This document shows, piece by piece, positions 1-64,000 of a DNA stretch of 64,000 bases; positions within the stretch are counted from its first letter, which is position 1; each line of letters starts with the position of its first letter. The translations under genes and the position numbers were made by a program. Below the pieces are notes generated by a model. That model was not told the origin of the DNA. It made no database searches and saw only the letters and a program-made list of their open reading frames with translations. Origin of the DNA: Rhyzopertha dominica (Eukaryota > Arthropoda > Insecta > Coleoptera > Bostrichidae); assembly GCA_025024175.1 (NCBI GenBank), contig QCXZ01000137.1, positions 4,030,001 through 4,094,000 on the forward strand, read 5' to 3'.

Positions 1-361
1 ACATTTCTGCACGAGATCGAGAATGTACCTAGCGTCAACATTTTTATCGGGGTGCCGTTCGTTAAACACCCTTGCTGACGCACGAGCACAGCTATGCTCA
101 GCACCGTAAATAAAAATTATTTCTACCCTTTCGGCAGTTGAATAAACCATTATCACTTGGACTCTCACTTTAAAATTTCACGCGATTTATAAAAAGGAAT
201 GTAAACAAAAAGATGGTCGTGCCAAAGAAGTAGCCAAAAAGTTGAAACAAAAAATTGGAAACACAAAGTAGATAATTATTTAGCGAATTCAGTATAAACT
301 GTCGAGTTGCAATATCAAGTAATGTCGAAAGAAAATTTTAAGTATTTTTGGCATTTTGCTT
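1..361 (-). mobile_element. DD41D mariner fragment (5' part), cut by window edge
   Basis: This is the reverse complement of about 1198-1558, that is, the 5' non-coding part and first ~60 codons of the mariner at 776-2816. Similarity stops abruptly near 361, before the terminal inverted repeat is reached, so this copy has lost its 5' end. It continues left beyond the window. It lies head-to-head with the copy at 776, separated by about 415 bp of unrelated AT-rich sequence. Confidence 0.85.
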
Positions 362-775
362 ATATATTTATTTTTTTGTCATGCATTTGGATAAATTAAC
401 TGGAAAATGCAATATGCGTTGTAAACAAAATATCGAGCATTTAATTTGTTAACGCTAGAACTTAAGTTTGCCGAAAATCGTTTAAGTTTAATAGAATTAA
501 CAAAGGTGTATTATTAAGCAAAACTCTTTTATATAAAAAAAAAACAGATGTTGATAGCAAGTGTCCGCTTTACTCAAAATTCACATATAGCATTGAAAAA
601 AATTGACACGAGAGGCATTTTACTCCATAAAAGATTTTCTCAATTTTTTAAATTCCAGTGTTTTCTGTTGTCTTGCTTTATAGCTGCTTGTTTGCATAGT
701 CTGTTTTTACCACTTTTACTTGTTTTTACATTACGTTTTTATCTGTATTGTCCTGATCTGACATGATTAAACATA

Positions 776-2816
776 CAGGGATATTTTTTGAAAACTTCAC
801 ACCTTACATAACTTTAAATGGAGGAAAAATTTAAAATTTTGCAAAAACAGGTAAACATTTGTTTGCAGGGGGACAACTTTTGAGATAAGTTTTTAATGGA
901 TAGCGCTTTCTATCTTAGCGGGGTAGATACCCCTTCAAAAATTTTAAATGAAACTACCCATCTTACGATACATCATTTAAAAGCTTATTACACAAGGAGT
1001 CTTGCCATGTAATTAGTTTTACTATTTTTTACCCTTTGACGGGGTAGTGGGTCAAAAAGTGCATTGTAGCAAGTGGCTTATAAAATGGAATATTTTAGAC
1101 TTTTTTTTAACAAAATTTATTGTCTTGCAGTTACAATAAAAATTGTCCTTACTTAAGCCTAAAAAAACTTGTTAAAAATAATTGTTACACCTAAGCAAAA
1201 TGCCAAAAATATTTAAAATTTTCTTTCGACATTACTTGATATTGCAACTCGACAGTTTATACTGAATTGGCTAAATAATTATCTACTTTGTGTTTCCAAT
1301 TTTTTGATTCAACTTTTTGGCTACTTCTTTGGCACGACCATCTTTTTGTTCACATTCCTTTTTATAAATCGCGTGAAATTTTAAAGTGAGAATCCAAGTG
1401 ATAATGGTCTATTCAACTGCCGAAAGGGTAGAAATAATTTTTATTTACGGTGCTGAGCATAGTTGTGCTCGTGCGTCAGCAAGGGTGTTTAACGAACGGC
1501 ACCCCGATAAAAATGTTGACGCTAGGTACATTCTCGATCTCGTGCAGAAATTTCAAGACACTGGATCTGTAGTAAACAAAAAAAAGGCTGCAATTTTGCG
1601 AAATTATGACAGAAAAGATTATAGTAAATCCAAATCTAATAAAAAATATCTGCTTCAGTGATGAATGCACATTTTTTTTGAACGGCTCTGTAAATAAACA
1701 TAACGTCAGGTACTGGAGTGACGAAGATGCTTATATTTTTCGAGAAGGTCGTACACAAGTTCCTCAGAAGCTGAACGTCTGGGCTGGAATACTTGGCAAC
1801 GCAATTGTAGGTCCAATTTTCATTGATGGGACGCTAAATGGGGGAATGTATTTAGAATTACTTGATAACGTTATTGATCCTTTAATCACAGAGCAATTAA
1901 AAAACCAACGTGACCCTGAAGGAAATCCAATGTTGGATGAATACGAATTGTTTTACCAACATGATGGAGCCCCATCGCATTACGCCATTAATGTGCGAAA
2001 TTGGTTAAATCATAGATTTCCTCTTCACTGGATTGGTAGGCGTGGAACAATTGAATGCCCGCCACGATCACCCGATTTGACTGCTTTAGATTTCTTTCTA
2101 TGGGGTCATTTAAAATCTGTGGTTTACAAAACACAACCTACTAGCCTGGACGATCTGCGAGAAAGAATTATTAACGAGTGCAGGAGGATTCCACCTGAAA
2201 CTTTCCGAAAAGTGCAGCAGGAGTTCGAGAACCGTCTGTATTATTGTATGGAAAGAGGTGGTGCACATTTTGAGAATCTATTGTAAGGTTTGAATTTCCA
2301 TGGTTTTGTTCACACTGTTTTTGGAGTTACAAATAAATAATTTTTCTTTTTCGTGGACACGGACTTTCTAAAAAATTACATGATAAATACTTTAATGTTA
2401 ATAATAATGTTAAAAGAAAATTTTCAGTATTCTGGGAGTTTTTTTTAAGTGTCATATTTTTTACAAGTTGTTTGTTTAAATTTTGGGTTCTCGTAAGGAC
2501 AAATTTTATTTCCGCTCTAAAATAAAATACATTTTGTTGAAAAGAGTCCAAAATATTCAATTTAATAAGCAACCTGTTTCGTAGGCACTATTAATCTATT
2601 ACCCCGTCAATAAGTTAAACGTGGTGAAACTAATTACATGGCCAGACCCTTTGTGAAATAAGCTTTCAAATGATTTTTAAAGGGGTGTCTACCCTACTCA
2701 GAGAGTAAGCGCTATCCATTAAAAACTTATCTCAAAAGTTGTCCCCCTGCAAACAAAAGTTACCTGTTTTTGCAAATTTTTAAATTTTTGCTATATTTAA
2801 AGTATTTGTATGTGAA
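776..2816 (+). mobile_element. DD41D mariner, internally deleted, 3' end lost
   Basis: It is a second copy of the element that is complete at 48833-51124. The left end starts CAGGG after a TA (774-775) and the long left terminal inverted repeat is present. The right repeat is recognisable from about 2580, but the last ~25 bases are missing and similarity ends near 2816, so no right TA junction is visible. About 200 bp of transposase is deleted. Nearby DNA at 2817-3534 shows nothing recognisable. Confidence 0.88.
1404..2286 (+). pseudogene. DD41D mariner transposase, deleted and frameshifted
   Basis: This was a cut-and-paste transposase acting in the nucleus on the terminal repeats of its own element. 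The N-terminal helix-turn-helix part runs from the ATG at 1404 to about 1585. Then 203 bp present in the sister copy (roughly 49640-49845) are missing, and because 203 is not a multiple of three the frame shifts. The catalytic half stays open from about 1606 to the stop at 2284-2286. It retains FSDE with Asp 1, QHDGAPSH with Asp 2, and SPDLTALDFF with Asp 3. It has one fewer stop than the sister copy but cannot make an intact enzyme because of the deletion. Confidence 0.88.
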
Positions 2817-3534
2817 GGCGCTCTGTTTCGATCATCTCAATATAAAACTCTTTTTAAATGTCATCTGTCTCGAATTTTTGCAAATAAACCTTATTTTGAA
2901 TTTTACGCGTTACTTAATCGTCGCACTTATATTACGTTTAGTTTTGACGCCGCATGTTAATTAATGGGGATAATTAAATAATCTCTTCTCTAATGCTGCT
3001 GACAAATAGTTCTCGAACTATTTCCCGTTCTCCAAGCTGTTTAGCCAGCTCCTATCACATTATTTTTACGCGGCTGCTGCTGATGAAAACCGTGCGGTAT
3101 TTCCTGCCTTCCCGGTTGCTTAAATATCTCGTTTGCCGCCTGAAAATAACAAACTCTCGTTGAAAGAGACGGACTTCAAAGGGAGCACGGACTGCTTGAT
3201 TAGATTAACCGGCCCTGTTCTCAGACTGCCCGTCTAAATTGAATCAACGTTATGAGAGCTAATATTTTGGCTGTAAATTTATCAACACTGACAAACGGTG
3301 TCGCCTTTTGATTAACTGCCTCGATCGTATTAATTTTAAGGCAGGGGCGGATGCTTTCTGTGATTTGATTCGATATGTGTTTTTCAAACCATAAAAAATT
3401 CTTTAAGGTAAAGCGTCTTTAATTCAATAAAAGGTAAACCGCTTTCAACTAATGCATAGCCACCATTAGTACCAAAATAATATAAGAAAAAAAAAGAGAA
3501 CTTTTACAAAATTATTTTGACAATGTCAAAAGTA
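2817..3534. other. no recognisable feature
   Basis: AT-rich sequence with a slightly GC-richer stretch near 3000-3350. I see no coding frame, RNA gene or repeat I can name. Confidence 0.4.
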
Positions 3535-3954
3535 TAGGGTCGCTACAAAGTATGGAACCAGCAGGATTATTTCAGGTTCTGTAAAAGGATATTTTTCCTG
3601 ATTTCAAAAATGTATTTTACTAGTACAATATATTGCTTCTGAGCTGAGAAAAGTGTGATAACAAACTTGGGTCTTGCAAAAATACTTCGGGATAAAAACC
3701 ATATTCGTTATTTCTACACTGAAAGAAATGTTTTAATTTTTGCAACAAAAAAAAGATTTGCTGTGTGAAAATTTGCAACCGTGATTAATTTTTTTTTGTA
3801 AATTCATCAAATTTTATCTTGTTCATATGTACAAGAGCTGATACGTAGTTGAAAAAATTCCAGAAAATGAATTTTAATTACCCACAGACCCATGCAAAAT
3901 CGATCGAACAAAACCTGAAATATCCTGCTGGTTCCATACTTTATAGCGACTCTG
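3535..3954. mobile_element. foldback MITE of mariner family B
   Basis: It is a 420-bp element flanked by TA at 3533-3534 and 3955-3956. Its ends are inverted copies of a repeat whose consensus begins CAGGGTCGCTACAAAGTATG. The same ends bound the transposase-bearing elements at 20701-23790 and 31013. The middle matches non-coding subterminal sequence of 23470-23600 in inverted orientation. There is no transposase. It is therefore a non-autonomous deletion derivative mobilised in trans. Confidence 0.82.
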
Positions 3955-4300
3955 TAATAAAGCACGAATAATTTTTCGTCAGTGTTTGAATAAGTGAAAA
4001 TATTCACCGTTTTGTATAAATGTTTAATTATCATGTGTTTAAAATATGACATTACTATATCCAATGTGTGCGATTGTGCTTTTTTCTCTAAACAGCTAAA
4101 CTAAGCGAATCGAAATTGAAAAACTTCGCCTGCAAACGCGTTCCGACATATCATTCTCCAAGCGTATATTCCCGGACCATAAGCCCCCAAGAAGCCAAAC
4201 GATGGCACTAAAGATACAAACAGAGTATTTGCCAAACGCTTCTTATCGAACACTCCAACGGAGAGCTCTCGAACTTGAAACAGATGGCATCGCTTACGTT

Positions 4301-4306
4301 TTTATT
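4301..4306 (-). terminator. polyadenylation signal AATAAA
   Basis: TTTATT on the plus strand gives AATAAA on the minus strand, 27 nt past the stop codon of the EF-hand gene. The spacing suits the 3' end of a compact mRNA. Confidence 0.6.
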
Positions 4307-4332
4307 CCACTCGTACAAAGTGCTTGAACGCG

Positions 4333-4800
4333 TTATGTGCTATGATCAAACAGACTGTCGAACTCCGGATAAGTTAATTCACCTCCGAACGCTAAGGATT
4401 TGAAACAGTCGTGGAGTACGTTCCAGGAAAGATTGGGGCAGGCGTCTTTCCGGTGTTTCCTCAGATCGTCGCTAGTAATGAAGCCCTTGAAATCGGGATC
4501 CAGTTTGGAGTAGACGTCCTGCGAGAGGTTCTGGCAGTTGATGTCGATTAAGTTGTCTAGAACTGACTTAAATTCTGTCTGGGTTACGGAAAGGCGGTTT
4601 TCGAATACTGCTTCTGTTTCGGCTTCTGATGGGGTATATCCTAAAATGGCTGTTGTTAGCACCTTAAAGTCGCGGTCGTTGATTGATTCTGGGTTCTCAA
4701 CGAATGCTTGAAGTGCTGATTTTAAGCAATTCCCGTAGAACTGCTTCTCTTGCGTTATTTGAGACATTTTTGACATTATCTGTGACAGTTCTGGCTGCAT
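4333..4800 (-). CDS. EFCAB11: EF-hand protein, EFCAB11-like
   Basis: A 155-residue protein made only of degenerate EF-hand helices. The one near-canonical loop is at about residues 101-112 (DPDFKGFITSDD), with Asp at positions 1, 3 and 12, Gly at 6 and Ile at 8, but Lys at position 5, so calcium affinity may be weak. The segment LTTAILGYTPSEAE (about 48-61) resembles the first EF pair of EFCAB11, whose usual length is about 160 residues. EFCAB11 function is poorly known; a cytosolic calcium-sensor role is inferred. There is no signal peptide or membrane segment. The start is uncertain: the first ATG is followed at once by CAG after a pyrimidine-rich tract, which could instead be a splice acceptor, and a second Met (residue 9) is available. 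Codon use and GC content are clearly above the surroundings, and AATAAA lies just downstream. It is probably a real, intact gene. Confidence 0.72.
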   Translation of the reverse strand: MQPELSQIMSKMSQITQEKQFYGNCLKSALQAFVENPESINDRDFKVLTTAILGYTPSEAETEAVFENRLSVTQTEFKSVLDNLIDINCQNLSQDVYSKLDPDFKGFITSDDLRKHRKDACPNLSWNVLHDCFKSLAFGGELTYPEFDSLFDHST

Positions 4801-6689
4801 AATAGAAAAACAAAAACTTGGAGAACCACGGGAGAAGCAACCGCGTGATTTTGTCTCCCATTCAACTCATAAGAATGAGATGGTTGCAAAATGTAGGGTG
4901 TACATCGTGTTAATTAAGTGTTAATTAAGTGAATTTTTAAAGGAATTTACTCTCGTAAGTACCTCGCACTGGTGCTAACAGTTAATTGCCAACACTTAAC
5001 AATTTTCAAACTGGCGCCTAAGCAAGTTTACGTATGCTATACATGTAATGAAAAATTACAATTCTGGTAGTGAAAATTTATTCGTCTGTCTAAAACTAGA
5101 AAGTTTTCTTTATGTTCGAACACACTATAATAGTATTCTATGTAGAGTTTAAACTAGCTACCAGTTGTACTATTTTGAAATGAACCGCAAAATTTAACAG
5201 CTGATAATAAATTAAACGTACTTTTGCATGCCAGTATAAAGATTCCCATAAAAATCCAATTAATCAAATTAAGTTTTGACCACTTCGTTTTTGTTCATCG
5301 CATTCTGCGGCACTTTGTAAGTCTGTCCCCCCTTTATCAGCATTGTTTCATATATCACCCCTTTAGATGAACCTGTCCGAAAAGTGTACAAAGTCAACCC
5401 CCTTGACATGGGTTGACAACTGCACCATACCGTCGAATCGTAAATCATAAGAGAATCGTAACAAGAAACTTGTCCCACCTTTGTTACGTTAAACGATCAA
5501 AGCGCCATGCAGTGTTACCGGAAAATATAAAAAAAATAGTTTATTTGACAAAATCTTGATGCAGAATAAAATTGTCGATGGCTCTGATATATCAGTGATC
5601 GGTGAATTTTACGAGTAGTAGACTCATTTGTTATATTATCTTAAATAATTAATTAATCAGATTAATGACACAACAAAAGAAGGTACATGAACTGGTCGGG
5701 CTTATTGTCTCAATACTTAGTATAAATGTCTCTAAAACGGATGGAACAGAAACCTCTGCATAATACCAATAGGAGGTCCCTGCATACGACCGAATGTTTG
5801 GTCGAAAGACTGGGGACTAGGATGGCGTTCTTCGCTAATCATATGTTAAATGTTGCAAGTCTAAATATGTCTCATCTGATATCTGGAAGCCGCAAGTTAC
5901 CTTACCCTTCCTGTNTTTGTATTTTGCTGCCTGACTGGCCTAATTGAAGCAGACCAACCTTGTCCGACACCTAGAGCTCTCGTGAGATAGTGATAAGAAA
6001 CAACATAAACTAGTCTAGTACTAGGCAGATCTGTAGAAGGCTTCAGGACTACCATTTTTCATTACAATATAATAGCCATTAATAATAATTTTCAAAATAT
6101 CAAGAAATAATGTTTTTATGTCAGTTAGTAATTCATTTTTGAAAATGATAAAATTCTAAGTTGATCATAATTAGATTGCAGTACATTACATAACAAATGG
6201 CAATTACTTCCCTTTCTAAAATGATTTGACAACGCCGCATGCTTCACAACAAAAAGAGGAATATTCCCGAAGCCTAAGCGATACCGCGTACTTGGGGTAA
6301 AAAAGATTACACTAATCGCCTTCTCTTCCACATAAATTATACCGCAGGAGGATCTTGGAAAGTCGCAAGGGATTTACACGACCATCTCGAGCGGGCTCAA
6401 TTAAAGATGGCCCCGTGGGCGAATTCTGGTCAAAGACGTGCTAAATGAATCCCCATGCGGGACTCAAAAGGACGGACAAGGGTTGGGACGGACCGGGTGC
6501 GTGGTATATTTAATCGGGATCGAAAGGGTGGAATAAGGAATAGCCGGATGCGAAATGGGGGTTCGGTATTTCCAGGGTAAAGTAAACTGGGTCTTGCAAC
6601 GGATGATAACATTTGGCACGACAAAGTAGGTAATCTAATGCGTAAAGTTAGCCTACCATTCAAAATGATTTGTAACTTAACGGGCCATA
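4801..6689. other. no recognisable gene
   Basis: The interval upstream of the EF-hand gene. It contains a direct repeat of GTTAATTAAGT near 4915, an N at 5914 and a GC-richer patch at 6350-6650. Short open frames exist but show no family resemblance or gene-like context. The promoter of the EF-hand gene should lie just above 4800; I see no clear TATA box. Confidence 0.4.
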
Positions 6690-7309
6690 TTTAAAACATG
6701 GGCGCAGCTTGCATTTTTTTAATGGGAAGTAAGGGGTTGAAAGGCACATCATTGAAAAGGGTATTTTTTCCTAATTTCAAAAATGTATCACACTTGTACA
6801 ATTTATTACCATTTTTCTTGACTGGTGATAATTTTCATCTAGTTTTTATTAATTTATCGCGTATCGGGTACCCCAAAAGTAAAAAAGAAAAAATGATTCC
6901 GTGAAAATCTGTATTTTTCACGGAATCATGGTTTTCCCTACCCGACTCGCAATAAATCTATCAAACTAGAAGAAAATTATCACCAGTCAAGGAAAAATGA
7001 TAATACCTGGCTTTTTTGTCCATTTTCATTCTTTTCGTTCTTTGTCAGGCTCAATTATTGTATTTACACTTTTCTCATCTCAGAAGCAATAAATTGTACA
7101 AATGAGATACATTTTTGAAATCAGGAAAAAATATCATTTTCAATGATGTGCCTTTGGCCCCTCTTTCCATTTAAAAATGCAACTGACACGGAGTTAAAAA
7201 AATCCAGAAAATGCATTTTAATTACCCATAGGCCCACGCACAATTTCAGAGAAACCGGTAGAACAGAACCTGAAATAACCTGCTGGTTCCACACTTTGTA
7301 GCGACCCTG
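6690..7309. mobile_element. foldback element of mariner family B, left end lost
   Basis: It is a large imperfect palindrome. Sequence at 6700-6830 recurs inverted at 7085-7190, and an inner palindrome runs about 6814-6990. Its apex, around 6890-6935, is a pair of arms reading GATTCCGTGAAAA and its complement. The apex arms match the transposon 3' region at 31885-31910, so this looks like two element ends joined head-to-head. The right terminus is the family B repeat followed by TA (7310-7311). The left terminal repeat is missing. Confidence 0.75.
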
Positions 7310-7820
7310 TATATGACAAAAACTATGAAAGCATAGAGTTTAACTGAGTCAAACTTTGGAGGGCTGCAACTCTGAAACGAAGAACTTTTTGTTTTAACTT
7401 TTTTCGATAAGACGTGTTCATTTGATCCCCCGAATCTACAATTAAGCGTTGTCGGTGTTATTTCAGGTACCCCGTATGTAACCGCAACCTCATCGTGACA
7501 GTATGACAATAAACTGCATAAAACCAAATGGCAAGACCATACTTAGATTTAGATTTGAGTGTACTTATGTACCCACGTTTTAGACATTGAAATGATTCGA
7601 ATTCGAGTTTAAACTTATATCGAATCAGTGCTAATTCTGAATTTAAACTTAAAAGTATTGCTAATGTCTGTAATATGACTATATGTGGTGTAGATGCCCA
7701 ATAGTTTATTTGAACATTGTAGTAGTTGCAACGACCCGATATCGGTAGGCGTGTGGGAGCGGACGCGCGTGTGCAGACGGGTGTGGCAGCGTGCAGACCA
7801 CCATTGTAAAAACCTAACCT

Positions 7821-7884
7821 ATGTTCATGTTCACCTCGTGGAGGTACTTTCGATGTTCATGTTCACCTCGTGGAGGTTTTCAAT
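7821..7884 (+). repeat. 32-bp tandem duplication
   Basis: Two adjacent units starting at 7821 and 7853 share the sequence ATGTTCATGTTCACCTCGTG and the following GAGGT. A TATA-like TATAAATA follows at about 7907. The surrounding GC-richer sequence (7720-7800) could belong to a solo LTR, but I cannot define its ends. Confidence 0.75.
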
Positions 7885-8908
7885 GTATGTGTTGCCTACT
7901 GTATCTTTATAAATACATAGGTGTTTCAAACCAGCGTAGAAGTTTCATTTCAAAGAGTGGAGCGCTTGAAGAAGCCAAACTCGTCAGCTAATTTCGAGTT
8001 TAAATTAAGAATTGACAACAAGAAACTAATGTTGCCATTCTACTCTATCGCAGGAATTGGCGTATAACTGGTTTTTGTTAGGCTAATGTCTCTTTAAAGG
8101 TATATTGCTAGAATGCTTTCTTCTATATCTCGCCGATGTAATTGAATTTTATTTTTCGCTAATAACGATATAGGTAACCGTAGAAGCCAATAATTCTTCC
8201 TAGATTCCACACATTTTTTACCTCATCCAGCGCGAATAAAATTCGTTCTCGCCAGTTTCCTGTAAAATTAAGGGCTGCTTATACACCCTAATTCGTTCCG
8301 CTCGGGGCAACCCTTAGGTGGAGAATGGGCCGTGTTTCTCTGGAATTTCCGAAACACGGAATTACTCAACGCACAGAGGCGTACAGGGGCGACGCCCCCA
8401 GCAGGAAATAAGTGTAAATTATCCCGATCCGCTTTGCTGCGGATCTTCTTTGCGCCCGAAATCCGTATAATTCGAATTTAATCTTTTTCGCCTAATTTAT
8501 TACCCCGGCTACAATAATGACTCTTTCATTCGAAAGAGTGCCGTTACGTACTCCGAGAAAAAAATCTGATTGGAATTAGTATAAATGCGACTCGTTGCAC
8601 AGTAGATTTGGAATTTATAGTTGCAGGAAAAGATTAATAAAACCGACTTATGCAGAAATTTATTGGTATGCAGCACTGCATTCATATAATGTTAACATAT
8701 TTTCTGTACATAAAAAATAATAAAAAATTCAAAAAACTATTAAAAAATAAAGAAAAGCAGCAACGTATTTTTTACGGATATATGTTTTGTTTTGTGAAGC
8801 CGTGTCATTGTTTTGTGGTTTTATGTGTATACTTAGAAAAAATAGTAATGCATGGTTACTGATTAGTTAATGAGATTTCGGCGGTATGGTTCTCCATAAT
8901 ATAAGATC
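7885..8908. other. no recognisable feature
   Basis: No gene or named repeat seen. The 70-codon open frame at 8650 is Lys- and Phe-rich, as expected from AT-rich DNA by chance. Confidence 0.4.
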
Positions 8909-9221
8909 AATATTTTCTCGGAAAGATCGCCGTCTCTTGAAAACACTGACAAAAAGTTATTAGTCTGACGTTTCGATTACACCTGTAATCTTTGTCAAAG
9001 ACGAAGAACCCCAAAATATGCCTGATACAAGTTCAAACAAAATTTTAAAAGTAAATAAAGGAAGGGAGACGTCGTAGAAACAACGTGCCAACCTGATAAA
9101 AAAGAACCTAAACACGAACTACTTAATAAAAAATAACACACACAGACAGATATTTACATGCCACATTTTACCACCTTCCCTCTCTTAAAAGAATAGTCTT
9201 ATAAAGGCGTTATTTGTTATT

Positions 9222-9767
9222 GCACAAAGGATCTCAGACGAAAGTTCTTTACAAAATGAAATATATCATCTAAAATCAGCTCTAGTGAGAAATGGTTATA
9301 GCAATAACAATATTTGATCAGTTTTTAATAAAAGTGCTCATCCAAATCAAGTAAATTCTCAGCCAGGACAAAGTAAATTGAAGTTGAGTTAGCCTTATGT
9401 ACAAGGCCTTTCGGAAAAATTAAAGAGGATGCTTAGAAAACATGATATTTTAGTTGTGGATACTACATATAATAACTTAGATAAAATTTTAAGTTCTACT
9501 AAAGATAAAGTACATTTAGAGAGTGAAGGTGTTTACAAAATTACATGTTCTTGCGGCAAGTGTTACATAGGTCAAACTAAAAGAAAAGTTGGTACGCGTT
9601 TGAAAGAACACATACGTGCTACTAGGCTGCAACAGATAAATAAATCTTCTGTAGCTGAACACTCCTATTTGACTAAATACATGATTGACTTTGATAAAAC
9701 ACAAATTTTACATAGAGAAAAATATTATCACAAATGTCTAATAAAAGAAGCTATTAGAAATTTGTAG
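9222..9767 (+). pseudogene. Penelope-like RT C-terminus plus GIY-YIG endonuclease
   Basis: One frame runs from about 9222 to the stop at 9765-9767, interrupted by two stops before 9429. The upstream part (RISDESSLQNEIYHLKSAL) resembles the linker after the reverse transcriptase of Penelope-like elements. From 9429 the frame is open for 112 codons. Residues about 35-60 contain GVYKITC, CGKCYIGQTKR and a downstream RLKEH, which are the GIY-YIG core with its Tyr-Ile-Gly, a Cys pair and the catalytic Arg region. In intact elements this nuclease nicks target DNA for priming. The polymerase palm is absent, so the element cannot replicate itself. Confidence 0.82.
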
Positions 9768-10016
9768 AAGTACTAATAATTTTAATAGGGATTGTGAAAT
9801 TATGAGTTAGGTGACATTTGGAAGGCTATTTTGTATCAAGTATCAAGTAGTTCGTGTATATCTAGTAGGTAGGTAGTTCCTTTTTCGTCGTTAGGTTCTT
9901 TTTTATTTAGGTTGGCACGTTGTTTCTATGACGTCTCGCTGCCTTGGTGATTTGTTTATTTACTTTCAAAATTTAGTTTGAACTTGTGTCATGCAAATTT
10001 TGAGGTTATTCCTCTT

Positions 10017-10054
10017 TGACAAGGATTACAGGTGTAATCGAAACGTCAGACTAA
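10017..10054 (+). ncRNA. degenerate hammerhead ribozyme motif in Penelope terminal repeat
   Basis: A hairpin GATTAC-AGGT-GTAATC is followed directly by GAAACGTC. This is the GAA box, a 2-bp stem III (AC/GT) and the C17 cleavage base seen in Penelope hammerheads. The upstream box reads TTGACAA where CUGANGA is expected, so C3 and the catalytic G8 position differ. The same motif occurs inverted at 8967-9003. The architecture is retained, but activity is doubtful. Confidence 0.5.
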
Positions 10055-10106
10055 TAACTTTTTGTCAGTGTTTTAAAGAGACAGCGATCTTTCCGAGAAA
10101 ATATTA

Positions 10107-10576
10107 TCTTATTAATTGCCTTCACTTATGTCTTAGTGTTTTGACTGTCGACTGAACCAAATCGTGACTGCAGACTGCATTCTTTCAGAATGTACTATTC
10201 TGAGATTTATTTTTTAATTATAATTTATCTTAAGAAATTAGATTCGTGGCAAATTTTTTTACGAAGTTTTAAGCTGTCCTGAAACGGTTTGAACTCCAAG
10301 TGGTTAAAAATTTTTTTTCGTGTCTTCTTTGAAGGTAAGGCGGCCAATAATCTTGATGATATGTTCTCTATCATACCGGCGTATCACAATATAATTGTTT
10401 CGAATTCGAATTTAAATAGCTCTTGTTGTGGCGAAACTGCAATGGATATGGGTAACATCGCTCAACTAATCAAAATATATTATGTTTTAAGTGCTATTGC
10501 CTGCCGTTTAATAAAATAATTACAGGAATTCTGATGTGACTTTTAAACGCATTAATGTATCAAACAGTTAAAGGTA
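10107..10576. other. no recognisable feature
   Basis: AT-rich interval between the Penelope remnant and the mariner; nothing seen beyond short chance frames. Confidence 0.4.
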
Positions 10577-10639
10577 CGAGGGGCGGTCGCTTTCTCTTGA
10601 GCCTAGTGAAGAAAACTCATTTTTAATTGAACCAATATG

Positions 10640-10870
10640 TTTATATATATTTTTTCAAAATACTCTCCTCTACAATCTATACACTTCTGCATGCGTCTGA
10701 ACCACTCATCAAAACATTTTTCCAGTCTCCTGGAGTCAGGTTATTTACCTCAGTTTTAAATGCGTCGACAGCTTCTTCTGCTGTTGTAAAACGGAGACCA
10801 CGCAATTTATTCTTCACCTTAGGGAACAGAAAAAAAATCATAAGGTGCCAGATCAGGACTATACTGCGAG
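10640..10870 (-). pseudogene. mariner transposase C-terminal fragment
   Basis: On the minus strand, broken frames give KCIDCRGEYFEK-like and WF-KMF-like segments typical of the last ~80 residues of mariner transposases. The fragment ends at the 8-bp target duplication ACTGCGAG of the nested hAT element. It is frameshifted and non-functional. Confidence 0.65.
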
Positions 10871-11878
10871 TTAGAGGTTGATAGTTGCTGCAGGAACTAG
10901 TACCAGTGTACTAGTTCCCAGCAGGCACTAGATGAACTAGTTCCTTGTTCAACGCGGAACTAGTTCCTCCGGAACTAAACTGTATAAAATGATCACATTC
11001 GTTCGGGGATTTCGGATCTAGGAACTAACGGACAGCGGTTCAAATAGTTCGTACATACATAGTACCTTTGTTCACGTAGTGAGTATGGGAGCCACAACCG
11101 CCAAGTTTCCATGGTCTGGGACTGGGATCTTAACAATCAACAAACGATTTGATTTGTGCGGAGCATGCTTGCTAGATTGCACAACTAAACAGAAGTAAAA
11201 AAATTTTTGGTCAAATATATATGGGGTAATACTTTTATTATACTTTTTGGCAGTTGGTGGTAACTATCATCTTTATCTGGCAATCCTGATTATGTATTTA
11301 ATGTATCAGTAAAGCATGTTTTGCATTTGTTTCTAAAGTTCTTGTAATAAACAAGCTGTAGATGATAACACCTGAAATGTTGATTAATTTCTTTGTTTAT
11401 GCCTACATGAAGCATTTAGGGGTGCTTACTCCGACAAGTGCTCCTGTCGGAGTAAATGATATGCACAGCTATGAGCCTTTATATGTTTTGACCCGGCAGC
11501 TGTAATAATAAACAAATTGTTGGTGGGCTGTACCTTCGATACAACCGCAATTTAAACGTGATGTATTATAGAAAGACTTATGACTTTTTTAAAATATTTT
11601 TCAGTATTTATATTTCGTTATTTACTATAATAATACGAACAACTTTCAATTTTGCGTTAACAAATCTAATATATAGTTCTTTGTCGCACCTTGTACGCGT
11701 TACGGTGCTAAATAGGCTTCTAGCTCCGGCGCCAGCAAGGGATAAAGGACACAGTTTTTGCGTGAACCGTTTACCGGTCTACCGTCTACACCATTATAAT
11801 ACGTGACACAAAGTTACGTCCAGGAACTAAAGGAACTAAGGAAGTAGTTCCCTTCAAGGTACTAAATGTCCCACCTCT
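10871..11878. mobile_element. hAT-like non-autonomous element with GGAACTAGTTCC arrays
   Basis: An exact 8-bp direct duplication ACTGCGAG flanks it (10863-10870 and 11879-11886), which is the hAT signature. The ends contain AGAGGT and its complement ACCTCT. Within ~110 bp of the left end the palindromic motif GGAACTAGTTCC or a half of it recurs at least five times, and again near the right end (11822-11850). Such subterminal repeats usually bind the transposase. The interior (11040-11800) has no long frame, so it depends on another element. Confidence 0.82.
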
Positions 11879-11886
11879 ACTGCGAG

Positions 11887-12147
11887 TGGTCCAATAATTC
11901 AATATTTAGGGTAGATAAATACTCGTTTGTTCTAGCCGCTGTATGAGCTCGATAATTGTCATTATGAAGGATGATTCTTCCTTTTGTTCGCTTTACTATA
12001 ACAGCCTGAAATACTTGTGGCAAGCAAACTGTAGTATACCATTCGGAATAACCCTACTACTATCCTCTAGAACTATAGTTGACACATGCCCAGTAATTCC
12101 AAAAAATGTTGTTGCTTTCACATCAATCGAATCCCAAGAGCTGCCCG
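11887..12147 (-). pseudogene. mariner transposase middle fragment
   Basis: The minus strand gives a short open stretch (SWDSIDVKATTFFGITGHVS) embedded in broken frames. It sits between two nested insertions and lies in the expected order for the host mariner. Identification rests mainly on position and orientation. Confidence 0.5.
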
Positions 12148-13410
12148 AATTGGGTATTTGCCATGTATTTATTTTATATTTTATTAAATTGCATATTAAT
12201 AGGTAGCATCTAATCCACAAAACAGCTGTGACAAGTTATAAATTCGAAAAAATGGATCGTAAGGTGTATTTGTAATATTAAAAAAAGTGAATATTTAAAG
12301 GGACCGCCAAAACGCGAACATATTGGTCGTGACGTCAGGTGTCTTGTAATTGGCCGCTTGTTTACATCTGGGGTCAGCGCGTCACGCTGTTGTTTGCGTT
12401 CATTTTATGGTAAGCGAATTAAAATACGCCAAGAAGAAGTGAAATACTTATGAGTTATGACTTTTGAAGGCATGTTCATTGTTATGGAACTTGTGTACAG
12501 CGACAAGCGGTTCAACGCGTTGGAGATAAAGAACGTAAAAGCAACAGCATAAGTGAACTTTTTTATCAAATTAACGTAGCATTGATAGTTTGATTACATT
12601 GGGTTATTGGAAACATACTATTTGTAAATATAAAAATGTAAGAATCAAAAATGTACCCCAAACTTGACATCTATTTTAGAGGTCAGAATAAATATAAGTT
12701 GCCATTTATTTTCGGGGCTCTTGCGGCTCGTTTCCGGTCTGGCTAACAGTGGAATATATAAGGAACAACGTCGCTTTTTATTATAACATTTTCCTATATC
12801 AATTTAAAACGTATATAATTTTTCATATCCCCTTCATGCTATAACAAAGTGAAAACTGAATGGTAAACACTTATAACCCCAAAAAGAATAATAAAACTTA
12901 CAGTAAGAATTAAGATGATCTTCACAACAGAAAAACAATTTCCGCATATCACGTCTAGGAAGCTTAAACAACTTTTTCATACATTGATAATCTCTAGGAA
13001 CGGTTACAAAAATTTTGTTAGCTGTACTGACTGAAGTAGTTTTATAACCATGTACTAAACATCACTTGTTTTGTTTTCTATGCAGAATAGATGCTTGTAA
13101 AACTACACAAATCACTTTTTGGTGCGACCTCTTACACCGCCCTTTCAATAAACACCACACAAAAGCTTTTCCAATATAAGAATGATACTACACCATTAAA
13201 CAGCACGCTCCTCTGTAATGTTTACATGACACTTGATGTCACGAGTTGAATAACCTTGGATAGAAGCGTTTTGGTGGTGACTCCTAAGATTCGACCTGGA
13301 ATTGTCTACCTACAAATATTTGTTTTGTTTTTTCTAACATGGCGTACGATATATATGCACTTCAAAATTCATTTTACATAATTTTCAAAAAAAAGTGATA
13401 ATACCCAATT
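12148..13410. mobile_element. THAP element family 2, copy A (P-like, non-autonomous)
   Basis: It is a 1263-bp element nearly co-linear with 61672-62953. Its ends are AATTGGGTATT and the inverse AATACCCAATT. A second, subterminal inverted repeat contains CCGCCAAAACGC and a CRE-like GTGACGTC near both ends. I see no clear target duplication. The minus strand carries a THAP zinc-finger exon (12900-13117). THAP domains head the transposases of P and Kolobok elements; P-like is my inference. It interrupts the mariner at 10577-13850. Confidence 0.75.
12900..13117 (-). pseudogene. decayed THAP zinc-finger exon
   Basis: On the minus strand, KVICVV supplies the first Cys of a THAP finger, but the second Cys is lost. 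After a stop, the frame resumes with ANKIFVTVPRDYQ, a match to the F..VP box, then KKLFKLPRRDMRKLFFCCED followed by H, the distal Cys-x2-His pair. A THAP domain binds transposon DNA as a C2CH zinc finger of about 90 residues. Here only the finger survives, with a missing ligand and a stop, so it cannot fold normally. Confidence 0.7.
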
Positions 13411-13574
13411 ATTCGCTCCGTAACATGCCGATTTTCTTCAACCATGCGCCGAACTAGAGCGACGTTTTCTTCAGTAGCAGCAGTCTTTTGCTTAGGGGTT
13501 CGACATTCGTCTTTTAGATGAAGCCGACTTCGCTGAAATTCGTTGTACCAACGTTTTATTGTAACTAACGACAC
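13411..13574 (-). pseudogene. mariner transposase N-terminal fragment
   Basis: The minus-strand frame begins SLVTIKRWYNEFQR and continues KTAATEENVALVRRMVEENR and HVTE. This is the second helix-turn-helix and linker of mariner transposases, which recognise the terminal repeats. It is cut off at 13410 by the nested THAP element. It lies about 280 bp inside the right end of the element. Confidence 0.8.
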
Positions 13575-13852
13575 GAATTTATGCCTAGTAGGTGCTTCAT
13601 TTCGTTAAAACATTCTTGGCGGCTTAATCTACTCTTGAAATTGTCAAAATTTATGCACGATAGTGCTCTTTATTGAATTCCATAATGTTTGCTGCAGTCA
13701 ATTGATTAAACTTCGGTATTATTAAAACGATATTTTTGAATCCTTACTGGCACTGAGCTTATGAAATACAAGGTAAAAATGTCAGATTAAAATATATGTC
13801 AAAATATCACAGCCTGTTAGTGAGGCTTAACAGAAAAAGATTACCCCTCGTA

Positions 13853-14351
13853 TTAGAAAATTGTTGTTAAAAAACTGGTATTTTTGACCTTAAACCCGCT
13901 GTTCCCCCAGTCATACTCACACGCCACGATCAACACTAACGAGATTTTAATTCCTCCGTGATTGTTTTTTCTCCTCGATAAAAATAAATGATCATTTGAT
14001 GCAATCAAACCCAGTTAAGCCGGGAGTTATGATAGACAAATACGTTCGGTACCATTATTTACAGTCAATTAGGCGATCCCGATGCAGGTCTATTAATAAA
14101 TCATGCTGGGACGGCCATCCCCTCTTGTTTACGGAAGGGGTTGGAGGGCCCCTATATCGCAAACGAAGAAACGAGTTATGTTACAGAGAAATGCTTCCTG
14201 GATGAAATATGTTCGCTAATGTGCTCCAGATGCGAAGGGAGTTATTTGAAAGTGATTGATTTTGTTTGATTTCGGAGGGCTCGGCAGAGATAAGTGTGTT
14301 AGATGTTTGGTTTTGCTGAATATCACTGCGCACATAAACAAGGAAATGTTA
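13853..14351. other. no recognisable feature
   Basis: Moderately AT-rich interval without recognisable coding sequence. Confidence 0.4.
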
Positions 14352-14525
14352 CTAAATTAAGTGTTGGAAATGGGCCCCTTCGGCTTCAATACAACCGTTT
14401 AGCCGCTTCATCTTTGAACTACGCACTTTACCAAAAATACCTGTAGTATTTTTTATTGTCACGTGGGTTAATGATTCTATTTCGTAGATCCTCTTCACTT
14501 TCAATAGGAGTTTTGTATGCGAACG
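14352..14525 (-). pseudogene. mariner (DD41D-like) transposase C-terminus
   Basis: The minus strand encodes SLTHVTIKNTTGIFGKV and RLNGCIEAEGAHFQHLI, the usual tail of DD41D-type transposases, followed by a stop. It continues at 16271 after the nested hAT element: the duplicated CTTTAAGG marks both junctions. Confidence 0.75.
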
Positions 14526-14533
14526 CTTTAAGG

Positions 14534-16262
14534 CATGGGCGTACCGAAGGGGGTGGGGCAAGGGGGGGCAGATTGTTCAACTAACTACTATTATATGGAA
14601 TCACCTCAGAATCTGTCATATATACGGTGATAACTCTAACTTTTGTACCAAATTTCTAAATTCACGTTTCATTATTTTAACAATTAATAAAAAAAACAAA
14701 AATCCATCCGAACTCACGTTTATGAAAGTCGATTTATTTAACATAAGTTTTAGGAATCCAGTGAAAGCATTATCAGCACGAATTAAAACCCGGTGTGTTG
14801 TTAAAAATGCAATTAAATATATTTCAGTTTATTTAAATGAAGCTTAATTTGGTTAAAATATTAAGTAGTCGGTTAATTTTTTAGAGCAATGCACTGGCGA
14901 TCTAAGAAGGTTGGCTTGACGCATAATGCTGAGGCATTTGTCATTCTGAGTTTTGATAATGTTAGTTATCCATCGAGTCTCTTTCTCTGGGGAGTAAAAA
15001 TCTTTAGCTTAGCTTTTAACTTAAATTTCTAATCCTTCTATTGTGAGAATTTGAAACTGTACCAAAAGCGCATCGGTTAATGCATTTGTGGTGGCAAATT
15101 GTGGTCCTATTAGTAGAACTTTTAAGGTGAAATTTATGTTCCTTTGGTACTTCTTATATCATTATACATTATGTGGATCACGGATCTCTATTCTCCCAAA
15201 TAACATGTATCGACTCATTTTTTGTTAAACGCGAGAGCGATGTAACTGATTGCGCCTCACCTAACTGAGTTCATCAATAACGGAATTCGTAATAAAGAGG
15301 CTTTGTATGATCAGTGTACATAGAAAACATATAAATAGTTTGGGTCTTTATTTCACAGAAGATGTTTTAAGTCACCTTGCAGAAAATCCACGAAGATTAT
15401 TCATGGAATAAATATTTCATTAATTACTTAATTACCTATATCTTATAAACGTTTATTATTTCTATTTATGTTGAATTATACTCTACAGGACGTTCCTGCT
15501 TTGCCCCTCCATAAACCAAAAGCTGGGTACACCCATGGAGGCAGATAAATGCGATTATTGTGAAATGTAGGTTCTTATGAGATCGTTGAATAAATGTTCT
15601 ATTAAAAATTTCACTAATCATGTTTGCTTATCTCGTGATATTTATCTTGAACAAGAATCGATGGAAAGCGTCTTTTGGATGGTTTACGGTATTCTGCTGG
15701 CATATTCGTTTGAACATGTAATGCATTGCATTAGAGATCATTAATTTAAACCTTATGTTCGGAAGTATTTGTGTTTTCTTTTGATTTATAAATGTAAGTT
15801 AAACTGGCTTAATCATTTTGTTGCATCTTCAGTAAGCTAATATAGTTCTTGTGGCGATCATCCAAAACAAATACCAGGACATTCCAAAGCCAAGTGAGCA
15901 ACTGTCTGTTCCTCGGCACCACATCTATCACATCGAGAAGTTTCTTCGACTCTTCACTGAGTCAGATTTCAGTACAAATTCTGTTCATATTGCTCATTTT
16001 TGTTAAACGTGAGAGCGATGCAACTGAATGCGCCTCACTTAACAGAATTCATCAATAACGGAATTAGTAATAAAAGGGCTTTGTATAATCAGTTTACGTA
16101 GAAAACATATAAATAATTTAGGTCTTTATTTCACAGAAGATACATTAATTACTTAAATACCTATATCTTATAAACATTTATTATTTCTACTTACGTTGAA
16201 TTACACTCTACAGAACGTTCCTGCTTTGCCCCCCTCTAAACCAAAATCTGGGTGCGCCCATG
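14534..16262. mobile_element. hAT-like non-autonomous element with duplicated 3' end
   Basis: Exact 8-bp duplications CTTTAAGG lie at 14526-14533 and 16263-16270. The ends are CATGGGCGTACC and the inverse, GGTGCGCCCATG. The right ~265 bp (15997-16262) recur as an internal direct repeat at about 15217-15536, which itself ends in a near-complete terminus CTGGGTACACCCATGG. A LINE-derived scrap lies between the two. There is no hAT transposase. It is inserted in a mariner transposase pseudogene. Confidence 0.88.
15850..15962 (-). pseudogene. LINE C-terminal zinc-knuckle scrap
   Basis: The minus strand reads CDRCGAEEQTVAHLALECPG, matching the C-x2-C...ET-x2-H-x4-C knuckle found at the C-terminus of many insect non-LTR retrotransposon polyproteins. 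It is about 110 bp long and enclosed within the hAT element. Confidence 0.55.
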
Positions 16263-16270
16263 CTTTAAGG

Positions 16271-16740
16271 TGTCCCCAGGCGAGCGAGGGGGCCATGGTT
16301 GTGAACCTGTACTCCCAATCCAGCGATGTAATTTTATGGTAATTTTAATCCAAAAATTGCCGCGCCATACACTAAAGTGCGGTGGAGCCCTGTCCTGCAT
16401 CTACCACATACGCAATTTTTCCATAACTGGAACTTCTTCTAAAAGTCCAGGTAAATCAAATTCTAAAAACCTTCAGTATTCTTCTCCATTAAGTCTAGGT
16501 GGAAGAAAATGAGGCCCAATGAGATGCTTACCCACAATTCCAACCCAAATATTAAACAACAACTGCTTTTTAAATTATTTTCTATTAAGCCGTGCAGATT
16601 GTTTTGACCTGGATTCGACACAGTTTCCCAATGCTTGTCGCTCCTCAGGATGGTAATATTGTCGCCATAGCCTTTTAAGGGATACATCATATCCAAAATT
16701 TCTGTCTTTGTATGACTCTTGCTCTCGAAGTTAATAATCG
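16271..16740 (-). pseudogene. mariner (DD41D-like) transposase catalytic fragment
   Basis: Broken minus-strand frames give FNIWVGIVGKHLIGPHFLP, a degraded Q-DGAPPH-like second Asp region and WIG...PPRSPGD before the hAT junction. The Asp of the SPD motif region is altered. It is the upstream part of 14352-14525. The first Asp region and N-terminus are missing, so it is truncated near 16740. Confidence 0.65.
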
Positions 16741-16859
16741 AAATGAGTGGTATGAAATCATATTACTAGCAGAATCAATTCTTTTGTTGTGGCTTAAATT
16801 ATTGCTAATTTACGAGGGAAGATCATTAATTACTGTCCCTGACATAGAAAGACACACAA

Positions 16860-17790
16860 CATGAAAATAATTATATGTTTATTTTTCGACTTAGTCACCT
16901 TGAACTTCGATGCATTTGGTCCAACGATGTTCCAATGCTCTGATTCCTCTAGAAAAGAATTCTTGTGGTTGGTCCTCTAATCAGTCGTTTACTGCTGTCA
17001 TCACTTGATAATCATCGTCATATCTGGTCCAACGTAGATATTCTTCCAATTTCGGAAATAAGAAGTAATCGCTGGGAGCTAGGTCTGGCGAATACGCAGG
17101 GTTTTCGTGCAATTAAAATCCTGCGACGTGAATAGCATTCATTGCAATATGTCTTTTGTGTACAGGAGCGTTGGTCTTTCCCCAATTTTCGCAAAAAATT
17201 GTGGCCATATTTTTACTAGCAGAGGACACAACTCGAAATTTTTGTGGTGGAGGAGAATCTTTGTGATGTCACTCCATACTCTGTTTTTTTGACTCTGGGT
17301 CAAAGTGGTGGACCCATGTTTTGTCAACAGTTACAAATCGAGAGAGAAACTCATTCGGGACTGCTGAAAACTGGCTTCAGACTGAAGGAGTCTCGAACGT
17401 TTCTGATCAGGCGTTAACATTCTAGCGACCCTGCATGCAGATACTTAACTTTTTAAGACCTAAAATATCTGTTAATATTTTTTTCTATTGTGCCATATGG
17501 AAAGTCTATAATTTCAGCTATCCAATGAATAGTCATTCGCCTATCTGCCATTACCATGTCATGTACACGATTAACATATTCCTGAATAGTAACAGTTACT
17601 AGTCGTTCTTTGCATGTTCACACGTTTGTCTTCCCAATTTAAATTCTCTAGACAAATTTTTTACCACTTGGTAAGAAGAAGCGCTCTCACCTAATGCACC
17701 TACCATATCTTCATGAATTTCTTTTGGCGACCACCTTTTCTTTTGCAAATATTTTATAACTGTGCGTAAATTCTAAATTATTTTAACAAA
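16860..17790 (-). pseudogene. DD34D-type mariner transposase, heavily decayed
   Basis: Minus-strand segments in order: LQKKRWSPKEIHEDM and SYQVVKNLSREFKLG (N-terminal helix-turn-helix), RRMTIHWIAEIIDF, KTWVHHFDPESKKQSMEW (first Asp region), HKDSPPPQKFRVVSSA, NPAYSPDLAPSDYFLFPKLE (third Asp region, with the mariner YSPDLAPSDY signature) and RALEHRWTKCIEVQGD near the C-terminus. Several frameshifts and stops separate them. The middle part holding Asp 2 appears deleted: the text jumps from the strand after HKDSPPP to NPAYSPDL. Terminal repeats were not identified. Confidence 0.8.
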
Positions 17791-18845
17791 TAACGAATGA
17801 CAAGACTGGTATTGAACAAGTATCACAATAAATAAATAAACTTTTAAGATGTCAAAGTAAAGTAAGTTAGTTCTGGTATTGCATTTTACGATCGCATAAA
17901 AACTGTTCATCTTTCATGATGTTTACAAGATAACACAGTATCTTTAAAAAGGCTGATATTTTTTTTGGATAGCCATCGGTATTAAAATGATATTGCCCTT
18001 TTGTTTTACGGCATAGTACTCGCACGAGTCTTTTAGCCGCATAATCTTCGGTGAGTTATAGTTCCGTTGACCTACACCCTTGAGTCATAAATAACGTAGG
18101 TTTATGTATTAGCCTGTGTCAGTGTGTACACCTTTACGGTTTCTAGTACGCATAAAAATAACTTTCTGTCGGGATGCCCTTTGTCGTAACTGCCGCGTCA
18201 TAACGAGATGTGAAGATTGTAATACGGGGTGCAAGGCTGTAAATAAATATTTGAAAAGGTTTCAGAACTGTTAACGCATAAGTTTTTTTGGTCACTTTCG
18301 GCAGTAAAATGATGAGATATGTGGTAATAAGCTTTCGTTGTATCGCATACTGAGAAGCGGTTGTAATTTTTGTCATAAATGTACTAATCCTAGGTAGGTT
18401 GGTTTTAATTTCAGGAATTTTTAATAGTGCTGAAGAGCAACAAATGATAGTGAGGGGTTATACGCCATCTAACAGAAGAGAGTATAAATTTTAACCACTT
18501 GTAGAACTCGCCAAATTTATTATGTACCATTTATTTGAAATGAAATAATCGAGAAAATATGTAATGCTTTTGCTGACTATTTTTTTCTGTTGTTTTTAAA
18601 CCGTCTAATTCTAACTAGAATGTTTTTGTCGCAGATCAGATATTTCTATGACGAATTTAATATATCCATTTATTCTAGTTGCGATGTAATTATTGCTAAT
18701 ATGACTATTTTATTAGAGAATGTGCTAGTTACTTAATTAATTTTTGTTATATAATAAATCTGTGAGAGGGGGTGTTTCAAAAAAGTTTGGAAAAAGAAAT
18801 ACTCTGCGAATACAACTTAATAGCCTGTTTAACTTTCCCTAATAT
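17791..18845. other. no recognisable feature
   Basis: AT-rich; the frame at 18143-18376 shows no family resemblance. Confidence 0.4.
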
Positions 18846-19112
18846 TTAAAATTCTTTTATCACATGATGCACACAGTTAGACCAACCATTTGCTGTGATT
18901 TTCGCAACCTCTTCCTGGATAATTTGTATGGTGCTATCACTAAATTTTGTCTTTAGAACCTCCAAGAATTGTTTCGTTGTATAACATTCCTCAAAATATA
19001 GGTCATGTTTTAAAAGAAAATCTTTGATTTCTTCTTTAGCAGAAGACGTATTTGGATTTTTTTCAGTTTGAGCAGAACGATAAGACGCTTTGCCTAATAC
19101 AATTGGTAGCAC
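18846..19112 (-). pseudogene. divergent DDE transposase fragment, internally deleted
   Basis: An 88-codon open frame related to the proteins at 25370-26442 and 26581-27249. It reads LGKASYRSAQTEKNPNTSS, where the family has a DNA-Y-HS second-Asp motif: the Asp is Gly here. Next come KHDLYFEECYTTKQFLEVLKT, then a jump directly to SDSTIQIIQEEVAKI and NGWSNCVHHVIKEF. The third catalytic segment (LPPY...NP-ELIW) is deleted in frame. It is catalytically dead and lacks its N-terminal half. Confidence 0.7.
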
Positions 19113-19560
19113 TTTATTCTCAAACTAATTTTCAAAAATTTCAGCCGTTATACTTTCATCCTCCATATTTTTAGCAGATAGAAATAATGCATCCCCCACC
19201 TATCGCCGTTCCGAAATTCGCGGAGATTCCATAAGCACTTGGCATTTATTTATTTTGTTACAATGAAACTCCATTGTTCTTAAAAAATTACGTAAACTGT
19301 CCTCACAGCAGTTAATTTTTAGCTGTTTTAATTTTCTTCTGTAATTCTTCAACTGTCAATACAAAACTGTGTGTTTAGCTTCAGGTAAATGATTATGATA
19401 ACGTTTAGTGTACATCATTTTCAACATTATTGTCAAATATATCGTTTAACAACAAATAATTAAACGTTGAAAACTGATCCATTATGCCCTACGTGGATTG
19501 AATCTTGAATTAATTCTTGTAAAATAACTTCACCGAGGTAAATCCACAATACATATATTT

Positions 19561-19600
19561 AGGTAAAACGCTTTCGGCTAAAATGCCATCATCAGTACCA
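19561..19600 (-). ncRNA. hammerhead-like ribozyme motif, Penelope type
   Basis: On the minus strand, GGTA is followed by an intact CTGATGA box (19595-19589), a hairpin TGGC-ATTTTA-GCC, then GAA (19575-19573), AGCGTTT and TACC. GGTA and TACC can form stem I. The region between GAA and the expected cleavage base has one extra base compared with the ACGT of Penelope hammerheads. No coding sequence of a Penelope element is recognisable nearby, so this is probably a solo terminal repeat. Confidence 0.5.
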
Positions 19601-20698
19601 TATAATAAATTATCGGAAAAATTATGACATTGTCAAAATTAAATTTTTTATTTTTTAAAAATTCATAATTAGTGCTGTGTGATTGTGTTGAAATATAGGT
19701 ATATGAAGATATTTGACCATTGTCTCATTTGACCTTATTATAATCTTTAGAAATCATAGTTTTAAAACCCTTGCTTTGGGTTTTACTACGTTAGCCACTT
19801 GCTTATGATGCAATACTTTTTAGAGTTTGACTGCGATTTTCAGTAACATTTCGTTGGTCATGTTTCCAAGAATTGTAAGAATTTATTCTTTCATACCGAT
19901 ATTTTCAGTATTTAAAAAGTTGATATAGTATATTAAATTCTACGTAATATCTGAACATTGATGACGTAATATAATGTAAAAGAGTGTAAGATTTATGTAA
20001 GAATATGTCATTGCGCTTATATTTAATTCCTATGTATCTTAATCGAATTAATCGTTTTGGGAATTGCAGTTAAACTTTTAGTTGAGCCACCATTGTTTGT
20101 TTGCACATAGCGTTTAGTATTTAAAGAAGTCCTGACTCTTGTAGTTAAGCAACCCAATAAATAATTTTTTTAGCAAATTTAGGCTACTTTAATACCAGCT
20201 ACAGAGATACATGTGTTTCAAGCTCACATATACATAATACAAAGTCCAACATGTAACATCATCCCTGTACCAACTATTTCAATTACATTTCCAATCGTTT
20301 CATTGCTCTATCCACTACAAAATACCACGTTTTGAAATCCTATCAACTAATTCTATCATAATTAATTGCTATGGCTGTGATGTTGACAATCCGGCCCCAA
20401 TTCCATTAGATACACCGTCTCTCTCGATTGTCGATACGGTGCATCATAGCCAGATGAAGAATGAAGCCATGGTTCCAATTACGATCAGCGGAGCGTGGAT
20501 ATATCAGTGCAATTTTCCACTCGCCCGGTCATATTGCCTGAGGGAAAACTGGGGGGTTCATAAATAAATTTCATCGGCTATTTTTTTGTTGGGAGATATA
20601 AGGTTTGTTCTTTAAAAATATAGGTATGCAGGATGCTGGAAATAATTCGACGTAGATTTCGTTGTATTACTTATCTGGCATTGCAGATGGTCGTGGTA
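19601..20698. other. no recognisable gene
   Basis: AT-rich. Part of it may be the body of a Penelope-type terminal repeat linked to the ribozyme motif just upstream, but I could not define ends. Confidence 0.35.
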
Positions 20699-20979
20699 TA
20701 CAGGGCGGCTACAAAGTATGGAACCAGCAGGAAATTTCAGGTTCAGTTCGACCGATTTTTCTGAGATTGTACATGGGCCTATGGATAATTAAATTGCATT
20801 TTCTGGAATTTTTTCAACTTCGTGTCAACTTCGTTTCCGAGAGATGGGCGCAAATTGCATTNTTTAAATAGGGAGGGGNGGTCGAAAGGAACATCATTGA
20901 AAAGGATATTTTTCCTGATTTCAAAAATGTATCACACTTGTACAATNTATTGTTTCTGAGTTGACAAAAGGTAAATACA

Positions 20980-22030
20980 ATAATTGAGCTTGACAAAGAA
21001 CGACAAGAATGAATTTTTTATCGCTAGGGAACAGGCGAATAAGTTTTGGCATAACGTGTTCGCACAAGACCTGTAAATACTTAACCGCATTCAAATTTCC
21101 ATGGAGGCCCAATAATGTGCTCACTGATACCACACTAGGCATTCACCTTCTGAGGGTGTTGTGTGTGGACTTGTTCCATCCAATGTGGATTTGTGTCCGA
21201 GAAAAATCTCCAATTATATCTATTCACATTACCATTGAGGCAAAACGTCGCTTCATTATAAAACATAATCAAATTTAAAATGTTTCTTTCTTCATCTATC
21301 ATATTCATAGCAGTTTCGCAAAATTCTATCCTACGATCGAAATCATCTTATTTCAGTTATTCTTGTAATAAGTGAATTTTGTATGGATAAAACTTCTCTT
21401 TTTTCAAAAATTTTTTAACAAACTTTTGCTAATTAGGTGAGTGAGAGCACGCTGTTGTACGGAACACTTGGAATTCTCTTGCACATCTAAAAAGACATTC
21501 AAGCTCCTTTCCTCACTCATAGCAACCTTTGGAGGTCCTGGTTTTTAACGATTTTTAACACCGCCGGTTTCGTCAAAACGTTGCAATGTTAATACCAGTC
21601 ACGAGGAAAATGGAGACACTCGAAGTTTTTCTATATCAACGATCTTGTGGTATTTTTTGATATGCGTCTAACTCATGTACTTTTTTCACGGAAAGAAGTA
21701 TAATTCAACGTAAGATTGTAGTTAATACCTTTAAAATCACTCGCTTTAATCCAGACAAATTTGCATACTTCCTAAATTCGTTCACCTAAAAGGACATTCT
21801 AGCTGTTTTCACCACTCGTAGCAACCTTTGGACGTCCTGGTTTTTGACCTATGCACCTATGGTTTCGTCAAAATATTGCAATGTTTTAATAATTGTTGAT
21901 CCGGTAATTGGTTCACGATCTTCATGATTCGCATTGTAGAGTGCACCTACTTCCGAATAACTTAGCCTTATATCTCCATAACCAATCATAATCAAAATTT
22001 CAATGCGATTATGTTCAGTTAAATGAGGTT
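20980..22030 (-). pseudogene. family B mariner transposase
   Basis: Read on the minus strand from 22030: LTEHNRIEILIMIGYGDIR and SYSEVGALYNANHEDREPIT (N-terminal domain), then phenylalanine/Asp-rich RRIEFCETAM, NEATFCLNGNVNRYN (first-Asp block, where SDE has become NE) and QHPQKVNAWCGI. A stretch of about 130 bp around 21490-21600 is duplicated imperfectly at 21780-21910. The catalytic region beyond the GI-G block is truncated by about 20960. Stops and frameshifts are frequent. The natural start codon was displaced by the THAP insertion, which supplies the first codons now open. Confidence 0.7.
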
Positions 22031-22036
22031 TTGCAA

Positions 22037-23402
22037 TGGGGTTGTAGACCATATTTTTTTTATTGCAGAATATGAATCTACATAAAAAATAATAATAGAC
22101 CCTTGTGTATTCATTTATTTTCCAAAGCGCTTAGATAAATGTAAAAAAATGGTAAAGTTTAAATATTTGAATGTGTGACGTAGGTTGACCCTGCCGCTTG
22201 TGATTGGCAGCAGCTGTGTGTTGTTGCCAGAGCACAATAATTTTCAGGGTTCCAGTTGCCTGTGCGTGTTTTTCGCTGTCAACTGCCGACGAACGGACGA
22301 CGAGCGTCATTCATAACCTCTCAGTAATGCTCGTGTTGTTTGCTTTTGTTTATCGATCACGAACGAGCGGACGAAATGGCTGCTGAAAGGAAATGTTTTG
22401 TACCAACATGCACAAATACTAGTATTGTTGCTCTAGAGAAGAAATTTTTAATTGTACCTTTGTACCCGAAGAAAAATCAAGACGAAAATTGTAGTGTGAT
22501 GGACTAACAGCTAACAGTTATTTTAAAGAATATATAAATCCTCGAAAAAGCAAGCCAAACGCAAATGTAAACAAACAGATCATATGTCTATCTGTACAGT
22601 GTTGCCACTGGGGCTGATAGAAATTCCGCTAGATTGGCGTATCGAATCCGCTAAAATTTTTAAGACAGGGTAATCTGTTGATATACAAGGGGATTTATTA
22701 TTTATTTTACATAAATACTTATTATTTTTCTACATATTATGCTATAACGTTAAAAATTTCGTTGTCGAGCTCATCGTGTTCCTTCCAGAAATATGTTTCG
22801 TTGCTTTTTACTTGGTTTAAGATAATAATATCTGCGTCATTTGACAATCTGAGCTGCAACGTCAAACACACAAGCACTAGTGAGACGTTGGTAAAATTTT
22901 GGATTGGTAGGTAAAAAAAGCAGGAAATATAATATTTCCCAAGCAAGGAATACAGTAATCATCGAGTCACCTAGCATAAATACATCGATTGTAGATACTT
23001 AATATCTAAGTTTCCCATATTTATACGCTAAAGTGAAACAGTTAATATTAATTAAAGACTTTCTTATTCCGTTAAAATATTCGCTTACTGCTAAAACGTA
23101 TGTTTTTCCCTTGGGCGAGAATTTTATCCGCCAAGTTGGCAACACTGACGAGATGTCTCTTCTATGAGTCAAACGCGAAATCACGGTAGGTTTACCGTGG
23201 CGAAATGCGATCCCACCACACTCCCCCACTCTAGCCGGGTCAAGTGACGTTGCTAGCAATATTTGAATTTGGCGGAAAACTTTAGAGGGCGACAATATAA
23301 CATTAGAAATATTTTTTTGTTGCTAATATCTTACTTCATTGGGTCTAGGAAAACCTACAAATGTGTTGCAATAACGATTTGTGATCGAGGGCTACAACCC
23401 CA
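22037..23402. mobile_element. THAP element family 1, copy A
   Basis: It is a 1366-bp element with ends TGGGGTTGTAGACC and the near-inverse GGGCTACAACCCCA. It is flanked by a perfect 6-bp duplication TTGCAA (22031-22036 and 23403-23408). It is closely similar to 59230-60545. One short exon on the plus strand encodes the first half of a THAP finger. The rest shows only short frames. The superfamily is uncertain: THAP suggests P or Kolobok, but their target duplications are about 8 bp and TTAA respectively. Confidence 0.8.
22376..22507 (+). pseudogene. first half of THAP finger (family 1)
   Basis: A 43-codon frame starts MAAERKCFVPTCTNTSI, with the C-x4-C pair of a THAP finger, followed by KKFLIVPLYPKK, the F..VP box. 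The distal Cys-x2-His pair is absent, and a stop follows at 22505-22507. The sister at 59546 keeps a different later part (LRRKLW, the conserved Trp region), so together the copies suggest one ancestral exon. It is too short to be functional. Confidence 0.65.
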
Positions 23403-23792
23403 TTGCAAATAACAAAGTGAATTAAAATTATCACCAATCACAAGGATATTGGAGATGGAGACACCTGGAGTTTTTGTCCTTGCTTAGCGATAACGAATAT
23501 GGTTTTTATCCCGAAGTTTTTTGCAAGGCCCAAGTTTGTCAATACACTTTTCTCAACTCAGAAGTCATAAATTGTACAAGTGTGATACATTTTTGAAATC
23601 AGGAAAACATATGTTTTTCAATGATGTGCCTCTTGATCCGACTTCCTATTTAAAAAATGCATCTTGCGCCCATATTTCGGAAACGAGAGCTGATACGGAG
23701 TTGAAAAAATTCCAGAAAATGCATTTTCAAAAAAATCGGTGAAGCAGAACCTGAAATATCCTGCTGATTCCATACTTTGTAGCGATCCTGTA

Positions 23793-24600
23793 TATCGATT
23801 ATGGTAATTGTGAAATTATATGGGGCTGTTTTTTCCAGTAAATTTCAATGAGGTAAAAAGATGAAAGTCGATAATTTAAAAAAAATCATCATATCTCGAA
23901 AACTAGAAGAGACCGCGCAGTCCTTGTAGATATTAAGAAGCATTTNTCGGTCTAGTTTTAGGACAGCTGTTCAGTACAGTGGGTTCCAATGGTCCATTGG
24001 AATCAACTAAAATGCAATTTTATTTTTGCAGCCATTATTTTGTTCATACAGCGCCTTTTTACGGGACACATCATTATTGAATCGTGAAAATACCAACGTC
24101 AATAATTGTTAAAATAATTCTGACTTGTGTTACATTTTTTACCAGAGCAGTACAAATCCACAAATTCTAATGTTAAAGAGAACTGTTTCGTTCATTATTT
24201 CAACAACACACCGCGCAAGGTTATAGCTATTATTTCGGATGAGGAACCAACGGCGTTACGCAACAGCTAAGGTAATTACTTAAATTAACTTCGGGCCAAC
24301 TTAATGGGCTTGGCTGCGTTAATTGCTCGGTTCTTGATTTAACTCAACTTACCTGACATCGATTAAGGTTTTAATGAAAAAGTGTGGCGGGTGAAAATCT
24401 AATTACCGTCGGATTTAAGCACCTACGGTTGCGAAAACGTGTTTTTAAAACTGCGGCTCGAGCTGCACGAGATCTGTTATGTTGTTTGACTTTTTTTGGT
24501 CATTTTATGTTTGCACTGTATGAACAATCCTGCCTCTCACGCCTTCATGTCACTTCTGCGAACTGATTCTAATATTAACAGACACTTATTCTTTTTGCAG
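23793..24600 (+). other. NAV intron sequence upstream of the first exon
   Basis: AT-rich, with an N at 23946 and no recognisable element. It ends in a pyrimidine tract and CAG at 24598-24600, the acceptor of the NAV exon. Confidence 0.5.
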
Positions 24601-24718
24601 ATCTACACTGACTGGGCCAACCATTACCTGGAAAAGGCACGCAGCAAGAAGCGAGTCAGCTCCCTGGCAACGGACTGCAGTGACGGTGTCCTTCTGGCAG
24701 ACGTCATCGAATCCGTCA
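24601..24718 (+). CDS. sick: neuron navigator (NAV/sickie) calponin-homology exon, first part
   Basis: A 118-nt internal exon bounded by TTCTTTTTGCAG and GTAAGTA. It encodes 39 residues beginning IYTDWANHYLEKARSKKR and ending with GVLLADVIESV plus one nucleotide. This matches the start of the calponin-homology domain of neuron navigators (vertebrate NAV2/NAV3, Drosophila sickie), especially the IYTDWANHYL and DGVLLA motifs. In those proteins the domain lies near the N-terminus and links the cytoskeleton to axon guidance and cell migration. GC content and codon use stand out from the surroundings. The phase (one extra base) fits the exon at 32662. The upstream exons are not visible in this window. 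Confidence 0.93.
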
Positions 24719-25369
24719 GTAAGTATACTTTTCCCATTGGAATAGGGTTACATGGAGGGTCCTTTTGTGTAGAAAACAATCGCTTCAAAATAGGTTTACG
24801 ACGGACTCGTACCGTGACCATTTTCTTGTCCCGCAAACCGTTCCAGTGCCGTATTGACCATTATCATCCTATTTAGAAATGGAAAATGTGGCATTATTTA
24901 GAGCCACTTTAGATATGAATTTGTATAACATTCGCGTGGACATGTTTGATTTTTCACCTGTAAAGGTACTTGTTTAAAACGATTAAACCTCAATAAAAAG
25001 AATGGACGTATCTGAATTCGACCGTCACTGCAAAAATAATTCCTTGTTTTTAAAATTGAGCATTATGGAGGGCCTTTTCTCTTTATTTTTTTCTAAATAA
25101 AATGGATAACAGGCAGCAGGTAGAGCAATTAGAAACAAAATTTATTTAGTTGACAACCGATCGTCTTACGTGAGAGTTGTGCTTGTGACACGTGTTTCGT
25201 CCATGGGAAAATGCAGAAGAAGAAGCTGGCCCTCTCCACGAGCTGCAAGAGGTAGAGAAACAAGCGAGAATGAAGAACTACCGTCAAAGAAAAAAGGCGT
25301 CATTTGCATCCAGACGCTTAAAAAATAGTAATGAATGTGTATTAAGGTCTGATCAAGATGGGATATTCT

Positions 25370-26442
25370 AATCCGGTTAAAGTTACAAGTGATTTAACAA
25401 AAGTACCTTATACATCAATTCAAAGGATTATAAATAAAGACAGTTACGATAGAGAAAAATGGACAAAGAAAAGTTTACGAAATTAAGTGAAAGTTTGGGT
25501 ACAGAAATAATGAAAGCTGTATGCGATATGTACTTATATAAGAAAAATATGGTGCCTATACGGTAGCCTCATTGAAACAAAAATTAATCGATTCTGAAGG
25601 TTGTGACGAAACATTTAGGCTATACTTAAGAAGTATTGGTCTTAATTACAAAACGCTTGACAAAAGAATGGTCATTGTGGAATCACCACGTTAGATAAAA
25701 CAATATCGAGATGAAGGGCGCAACATAGTTTATTTCGACGAAACATGGTTGGATGGTTGTGAATAAAGGTCTTACCGATGGTATAATAAATTGCTGTTTA
25801 AATACACCCCCTTTCCGCGACAAAAGAATTATTATTCTGCACTCGGGTGGAAGTAATGGGTGGGCCCAAAACGGACTTCTTTTGTCAGCAAGGAATATAA
25901 AAATTTTTTCTGCTGACTATCATCAGTACATGGATGCTTCGCTGTTTGAGACTTGGTTTACGAAAGAATTGTTGCCATTTCTACCTCAGCGTAATGGTAA
26001 TGCATTACGCAAAATATCATTCAAAACAATTAATAAGAAATCGTGCCAAGCTATTCGAACACAGGACATTATGGATTATATGACGAGAACTCATATGGAA
26101 GGACCTAACAAGGCCACCAAAAAGACTGAACTGAATAAAATTAAAAATCTTAAAAATTCTGATCAATACAGGTTTGATGAAATCGCGAAAAAAGATGGAC
26201 ACACCGTGTTGAGACTGCCTCCTTACTACTGTCTTCTCAATCCAGTTGAACTAATTTGGAGTGATCTAAAACGAGGAATTAGAAGACACAATAATTCTCA
26301 TAATTTAAGTGCTAGTGTGGTGGACGTTTTTGGGAACGAAGTTGACAAGATTAGTGCTGAAAAGTGGGTAAACTATGAAAAACATATTATAGCCATCGTA
26401 AAACTCGTATCTGTCTCCAAGTGTGAACAGTTTGAACATTGA
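25370..26442 (+). pseudogene. divergent DDE (Tc1/mariner-superfamily) transposase
   Basis: Segments on the plus strand read NIVYFDETWLDG (first Asp, about 25718-25755), then IIILHSGGSNGWAQNGLLLS and the FETWFTKELLPFL block, and finally DGHTVLRLPPYYCLLNPVEL and IWSDLKRG (third acidic residue is Glu). The 229-codon open frame from 25753 covers most of this. The second-Asp motif is found only in a shifted frame as MHYAKYHS, where family members have a DNA/Y-HS motif: the Asp codon has become His at 26003-26005. Thus it has a frameshift and a lost catalytic residue. No terminal repeats were identified. Confidence 0.75.
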
Positions 26443-26580
26443 TTTAAATTCTGATTCGGAAAATAACAGTGAATTTTTCGAAAACATTGATGATAGTGAT
26501 TTAAATTAATTATTAAATTATTCTCCATGCGGGAATTAATTAATGTGAAAGTCCGGTTCTGAAGTCATGCCTGCGGAATA

Positions 26581-27249
26581 TTGGAAAGGAAATCTCCGAG
26601 TGACAAAGGAACTTTAAGAATGCTGCATGAACGTGAACATGCTCATTTATTAAGGACCATTATTTATAATTTATATAAAGACAATTGTGTTTCGACACTA
26701 AGAATGTTGCAAGAAAAAGTCGCCGAAACAATTAAAATTTGTATTTGCGTCGAAACCCTACGAAATCTACCATTCGGTACAAAAGAATAAAATTCCAAAT
26801 AGAGGTAGTCGAAAACAACAGATTGTGGACGTCTTAGAGAAACATGATCTGTATTTTGAAGATAGCAATACGAAAGAAGAGTTGTCGGAAGTACTAAGAA
26901 CTAAATATTAAAAGAAAGAATATGAAGCAGATCAAGAAGCAGCGAATCGTGGCCATCAAGTGCATCGGCTTCCACCCTATCATTGTATTTTTAATCGCAT
27001 TGAATTGATATGGGCAGAATTAAAGGGAAATTTAAGGAGGAAAATACAAATTCCAAATTTAGTGTAGGTACCGTAAAATTAATTGAAGAAGAGGTCAATA
27101 AAATAAATGAAGTTAGTTGGGCAAATTGTGTCCGTCATGTAATTGAAATCGAAGATAATTATTGCGCCAAGAATCTAGAGAGCGACAGTAATGATGAAGA
27201 ATTTTGTGATAGTGACTGCGACCATAATTCATTTTTAATATTTATTTAA
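26581..27249 (+). pseudogene. second divergent DDE transposase, internally deleted
   Basis: It lies about 140 bp after the previous copy, in the same orientation. It has an N-terminal part (DNCVSTLRMLQEKVAETIK, CVETLRNLPFG), then jumps past both Asp blocks to RGSRKQQIVDVLEKHDLYFE, then GHQVHRLPPYHCIFNRIEL and IWAELKG, where the usual Pro of NPIEL is Arg. After a frameshift the tail KLIEEEVNKINEVSWANCVR and an acidic C-terminus are open to 27247. It is a non-autonomous relic. Confidence 0.72.
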
Positions 27250-27551
27250 TGCGATTTATCTACCTGTGTAGTTTTTGTCGTAATAGTAAATATAGTACAT
27301 TTGTTTATATTAAATTTAATTAAAGTGTGTGCAAATTGCTATTATTATTCTTTTAATACTGTCACCGGCGCGTGGCTGCAATTTATGCTAGTGAGACGAT
27401 GTGATTGCCGTACACAACTATATCGAGCCATAAGATTCTTCCAAATATAGACAAACTTTACTACCATTTTCAACCGCATTATGCGTTTGTGTAGATAACC
27501 ATGTAGTCGTTTCGGTTTTATTTAGAGTTCAAATTAGATAATATATTTTCG

Positions 27552-27616
27552 AAAGGATCGCTGTCTCTATACAATACTAACAAAAATTATTAATCTGACG
27601 TTTCGATTATTAGATG
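27552..27616 (-). repeat. fragment of Penelope terminal repeat
   Basis: It resembles 8911-8975, including GACGTTTCGATTA and the GATCGCTGTCTCT block. It breaks off inside the ribozyme-like hairpin, so only part of the repeat is present. Confidence 0.6.
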
Positions 27617-29207
27617 TTTGTATGTTTAGATTCAATTGCACAATAATTCCCTCAAGGAGTTGCTTTTGCATAGCAAAGTGGCACCGTGCCCGCGATTTTT
27701 TTCCTGTATTTTTGTGTCGTCATTTCCTGGATGATAAATGACGGCGGAGTGGCCGCGGAGGTGTGCTGCCACCTCCGAGACGTCGACTTCAAGAGGTGTT
27801 TTGATTACGCTGACTAAAGCCATTGTGATGTGTTGCGTGTACAATGGTTTTGATTTTTTTCGGTGACGGGCGCCGCTGCATATTTATGCCGTGTGTGGGA
27901 TACTCGGGAGAACGGAATTAATAGATGCGATGGGGTGTCGCGTTACGAGAATGTTTATGGATAGGTTCCTTGGGTGTGAAATGGCGAACGTCTAATTACT
28001 TCCACATCCAACGGATGGAAAGTATTGTATTGCGAAAAAAATTTTCAAAAATTTTTATTTGCTTAGAGCCGTTTACTACTATACTTATTTAAGTACTGAA
28101 ATATGCGTTTTTTTCATATAAGTTTGCAGTTACGTCATAATGTCACTTGTTATCGTTGTTGCCAGGTTTACCGCTGGTTGACAAGCAAACTAACCTCACA
28201 AATTAACATTGACACTTGATATGTCAATTCCGCATCGCTTAGTGCGTAAAATTTTATATTTAGACGTCATGGTGCAATTTCATGGGAGCACAGTGTATCA
28301 CGGTAGTTAGTGAGCTGCATCTTGCCACATTCCTGATTTGCTCCATTTGCCTCGCAAATTTTAACTCTTAACCGTAAATAAATGGGTAAAACTGCGGTGA
28401 CCCTGTGATACCCTGCTGCACGAGTGTTGATGTTAAAACGTTTCTTAGATTTCAGAAATCCTATGTACAACAAGCAGTTCTACTTGAAAATTATAGATTA
28501 CAGAACAGAAACATGACGTCATATCGTATATATTCAAATTGAGGTTATGGTTATAACTACTGGCATGAAGAGAGTGACAAACAGGGGCTGTTTATAGCGG
28601 GAGTTAAAACTATGTAAACACCACAGTCTCAAATGTATGGTGAACACTGTCCAGCATCCTCAATAACATGAAACCTATTCACAAAATATAAAATTATGAT
28701 ATCGTGTTGTGTATTGCTACAACAAATTCCAAGCTTGTTTTGTAGAAGCTTCACGTTTTAGCAGATATTAGTCTTGACAGCAACTGTGTAGTTTGAGATA
28801 CAAAAGCAATCAAATTCCAATCTTACAAAAGCTACTAATAAAAATATTATAGGGTTAAAATAGCTGGCAACTGCATGAAATGTATAATATCAAACATCGA
28901 TAATGATTATTGACAATAACTGAAATATCAACCACAATGCCTGTAGATCCTAATCGACCAAATACTTAAAATCAGATATCACACTATACCTACTACGAGT
29001 ATACTTTGCTATCGTTTTGTGATTTAAAAATTTTATTAATCAGAAAAGGGAACAAAATCAGAAACAATAAAATTTTAATTTGGTTATCTTAAAAGTGGAA
29101 TATTTTGAACAAATTTTATTTGTTGACGAATTCATGCACTGCATCCACAACAAATAAATATCAAACTTTTACATCAAACCAAAAAGTGTCTATGAGCATG
29201 TTTTTTT

Positions 29208-29905
29208 ATAAGTTCTTAAAATTATCATACTGAAAATTAGATGCGCGTTTCAATACAAGAAATAAGCGTAGGGTTTTGTCCTCAATTTGTAATTACAAAT
29301 TCTTTTCAGTAAGTATATCAATACGTACTTAAATGAGCTGAAAGAAGAGCTGCTAATAGAAGATCCAGCAGCATATAAAATTTTTTTACAAATGGGCAAT
29401 GCTTCATTTAAAAAATTGTTTGAACTTGTCCATAACAAAATAGGGAAACAAGATACACAATTCCATGAAAGCATTCCTTCCGTTTCATTTACAAAAGCAT
29501 GACAACACATCATGTTCCCGGGGTTGTAAAAAGTGTACTCACACCAATACACATATTTTAAGAAGCCTAAAACTGCATTTCATGTTGATGTATTAATTAG
29601 CTGGTAGTAAGAAGTCTGCCCAAAATAACAGATAGCCTCTTCAAAAGTTTATTTGGCCGATATCAGTACAAAAGCTGCCTAATCTTACAACCCTGCTTAT
29701 TGCGTAGGTTCGAAAAGTAGGTTCTATTAACGTTTTGTTTATAAACGATAAAACAGGTTAGTGCGCATCGATATGCGCAGTTTTAACACGAAATATAGAA
29801 ATTTAGTACAAGAAAATAGAACGTGGGCTAATTTCTTGTATTGAAACGGCGCGCGCATCCAGTTTCCGTATAATATTTTTTAGAACTTATTTCAATACTT
29901 AAAAT
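29208..29905 (+). mobile_element. PIF/Harbinger-derived element
   Basis: Imperfect inverted repeats of roughly 65-80 bp lie at 29208-29272 and 29825-29905, both containing ATGCGCG and TTTCAATACAAGAAAT. They enclose a Harbinger transposase N-terminal scrap at 29326-29502. At about 0.7 kb it is too short to be autonomous. Target duplications were not resolved. Confidence 0.6.
29326..29502 (+). pseudogene. Harbinger transposase N-terminal fragment
   Basis: The frame ELKEELLIEDPAAYKIFLQM, then NASFKKLFELVHNKIGKQDT and QFHESI, matches the region just before the DDE nuclease of HARBI1-like transposases (D-x-YKNFLRM, LLxLVxPxIxKxDT). It stops at 29500-29502, where the family continues with an ERLA-TLRFLATG block. 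The catalytic domain is missing. Confidence 0.68.
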
Positions 29906-31012
29906 TTTTATTTTTTTTTCGTTTTAGTATGTGATTAGTAGTATCACTGCGAGCATTATTTGCTTTTATAAATTTTCATTGCAGCAAACTGTTTAGAAGA
30001 TATTAGCAAAAAAGCGTCACTTAAAGAAAACGGTTTTTCCTAAATATCTCCGAACATATTTAATGTATGCAAAAAATGAAAATACCATCAGATAGGAAAT
30101 AAAATTTCTCACAAAAAGTGTCTTAGAAAATTTATTCTAAATTTTGACACTTTCGAAATATTAAAAAAAAATCTATTTTGGACCCTGCTCGTACGATTTT
30201 TTAAAATTTTGGTATTATGCAGAAAATCAGATTTTCGTACAGAAAGCACTCTTGTAATTCTTTGTTAAGTTCATAATTTTCGAGTTATTTTTGCTAATAC
30301 CACGAGGACTGTTTGTCTTAGAAAAATGTGTAGAGAGAAAAAATGCTCAAAACATGATTACTAATCGTATAGTATAAGAAATAAAAACGTAAATGTCATT
30401 TTGACAATTGGATGTGGAAGTCAATTTGCAGCGGTTTTTTATACCTTTTTAATTAATGGCGTAAATGGATTCAGTTCTTTTTTGCGATCATGCTGTACCT
30501 GATAGCGGGCAAAACAAACGGCCGCCTTGAATTTATGAATCAAAGCAAAAACTTGGTGGTAAACCACGTTAGCATAAAATATGCGCCATTTATTGTAATG
30601 TGCCGTGTTTGTTTTAATGTTACGAGCCATTAAAAACGTGTGACACTGTAAAAAATTAGTCGGCAACACGCAACCTCATTATCAACAATGTGTCGGTTGT
30701 TAAGAAAGGATTTGTTTCGTTATGGTGCGAAATTCAATATCTAAGGTTGAAGTGGCACAAATATCTTAGGGTTTAGCTTTCAGTCCGAATAAAAAAATCA
30801 GTTTTCAAACTGAGGTTTGGTTAGGTAGTAATTACTAAACAAAAAAAGTGAATAGGAATCAGGAAAGATAAAACATAGGTATAAATTATAAATTTTCGAT
30901 ATAAAATAGAAAAACAATGAAGACGCTCTTCACATACAGAACTCTTTCTATTTTTAACAATATACCATTTAGAATATTGTAATAATCAGATAAGAAATAC
31001 ATGTTCAATATA

Positions 31013-31920
31013 CGGGGTCGTTATAAAGTATTGAACTAGCAGGATATTTCAGGTTCTGTTCCACTGATTTTTCTGAATTTGTGCATGGGCCCATGGGTAA
31101 TTAAAATACATTTTCTGGATTTTTTTAGCTCAATGTCAGCTGAAAATTCTGAAAAAGAGAAGTTTCATACACACAAAATTCACTTATTACGAGATCTGAG
31201 CGAAGATGATTTCGATCGTAGGATAGAATTTTGCGAAACTGCTATGAACATGATAAATGAAGATAGAAACATTTTAAATTGAATTATGTTTTCTGATGAA
31301 GCCACTTTTTGCCTCAATGGTAATCTGAATAGACATAATTGCAGATATTGATCGGACACAAATCCACAATGGATGGAACAAGTCCACGCACAACACCCTC
31401 AGAAAGTGTCTGGTGTGGTGTTATCGGTCATCGATGATATTTACAGCTCTTACGCGAACACATTATGCCAGAACTTATTCGCGTGTTCCCTAATCGCGAA
31501 AATGCTGCGAGTTCTTCTGAACAGATATGGTTCAGTAAGATGGTATACCGCCCCATTTTGCAGTCAACGTTCCTAGACATTTGAATGCGATATTTCCAGA
31601 CAGATGGACTGGTAGGCGCGGAGCGATAGAATGCCCAGCACGTTCCCCTGATCTGACGCCGCTTGATTTTTTCCTGTGGGAGTATCTGAAAAATCGTATT
31701 TTTGCTGATTGGCCACATAATGCAGAAGATTTAAAAAGACGAATCAGGGAAGAAACTCAACAATTTACCTCCAAATATGCTACAAAGAACATTAGAGAAC
31801 TTTTACTCAAGGCTGAATTACTGACGAAGTAAATGGGGAACATTATGAGCATCTTCTCTAATGTAAATCTGAAAAAATAATGCATTTTTCATGGAATCAT
31901 GTTTTATTTTTTTAAGTTTT
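31013..31920 (+). mobile_element. mariner family B element, 3' end lost
   Basis: The left terminal repeat CGGGGTCGTTATAAAG follows TA at 31011-31012 and matches the ends of 20701-23790. The transposase tail and a 3' region containing the GGAATCATG hairpin arm (about 31889-31905) follow. No right terminal repeat is visible, and the N-terminal third of the transposase is deleted. Confidence 0.78.
31133..31832 (+). pseudogene. family B mariner transposase, catalytic part
   Basis: Segments: LSEDDFDRRIEFCETAM, IMFSDEATFCLNGNLNRHN (Asp 1), an interrupted middle, a frame with DGIPPHFAVNVPRHLN (Asp 2; the preceding Gln codon is TAA) and RRGAIECPARSPDLTPLDFF (Asp 3). Counting from DG to PLD gives 41 intervening residues, as in the DD41D element at 48833. 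The C-terminal 83 residues from 31581 are open and intact to the stop. Confidence 0.8.
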
Positions 31921-32661
31921 GGGATTTATTTAGTAGTTCTATTTCTTTACCTAATTTAGAAAACTTTTTCTGTTCTGTAACGTTGTAAACTTTAATTGAA
32001 TGTCGATGAATTCTTTGATCTTTTTTTAAGGTCTTTTTGAAAAACCTCTTTCAAAAGATTACATTAAGAATCAATTAAAGTTTGAAGCCTTACATAATAA
32101 ACTATTACTACATTGTCCAAAAATTATTTGTAGCTTTTTAGGAACTGGTAAATAAATCCCGAAGGGTTGGTGAAATTATGGTTTCATTATTAACACAATC
32201 ACCTCCCAATCTATAAGATCTATTAAAAAAAGGATGTCATCAACCATAATTATATATTATTGTTGGTCGTGTCCACGATTCATCTCTAGAATATGATTCG
32301 CAAGGTGATCCTGTTTGGGCATTCACGATGAAAAACGAAGAAAACATTCTCCCTCGTAACGAGGGATCTGCGGCTCATTGTTGACCGCACAAAGATCGAT
32401 TAAGCAAAAGATAAACCGTTTTAGGTACCGGTAAGCGGTACTGCCATAAATGTATTATCGTTCTCCGACATATGGTGGTCTGGTCAGAGGTTAACTCGAG
32501 TCTTTTCTCTGGGAACCACGCGAATCATCAACCAGGTGTAATTAACAATACCTGTGCCATTGTTATTAACGTCTGGTGTTTGATGTGACACATTTGCATA
32601 TGCTAAGAAGTTGTTGATCTTCGTCGTGCTTCAATGTAAAAGTTTGCTTTTCTGTTTTCAG

Positions 32662-32714
32662 CTTGCCAGAAGATTCCGGATATAAACAGGAAGCCTAAGA
32701 CTCCGTCACAAATG
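32662..32714 (+). CDS. sick: neuron navigator (NAV/sickie) calponin-homology exon, second part
   Basis: A 53-nt exon between TTTTCAG and GTGAGT. Joined to the last base of the exon ending at 24718, it encodes T then CQKIPDINRKPKTPSQM, in phase with no leftover base. It aligns with the NAV segment containing DIN, PK and SQM that follows DGVLLAQ-I in vertebrate NAV2/NAV3. The next exon should begin with (V/I)-x-N-(I/V), but I did not find it in the remaining 31 kb of plus strand. Its small size and the phase match make chance very unlikely. Confidence 0.9.
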
Positions 32715-32964
32715 GTGAGTGATTTGTTTTTTTTTCTGCATGCCGTATAAACAGATAATAAGGATGTTGACTGTATTCAAATAAGAACATAATTTGAATG
32801 TAAAGTGGTAGTTTCTATGACGTAAATACTGAAAATCACAATATTTTTCCTTATTTTTACGTAATTTTATTAATATTTTATAAATTAAATGTAATTAAAT
32901 CACTCTCAAGTCACGTGACAACGAACACCAATAAGAGTGCATGACGTCACTTGTTCCTATACAT

Positions 32965-33494
32965 TAGAGTTGGGCAGTACGGGAGCCGCAGATGGATCCG
33001 GTGGAACAACTTGCGGACCCGATCCATCGGACCCGTTCCAGTGGGTCCGACACAAAGTAAACGATGTGTAACAAATTACATGTTCGGCGCCGTTTCTTCA
33101 GTGGAACCAGTGCAGTGGATCCGAAAGGCGCAGACTTAGTTGGGCTTTAGTATTAAGCATTGAATACTTTATGACTGCATCCAACTGCAACTTCATTTGT
33201 TCACATTGCTTTACTTACTTTAATCATTTAATCATTACACACAACTATAAAAAGATCCCGGTTTAGGTGAATATAATATAATATGCAATTAAGTAAACTG
33301 GCTCCGCCGTTGACAAAGACCAGCAAGCTAAATGTTTCCATTTGGATCTGCATCCGCTGGCCGCGTATGCAACCGTGGTAGCTAACAAAACTGGGTCCGG
33401 AGCCGGACCGATTCAGCGGGTCGATTCGGATCCAACGGCTCCACTTGCTGATCCGGATTCATGGAACGGGTCAGAACGGACTGACACACCTCTA
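32965..33494. mobile_element. hAT-like MITE with GGATCCG arrays
   Basis: The ends are TAGAGTTGGGCAGT and CTGACACACCTCTA. Flanking CTATACAT and CTAACATC may be a degraded 8-bp duplication. Both subterminal regions are filled with GGATCCG, GGGTCCG and related palindromic motifs (at least four on each side), while the middle is plain AT-rich sequence. No coding capacity. Confidence 0.65.
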
Positions 33495-33639
33495 CTAACA
33501 TCATTTACGCTGTCAATAGGCTTCATTGTTTGGATAAAATAATTTTGTAATAATTAATAAATTCTTCAAAGTCCGCTTTGAAAAAGTTTGGACGGTACTT
33601 TTATATTATGGAGAGTGGATTTATTAAAGCAAGTAGTTC

Positions 33640-33923
33640 AAATTTGCCGAAAATTGAATGTTTTACAGTGGCCACAATCTTCGCAACAAATAGTACCAAT
33701 ATTTGTTAGTTCTGTAATCAAATTATAAATTAGAGTAATAATACATTTTTGATTGCGTCGCTACAAGCGCCGGATCCCTGCGGGCAAGCTGAAGCCACAT
33801 TTTCCTGCCATTTGCCGAACGTGGAACATGAAGAAATAGCTTGTGAGGTGTTCTGATTGTAGTAGATGCACACTGAGATACCGCACAACACTTANAAAAC
33901 TTAGAATTCATATTATACAGCAA
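33640..33923 (-). pseudogene. THAP zinc-finger domain (family 3)
   Basis: The minus strand reads KCCAVSQCASTTIRTPHKLF, then LHVPRSANGRKMWLQLARRD. This is a good THAP finger start: C-x4-C, the F-x-VP box and the conserved Trp. After a stop the distal part appears as ICCEDCGHC, where THAP proteins have C-x2-H followed by F; the His is Cys here. An N lies within the first codons. No transposase catalytic region follows, so only the DNA-binding end of a P-like gene remains. Confidence 0.68.
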
Positions 33924-34135
33924 TAAATGCGAAAAACTTTAAATTTCCTTATTAGTTTAACCGTGTTCGAGGACAGGTGACGTCACAGCTGTCACGGTGG
34001 CGTTTTGAAGCGAAATTTGAAACGGAATTTAAAGACATGATTTTTAAAGCTTCTAAATGGCTTAAAAATAATAATTAATATTCGGGGCTATATTATGCAT
34101 AATTTAGAACACTTTCCCAAAAATAGTCAACATCC

Positions 34136-34955
34136 CTATTACAGTACTCAAAATTTTTTATGTATAGCAACAGCTTGCTGGGTGCATTTTAGGTATCGTA
34201 TAAAGAATCGTCTGTCACTTATATCTTTTGCATATTTTCTGTAACATTCTAGGTATTTTCATGTTACAGTGAATGTTCGGTTTGTTGCTTGGAAATTTTA
34301 TTAATAATGCAGAATGCAGACTTCAATCTTCTATATCGTCTACAGTCATGTAAGCCGACATGCTATTTTATAGATATCATCTCGTGTTTATGGTATCCTG
34401 TGGTACACTTTTAACAACAACAATCCTAAAGACAAGTTACACAAAATTTAACGCTTCCAGTGCAAAAAATATATGCTCGTATGCAATCACAAAGCTTCGG
34501 ATCTCTCTTTGGAAAAGCTTTCGAACGCCTCTTACGCTAACAAAAAACGAATCGGCGGCCTGAAAGAGATAAACACACCCTCGGATAGATTTATTCCGTT
34601 TTATCTTCGATGGGGGATTTGACGGCGAAATAAATGGTATACCTGGGCCGATATCCCGGTGGAAAAATAATCCGATGTCGGCTCGCGGGAGGCACGAGGA
34701 AAAAGACCGCTCGCGTCGGTCGTTCCGCGCTTTAATTGGTGGGTCGGGTTAATTGAATTAATGAGGACCGTTAATATTGTACTTATCGAGGTGATGGATC
34801 ACCCGCCGAAGAAACGCAGGGACAGGTTATGGGGGAGGTGTGAAATCGAGTTTCTGGGGTGGACAGATGAATAATGATGATATTCTAAGTAAAGAATGTT
34901 ATATGAACATGTCTTTTTCCTTTTAGTTTAGAAGTTATAAGCATTTTAATTAAAG
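34136..34955. other. no recognisable gene
   Basis: NAV intron sequence. It is GC-richer at 34550-34840 but has no convincing coding frame. Confidence 0.4.
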
Positions 34956-35072
34956 TGCATGTCTATGCTGTGCTGTCTACACCTCAACCAACTGCAGATA
35001 GTACTATTTCGCTGTCATTACAGCTCATCAGTGCAGTTGGTTGAGGTGTAGACAGCACAGCATAGACATGCA
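34956..35072. repeat. 117-bp perfect hairpin containing a hammerhead ribozyme
   Basis: The two arms, 34956-34996 and 35032-35072, are 41 bp long and perfectly complementary, with weaker pairing continuing a few bases outward. The 35-nt centre is not random: on the minus strand it forms the catalytic core of a hammerhead ribozyme, with the arms as stem I. A diverged relative lies at 40276-40367. It could be a foldback MITE or a small ribozyme-bearing retroelement. Confidence 0.9.
34985..35043 (-). ncRNA. type I hammerhead ribozyme (complete core)
   Basis: Self-cleaving RNA motif. On the minus strand: stem I 5' side ending ACTGCA, then CTGATGA (35031-35025, C3 to A9), stem II GCTGT-AATG-ACAGC (35024-35011), GAA (35010-35008, G12 to A14), stem III ATAG-TA-CTAT (35007-34998, beginning A15.1 and ending U16.1), C17 at 34997, then TGCAGT, the 3' side of stem I. 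Every invariant core base is present. Stems II and III are capped and stem I is open, which is type I topology. Predicted cleavage lies between 34997 and 34996. Stem I is unusually long (41 bp), which may slow product release. Whether it is transcribed is unknown; it is antisense to NAV. Confidence 0.82.
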
Positions 35073-35339
35073 TTTTAATGTATGTTGGTTCTTGCCCGTC
35101 AGCAAAAAGTGCCGTGGGGGCCTGCTGTCAAATTGAAGTATGCAGTTGCATGCCAATTTGTCAGGCTACAGGTCACTTCCTTTAGGAAGTAGTTCCCGTT
35201 AAGGCAGCTAGGTGGCTATGTCATCATGTCAGTGTAATGCTGACAGATGGCATTGCCATCCTAAATTCTTACTAGCATTTTAATTATTTACCTACATTTA
35301 TTTAATTTGCATAAAACATTTTTAATGAAAATCTAAATA
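35073..35339. other. possible body of the hammerhead element
   Basis: There is no gene. It contains at 35238-35259 a 22-base segment (TGCTGACAG, one variable base, then TGGCATTGCCAT with small overlap) that also occurs inverted beside the second hammerhead hairpin at 40405-40426. Confidence 0.45.
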
Positions 35340-36230
35340 TAAATTATAAAAACTGCTCAAAATAACCACCTTTCGCTAGAATACAAGCTTCATATCTTCG
35401 AACTAAAGACCGTGTTATGTGCTGTACAAAATTTGGATCGTTTCTTATAACATGGCTTGCATTTATTACTCTTTGTATAAATTGCTCGCGATTGGTAATC
35501 TCCACCTAATTAACCAGCTGCTTCATATGACCCACAGACAAAATCTAAGGGATTCAAATCCGGCGAGCGTGGCGGGCAAGCTAGTGGACCTCCATTACCA
35601 ATCCAATGATTTGGAAAATTATTATTTAACATTTACTTTTCTGCCTCTATGTGGTGGTGCGCCGTCATGCTGGTACCACATATTAGCGATCACATTAAGT
35701 GGTACTTCGTTTATTAGATCATAAAGAGTATGCTCCGAAAGTTGTCTGTACAACTTTTCATTTAAGCGATCATTCATTATCTGTATAGGCAGCAAGGTAT
35801 TATTGAAAATGCCACCCCAAACATTTACACAAAAACGTCGCTGAAATCGCCTGGGTCTAATGCCATGGGGACCATACATGTCCATTATGGAAGGTTGTTA
35901 TGCCATCCCTAATAAAGCATGATTCATCTGACCAAAAAAACAAGTGAAATAAAATTAGGGTTACGTGCATTTTGCTGAAGAATCCATTGGCAAAATTCTA
36001 ATCGTTGCTGGTTATCTTCAGGATGTAGTGTTTGTACACTTTGACGATGATATGAATGTAAGACCTCTCTATTTAAGGTTCACCACACAAAATTTTGTAC
36101 ATTTATTTCATGGGGACGAACATGTCTCGGTGCCGGATGACCCGTTTCCTTAAGTCGGCGAAATGATGCACTAAAAACTGACCTAGCAGGCCTTCCGCCA
36201 TTTCGATTGCCGGTGCATTTCCAGGAATTA
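35340..36230 (-). pseudogene. mariner (DD41D-like) transposase, decayed
   Basis: Minus-strand blocks: an upstream FWSDESCFIRDG region (Asp 1), [49 protein letters not shown] (Asp 2), NHWIGNGGPLACPPRSPDLN and PLDF (Asp 3). The 87-codon frame at 35622-35885 is the longest intact piece. It is a different lineage from those at 776 and 31013. Frameshifts flank every block, and ends could not be placed. Confidence 0.75.
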
Positions 36231-36850
36231 AAAATTTTCTTAGAACCGGTCTTTACAATAGAAGTGTTGCCCGTAATTGTCTAGATTCCACAATAATATT
36301 TAGGTTTTTTCAATATTATGCTCCTATTGATATATACGCAATCCATACTGGCAGTGGTTGTTGGACTTACATCAACAGATCGGTTAAAAATTCATCGAAG
36401 CTTTTCCAAACTAAGTTACTTTCCTTTTTACAATCAGTATTCAAAGCTATGCTGAAATTTCTCATGCATGTACATTTTTTTGTATCAGAGCCACATTATC
36501 TCCTTGTACAACATTATTTATATTACTTTGACCGCGAGCGGTTCAAAATACGTGGATTTAAGGTATATGTTTTTATCAAGACACTATTATATTCAAATGT
36601 GTCAAAACGTCTCCCCCAAAGAAGTCTGAATTAACCCTTTTGCAGCTGGTGCCTTAGTTTCTGTTTTAAACCTTTTCAAAGTAGCAGTTCTTAATCTTTG
36701 ATATTGTTACAGTTTTAATGTGTTTGCATCCAACAAAGACTTTGCTTCACTTAAAATTACGCGTTCTTTAAATTTCAACTCCCCTTTCGTTCAGACGTGA
36801 ACTAGAAACATGGTATCGTCTGCATACGGTTACAAATTTGTTTAAAGCTT
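36231..36850. other. no recognisable feature
   Basis: AT-rich; nothing supported. Confidence 0.4.
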
Positions 36851-36852
36851 TG

Positions 36853-36900
36853 TGTATTTTCGATGTTTCGGTCTTCTTATTGGGCCTTCTTCAGGCTATT
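36853..36900 (-). ncRNA. hammerhead-like motif, Penelope type
   Basis: The minus strand has a consensus CTGAAGA box (36894-36888) and a downstream GAA followed by ACAT and C. Stem II (GGCC...GACC region) is poorly paired. A relative lies on the plus strand at 37449-37483. The two face each other across about 550 bp, as inverted terminal repeats would. Confidence 0.42.
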
Positions 36901-37448
36901 AATATTTGTTTGTTTACTTTATATGTGTTTTTGCTATAAAAAAGCATTGGTTTCCGTTCACCGATAGGACTGCTAAAAGCTCGGTGTCTAGAAAATTGAA
37001 ATAATCTTCACCACAAAATACAAGTGGTAGCCCTAACTGCAAAACACATATTTAAATAATGACGAAGCACATGGCCATATGGTTTCTATAAATGATTCAT
37101 GCATCCAGGGCGCTTATGGAAATTATCGATTAAATCAATTTACCGCCATTCAGGAAAGTGACGCATATATGTTATCGGTCGATTTTTGAATTATTTGATA
37201 TATTTTAATATGAGAAAACGCTTGGGAGTGTGTATTTTCAACAATTCTGTGGTATTTTGTGGGATAATCAACTTTAGGGTTGCAGAAAACACACATTTCC
37301 AGGTTGTGGGGTGACATTGATGTGCAACCTTCAGCTACTATCGCCGTGCATATTGTAGCTTGGCATCAGTTACAAAAAGATGGCACAAAGAATTAAGAAA
37401 TCAACGCCGCCCACGTTGCATGAATTATTTATAGAAACCCTGTACACG
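36901..37448. other. interval between two inverted hammerhead-like repeats
   Basis: No coding sequence recognised. It may be what remains of a Penelope-like element between inverted terminal repeats. Confidence 0.35.
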
Positions 37449-37483
37449 CCAGAGGAAGACCCAATGAGAAAACCGAAACGTGG
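37449..37483 (+). ncRNA. degenerate hammerhead-like motif
   Basis: CCAGAGGAAGACCCAATGAG followed by AAAACC, GAAACGTG. The U4 position is A and the cleavage base is G, so it should be inactive. It is a sister of 36853-36900. Confidence 0.4.
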
Positions 37484-38720
37484 CGAAATACACAATTTTT
37501 TTCTGATGGAACCAACTCCCACAAATTCCCGATAAACATAATAACACGAGAGCTCCACCAAAGCAAAAGCAACCAACTTCTTTAAAGCTTTCAGTTCTTG
37601 CATTCATATGCAAAGCAGTAATCGCAGAGTTTCATTGTTTTTAATAGCGCTAGGGGCGTGAAACTAGCAGATTAAATGCAACGTACAACCGAGACAACTA
37701 TAAAATTAATTTCCCTATTTCAGGGAGTGCCTCATATTTTTCAGCAGACGCAAGCTCATGCGTTCCTCATTTTTCTACCGTCGGGCGACACTAAATCAGT
37801 CACTTTTTAATTTTCGCAATGCGTACCAAAAATTCAGCCGTTTTCACTCCAATCTGTCGCCTAATTGCAGAGTGCACTCGCTAGCAGATACACTGCGCTA
37901 AATCAACCGGTCGCCGGTTAATTTAGTGCCGGCTTCGTCCGACCAATTGTCGGCCATACATGGTACTGTTTGCGCGAACTAGTTGTTTTATTATGCACGA
38001 TGCGTGGCCTGGATACCGAGAACGCAAGCGGGATTTAACCCCTTAACATTTACGAAAACGGCAGGCGTCGTAAAAATTTTAATGCAACAACAATACGACT
38101 TAATAAAATATCAAATATAAGATAACTTTAGAAAAAAATGATTGACAATGAAGTGCAAGTATATATACTTAATAGATGTTGTACTATTGTTAAGACGTAT
38201 CAGGTTCGAAAATTACGGATTTCTGACTAACTTTCTCCTGTTTAGAACACTTGTACCAAATATGCTAAGTCTAAAGACAACGACACCTTCTAGACGATAT
38301 CGAAACTTCGCGAAGGTTCCATTGATAGGATTCTCTGGAGAGTATCGACATTTCCTGACATCTGTCAGTTGCTAGGATTACTACTTGCAATGTCCTAGCA
38401 TACACCGCATCTACACGCCTGGAGGTCTGGTCCACAGATGTCGCTGACTCCGCAACTGTAATAAATTGTCTAAAGAATATCTTGGTCTTTCGTGGCTGTT
38501 GTTATGACCTGTCGTGCTCGGGCTTAGTTGCCACGTGATAGTTCATTTCAACACCCAAAAATAAATTTTAGTTTATCGATTTTGTAATTACTGCTTTTCT
38601 ACTGATCTAGATCTCCCTCTTTTGTTACCTTTTCTTGACTGACAGGTAAGCAGAGGGAATTCTTTTCACATGCAAGTTTTCTGTTTTCTTCTCCTCAGTA
38701 CCTGATCCGTAACCTACGTA
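37484..38720. other. no recognisable gene
   Basis: Mixed composition; short frames only. Confidence 0.4.
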
Positions 38721-39032
38721 TTAAAAACGAAGAGCATGGCGGTAAAGTGTTTTTTTTTTATTTCTCTCGGCGGTCTTCCTCTTGGTTTTCTTCCGACTGG
38801 TATTTGTATATTGGTCCTCACCAAAATAGATTCCACTTTGTTCCCAAAAATCTTTATTATTTCTCATTCTACGAGTCTCGTATAGTAATTTTCCTAAGAT
38901 CGATCTTACTGTTTTCATTTCCATTGTGCACATCTCTGCTGAGTAGGTTACTATGGGTCTAACTGTACTTTTATATATCCTGATTATATTCTTGAAGAGT
39001 GATGGTATTCTTTTTGCAGTCTTTTTCAGCAA
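38721..39032 (-). pseudogene. LINE reverse transcriptase C-terminal fragment
   Basis: The 103-codon minus-strand frame contains FKNIIRIYKSTVRPIVTYSA and EMCTMEM, a match to the region after the polymerase thumb of insect LINEs (IYKTI-RPV-TYG-E-WT). A very Lys/Arg-rich tail follows. It abuts the Tc1 remnant at 39040. It has no catalytic motifs. Confidence 0.68.
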
Positions 39033-39039
39033 ATTTCTG

Positions 39040-39428
39040 TAGGAGAAAGGTCAGGACTACTAGATATCCATTTTATAAGTGGAATACTGTTGACGGTGAA
39101 CCACTGTGAAGATCTTTTGCAAACATGACATGCAGCGCCATCTTGTTGAAAAACAAAATCAAAGTGTGCTTAGTTGACCGTAGTTTGCCCTCCTCTTCTG
39201 TTTAATTATTCGTTTCAACGCCCTCCGATCAGTATCAGTAAGTGCACATTTTTTCACATACCTCTGTTTAGGCTCGACATTATTGCTTGATTTGAATAAC
39301 TGCACTACGTTGCGAACACTGTATTTTGACAACCCCAATTGTCCAATTGCTGCATTAGATCTGCCAGATGTATATAAACGAATAATAATTGAACGAATGT
39401 TCGGATCAATAACTTTTCCTCTAGTCAT
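39040..39428 (-). pseudogene. Tc1-type transposase, internally deleted
   Basis: The minus strand begins MTRGKVIDPNIRSIIIRLYT, SGRSNAAIGQLGLSKYSVRN and later RRALKRIIKQKRRANYGQL: the paired helix-turn-helix of Tc1 transposases. It then jumps to FVFQQDGAACHVCKRSSQW and a SSPDLSP block, the second and third catalytic regions. The first Asp domain is deleted. The sequence ends where the LINE fragment begins near 39035. Confidence 0.8.
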
Positions 39429-40275
39429 TTTTTAGTTACGCGAAATTGCACAGCCACCTCAAATGTTACATTCACCTGAGTGCAAACTTCCGCAAACAAT
39501 ATAGATAGAAACCAGGGTTCGGCCTAAATAGATGGTATTTTTTTACTATACAATTTTGATTATTGAGAACAGTTCAATTGTGCGTAAAAATTGATAGACC
39601 ATAATTTAGAGAAGCTATTTATAATAAAAACAAACTCCAAGAAGTGATTTTGTTTAAAATTATTAAGAAATTTTAATAATTCTGTTGATGGGCCAACTGA
39701 AATGGGACAGGGCTCGTATGTTTGTCTTTTTAATGACGTGTACGATAACGAAAAATTTTCTGCTTCCTAGCAACGAGCAAATCACGTACGTTAATAGTAA
39801 GCATACGACTTGTTAAACTCTCTATTATCATATCAAGAAATAACACTAATAATGAACCTTTTTTTACCTTGTAAATCCATTCCTTGATTTATTGATCTAG
39901 CTTATCCAATTATAAACTATAATCTAAACTGTTGTAACATCACACTATCCAAACACATTTCCCAAGCCTTAAGACACGAGTATCGAGTTCCGGGGAACCC
40001 TGATTGTACTGCAATGTTTGTTTACATACCAAAAGTGATAAGTTGATGGCTTTCGTTTACACAAAAATGGGCGTGACCGCCTCCGAGCCCCTGGAACTGT
40101 TATACGGTGAGAGAAAATAATTGCTTTCCGATAAAACGAAGCTTATCGGAAAGCTGTTTGTACCATTTAGAAAAGTTACAAGCACTTAAACAGTATCGAG
40201 GCACTATTTCTAGAGATAAACGGGACCGCCCGTTCCGGTGGGTATTTTCACTCTTTTAGTTGAAATAAAAATTTT
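39429..40275. other. no gene; one short hairpin
   Basis: Nothing recognised apart from a perfect 12-bp stem (GCTTTCCGATAA and its complement at 40123-40134 and 40143-40154) with an 8-nt loop. Confidence 0.45.
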
Positions 40276-40367
40276 GCTATGCTGTCTGCACCGCAACCAA
40301 CTACAGATTTCGCTGTCATTACAGCTCATCAGCGAAGTTTAGGTCTGATGCAGACAGCATGACATAG
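40276..40367 (-). ncRNA. second hammerhead hairpin, stem III reduced
   Basis: On the minus strand, CTGATGA (40332-40326), stem II GCTGT-AATG-ACAGC and GAA match the ribozyme at 34985 exactly. The capped stem III is replaced by just AT before C17 (40306). Distal stem I arms GCTGTCTGCA and TGCAGACAGC still pair, but the stretch next to the core is mismatched. It may be inactive alone. Confidence 0.68.
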
Positions 40368-40969
40368 AACTGGTTTTGCTTATATATATGTAAGCAGAAA
40401 AATACATGGCAATGCCAGCTGTCAGCAATTAAATATTTGCGATATCATCGCCCTCTTATTTTTAGTTTTCTTGTTTTTTCCGCTTGTCAGTTCGTTACTT
40501 TTTAAATTATCCACATTCTTATCAAATTTAGTAAAACTTAGATATGATTACCTTATTTGACATTTTTATTTTATCGAATCTATTTCTAGATTATTTAAAT
40601 TAATGTTCTATTACTCTTTGATAATGCAACTGGCCAACTATTACAAAATGAATTAATGACATATATCGTAGCAATGTTCATGTCACCAAATGTAACTACC
40701 CTAATTTCAAAACAACATTGGACTCACAAAATTGTTATTTAATTCCAGAATCGAGTATTAGATTGAATAGAATAAAATCAAGCTGTTTATAGCGATAGCT
40801 ACATATTATCGAGAGTCTATTGCATATCAGCGATCTTTCAGACCTATTGTACAATCGAACTACTACATTAACAATTTACTGCCAACGTCATATCACGAAT
40901 ATAAGGTATTTTCAGAGTATCAAAAATTTGTCATTGTCTTCGATAGGGTGGATAAGGGCGTAGCTTGGA
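40368..40969. other. no recognisable gene
   Basis: It holds the inverted 22-base segment shared with 35238-35259 (here 40405-40426); otherwise plain AT-rich sequence. Confidence 0.4.
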
Positions 40970-41790
40970 TTTTATTGAATTATGATGTATCAGACCATCA
41001 AAATCTCGTCACAATCCAGCTTGTCGAATGTTACTTGTGAACTTGCTACACTAAATGGCTACTTCATGTCGGTATTAGATCTAGACAGTCAAGATGTTCT
41101 TGATTTCTATGCAACATATCGTTTTAGGGATGCAGACGAGGAGTAAGAACCTTCTACCATTTTTAAAATTCACAAGAAAGAACATAACCAACTGAAAAGG
41201 CGTAGATGACATGGATCTTTTTATATTGCACTTTACACATATGTGTGACTCTCATCTTCCTTCGTATGACTTATGTAATTTACTTGTGTTTTGAATATGA
41301 ATACTGTGCTGCATAGTGGAGAACCGCAGGAAAAGCTTTGTTCCTGGTTTTCAAGGTTTTGGAGCGAGCTGCCCGCCATAGCAACCTTCAATTTAACGGA
41401 TGATATAAGAGCAGCAGATGATAGGTTCTCATTAGCTGTGGTTAAATATGATTGTTCGAAAGCTTTTGGTAAGATCAACCAAACACTGCTCTGTGTTAAG
41501 CTGATCACTGTGGCTTTGGTATAAAATCTGTAAGGCTTTTAGACACTTATTTCCAAGATATACTCCAATCTGTACAAGTTAAGGGTCGTATCTCTAGCCT
41601 TCAATAAGAAGGTTCGGGTGTGCCTCAAGGTTGGGTTTTGGGACCCATACTTTTCTTTGTTATACACAGCAGACCGTTCTTCTTTTTTTAATACCCAGGT
41701 TATGAGCAGAGCGGAAGTATTCCTCAGTAGAGGCATCACAGGTGTTTTGAAATTTTCCTCGGATTTTCTATTAACACGTCAGTGAATACT
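40970..41790 (+). pseudogene. LINE endonuclease/RT fragment
   Basis: Plus-strand pieces: ILLNYDVSDHQNLVTIQLV, like the end of an apurinic-type endonuclease (SDH motif), then after a deletion VVKYDCSKAFGKINQTLLCV (motif A, where AFD has become AFG but the first Asp of YDCSKAF is kept), LLDTYFQDILQSVQVKGR and GVPQGWVLGPILFFVIHS. The YADD region is missing. It is jockey-like, with several frameshifts. Confidence 0.7.
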
Positions 41791-42636
41791 CCACGTTGGG
41801 CGCTAATACTTGGTGTTATGGTAAAGGAGGAAGCTATAGCGCCAGGAAGACTCCTTAACTATTTGGGTTAAGAGTATTTTTCATTAGAGGCAGACCTGTT
41901 GCAGATTAACAAAAGGTTTGCCTGGCGTCAAAAAAAACGTTCTATTGTAAGTTAATATTGTAAATAACGACTTATACTTAGCTCCACCTTGAATTATCAG
42001 TTTTTCTAGGCCGGATGCAAACGTAGTTTAATGTAATTTACAAGAAGAATAAAAGAAATAAACATAGTAGGAACTAGACCATTTAAAGTAATTTATTAAT
42101 AATATCTACAATTTAATGATGTAGCGCGAAATCCTGAACAGTATGGCAAAAACTAAGAAAATGCCCGAGATTTCTTCCTCATCATAAAACAGCGCGTTTG
42201 TCAATGTAAACCAAAACTTTACAATTAAACCATGTTATTTTTTTTTAAATTTTAGATTATCTTTTCTGATGAAAATTTAATCTTGATGGTCCAGATGGTT
42301 TCAATTGTTATGTGAGATATGGAGAGAGAACCTGAGTAACTTTTAAAACGAAACTTTGGAGGTGGTACGTTAATGGTATGGGGTGCCTTTATAAAAGCAG
42401 GCGTTTTAACAGTGGCTTACCCATCAACCTGAATGAACATTCGAGTTCTTGAGACAAATTTAGTGCCCTTGTTAAATAACAATTACGAACGAGATTTCAT
42501 TTTCCAACAAGATAGTGCGAGGATTCATGTCAGTAGAGAGTCGATGACTTGGTTTGCCAGACAAAACGTCGAATTGTTAGAGTGGCCCTGTTGTTCACCT
42601 GACGACATGAACCCAATTGAAAACCTCTGAGGTATC

Positions 42637-43638
42637 TTGGTTCGGCCAGTGTATGCGGATAGAAGACTTCGAGGATTGATAAAAACTGAGGTCAACGGCT
42701 CCTATAAACGTTTTGTACAGAATACCGAAACCAAAATAAAGACCGATCCGCGCAAAATAACAAAAAAAGACCAGTGTCTTAATACGCCAGATAATATTCT
42801 AAATGCCTTTGCTGATTTCTTTAGCAAATCTTACGCAGAATCATTCAATCAATCAATTAAACCTAAGATGACAACAGGACCCGATGGCATTCCTGCATTT
42901 TTGTTAAAAGTCTGTGCACATATATTTGCCTGTCCTTTGATGGTATTATATCTACGCCTAAGGACGCGTATAATTACCGACATTTGGAAACAGTCTAAGG
43001 TGTGTCTGCTCTACAAAAAGGATGATTTACGGGACATTACTAATTACAGACCAATTTCTATTATATGTAACTTTAGCAAAGTATTTGAGATACTCTTACA
43101 TAACTGTTTATATCATAATTTATCTAAGTATATTAGTGTACACCAGCACGGCTTCATCAAGGCACGCTCTACTACCACCAATTTGGTTTGTTTTTCACAG
43201 TTTGTCGCTGAAGCTTTGGATGGTCATTTGCAGGTCGACGTGATTTATACGGAATTCTCCAAAGCGTTCGATAAGTTGGATCACAATATTTTGTTAAACA
43301 AACTTAATCGCTTCGGCATATCTGATGCTTTGATTGATTTGTTCAAATCTTACCTCCACAATAGAGTTCATTACGTGGCATATAATGGATTCAAGTCCAG
43401 CGCATACAATGCTACATCTGGAGTGCCGCAAGGTTCTGTTTTAGGTCCTTTGTTTTTTATACTGTTTATTAATGACATAACCAACGTTATAAATGTCAAC
43501 ACTTTACTTTATGCGGATGACCTTAAACTTTACACTACCATACATTCAAGCATCGATTGTATTCGTTTACAAAACAATCTTGACGTACTGAATAACTGGT
43601 GTAGATCTAACGGACTGCCTTTGAACATATGTAGCTAA
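42637..43638 (+). pseudogene. jockey-like LINE reverse transcriptase, long open frame
   Basis: A 333-codon frame. The first ~12 codons are Tc1 sequence read through; LINE sequence follows. It includes TGPDGIPAFLLKVCA, ITNYRPISIICNFSKVFEIL, HGFIKARSTTTNL, TEFSKAFDKLDHNILLNKL (motif A, where the first catalytic Asp is Glu), SGVPQGSVLGPLFFILFIND and LLYADDLKLY (intact motif C). An internal deletion lies before TGPDG. The stop comes shortly after LPLNI and the homology continues in other frames to about 44310. The conservative Asp-to-Glu change and truncation make it inactive. Confidence 0.82.
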
Positions 43639-44403
43639 GTGCAACGTTCTAATGTTCACATTAAAATCTGTACCTATAATATATGACCACGGTCTTGAGG
43701 GTATTTCTCTGTCTAGACCCGATACATTTAACGATCTTGGCGTAACTTTCGATAGCAAGTTATCTTTTATTCCACACATTCATAAAATGTGTCTTAATGC
43801 CAGTTAAAACATACGGCTTTATTTCACGTAACAATCGTGTTTTCTGTTATAACACATTAAAATTGCTCATTTATTAGATCTAGATTGGAGTACGCAGGGG
43901 TTGTTTGGACCCCGTATTATATGTGACATACAAATTATATTGAAAGTGTTCAACGAAAATTTCTAAAACTACCAAGTTTTAAACTTGACGGCGTCCCGAG
44001 GTGTTTGTCACAGCGATCTGCTTGAGAAACATGCTATTTCGAGTCTTCAGACTAGAAGAGACCTTCATGCTTTGGTGTTTTTATTCAAAATTGTCATCAA
44101 TTTACTTGATAGTGCCGAAATTTTGGGTTCTTTAAATTTTGTTCTACCTAGAGTGTCTGCCAGAACATCTCACACATTTTATCTGCCAACTGCCAGAACA
44201 AACATAAAAAAGCGTTCACCACTATATAACATGTGTGTTCTATATAATTCCCGGTGTATAAATTTTGATCTTTTTGGTGGCAGCATCACTGCTTTAAAAG
44301 ATATTTTTGTATGATTAGTTTTGTCTGTACGTTTTGATTAACTTTTACCCTCCTGTTGTGTAGTTGGGTGCAAACCTGTACAACAGTGTAAATAAATAAA
44401 TAA
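42668..44403 (+). mobile_element. jockey-like LINE, 5' truncated, inserted in a Tc1
   Basis: The interval between the two Tc1 halves. It begins inside the reverse transcriptase region, has a long open frame, decayed C-terminal sequence (43640-44310) and ends in a 3' UTR with an AAAT-repeat tail at about 44388-44402. 5' truncation and an A-rich tail are normal for LINE integration. A target duplication is not clear. Confidence 0.82.
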
Positions 44404-44517
44404 CCGACAGTATGCCACCATAAATGAACTCAAAAATTCATTAGAAGAGGTTTGGACCAATTTGGAACCAGGAATATTAAACAATTTGGTTGGAAGCATG
44501 AATTCTAGAATTTTTTA

Positions 44518-44852
44518 ACTAACAAAAAATGGAGGCTAAACCCATTATAAATTTACGAATGTTTTGTTAAAATTTGTTCAATTCTTTGTGAATTTTAGAT
44601 GGGTTTATAGTTGTGTACCAGCCAATTAAAAAAATTATTTTATTAAAATACGGGAACTGTTAATAAATTCCCGTTTCTTTTATCCCTCTTGTTAGTTACA
44701 CTAATTTACTTTGGCATTTGACAAAAAACTACTTAAAATTCAGGATGGGGCTATAGTTATGCTCCCCAGNGTTGTAGTAAACTTTAATNAGTCGATACTA
44801 AAAGTATGAGGAATTTGGAGTACCAAATCGCGACGAACGACCTGCAGATCGT
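44518..44852. other. no recognisable feature
   Basis: AT-rich, with two N bases; possibly the 3' end of the Tc1 element. Confidence 0.4.
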
Positions 44853-45110
44853 CTAAACCACCAGCTGATCCTCGTTGTTACCGGTGGCCCTCTTCGTAAA
44901 TCGGCCCGGGTCATCCGGTGGTCCAGATAACGTGGGAGTAGCAGCCTCTGCTTGCGGGTGGGGGCCGTGCACTTCGGAGGACCGCGGAGCTCGCTGGCCA
45001 GTCCGCGACTTGGTGCGCGGTGTCGAACAGCTACGGTGACGGTGATTAGTTTGAAGCGACGCGCGGACCGCGTGTGATTTGGTTTTGGCGGCGAAGAGGA
45101 ATTTGTCCAT
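44853..45110 (-). CDS. GC-rich open frame, possible host exon
   Basis: An 85-codon frame starting MDKFLFAAKTKSHAVRASLQ, rich in Arg, Ser, Pro and Thr, ending near NNEDQLVV. I do not recognise the protein. Its GC content is far above the flanks and it is CpG-rich, like a first coding exon. Possible donors occur near the end (ACCGGTAAC or CTGGTGG), so the true exon may stop before the in-frame stop. It lies antisense in the presumed NAV intron. It could also be a CpG island without coding function. Confidence 0.35.
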   Translation of the reverse strand: MDKFLFAAKTKSHAVRASLQTNHRHRSCSTPRTKSRTGQRAPRSSEVHGPHPQAEAATPTLSGPPDDPGRFTKRATGNNEDQLVV

Positions 45111-45869
45111 AGTTAGTGCAGGTAGGAGTTGTTACAGATGTAAAAGAAACGTTGGGAATCGACAAAAAATTGCTAATTTCCGTGTTAACGGTCTATTTTT
45201 AGCAGGCATCAGATAAAATTTAAAATTGATTAGTTAGTAAGTTGACAATTGTTAGTTGTGAATTACGGGTTGGCAAAGGCGTCAAAAATGAATGGAATTG
45301 AATAATACACTAGGTTGGCTGTTAAAATGCTGAATATTTTATGAGTTGCGATTACTAGGTACGGTTAATCGATTTATTAATGTACTCGCTGTTAGGATTT
45401 GCGTGTGCATTAGCTTGATGGACGCGGTGTGAATCATCAATAATTTATTTTACAAAATGTCTACATATTCAGCAATTCGTTGGTAAATTTCAATCGTCCT
45501 GTGAAAGCTAAGACTTCCTGCTCTCGTAAACTTCGATAGTTTATCCTAAACCAACACCTTAGATGCTTGCCAACTGATAATACTATCTCACATTGCAAAT
45601 TTTATTTAACTAAATATCTAACACTGTTTCCTTGACCAGTAAAACTTCCAAATTTATTTAATAATTTGGGAATATTCTTTAGTACTCGCAGAAGAGTTAA
45701 TACCAAGTCAGTATTCCTTTTTTAGTTATATTACTCAGTATCGTTTTTCTTTTTCATTGCTTAACATTCTGCCATAATTTGATACTAAAATATAATCAAA
45801 TTTAGTCAAGTAGTCTTTATTTGGTGTCATACAAAATGATATGGCGGTACGGCTACTTATGGTGCCCCA
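45111..45869. other. no recognisable feature
   Basis: AT-rich; nothing supported. Confidence 0.4.
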
Positions 45870-46507
45870 GTGAAATGTAGTGTAAGCACACTGTGTACCG
45901 TATATAATCTAATACTCCATTTTATGTCTTCTATCATTTTTGTTCCTTCCTTCCATGTGTCTTTCTTCTTCAGATTATTTACTATTTCGACGTGCTGTTT
46001 TTGCATGTCACATTCTTTTTGCAGATCTGTCTTCTCCCATCCTTATCAAGTGCCCAAAACATCTCAATATTTGTCTTTCTATGCCGTTCAAAATAGGTTC
46101 CACATTTAGTTCCTCTCTTATTGCTTCACTTCTAATTTTACCTTTTCTTGTTAAGCCCTTAACGTTTGGCATGTAGTTCATAGCCTGAATCTTTCTGTTT
46201 TCCAGCTTCGTTAATTGCAACTTTTGCACCCATAAGTTTAAATTGATCTCTATATTGTTCTATTAACTGATATTTTAGTCGTCTGTGATATCGCTTTATT
46301 CCTTATAAAACCATTTCTTAATGCGTACTGGAGCTTTGTGTCATTTTTTCTACACCCTAAATATGTACATGTCTCAGTTTGTTCAACATCTTTATTGTTT
46401 AATGTAATTGCCATGCTTTTCTTATTTAGGCAAACAGGGTGGAAAGAGTTTATTGTTACATGAGTAGTTGTGTAGTGTGGAGAATATGCGTGACGCAGGG
46501 ATCCCAT
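45870..46507 (-). pseudogene. LINE RT 3' fragment
   Basis: Minus-strand pieces: INSFHPVCLNKKSMAITLNN with DVEQTETCTYLGC (the post-palm region leading to YLG) and then KIQAMNYMPNVKGLTRKGKI, EELNVEPILNGIERQILRCF and GHLIRMGEDR, the tail typical of a widespread insect LINE type. A deletion of the thumb separates the two pieces. No catalytic residues remain. Confidence 0.72.
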
Positions 46508-46870
46508 TTAGGACCTATTTTGTTTTTCCTATGTGTAGATGGTATCGGGCGTATTTATAAATCTTGTAAATTTCTTCCGCGTGCTGTTGATCTGATGACA
46601 CGCCTTTAGTTCATGTCAATTTAAATAATATATATGCTTGGTTTGGAGAGAACTTGTTCCTATCAATGTCCAATGTTCGATTGATATTTAGGCACTGTAA
46701 CCTTGCATTTTCATCCTACATCTTTCTTCATTCGCGATAAAAACGAAAATATTTGCTACGTGTTCCTGTTTATGTACCTTTTATACTAATTTTTATTTCA
46801 GTGGTGTTTAGGCCATTGACCTGCAGTAAAATTACATTAAATAAACAAATGGAGCAGTGAAATCCTATTT
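46490..46870 (+). pseudogene. jockey-like LINE scrap
   Basis: It begins VTQGSHLGPILFFLCVDGI, a degraded form of the GVPQGSVLGPLLF motif, followed by decayed sequence and a 3' end with an AAAT-like run near 46840. It overlaps the edge of the minus-strand LINE fragment. Confidence 0.5.
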
Positions 46871-48307
46871 GATGTTTTGTGGTCCTAAGGTGACAATTTC
46901 ATGCTTCGGCATTTGTGATTCAAAAAAAATTTGTAATCCCCAACTAATGTCAGACTAAAATCCAAAATCCTTCTGTTGAATTTATGTTTTCCCAGTCAAA
47001 ACTGGAAATTTATAATTCATCATTGTGTTTTTTATGATGTTACAGCTTCTGTAATAATAATTCCATTTCGGTATCTTTACCTATAATTCTGACTGACTGA
47101 AACTACTAAGGAAAGGTATTTGTTAATCAGAAACCCTACATAATATAGTAGTGATATGACTTAAATACATAAGGATTGGTGACAATAACAGTGAGTTATA
47201 GTTATCTCAGTCTAAGAGAAGCCATTATTTTGACTAGATATGCTGAAGGGGAAGTAGTTCATCTGTCATGTACAGCTTTAAATAGTAATGACGTTGTATT
47301 CATTTTCAAAACATTACAGATATTTTTTCTCAAGGTCCGTTTAGAAATAATTCAAAGTCTAATGAAAAAAAAACCTGGTATACATGTTATTTCGTATCCC
47401 TAACATTCTCCATAGATACATTTACTTATTAATTAGACTTTGTACAGTTACTTGATAATCAATTTATAAATTTTATACCCTTGATCACTTTTTATGTCCT
47501 GTTTACAAACATCATAACAATTAGCCAACTTTTTTAAGTCTGTTCTGCCCTAATTCTAAAAAGTTACAGCAAAATCAACACGACATTAATTGCTGCATTA
47601 GTCCCTATTAACCGAATCGCAATCCCCAATTTGTTATGATTTAGCTCGATTGAAATTGATCATAATATCATGCTTAATAGAGCAATAACGGAACAACGGC
47701 CTTTTAAGGTTAAGGGCGGCCGTGCGAAGCCATTTAGATTTTTATTGTTGCCCGGCTCTCCTAAGAAACGATTACATATGCCTGATGACTAAGATTCCCA
47801 TAAGGCGCCCCATACACTCAGCTCTGTCGCAATTGTCGGCTAAATGATGGTCGTTTGTGTTGTTTCTGCATTGTTCTGAGTGTATTTAACGCGGATTTGC
47901 ATGTCTATAAAATTCTGGACAAGCTTAAGTGGATACGACTACAAAAGATTTAAAACGTGACTTCTGACGACGTACTTATTAAATGAGGCCACCTGTTGAT
48001 CAATTTCTAATGAATTTCGACTTTCTTTCTAATTTATTAGACACCCACAATGAAGAGAATCCACCAAAAGTGGAGAACGAAACTAGTTCTCAAACTAGTA
48101 TTAAACGAGTTATGAAGAAAATGGGTTTTTGGATGGGTGAAGACGCAAACGAATCGCAAGCTGTTTATGGAAAAACTACATATTCAACAGATGCTACTTA
48201 ACTATCTACGTAGGATAAAGGAATATCGTGATTTTTCACCTCCTGATAATTTTAACCAAACTTTTATTTTACGCTATTATTCACACTACTTTCATCTATC
48301 TTGTAAG
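46871..48307. other. no recognised gene; one unassigned open frame
   Basis: It includes a 72-codon plus-strand frame at 47983-48201 (MRPPVDQFLMNFDFLSNLLD and a charged tail containing KRVMKKMGFWMGED). I do not recognise it and cannot support it as a gene. A GC-richer patch lies at 47700-47850. Confidence 0.35.
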
Positions 48308-48830
48308 CTAATTAGAATAACGTAAAAGGCCCGCGGTCCTCAACCACGCGCACAGCTCACCAGGTGTCATCCGTAAGGTTCTGGACAACTCCCTCAGTTT
48401 CGATAAGCAATAGGGGAAACATCCTTGAACATCCAGCTCTTCTCCCTGAACCTTATCTTTTGCCATTTCCATCCATTGTTCTTGATTCTTTCCTGATTTC
48501 TGAATTATCCTTTCTATAGTTGTGTTCCATGTATAGCACGGTCTACCTTTTTTTAGTTTGTCTCCGCTTAGCTCCCAGGCCTTTCTTAGTATGTGGTCTA
48601 CTTTCCTCCTTTGGATGTGTCTCAAGTATTTCATTACGTATGTCTCTATTCTTTTTATGATCGTTCTACCATCTAGGAGTTTTGCTGTTGATTTTTCCTC
48701 GTTTTCGTTTATTGCCTTAGCTAGAAGTTGTACAATACCTTTCTCTGCCTTTCTCAAGCTTTTCCTATTTGCCTTTGTTGTTGCGGCATTTTTTACTCCA
48801 TACGTCATGACTGGCATAATGATTGATGTA
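48308..48830 (-). pseudogene. LINE reverse transcriptase, C-terminal part
   Basis: An open frame beginning just after the mariner junction: VMTYGVKNAATTKANRKSL, RHIQRRKVDHILRKAWELSG, KKGRPCYTWNTTIER and a tail ending PGELCAWLRTAGLLRY. It is the downstream continuation of 51127-52430. The polymerase-connected VLTYG-E-WT block is recognisable as VMTYGVKNA. Confidence 0.78.
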
Positions 48831-48832
48831 TA

Positions 48833-51124
48833 CAGGGTGATTTTTTGAAAACTTCACACCTTAAATAACTTTAAATAGAGGAAAAATTTAAAATTTTGCA
48901 AAAACAGGTAAACTTTTGTTTGCAGGGGGACAACTTTTGAGATAAGTTTTTAATGGATAGCGCTTACCCTCTTAGCGGGGTAGATACCCCTTCAAAAATT
49001 TTAAATGAAACTATCCATCTTACGATACATCATTTAAAAGCTTATTACACAAGGAGTCTTGCCATGTTATTAGTTTTACTATTTTTTACCCATTGACGGG
49101 GTAGTGGGTCAAAAAGTGCATTGTAGCAAATGGCTTATAGAATGGAATATTTTGGACTTTTTTAACAAAATTTATTGTCTTGCAGTTACAATAAAAATTG
49201 TCCTTACTTAAGCCTAAAAAAAACTTGTTAAAAATAATTGTTACACTTAAGCAAAATGCCAAAAATACTTAAAATTTTCTTTCGACATTACTTGATATTG
49301 CAACTCGACAGTTTATACTGAATTGGCTAAATAATTATCTACTTTGTGTTTCCAATTTTTTGTTTCAACTTTTTGGCTACTTCTTTGGCACGACCATCTT
49401 TTTGTTCACATTCCTTTTATAAATCGCGTGAAATTTTAAAGTGAGAGTCCAAGTGATAATGGTTTATTCAACTGCCGAAAGGGTAGAAATAATTTTTATT
49501 TACGGTGCTGAGCATAGCTGTGCTNGTGCGTCAGCANGGGTGTTTAACGAACGGCACCCNGATAAAAATGTTGACGCTAGGTACATTCTCGATCTCGTGC
49601 AGAAATTTCAAGACACTGGATCTGTAGTAAACAAAAAAAGGGCAGGGAATAGAGTCGTTGATGAAATGGCCCAACTTGAAGTACTTGGTCATTTTGCAAT
49701 GGATCCAACTAGCTCTTTGCGTAACATTTCTACAGCCACTGGACTTTCTTATTCATCTGTAAGGAAAGTTATAAAACTGCACAAATTCCATCCCTATAAG
49801 ATGAAAACTCTCCAGGAACTCGGCGAAGATGACTTCGATAGAAGACTGCAATTTTGCGAAATTATGACAGAAAAGATTATAGTAAATCCAAATCTAATAA
49901 AAAATATCTGCTTCAGTGATGAATGCACATTTTTTTTGAACGGCTCTGTAAATAAACATAACGTCAGGTACTGGAGTGACGAAAATCCTTATATTTTTCC
50001 AGAAGGTCATACACAAGTTCCTCAGAAGCTGAACGTCTGGGCTGGAATACTTGGCAACGCAATTGTAGGTCCAATTTTCATTGATGGGACGCTAAATGGG
50101 GGAATGTATTTAGAATTACTTGATAACGTTATTGATCCTTTAATCCCAGAGCAATTAGAAAACCAACGTGACCCTGAAGGAAATCCAATGTTGGATGAAT
50201 ACGAATTGTTTTACCAACATGATGGAGCCCCACCGCATTACGCCATTAATGTGCGAAATTGGTTAAATCATAGATTTCCTCTTCACTGGATTGGTAGGCG
50301 TGGAACAATTGAATGACCGCCACGATCACCCGATTTGACTGCTTTAGATTTCTTTCTATGGGGTCATTTAAAATCTGTGGTTTACAAAACACAACCTACT
50401 AGCCTGGACGATCTGCGATAAAGAATTATTAACGAGTGCAGGAGGATTCCACCTGAAACTTTCCGAAAAGTGCAGCAGGAGTTCGAGAACCGTCTGTATT
50501 ATTGTATGGAAAGAGGTGGTGCACAATTTGACAATCTATTGTAAGGTTTGAATTTCTATGGTTTTGTTCACACTGTTTTTGGAGTTACAAATAAATAATT
50601 TTTCTTTTTCGTGGACATGGACTTTCTAAAAAATTACGTGATAAATACTTTAATGTTAATAATAATGTTAAAAGAAAATTCTCAGTATTCTGGGAGTTTT
50701 TTTAAGTGTCATATTTTTTTACAACTTGTTTAAATTTTGGATTCTCGTAAGGACAAATTTTATTTCCGCTCTAAAATAAAATACATTTTGTTGAAAAGAG
50801 TCCAAAATATTCAATTTAATAAGCAACCTGTTCCGTAGGCACTATTAATCTATTACCCCGTCAATAAGTTAAACGTGGTAAAACTAATTACATGGCCAGA
50901 CCCTTTCTGAAATAAGCTTTCAAATGATGTATCACAAGATGGATAGTTCCATTTAAAATTTTTAAAGGGGTGTCTACCCTGCTCAGAGAGTAAGCGCTAT
51001 CCATTAGAAACTTATCTCAAAAGTTGTCCCCCTGCAAACAAAAGTTTACCCGTTATTGCAAATTTTTAAATTTTTGCTATATTTAAAGTTATTTAAGGTG
51101 TGAAGTTTTCAAAAAATCACCCTG
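48833..51124 (+). mobile_element. DD41D mariner, full-length copy
   Basis: It is 2292 bp, starting CAGGGTGATTTTTTGAAAAC and ending with the inverse, TTCAAAAAATCACCCTG. TA is duplicated on both sides (48831-48832 and 51125-51126). Terminal inverted repeats are very long for a mariner, about 250 bp (roughly 48833-49080 and 50875-51124). The transposase is co-oriented but has two point-mutation stops. It lies inside a minus-strand LINE. Three N bases occur in the coding region. Confidence 0.92.
49459..50544 (+). pseudogene. DD41D mariner transposase with two stops
   Basis: It is a 361-codon frame from the ATG at 49459 to TAA at 50542-50544; an upstream in-frame GTG is not needed. The N-terminal helix-turn-helix DNA-binding region covers about residues 1-110. 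Asp 1 is residue 154 (FSDE), Asp 2 is residue 255 (QHDGAPPH) and Asp 3 is residue 297 (SPDLTALDFF). Exactly 41 residues separate the last two, as in DD41D (rosa-like) mariners. The WIGRRGTIE block lies between them. Two substitutions created stops: TGC to TGA at 50314-50316, before Asp 3, and GAA to TAA near 50419. The copy at 1404 keeps sense codons at both places. Confidence 0.92.
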
Positions 51125-51126
51125 TA

Positions 51127-52430
51127 TAGAATCTTTATCAATAGCCAGTGTGGTTTATGTAACTCTATAAATGGTAATATCGCCCTGGTTACTCTATGTG
51201 CAGTTTTGATTCTTTCTCTAACCGTCTCTCTGCGGCTAAGATGGCTGGTCATGTACGTACCTAGATATTTCATTTTGTTTGTTGTTCTCAAAATCAGGTT
51301 CCCAATCTTGTATTTTGTAACCCGTTTCTAGGATTGTTTTGCTGGAAGGACCTCTTATCATGATGTTGTTTTTCGTGTAGTTTATTGTTAGTCCATATTT
51401 GTGGAGTTCGTGTTCTGCATTTTCTAAGAATTCTGCCAAGTCATTTTCGTTCTCCGCGATTATTATCAGGTGATCTGCATATTCAAGGACTATAGGTAGT
51501 ACTTTAGCATTTTCGTGTAGGCAAGCTTTTATTATTCTGTTGATTAAGTAGTGAGGGACCCTTTTGTCCCTCAGGATTTGTGGCACTACCTTATGGTTTA
51601 TCGTATCAAAAGCTTTCTGTAGATCTATGGCCATCACCAGTATTCTAGTGCCTTGCCTCCATTTCTCCTCTAGTATTCTTCTCACTGTAAACATGTGGTC
51701 ATCAGTTGATTTGTTTTTTTGCAAGGGCTGCTTGGTACTGCGGTACTTCCGGTATGTATTTTTCCATCTCTCCTAGTAAGAACTGAGCGTAATACTTGTA
51801 TCCAACAATGCATAGGGTTATTCTTCGGTAGTCTTCCGTGCTTTGCGGTGTTTTAATTTTGGGGATCTGAACTTGCACTGTCGTATTCCATTCATCTGGT
51901 TTTTCGTTGGTTAACCACGCTGCTTCTAATGTTTTTGTACCTTTCGTTTTAAATTTATTGGTCCGTATTTTATCAATTTGTTGTTGATTTTGTCTAGGCC
52001 TAGTGGTTTATTACACTTCATGTTATGAATTATTCTATCGTCCTTTCTTCAGAGGGTGGTTCTCCAATTGGCCAGTAGTCATTTTCTGCAATTAGATTTA
52101 CTTTAGGTGCCATGTTTTCCTCTTCTAGCTTCTTCAGCCAATGCGCCATAGGTAATATTTTCTGGAGTTGGCGGTATTATTTCTTCTTAGATATTTGAAG
52201 GTAAAGTTAAGGCGTTCGCTAGTAGGTATTTTAGTGATTTTTTTGAAAAATTCTTGGCATTTCTTTTCGTCGTTCTGTGTTTCTGTCTCTCTTCTTTAGT
52301 CCAGCCTGTTTTATGTCTTCTAAACTGTATTTTTTTGCTTCTCTGTTAGCTTTCCAGTACATCATTGGCCGCTTTCCTGTTCGGTGATAGGGGCGATCTT
52401 TCTCGGAGGTGTGTTAAGTTAGCTGCTTCC
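51127..52430 (-). pseudogene. LINE reverse transcriptase, N-terminal and palm part
   Basis: After decayed upstream blocks (LGLDKINNKLIKYGP region), an open frame at 51236-51724 has DHMFTVRRILEEKWRQGTRI, LVMAIDLQKAFDTINHKVV (motif A, intact), then a deletion that removes the PQG motif, and LEYADHLIIIAENENDLAEF: motif C YADD has become YADH. The text then shows MKYLGTYMTSHLSRRETVRE in another frame up to the mariner junction. A loss of the catalytic Asp plus deletion shows it is dead. Confidence 0.82.
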
Positions 52431-52656
52431 TTGATGTCCTTCTCTCTCAATAACTTCTATATACTTTTTTCTTACTGCAAAAAAATCGTGTTTACGTATT
52501 GCTNCTTAGTTAACTGTTTAGGAACTAATTCAGATTCTTCATCCAGNGTCGTCCATCACAATGACTATGTTGTCCGCAAAATGGTATCGTCGAAAATTAT
52601 CTTGGTATTCTAGCCAGCTGGTTTGCCATATATTTTGGACATTTCTGTCTTTTATG

Positions 52657-52833
52657 GCATTTCTGACCATCTAGCCAACACCCTGCTGACAGTGCTCTTG
52701 GATACATGATACCTTCGTCCCCAATTTCTGACAGACGGTGTTCTTCGCTCTACCAGTTGCTGGTCCCTGCGTGGAGTAAAAACTTTTGGTCGACCGCTTT
52801 TTTGGTTCCAATTTCCACTTTGGGCATTTGTCC
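52657..52833 (-). pseudogene. Tc1-type transposase helix-turn-helix fragment
   Basis: An intact minus-strand frame reads GRPKVFTPRRDQQLVERRTP and SVRNWGRRYHVSKSTVSRVL followed by A. This is the GRP linker plus second helix-turn-helix of Tc1-type transposases, which bind the terminal repeats. It is only about 58 codons long, with no catalytic part. Confidence 0.65.
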
Positions 52834-53071
52834 AACTAAGTTATAGATACTTCTGCGGAGCTCTAATTTGTATGCATCCACGTTTCGTGCGTCAGCATCA
52901 AGAAATTTGTGCCAAAACTTATGGGGCATACGTTACTGCCAATATGCTAAGATAGTAGACTCGTTATGTGCAGTATAATAGATTGCAAGCTGCCAGTGAC
53001 AATAAAAATAACTTTGATTGGACTGATTCTGAGTCATTACGTAATGAATGGTAATGGCAGTTAGGCCTAAG

Positions 53072-54111
53072 TAGAGGTGTTACGTAATAGCTTTTCTATG
53101 TACCTAGTACGACCTGTTCCAGTTCCAGTTACGTACCTATTCCAAATACCTGTTCCAGTTCCAAGCTGTTCCGGTGTTGTTCATGATGATACTCCGTCGC
53201 CTCGGAAACAGGTGCGCGGAACTGGCAGTTCCTACCTATTCCAGTGTAATAGGTCCTGTTCCGACGCAACACCTCTACGGTAAACTGTATCGAGTGTCGA
53301 CAAGGCAACTTTTAGAATCGGGGCATTCTGTTCATAATTTTTTTTATGGACCAGCGTTTTAAATAGGTAATCAACAATACATAAAAAGTCATTTTCAATT
53401 AAAGTTTTTCCTATTTGTAGCAAATATTGATTAGTAGCCAAAACAATGTTATTCAAAGCAAACTTAAGATGCATTTAATGTATCAGTGTTTTATCAAAAT
53501 AGGGAGGTTGTACAAAAAATATTGTATTATACTTTTGTCAAAAGCGGTTTCATTTTGTTTTGATTCACATTTCTGTACATTACTCATAAAATGAGCAACT
53601 ATTATTATTACCTATATACATATTAATAAAGTATGAATAGCTAAAAATTCTAACTGGAATATTTATCAAAAATAAACGTTGATATAGTAAAAGCCGCTCT
53701 TTGTACTTGCTTGCTAAAATACTGTCAAATAAGTAATAGTAACGTTACTGGAAATTAGAATAACTATATTGCTTTATGCGTGCATTTCTACTCTTCTGCA
53801 ATTCCAATCCCTAAACGGTTTCACTGTTGATTGTCAAACCAGTAGGTATATGTTCAATAACAACAAGTATATCGCATCGATGAGAATAGGTGTAATAAAC
53901 GAAACTGGCAGGTCGTACCTGTTCCAGTGTAAAAGGTCCAGTTCCAACGCAACAGTAATAGCTCCAGTTACACACTTATTCCAATCGAAAACGCCCGATG
54001 CGAGACTGTGGACTCGTAATAGGTACATCAGCTTGTCCGGAACAGGTACGCGGAACTGACAGCTCGTACCTATTCCACTGTAACAGGTCCAGTTATAACA
54101 TAACACCTCTA
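53072..54111. mobile_element. hAT-like non-autonomous element with GTTCCAG arrays
   Basis: Perfect 8-bp duplications GGCCTAAG lie at 53064-53071 and 54112-54119. The ends are TAGAGGTGTTACGTAATA and the inverse-like CATAACACCTCTA. Motifs such as ACCTGTTCCAGT recur at the left end (53105-53170), at 53237-53270, at 53917-53955 and at the right end. A second terminus-like CAACACCTCTA sits at 53269-53279, so the left 207 bp form an element-within-element. No transposase is encoded. Confidence 0.88.
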
Positions 54112-54119
54112 GGCCTAAG

Positions 54120-54384
54120 CCGTCTCTGTACCAGAAGCGTTGTCCCGATGTTTTAAAATATGGAAGTCATTATCGCTTCTGTTAGGAACTAACAAGTATT
54201 ATTGAAAAACTTGCTATTATTTAAGAGTGATTGAGTAAATTGACGTGGCAAGCGGGGTGGTAAGCTTCCATTTGCGTGTATTCATTAGCTGGTACCTCGA
54301 CCACACATTATATATATATTTTTCTTATTGTATTTATTTGTAGGTTCTGGCTCCTTATTTTTATAAATTAAAGACACTTTTTCT
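54120..54384. other. no recognisable feature
   Basis: Short AT-rich spacer with a TATATA run near 54310. Confidence 0.35.
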
Positions 54385-54430
54385 AATAATATGACGTTTC
54401 GACCTATAATTTAGGTCTTTGTCGAATATT
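54385..54430 (-). ncRNA. hammerhead-like motif, Penelope type
   Basis: Minus strand: AATAT, TCGACAA, a stem GACCTA-AATTA-TAGGTC, GAA, ACGT, C, then ATATT, which pairs with the first AATAT as stem I. The overall fold matches Penelope hammerheads, including the 2-bp AC/GT stem III. The box before stem II is TCGACAA, not CUGANGA; the same G8-to-A change is found at 10017. Confidence 0.5.
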
Positions 54431-55299
54431 TTTATTTTGTAGATTGACAAATTATTATGAAAATCAATATGACATTTACGATTTTGATATTAATAATAAA
54501 ATACAATAAGAAAAATTAACACAAAAGGACTCCACAAAATAAACACCAACAACTTATGATTGATGAACAGCTTAAACCCAAAAGGTGAAGGAAACAATTC
54601 TTAGTACTGCGCACTCGTCTTTTCCCGAACAAACGACCTCTTTTTGTGTGCATCTGTCGTTATTAATATTAATCCGTTTTTTGCTCAACGACATCTTCAA
54701 AAGGATCCTTGTTCTCCATGTGTTTTTGTGTTGGTAAATTCAGTACTTCCGATAACCCAGGTTCTGCTATCGGCTGTGACCTACAAAACAGCCGAACATC
54801 GTGACTTCCCTCTATCGGAGTCGACGAGCCGTTTGGCAATTCCCAGTTCTCGTTCTTGCATAATTATTGTACGGTAAGAGACAGTCCGTTCTTTGTTGAT
54901 GAAAAACGGTTTAATGATATGGCTTTCTAGTTCTGCTGCATTTGGAACAGATGGGTTTTTGTGGGGGAACGAAATGGATGATTGCTTTTGTGAAACGTTT
55001 GCAGTAATACGATCAATTTCGCGCAATAGGTGTTAACTCCGTGTGATAGAGTTGTGTTGGAATTTTAGTAAATACCCAAAACAGCGTTGGAAATAAGGAG
55101 TCTTTACAGTACTGGACTTACTATCAGAATGCCCGTAAATATACCTATTTTTTTCTTAAATAGCCTCGAAGTACTTCATTAAATTTCACTGGAGATGGGG
55201 ATCTATAGATAGCACTTACAGTAAAGTTATTGTTAGTTTGAATTATTTTTATTTTGACAGATTTTATATTATTTATGTTTACTATGTTTATTTCGTATG
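54431..55299. other. no recognisable gene
   Basis: Short frames on both strands at 54644-55026; none resembles a known family. Confidence 0.35.

Positions 55300-55345
<46 letters not shown>
55300..55345 (+). repeat. (TAA)n microsatellite, tail of a LINE
   Basis: About fifteen TAA units. It sits exactly where the minus-strand LINE ends, after a minus-strand AATAAA, so it is the element's simple-repeat tail (ATT units on that strand). Confidence 0.85.
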
Positions 55346-55347
<2 letters not shown>

Positions 55348-57290
55348 CGTTTTATTCAGCTGCTATTACATAGTGTTACATGAAAAGAAAAATGATAATT
55401 AGTAAAATTCTAATTAATACATAATAATTACGTTATTGATGATGATAGATAGCAGACTGAAAAGGAGAAATAGTCACTGCTTGTGAAACTGACGTTACAC
55501 AAGACAATGGTCCCTACCCCCTTACTACTGGTTACAGAGAAAAAAATGTATTGTAACGCAGATGACGAACTTTTTCTTTTCCTTTAGGATGACACTTAGC
55601 AAGAAGGTTACAGAAGTTTTACAATATATATATAAAAGAAAATTAATTAAATTAAGAAACTAAAATTAAATAATNATTTCTNAATAAGTGATTTTAATCG
55701 TAACTTGAAGGTGCTTAGACTACATACAGTGATCAGATCAAAAACCATATTCAATACCTTAGAGACTATGTAGGAGAAAGTATTGTAGCTNCATTGATTT
55801 GCCTTACATTTAAAAATTGTATTTCCTGCCTGAAGACTATTTTTTTGAATATGTACTCAGGTTGTTTAGTGCGAATTAGNTTGTAGCACAGTNCGCCATA
55901 GTGCAGAAATCTATTCTGCACCACAGACAGCCACCCCAAATTATTTTTATATTCTGTAATTGAAGTGTTTTTCTTCAAATTATAAATCAGTCTAATACAT
56001 GAATTTTGTATTCTTTTGGAGTCTCTTATTATTATATTTTGTAAGGCACGGACCATACACAGTACTGCAGAAGTTTAGGTGCGACATAACAAGTAACTGA
56101 CAAAGCTTAGTTTTCACGCGCTGACTTAACAGATGAAAATGATGATAAATTACTTTTAAACTAGAAAAAGAAGATTTAATAACCTTATTGACTTGTGTAT
56201 CAAAACGTAAATCACTATCAAGATACACTCCTAGATTTTTACATGTGGTAACCAGTTGTAGATTTTCACCATCTATTTTTACATTTATTAAATGACTAAA
56301 GTCACGTTTTAAATGGCGCGGACCAAAAAGCATAATTTGAGATTTAGATGGGTTCAGAGTTAAACAATAGTTATTAGCTACGTGGGAGAGAGATTCCAAA
56401 TATTGATTTATTCTGTTATTTGCCATATGTACCTCCGTATGATAGTAGGATAAATAAATTTGCGTATCGTCCACATAGAAGTGACTGGCACAATAGCAAA
56501 CAACAGTGGTCCGAGTACAGAGCCTTGTGGAACCCCATTAGTTATTGTTAAATTACTGGAGATTAATCCTTTATATACCACTGACTGCTGTCTATTTTGT
56601 AAGTATGATGACATAAACTGAACTGCTTTATCACTAAAACCTATATAGTGAAGCATTCCAATTAGCAATCTGTGATTAACACGGTCAAAAGCCTTGGAGA
56701 AATCTAACAAGACTAGGGTAGTCAGCATTTTATTATCTGTTGCAGTTAAAATATCATCAGTAACGCACAATAGAGCTGTCGAACAGCTGTGACCACTCCT
56801 AAATCCTGATTGGTTAGAAGGTAAAATATTATGAGATTCCCAGTGATGCTTAATTTGAGAATACAAAATTTTTTCAAAGACTTTTGAGAGTAATGGTAAA
56901 ATGCTTATTGGTCGAAGATCTTTTAATTCAGTCGGACAACTACATTTAGGCAAAGGAATTACATAAGCTGACTTCCATTGATCCGGAAATACACCCACTT
57001 CAATGGAGAAATTTATGAGGTGGGTGATATATTTAATTATTGTCGGACAACATAATAATAACATTTTAATACCCAATCCATCTACTCCTATAGCCTGTGA
57101 TTTCACTGATACTAGAGTTTTATAGACGTCATCTTCTGTTGTAAGTTCAAAATTAAACTCACTCGCACCCGGAATTACTGAGGTAAGGAATATGTTTAGC
57201 GTTACTGTATTAGGACTGTCATTAGTATTTGAAACAGATACAAAGTAGGTAATTGTTAATTGCAGTGATATCCGCCAAATCATCAGGTAT
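55346..57290 (-). mobile_element. jockey/I-like LINE, 5' truncated
   Basis: Minus-strand LINE with reverse transcriptase and 3' UTR (55346-55760), AATAAA and a trinucleotide-repeat tail. It starts within the region just before the polymerase, so it is 5' truncated. Several N bases occur in the 3' part. It is the best preserved LINE in the window. Confidence 0.85.
55766..57283 (-). pseudogene. LINE reverse transcriptase, nearly intact palm
   Basis: The minus-strand frame from 57283 covers LTTEDDVYKTLVSVKSQAIG and VDGLGIKML, PISILPLLSKVFEKILYSQI, NQSGFRSGHSCSTALLCV, LVLLDFSKAFDRVNHRLL (motif A with Asp) and NGVPQGSVLGPLLFAI. A frameshift near 56480 moves the text into the next frame with FYVDDTQIYLSYY (motif C, YVDD, intact), LNPSKSQIMLFGPRHL and NLGVYLDSDLRFDTQVNKV. 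A second shift near 56040 leads to IQNSCIRLIYNLKKN and the C-terminus. Catalytic residues are all present; only frameshifts and truncation disable it, implying relatively recent activity. Confidence 0.85.
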
Positions 57291-58369
57291 TTGATTTTTA
57301 TTTTTTTTATTGGGTGATAGACTTTCTTTTATGTAAAAAGTCATAGAACATTTTAGATGCAAAGATAGATAAAGTAATGCCAACAGTGATTATATCAAGC
57401 TTTTAAAACCGTACACGACTTTTGCATTTTTAAAAATAAAATGCTATAGAAGTAGAAATGCTATTGAAGAAAAAACACAGTATTATGCCCGACGATAAAA
57501 TTTAATTATCTTTTCAGCGTCATAAAATACAATGTTATCGCCTTGTTTATACATTACTATTAAAACTACTATCGATTTGACTTTTGGCTTTATTCTCACA
57601 AGTTGTTTCAAAAAAAGTTTTTTCATTTTTAACTCTTTTATGCCCTATCGCGCCCTTAGCCCGTAAACCACACAACGTATTGCCCATACTTTAGGTTTGA
57701 CGTTTCAAAATTACCGGTGGCTTTTAAATTCTCCCCCTAACATTATTTTTCCTATTGCTTCACCTCGTGACCCCCTGAGAACGACTTTTACGATCTTGCG
57801 TCGCTTCGTTCTTGAGTTAGGTTTGTTTAGTGACCAAGTATTGCCATATTTAAATGTGTTACGTCTACGCATTACGCCGCTACCGCGCAAATGAGCGCAA
57901 TTATGGTTTTTATCTCAACCGTACGTGCCTGAGTACTTAACCAGTGATTACGTTTTTTGTTAGTCACTTTACCTTTCTTGGACGTGCGTCTCATAAGTCA
58001 TCATGGCCGGTGGCTGCGATAGTCGTTTATGGCTTTTTTGTTTTGGAAGCAATCGATATATAAAAGTGATTTTTAATGTAAAATGGGATGGGATTATGTT
58101 TTCTAGTGAACTCGATCTGAAAGTTTGAATGCACGCTTTTTTTCGCTATGGTCGGATAATTATAGTATAAAAGAATCTATCGGCATCAGGGTGTAAAATG
58201 GTTTAACAAACAGATAATGTGTTTTTTTTTAACAATTTTCAAAATATATTACTCACATATTACGTTCAGAACTCAATAATTGAAGCAAATGGCGATGATT
58301 AAAAAAAATTAATCAATTAATACTTCATTAATGAAATTAACAAAAGAAATAAAATTTAACATACAAGTT
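57291..58369. other. no recognisable feature
   Basis: AT-rich; the plus-strand frame at 57697-57894 has no family resemblance. Confidence 0.4.
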
Positions 58370-58800
58370 AATTATGGCATTTGTTCAAAATGTCCTCCCT
58401 CAACCTGTATACACTTTCTCGCTCTATCTGCAACTAAAAACGTTGCTCTTTGAACGGTATGATGGTAAGCTCGTAGTGAAGTAGCTGATTCTATAATTTT
58501 ACGATTAATTGATGTTTGCTTTGAGATATCTTGGGATATACTAAACTTTTCATGCGTCCCCCAAAGAAAAAAGTTAAGGAGAGTTAGGTCAGCTGACCTG
58601 GGTGGACAGGAAACGAACCTCTTCTAACCCACTTATTAGTAAACGTATCATTTAAATATTTTCTGACATTTTTACCAAAATGAAACCACATGCTTGCCCT
58701 TCCCTCAAATGGAACTTTTTTTATCAGTCTTAACAAATCGTTTCGTAAAATATACGAATTTGTATTTTATTATCTTCTGCTGCTTTGTAACTGTATCATC
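58370..58800 (-). pseudogene. mariner (DD41D-like) transposase C-terminal half
   Basis: Minus-strand text: VPFEGRASMWFHFGKNVRKY (degraded Asp 2 region with HFG-NVR-YL), LNDTFTNKWVRRGSFP, a decayed third-Asp block reading LSLTFFFGGRMKSLVYPK where the family has PLDFFLWG, then KHQLI and a REDILNKCHN-like tail near 58385. The Asp 2 and Asp 3 codons are not recognisable. It represents another lineage by sequence. Confidence 0.7.
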
Positions 58801-59229
58801 CATGTAACTTCTCTGTCATTATATTTTCCAGTCAGCTTTTGCGTATGTTTTCCAAAAAGTTTTTAGGTGGTTTTTCATTCCAATCAATTTTTATTTTCCA
58901 CATATATTTTGCATCAGAATTTTGACCTTAGCCGTAAAACGTGCAAGGTTATTAAAGACTGCCATTGTGTGCCTGATTTACCTTTTTAGATATTTTGAGG
59001 TATTCTCATCTTAACATAGGAAGAATTTGTTATCCAATTTTCCAATGTATCCAATTGCGAAATTAGTAATAGTTTAAAATGTATTTATTTCAGAAGTTAC
59101 TTAGGATATTTGCTTTTAGAAGGTATACCATTAGAAATTCTTAAGCACATTCAATAATAAAGTGGTTACCAAATCGATACAGACGTTTTCGTTTTATGAA
59201 TTTCTTGAAAAGAATTTGAACTAAACAAA
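58801..59229. other. no recognisable feature
   Basis: AT-rich; may include decayed 5' parts of the preceding transposase. Confidence 0.35.
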
Positions 59230-60545
59230 TGGGGTTGTAGACCATATTTTTTTATTGCAGAATATGAATCTACATAAAAAATAATAGATTCCTGTTAACT
59301 TATCTTTTTTCCAAATCGCTTAGATAAACGTAAAAAAATGGTAAAGTTTAAATATTTGAATGTGTGACGTAGGTTGACCCTGCCGCTTGTGATTGGCAGC
59401 AGCTGTGTGTTGTTGCCAGGGCACAATAATTTTCGGCGTTACAGTTGCCTATGCGTCATTCATAACCTCTCAGTAACAGTAACCCTCGTGTGTTTTTTGT
59501 TTTTGTTTATCGATCACGAATTATATCGTTCAAAACGCGGACGAAATGGCTGCTGAAAAGAAATGTTTTGTGCCAACATGCGCAAATACTAATATTGTTG
59601 GTCAAGAAAAATTGAGACGAAAATTGTGGTGCTATTCAGTAGATGCAGCACTAACAGCAAGTCGCTTGTGCTAAAGAAAATCCTCGCAAAACCAAGCCAA
59701 ACGCAAATGTAAACAAACAGATCATCTGTGTATCTGTACAGTGTTGCCACTGGGGCTGATAGAAATTCCGCTAGATTGCCGCATCGAATCCGCTAAAATT
59801 TTTAAGACAGGGTAATCTGTTGATATACAAGGGGTTTTATTATTTATTTTACATAAATAATTATTAGTTTCCTACAATTATGCATAACGTTAAAAATATC
59901 GTTGTCGAGCTCGTGTTCCTTCTAGAAATATGTTTCTTTGCTTTTTACTTGGTTTAAGATAATAATATCTGCCTCATCTGACAGTCTGAGCTGCAACGTG
60001 AAACACACAAGCACTAGTGAGACGTTGGTAAAATTTTGGATTGGTAGGTAAAAAAAGCAGGAAATATAATATTTCCCAGGCAAGGAATACAGCAATCATC
60101 GAGTCACCTAGCACAAATAAATCGATTGTAGATACTTCATATCCAAGTTTCCCATATTTATACGCCAAAGTGAAACATTAATATTAATTAAAAAATTTCT
60201 TATTCCGTTAAAATATCTGCTAACCGCTAAAACTTATATTTTTCCGTTGGGCGAGAATTTTATCCGCTATGTTGGCAACACTGAACAGATGTCTCTTCTA
60301 TGAGTAAAACGTGAAATCACGGTAGGTTTACCATTGCGAAATGCCATCCCACAACACTCCCCACTCTAGCCGGGTCAAGTGACGTTGCTAGCAATATTTG
60401 AATTTGGCGGAAAACTTTAGAGGGCGAAAATAAGACAATATAACATTAGAAATATTTTTTTGTTGCTAGTATCTCACTTCATTGGGTCTAGGAAAACCTA
60501 CAAATGTGTTGCAATAACGATTTGTGTTCGAGGGCTACAACCCCA
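59230..60545. mobile_element. THAP element family 1, copy B
   Basis: A 1316-bp copy of the element at 22037-23402, with the same ends TGGGGTTGTAGACC and GGGCTACAACCCCA and high similarity throughout. Unlike copy A it has no matching flanking duplication (AAACAA against TTTTAA). The THAP start at 59546 reads MAAEKKCFVPTCANTNIVGQ and continues EKLRRKLWCYSVDA, retaining the Trp region but lacking the F..VP box and distal ligands. Confidence 0.8.
59546..59674 (+). pseudogene. THAP finger start (family 1, copy B)
   Basis: A 42-codon frame with the C-x4-C pair (KCFVPTC) followed by a short RRKLW segment; stop at about 59674. A deletion relative to copy A removed the F..VP box, while copy A lacks this Trp segment. 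Confidence 0.6.
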
Positions 60546-61671
60546 TTTTAAATGTCTATATTTGAAAGCCATGTCATTCTATACACGCTCGCGGATAGAA
60601 ATTTGAAATGCGACTATCCATTATTAAGCTCTTAATCTGAAAATGAAAAACGACAATTACAATAATTGACATGGACAAAGAACTTCGTTGATTGAGTTTA
60701 TTACCGCATGCAACACTTTTTTGCCACATTGTTCAAAAGTTCTTGAGTGGATTTTGAGAAAAACGTGTTACAAGGAGATGATTTTTCAATTATTTTACAC
60801 GAATTTTATGCGAAACTTCTTACTAAATAATTAATGAGGGGACACTTACACGCATATTGTGTAACTTTCCTCCATCATCAATGTAACTTGGTACACATAT
60901 GTGCTAAAAAATAAAATCAGATATGTGCTGCAGTTACATTGATGCCATTTAATTTTTATTTGTGTGAATATCCTAAAAGTTTCTTGAATTTATAGGTAGA
61001 ACTCGATTAGATGTTACAAAGTGTCGATTAAAATTATAACAAGATCTATTAACCTCAACTGAAAGATACCTACACCCTTTCTGGATTCGATACGGTACCG
61101 AAATTGGTTCGATTATTGAACATGAGTAATAACTTCCAGTGCTGATTGGATCTTTTGCACGATGANGACCTAAAAAGTTGCGTGTCGAANCGCAACGTTC
61201 CAATCAATTATTTCGTGTAAATGGTTGAAGGTNTCGCAGGCNGCCTTGGACCTTTTGTTACTGGACCGTTGCATCCGATTCTGGATTTAGTAGGAGAACG
61301 TGTTAAGGCGTAAATTTAATTAAATATTTGCGTTAATCGACGAAAGGAATGTGCTGTCAAGATTCTTAAAATTTTTTACTCAGTTGCAACCATTCATTGA
61401 TGCTTCTCCGGAATACAAATTGAAAATTATATTCTCGGACATCGATTACGCAAGAATTCGGTACATCATTGCGGGTTCGCATGACCGCTTTTTTAGGGTG
61501 GCCCCGGGCACTGCCGGTTGCCCGATTACATGGGTAAGCTTCATTCTCTGCTGGGCATTCAGCTGCCTTTTGATGGAGCCTTGTAGATCGATGAGTGGCA
61601 AGTTCGTTGTCGGCAAAAGCAAATCAAAATGCAATTCTTTCTCAACCCAGATAAGAAATGGTATCCTAAGC
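60546..61671. other. no recognised gene
   Basis: It contains several N bases at 61166-61242 and a 124-codon plus-strand frame at 61351-61725 that runs into the next THAP element. I do not recognise its product (SPEYKLKIIFSDIDYARIRY near the start). A GATGANGACC...TCGAANCG motif near 61163-61191 recalls Penelope hammerheads but is unreadable at key bases. Confidence 0.35.
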
Positions 61672-62953
61672 AATTGGGTATTTGCCATGTATTTATATTT
61701 TATTAAATTGCATATTAATAAGTAGCATCTAATCCACAAAACAGCTGTTACAGCTTATAAATTCAAAAAAATGGATCGTAAGATGTATTTTTAATATTAA
61801 AAATGTGAATATTTAAAGGGACCGCCAAAACGCGAACATATTGGCCGTGACGTCAGGTGTCTTGTAAATGGCCGCTTGTTTACATCTGGGGTCAGCGAGT
61901 CACGCGTCAGCCTCAGCTCGTGAATTTATCAGTTTGTTGTTTGCGTTCATTTTGTGTCAAGCAAGTTAAAATACGCCAAGAAAAAGTGAAATACTTATGA
62001 GTTATGACTTCTGAAGGCATGTTCATTGCTATGGATTTTGTATACAGCGACGAGCGATTCAACGCGGCGGAGATGAGGAACGTAAAAGCAACAGCATAAG
62101 TGAACTTTTTATCAAATTAACGTAGCATTGATAATTTGATCACAATGGGTTGTTGGAAACATACCATTTGTAATCATAAAAATGTAAGAATCAAAAATGT
62201 ACCCTAAACTTGACATTTATTTTAGAGGTCAGGATAAATATAAATTGTCATTTATTTTCGGGGCTCTTGCGGCTTGTTTCCGGTCTGGCTAACAGTCGAA
62301 TACATGGGGAACAACGTCGTTCTTTATTATAAGATTTCCCTCTATCAACTTAAAATGCATATAATTTTTCATATCCTCTTCAAGCTATAACAAGATGGAA
62401 ACTGAATGGTAAACACTTATAACCCCGAAAAGAATAATAAAACTTACAGTAAGAATTAAGATGATCTTCACAACAGAAAAACAAACTTTCGGCATATCAC
62501 GTCTAGGGGCCTTAAACAACTTTTTCATACGTTGATAATCTCGAGGAACGGTTACAAAAATTTTGTTAGCTGTACTGACTGAAGTCATGTATAAAACAAC
62601 ACTTGTTTTGTTTTCAATACATAATAGATGCTTATAAAACTACACAAATCACTTTTTGGAGCAACCTCTTACACAGTCCTTTCAATAAACATCACACAAA
62701 AGCTTTTCCAATACAAAAACGATACTACACCATTAAACAGCGCGCTCTTCGGTAATGTTTACATGACACTTGACGTCACGAGCTGAATAACCTTGGATAG
62801 AAGCGTTTTGGCGGTGACTCCTAAGATTTGAATTTCAGACCTGAAATTCTCTACCTACAAATATTTTTTTTGTTTTTTTAACATGGTGTACGATATATAT
62901 GCACTTCAAGATTCATTTTACGTAATTTTCAAAAAAAGTGAAAATACCCAATT
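61672..62953. mobile_element. THAP element family 2, copy B
   Basis: A 1282-bp copy of 12148-13410: ends AATTGGGTATT and AATACCCAATT, subterminal inverted CCGCCAAAACGC and GTGACGTC blocks, and a THAP exon on the minus strand. Compared with copy A it has about 30 bp extra near 61905-61935. No clear target duplication. Confidence 0.75.
62455..62658 (-). pseudogene. decayed THAP exon (family 2, copy B)
   Basis: The minus strand gives TANKIFVTVPRDYQRMKKLF and KAPRRDMPK in one frame. The FCCEDH block (distal Cys-x2-His) follows only after a one-base frameshift; copy A has it in frame. The first Cys region lies upstream after stops. Confidence 0.68.
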
Positions 62954-63319
62954 CTGGAGCTTAACATGAAGTACAAAATATGCTGTGAACGTCAAGAGTT
63001 GGCGTTTTAAACATAAAGACACCTGTAGCTTGGGACAATTATAAACATTTGATAAAGTTTGTGCTAACGTTAGTTCGTAGGGTAAAAGCGACTTATAGCT
63101 GCACAGGTTTAAATATGGCGAAACAGACATAGGATATCGTCAACAACCACAATCAATTACTGATGCTGCGAATATAAATATGATATGACAGTATTTTTTA
63201 AAGAAATATTCAAATTACTTTTACCCTTGTTGATGACAGTATGGAAATATGAAGCTCCACAAAAAGCATATGGAAACGATGGCGTAACAATATTCTTATG
63301 AAAATTAAGTTTACATGGC
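62954..63319. other. no recognisable feature
   Basis: AT-rich spacer. Confidence 0.35.
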
Positions 63320-64000
63320 ATTATTTATCATATTCATTATGTGCTCATTAATTATTTGCAAGTTGGCTTGCCTGCTTTTTCCAAAATACTAGAAAAGAAT
63401 GTTTATAAACAAGTCCTAACTTATAACAGAAATAATCTGTCCAAAACACAAGAATCAAAAGGTTTTCGAAAAGGCTATGGCTCAATTAAATTTAACTAAA
63501 AATGTTGGACCTGCGGATAAGGATAACGCTGTGGTTTATGTTTCTTTGGATCGCTCTAAAGTTTTTGGTGCCATATACCACGGACTACTATGTGATTAAC
63601 TAAAATATTTTCGTTTTACATACATTCTTCACAGCATCGTACAAGAGCGGCAGTTTTGTTTCTGAGACAGTAACGCTGTACAAAGATTCATTTAGGCTCC
63701 AGCGTTTCGAACAAATTTAAAGCAATATTTGCCACAAAGTCAAATGACGCAATGACGAAACCATATTCTCTCTCACAATCGTACTGTGTTCTTCTTGTAA
63801 GCTTATTTAATATATTCTTTCTTTTTTTATCCTTCCTCTTTCCTTATTTCTTCCCTAATCAATTGAAGACAGAAGTAACTTGCTTTCATCTCAACAATCA
63901 CCAAAAGAAGAAGCAGCTTCAAGTTATGTCAAATAACATAATTCTTAAACATAACTTCTCGCCAAAATACCTTGGAGTGACCCTAGGTACATCTCTAACG
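63320..64000 (+). pseudogene. jockey-like LINE fragment, cut by window edge
   Basis: Plus-strand blocks: PAFSKILEKNVYKQVLTYNR and SKGFRKGYGS (before motif A), NAVVYVSLDRSKVFGAIYHG (motif A, where a usual D-SKAFD has become D-SKVFG) and, after a deletion, EVTCFHLNN, LKHNFSPKYLGVTLG and TSLT at the right edge. The CFHLNN...PKYLGVTLD block is characteristic of jockey-type elements. The YADD region is deleted. It continues beyond 64000. Confidence 0.72.

Follow-up and report, generated by a model that had tools for sequence, protein, structure and literature searches.

The non-LTR retrozymes that Cervera and de la Pena described from animals are, according to the cited texts, elements of ~170-400 nt with a GC content below 50%, which are highly self-paired and carry hammerheads with a weak helix III, and their target duplications, when present, are longer than 4 bp (PMC7229834, PMC7761336). 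A double-hammerhead arrangement is known in newts and has been proposed for Aedes (PMC3088659, PMC6155905), and for the hammerhead RNA of Aedes aegypti the published account gives no cleavage under the conditions tried (PMC3088659). According to the same account, the loop contacts of stem I raise activity at low Mg2+ by several orders of magnitude (PMC3088659). Template switching that perfects RNA hairpins is documented in the source cited for it (PMC8794818).

The window, i.e. the whole stretch of 64,000 nucleotides of Rhyzopertha dominica DNA analysed here (assembly GCA_025024175.1, contig QCXZ01000137.1, positions 4,030,001 to 4,094,000 of the forward strand), contains a hammerhead (copy 1) on the minus strand at 34956-35072, where a 35-nt core stands between two complementary 41-nt arms with no spare base. 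The catalytic core (34997-35031, minus strand), read in the direction 35031-34997, has all core bases of a type I hammerhead: CUGAUGA (C3-A9; 35031-35025), stem II GCUGU/ACAGC with the loop AAUG (35024-35020 / 35015-35011), GAA (G12-A14; 35010-35008), the segment A15.1...U16.1 (35007-34998) and C17 (34997). The position names C3, A9, G12, A14, A15.1, U16.1 and C17 follow the usual hammerhead numbering. Self-cleavage of copy 1 is predicted to occur between 34997 (C17) and 34996. The type I features, namely CUGANGA...GAA, the pair A15.1-U16.1, H17, three helices and an open stem I, are all present in copy 1, and a second copy described below is without helix III. Stem III of copy 1 (AUAGUACUAU; 34998-35007, minus strand) is a perfect 10-nt palindrome, which forms 3 bp and a tetraloop in cis and 10 bp between two molecules. 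Stem I is formed by a 41-nt 3' arm (34956-34996, minus strand) and a 41-nt 5' arm (35032-35072, minus strand), the latter being the perfect complement of the former, and the inverted repeat reaches 48 nt at 98%, with one mismatch (34949-34996 / 35032-35079). The hairpin RNA folds at -87.6 kcal/mol (z -14.5), and none of 200 shuffles is equally low. The initial annotation had described a complete minus-strand hammerhead core capped on perfect 41-bp arms that exactly adjoin it; its coordinates and letters are right, every core base is present, and its assignment to type I is supported by the core letters and by the descriptors.

With a descriptor of the complete hammerhead, one match was found on both strands of the 64 kb (mean 0.02 and maximum 2 in 200 dinucleotide shuffles), and with a looser descriptor, in which helix III is optional, two matches were found in the window (mean 0.005 and maximum 1 in 200 shuffles), both descriptors having been composed only after the motif was known. 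Given these shuffles and the second copy, a chance motif is unlikely. The Rfam model Hammerhead_HH9 (RF02275) matches the minus strand of copy 1 with 30.8 bits (E 3e-5 in 2 kb and 1.3e-6 in 89 bases), below the gathering score of 52, so that scoring with covariance models, proposed in the initial annotation as a check, yields a match that falls short of gathering level. Although its arms are identical, the plus strand of copy 1 gives no HH9 match; it is therefore the core that the match requires, and a plus-strand ribozyme was rejected. An Rfam scan of the window returned zero families at gathering level. A microRNA precursor was considered and rejected, as mir families match both strands, all below gathering, and these scores therefore reflect the long helix.

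A second hammerhead hairpin (copy 2) with imperfect arms lies on the minus strand at 40277-40367. This copy, read 40367-40277, is new relative to the initial annotation, whose suggestion that further copies with a conserved core be sought is thereby answered within the window. Its core (CUGAUGA, stem II, GAA, AU and C17; 40306-40332, minus strand) is identical to that of copy 1 up to GAA in 24/24 columns, and the 25 letters CTGATGAGCTGTAATGACAGCGAAA of copy 1 recur in the window once, at 40308-40332 of the same strand. The eight stem III letters are absent, leaving GAA-AU-C, and the aligned part of the arms has 5 mismatched pairs and one bulge. Identity between the copies is 25/29 aligned letters in the 3' arm and 23/34 in the 5' arm, a difference in divergence that is not significant (Fisher p 0.14). 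HH9 matches copy 2 partially (17.4 bits, E 0.041, against a gathering score of 52). The covariance model R1, which was built from copies 1 and 2 themselves, scores copy 2 at 85.6 bits. Searched with R1, the window holds just these two loci up to E 5, and the arms make each of them match on both strands. Beyond the hairpin, the copies have no significant match in the same orientation over ~430 nt on the 5' side and 370-400 nt on the 3' side, where 14/200 and 7/200 shuffles, respectively, score equally well.

Two further observations concern the surroundings of these hairpins. A near-palindromic sequence, ATGGCAATGCCA(T/G)CTGTCAGC, occurs near both hammerheads in opposite orientation (35238-35259 and 40406-40427), the two aligning with a score of 40, whereas shuffles reach 31 at most (0/200). 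The segment 36858-36894 on the minus strand (CTGAAGA...GAAACATCG) is core-like, but by eye the first pair of its stem II does not form, and the descriptor rejects it.

On balance, copy 1 is probably the type I hammerhead of a short non-autonomous retrozyme-like element, whose stem I was perfected secondarily by a template switch with loss of its internal loop. We infer the following course of transcription, cleavage, circularisation, mobility and switching. In an RNA reading through the minus strand, the core would fold and cleave behind C17 (34997), most favourably when two copies pair via the palindromic stem III; the cut RNA would be ligated into circles and reverse-copied to DNA by a borrowed reverse transcriptase. 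In the simplest account, which needs a single event, a plus strand under synthesis would fold back after the loop and copy its own fresh left arm (the 3' arm, the probable donor of the switch). The 5' arm of the ribozyme (the right arm, the probable recipient) would thereby come to match the 3' arm by exact complementarity, and the internal loop of stem I would be erased. The polymerase of the switch may have been a replicative one or a reverse transcriptase in first-strand cDNA synthesis, two origins that are indistinguishable because product and polarity would be alike in both cases, the reverse transcriptase starting at the RNA 3' end.

A rewriting of the 5' arm would agree in direction with the arm divergence, in which the 5' arm has changed more, at a level short of significance (p 0.14). 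At the 5 mismatched aligned pairs of copy 2, copy 1 has the 3' letter at 3 and the 5' letter at 0, a count which is partly forced, as copy 1 pairs everywhere. The initial annotation read the perfect arms as a sign of recent origin or selection, and they do look recently made perfect.

As to the activity of such a hairpin, the internal loop of stem I, which contacts loop II in the canonical fast form, is absent from copy 1, where the arms are perfect, and stem I of copy 2 is mismatched. HH9 and copy 1 have a common core, and the five inner stem I pairs CUGCA/UGCAG are found in both, whereas copy 1 is without one inner pair and without the internal-loop residues, UUAC and UAC being gaps in the alignment. 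Without the loop contact, copy 1 is predicted to cleave slowly at cellular Mg2+, and the 41-bp helix would keep the cleavage products together. Since slow cleavage is predicted and the products would be held by the helix, we consider the perfect hairpin more probably accidental, and detrimental to the ribozyme, than adaptive or an optimised machine. The perfect foldback, which the initial annotation took for the working form, is therefore unsupported as such, given the mismatched arms of copy 2 and the gaps of copy 1 at the internal-loop residues of HH9.

The lowest-energy fold of the monomer is not the hammerhead (-87.6 versus -83.9 kcal/mol, 3.7 apart), and forming stem III within a single molecule is unfavourable (-83.9 kcal/mol with it, -85.4 kcal/mol without), all these fold energies omitting tertiary contacts. 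The cofold of two copies reaches -183.8 kcal/mol, compared with 2 x -87.6 for separate molecules, with pairing throughout, arms included, two cores and a common stem III of 10 bp. In this model a dimer is possible and its use is not implied, for a perfect long hairpin pairs in this way whatever its loop.

The candidate whole element (34953-35268, minus strand) is a strongly self-paired unit of 316 bp and 46% GC, with the hairpin at its 3' end and a circular fold of -149.6 kcal/mol. It is flanked by a 13-nt exact repeat, AGCATTTTAATTA, whose left (34940-34952) and right (35274-35286) copies are a candidate target-site duplication. A repeat of 13 nt is attained in 10/2000 shuffles, and among 420 window pairs of equal geometry in two, i.e. 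the site of copy 1 itself and one of the 419 others. The 189-nt body without the hairpin (35080-35268) is itself strongly self-paired (z -6.2, 0/200 shuffles; 3.06 sd below the GC trend), and 1 of 156 sampled windows is as low. The unit falls within the size and GC range of retrozymes (about 170-400 nt, <50% GC), at 316 nt and 45.9%, only if the 13-nt repeats are its ends, and as a target duplication of more than 4 bp there is the 13-nt exact repeat and also a competing 10-nt pair. In the 316-bp unit the body precedes the hairpin on its 5' side, so that copy 2 would, if this unit holds, have been truncated at its 5' end. The window contains no further copy and no tandem of the body, the hairpins being two, and no empty site for this unit or for a smaller one consisting of the hairpin. 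A point against the retrozyme-like reading is that copy 1 is a single unit, whereas retrozymes usually form tandem arrays; further points are that copy 2 shares the hairpin only, that the body is single in the window, that the 10-nt repeat competes with the 13-nt one, that HH9 scores below gathering, and that the preferred monomer fold is not a hammerhead.

The competing repeat is the 10-nt word GCATTTTAAT, which occurs three times (34941-34950, 35070-35079 and 35275-35284), so that the 316-bp and the hairpin-only units share their evidence. The third copy of the word (35070-35079) would be the alternative right target-site duplication of a hairpin-only unit of 119 bp (34951-35069), lying between GCATTTTAAT copies that directly flank the hairpin, and 5/1000 shuffles attain 10 nt. 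What moves would in that case be a foldback of ~97-119 bp, either MITE-like or a very small retroposon, with an apical hammerhead and a self-cleaving long-hairpin RNA, the pairing of its arms being maintained either through selection or through recurrent template switching; we regard this as rather unlikely. The homology of the copies, in alignments judged by eye, indeed starts near CTATG and stops near CATAG, but a 5'-truncated larger unit would likewise retain the hairpin alone. The right GCATTTTAAT pairs with the left arm end with one mismatch and may thus be part of the inverted repeat, and the repeat flanking copy 2 has 7 nt only, which is at chance level (126/1000 shuffles). Two stem I pairs are changed on both sides between the copies, as would be expected of maintained pairing, but 127/500 shuffles equal this number and two sequences weigh little, and selection for stem I pairing is not shown by them. 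For the MITE-like hairpin-only unit of the initial annotation there are, accordingly, the arms and the 10-nt direct repeats around the hairpin of copy 1, with those of copy 2 (7 nt) at chance level, and it has to compete with the 316-bp retrozyme-like unit.

A bolder form of the hairpin-only unit would be a self-complete mobile foldback of ~100-120 bp, giving a long double-stranded hairpin RNA tipped by a dimer-competent hammerhead, with its arms repeatedly re-perfected by template switching, so that the core would be kept by selection and the arms by copying. We hold this to be distinctly unlikely.

The hammerheads may also be pseudo-LTR debris of a Penelope-like element (PLE), where copy 2 would represent the usual minimal form and copy 1 would have gained the 8-nt palindromic stem III and the perfect arms. 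Copy 2 (GAA-AU-C) has no helix III, as is usual in PLE hammerheads according to the cited descriptions (PMC7761336, PMC6155905), but copy 1 has one. Among 14 ORFs of at least 120 aa, 10 of which were sent to Pfam, none near copy 1 or copy 2 was recognised as belonging to a PLE, in a survey that small remains could escape. The ORF 9393-9767 on the plus strand is GIY-YIG-like by eye but has no Pfam match, and the nearest reverse transcriptase ORF (42631-43638) matches RVT_1 and is LINE-type by eye, RVT_1 alone being compatible with a PLE. Such an origin appears very improbable. The least probable reading, by which both are inactive relics, i.e. old hammerheads persisting as ordinary DNA whose hairpin is a replication artefact with no present function or mobility, would account for the missing helix III of copy 2, the non-hammerhead monomer fold and loop-less stem I of copy 1 and the mere two scattered copies in the window, but the core is identical in 24/24 columns while the arms differ at 4/29 (3') and 11/34 (5') positions, which suggests constraint on the source element.

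Prokaryotic or phage relatives were sought as well and rejected. Among prokaryote and phage sequences, the core pattern with a free loop occurs in 3 IMG/VR and 2 GTDB stretches, and in the 40 bases on each side of these five matches no arms like those of the window were seen by eye. The region 34900-35320 has no match in the phage records, and the exact patterns of the 3' arm and of the body were not found in IMG/VR. Viral and bacterial contigs contain cores of hammerhead type that share the stem II letters, at L001:10196-10220, L002:11792-11816, L003:7181-7205, L004:4657-4681 and L005:7740-7764, of which L001 and L003 have identical local sequence around the core. In the literature, no occurrence of three exact core strings and no publication treating a retrozyme together with a beetle was found.

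The window contains several other repeats and self-paired segments. The region 6801-6990 is strongly self-paired (7.96 sd below the GC trend) and matches its own reverse complement (6804-7005), and 10801-10990, which is 2.9 sd below that trend, is self-paired and contains recurring words similar to GGAACTAGTTC. Two repeat copies (1584-2807 and 49842-51094) are 95% identical over 1258 aligned columns. Their long ORFs resemble transposases, judged by eye to be of mariner type, and that of the first copy has no Pfam match. The window also encodes a neuron navigator-like CH domain (Pfam CH; PDB 2yrn), which marks the host as an animal, and its transposon ORFs look insect-type by eye.

If the retrozyme-like reading with a perfected stem I is right, this locus would record fold-back template switching on a catalytic RNA that is legible letter by letter, with the core untouched, one arm rewritten and the loop for fast cleavage lost. 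The two copies form a natural variant pair, in which copy 1 combines stem III with a perfect stem I, whereas copy 2 has a mismatched stem I and no stem III; the pair lets one ask which parts of an animal hammerhead its mobile element needs.

Compared with the animal non-LTR retrozymes as described in the cited text (PMC7229834), copy 1 is similar in its type I core, weak helix III, size of ~316 nt, GC content below 50%, self-pairing and direct repeat of more than 4 bp at the presumed ends, and differs in being a single unit rather than a tandem, in having a perfect 41-bp stem I with no internal loop, and in that its circular RNA is a predicted one. The repeat hammerhead of Aedes aegypti, compared by its published description (PMC3088659), has a palindromic loop III that could form a 10-bp dimer helix, as could stem III of copy 1. 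The hammerhead of the Dolichopoda pDo500 satellite likewise comes from an insect, and in the account given of it stem I is proposed to be extended and the ribozyme to adopt a double-hammerhead form, but it belongs to a satellite array and its extended region has 68 bp in all, in contrast to the perfect 41-bp stem of copy 1 (PMC2837043). The helix III nucleotides that are absent from the minimal hammerheads of Penelope-like elements, in the form described in the cited sources (PMC7761336, PMC6155905), are absent from copy 2 also and present in copy 1. Copy 1 belongs with the known animal hammerhead repeats, its perfect, loop-less stem I being an unusual variant of probably mundane origin.
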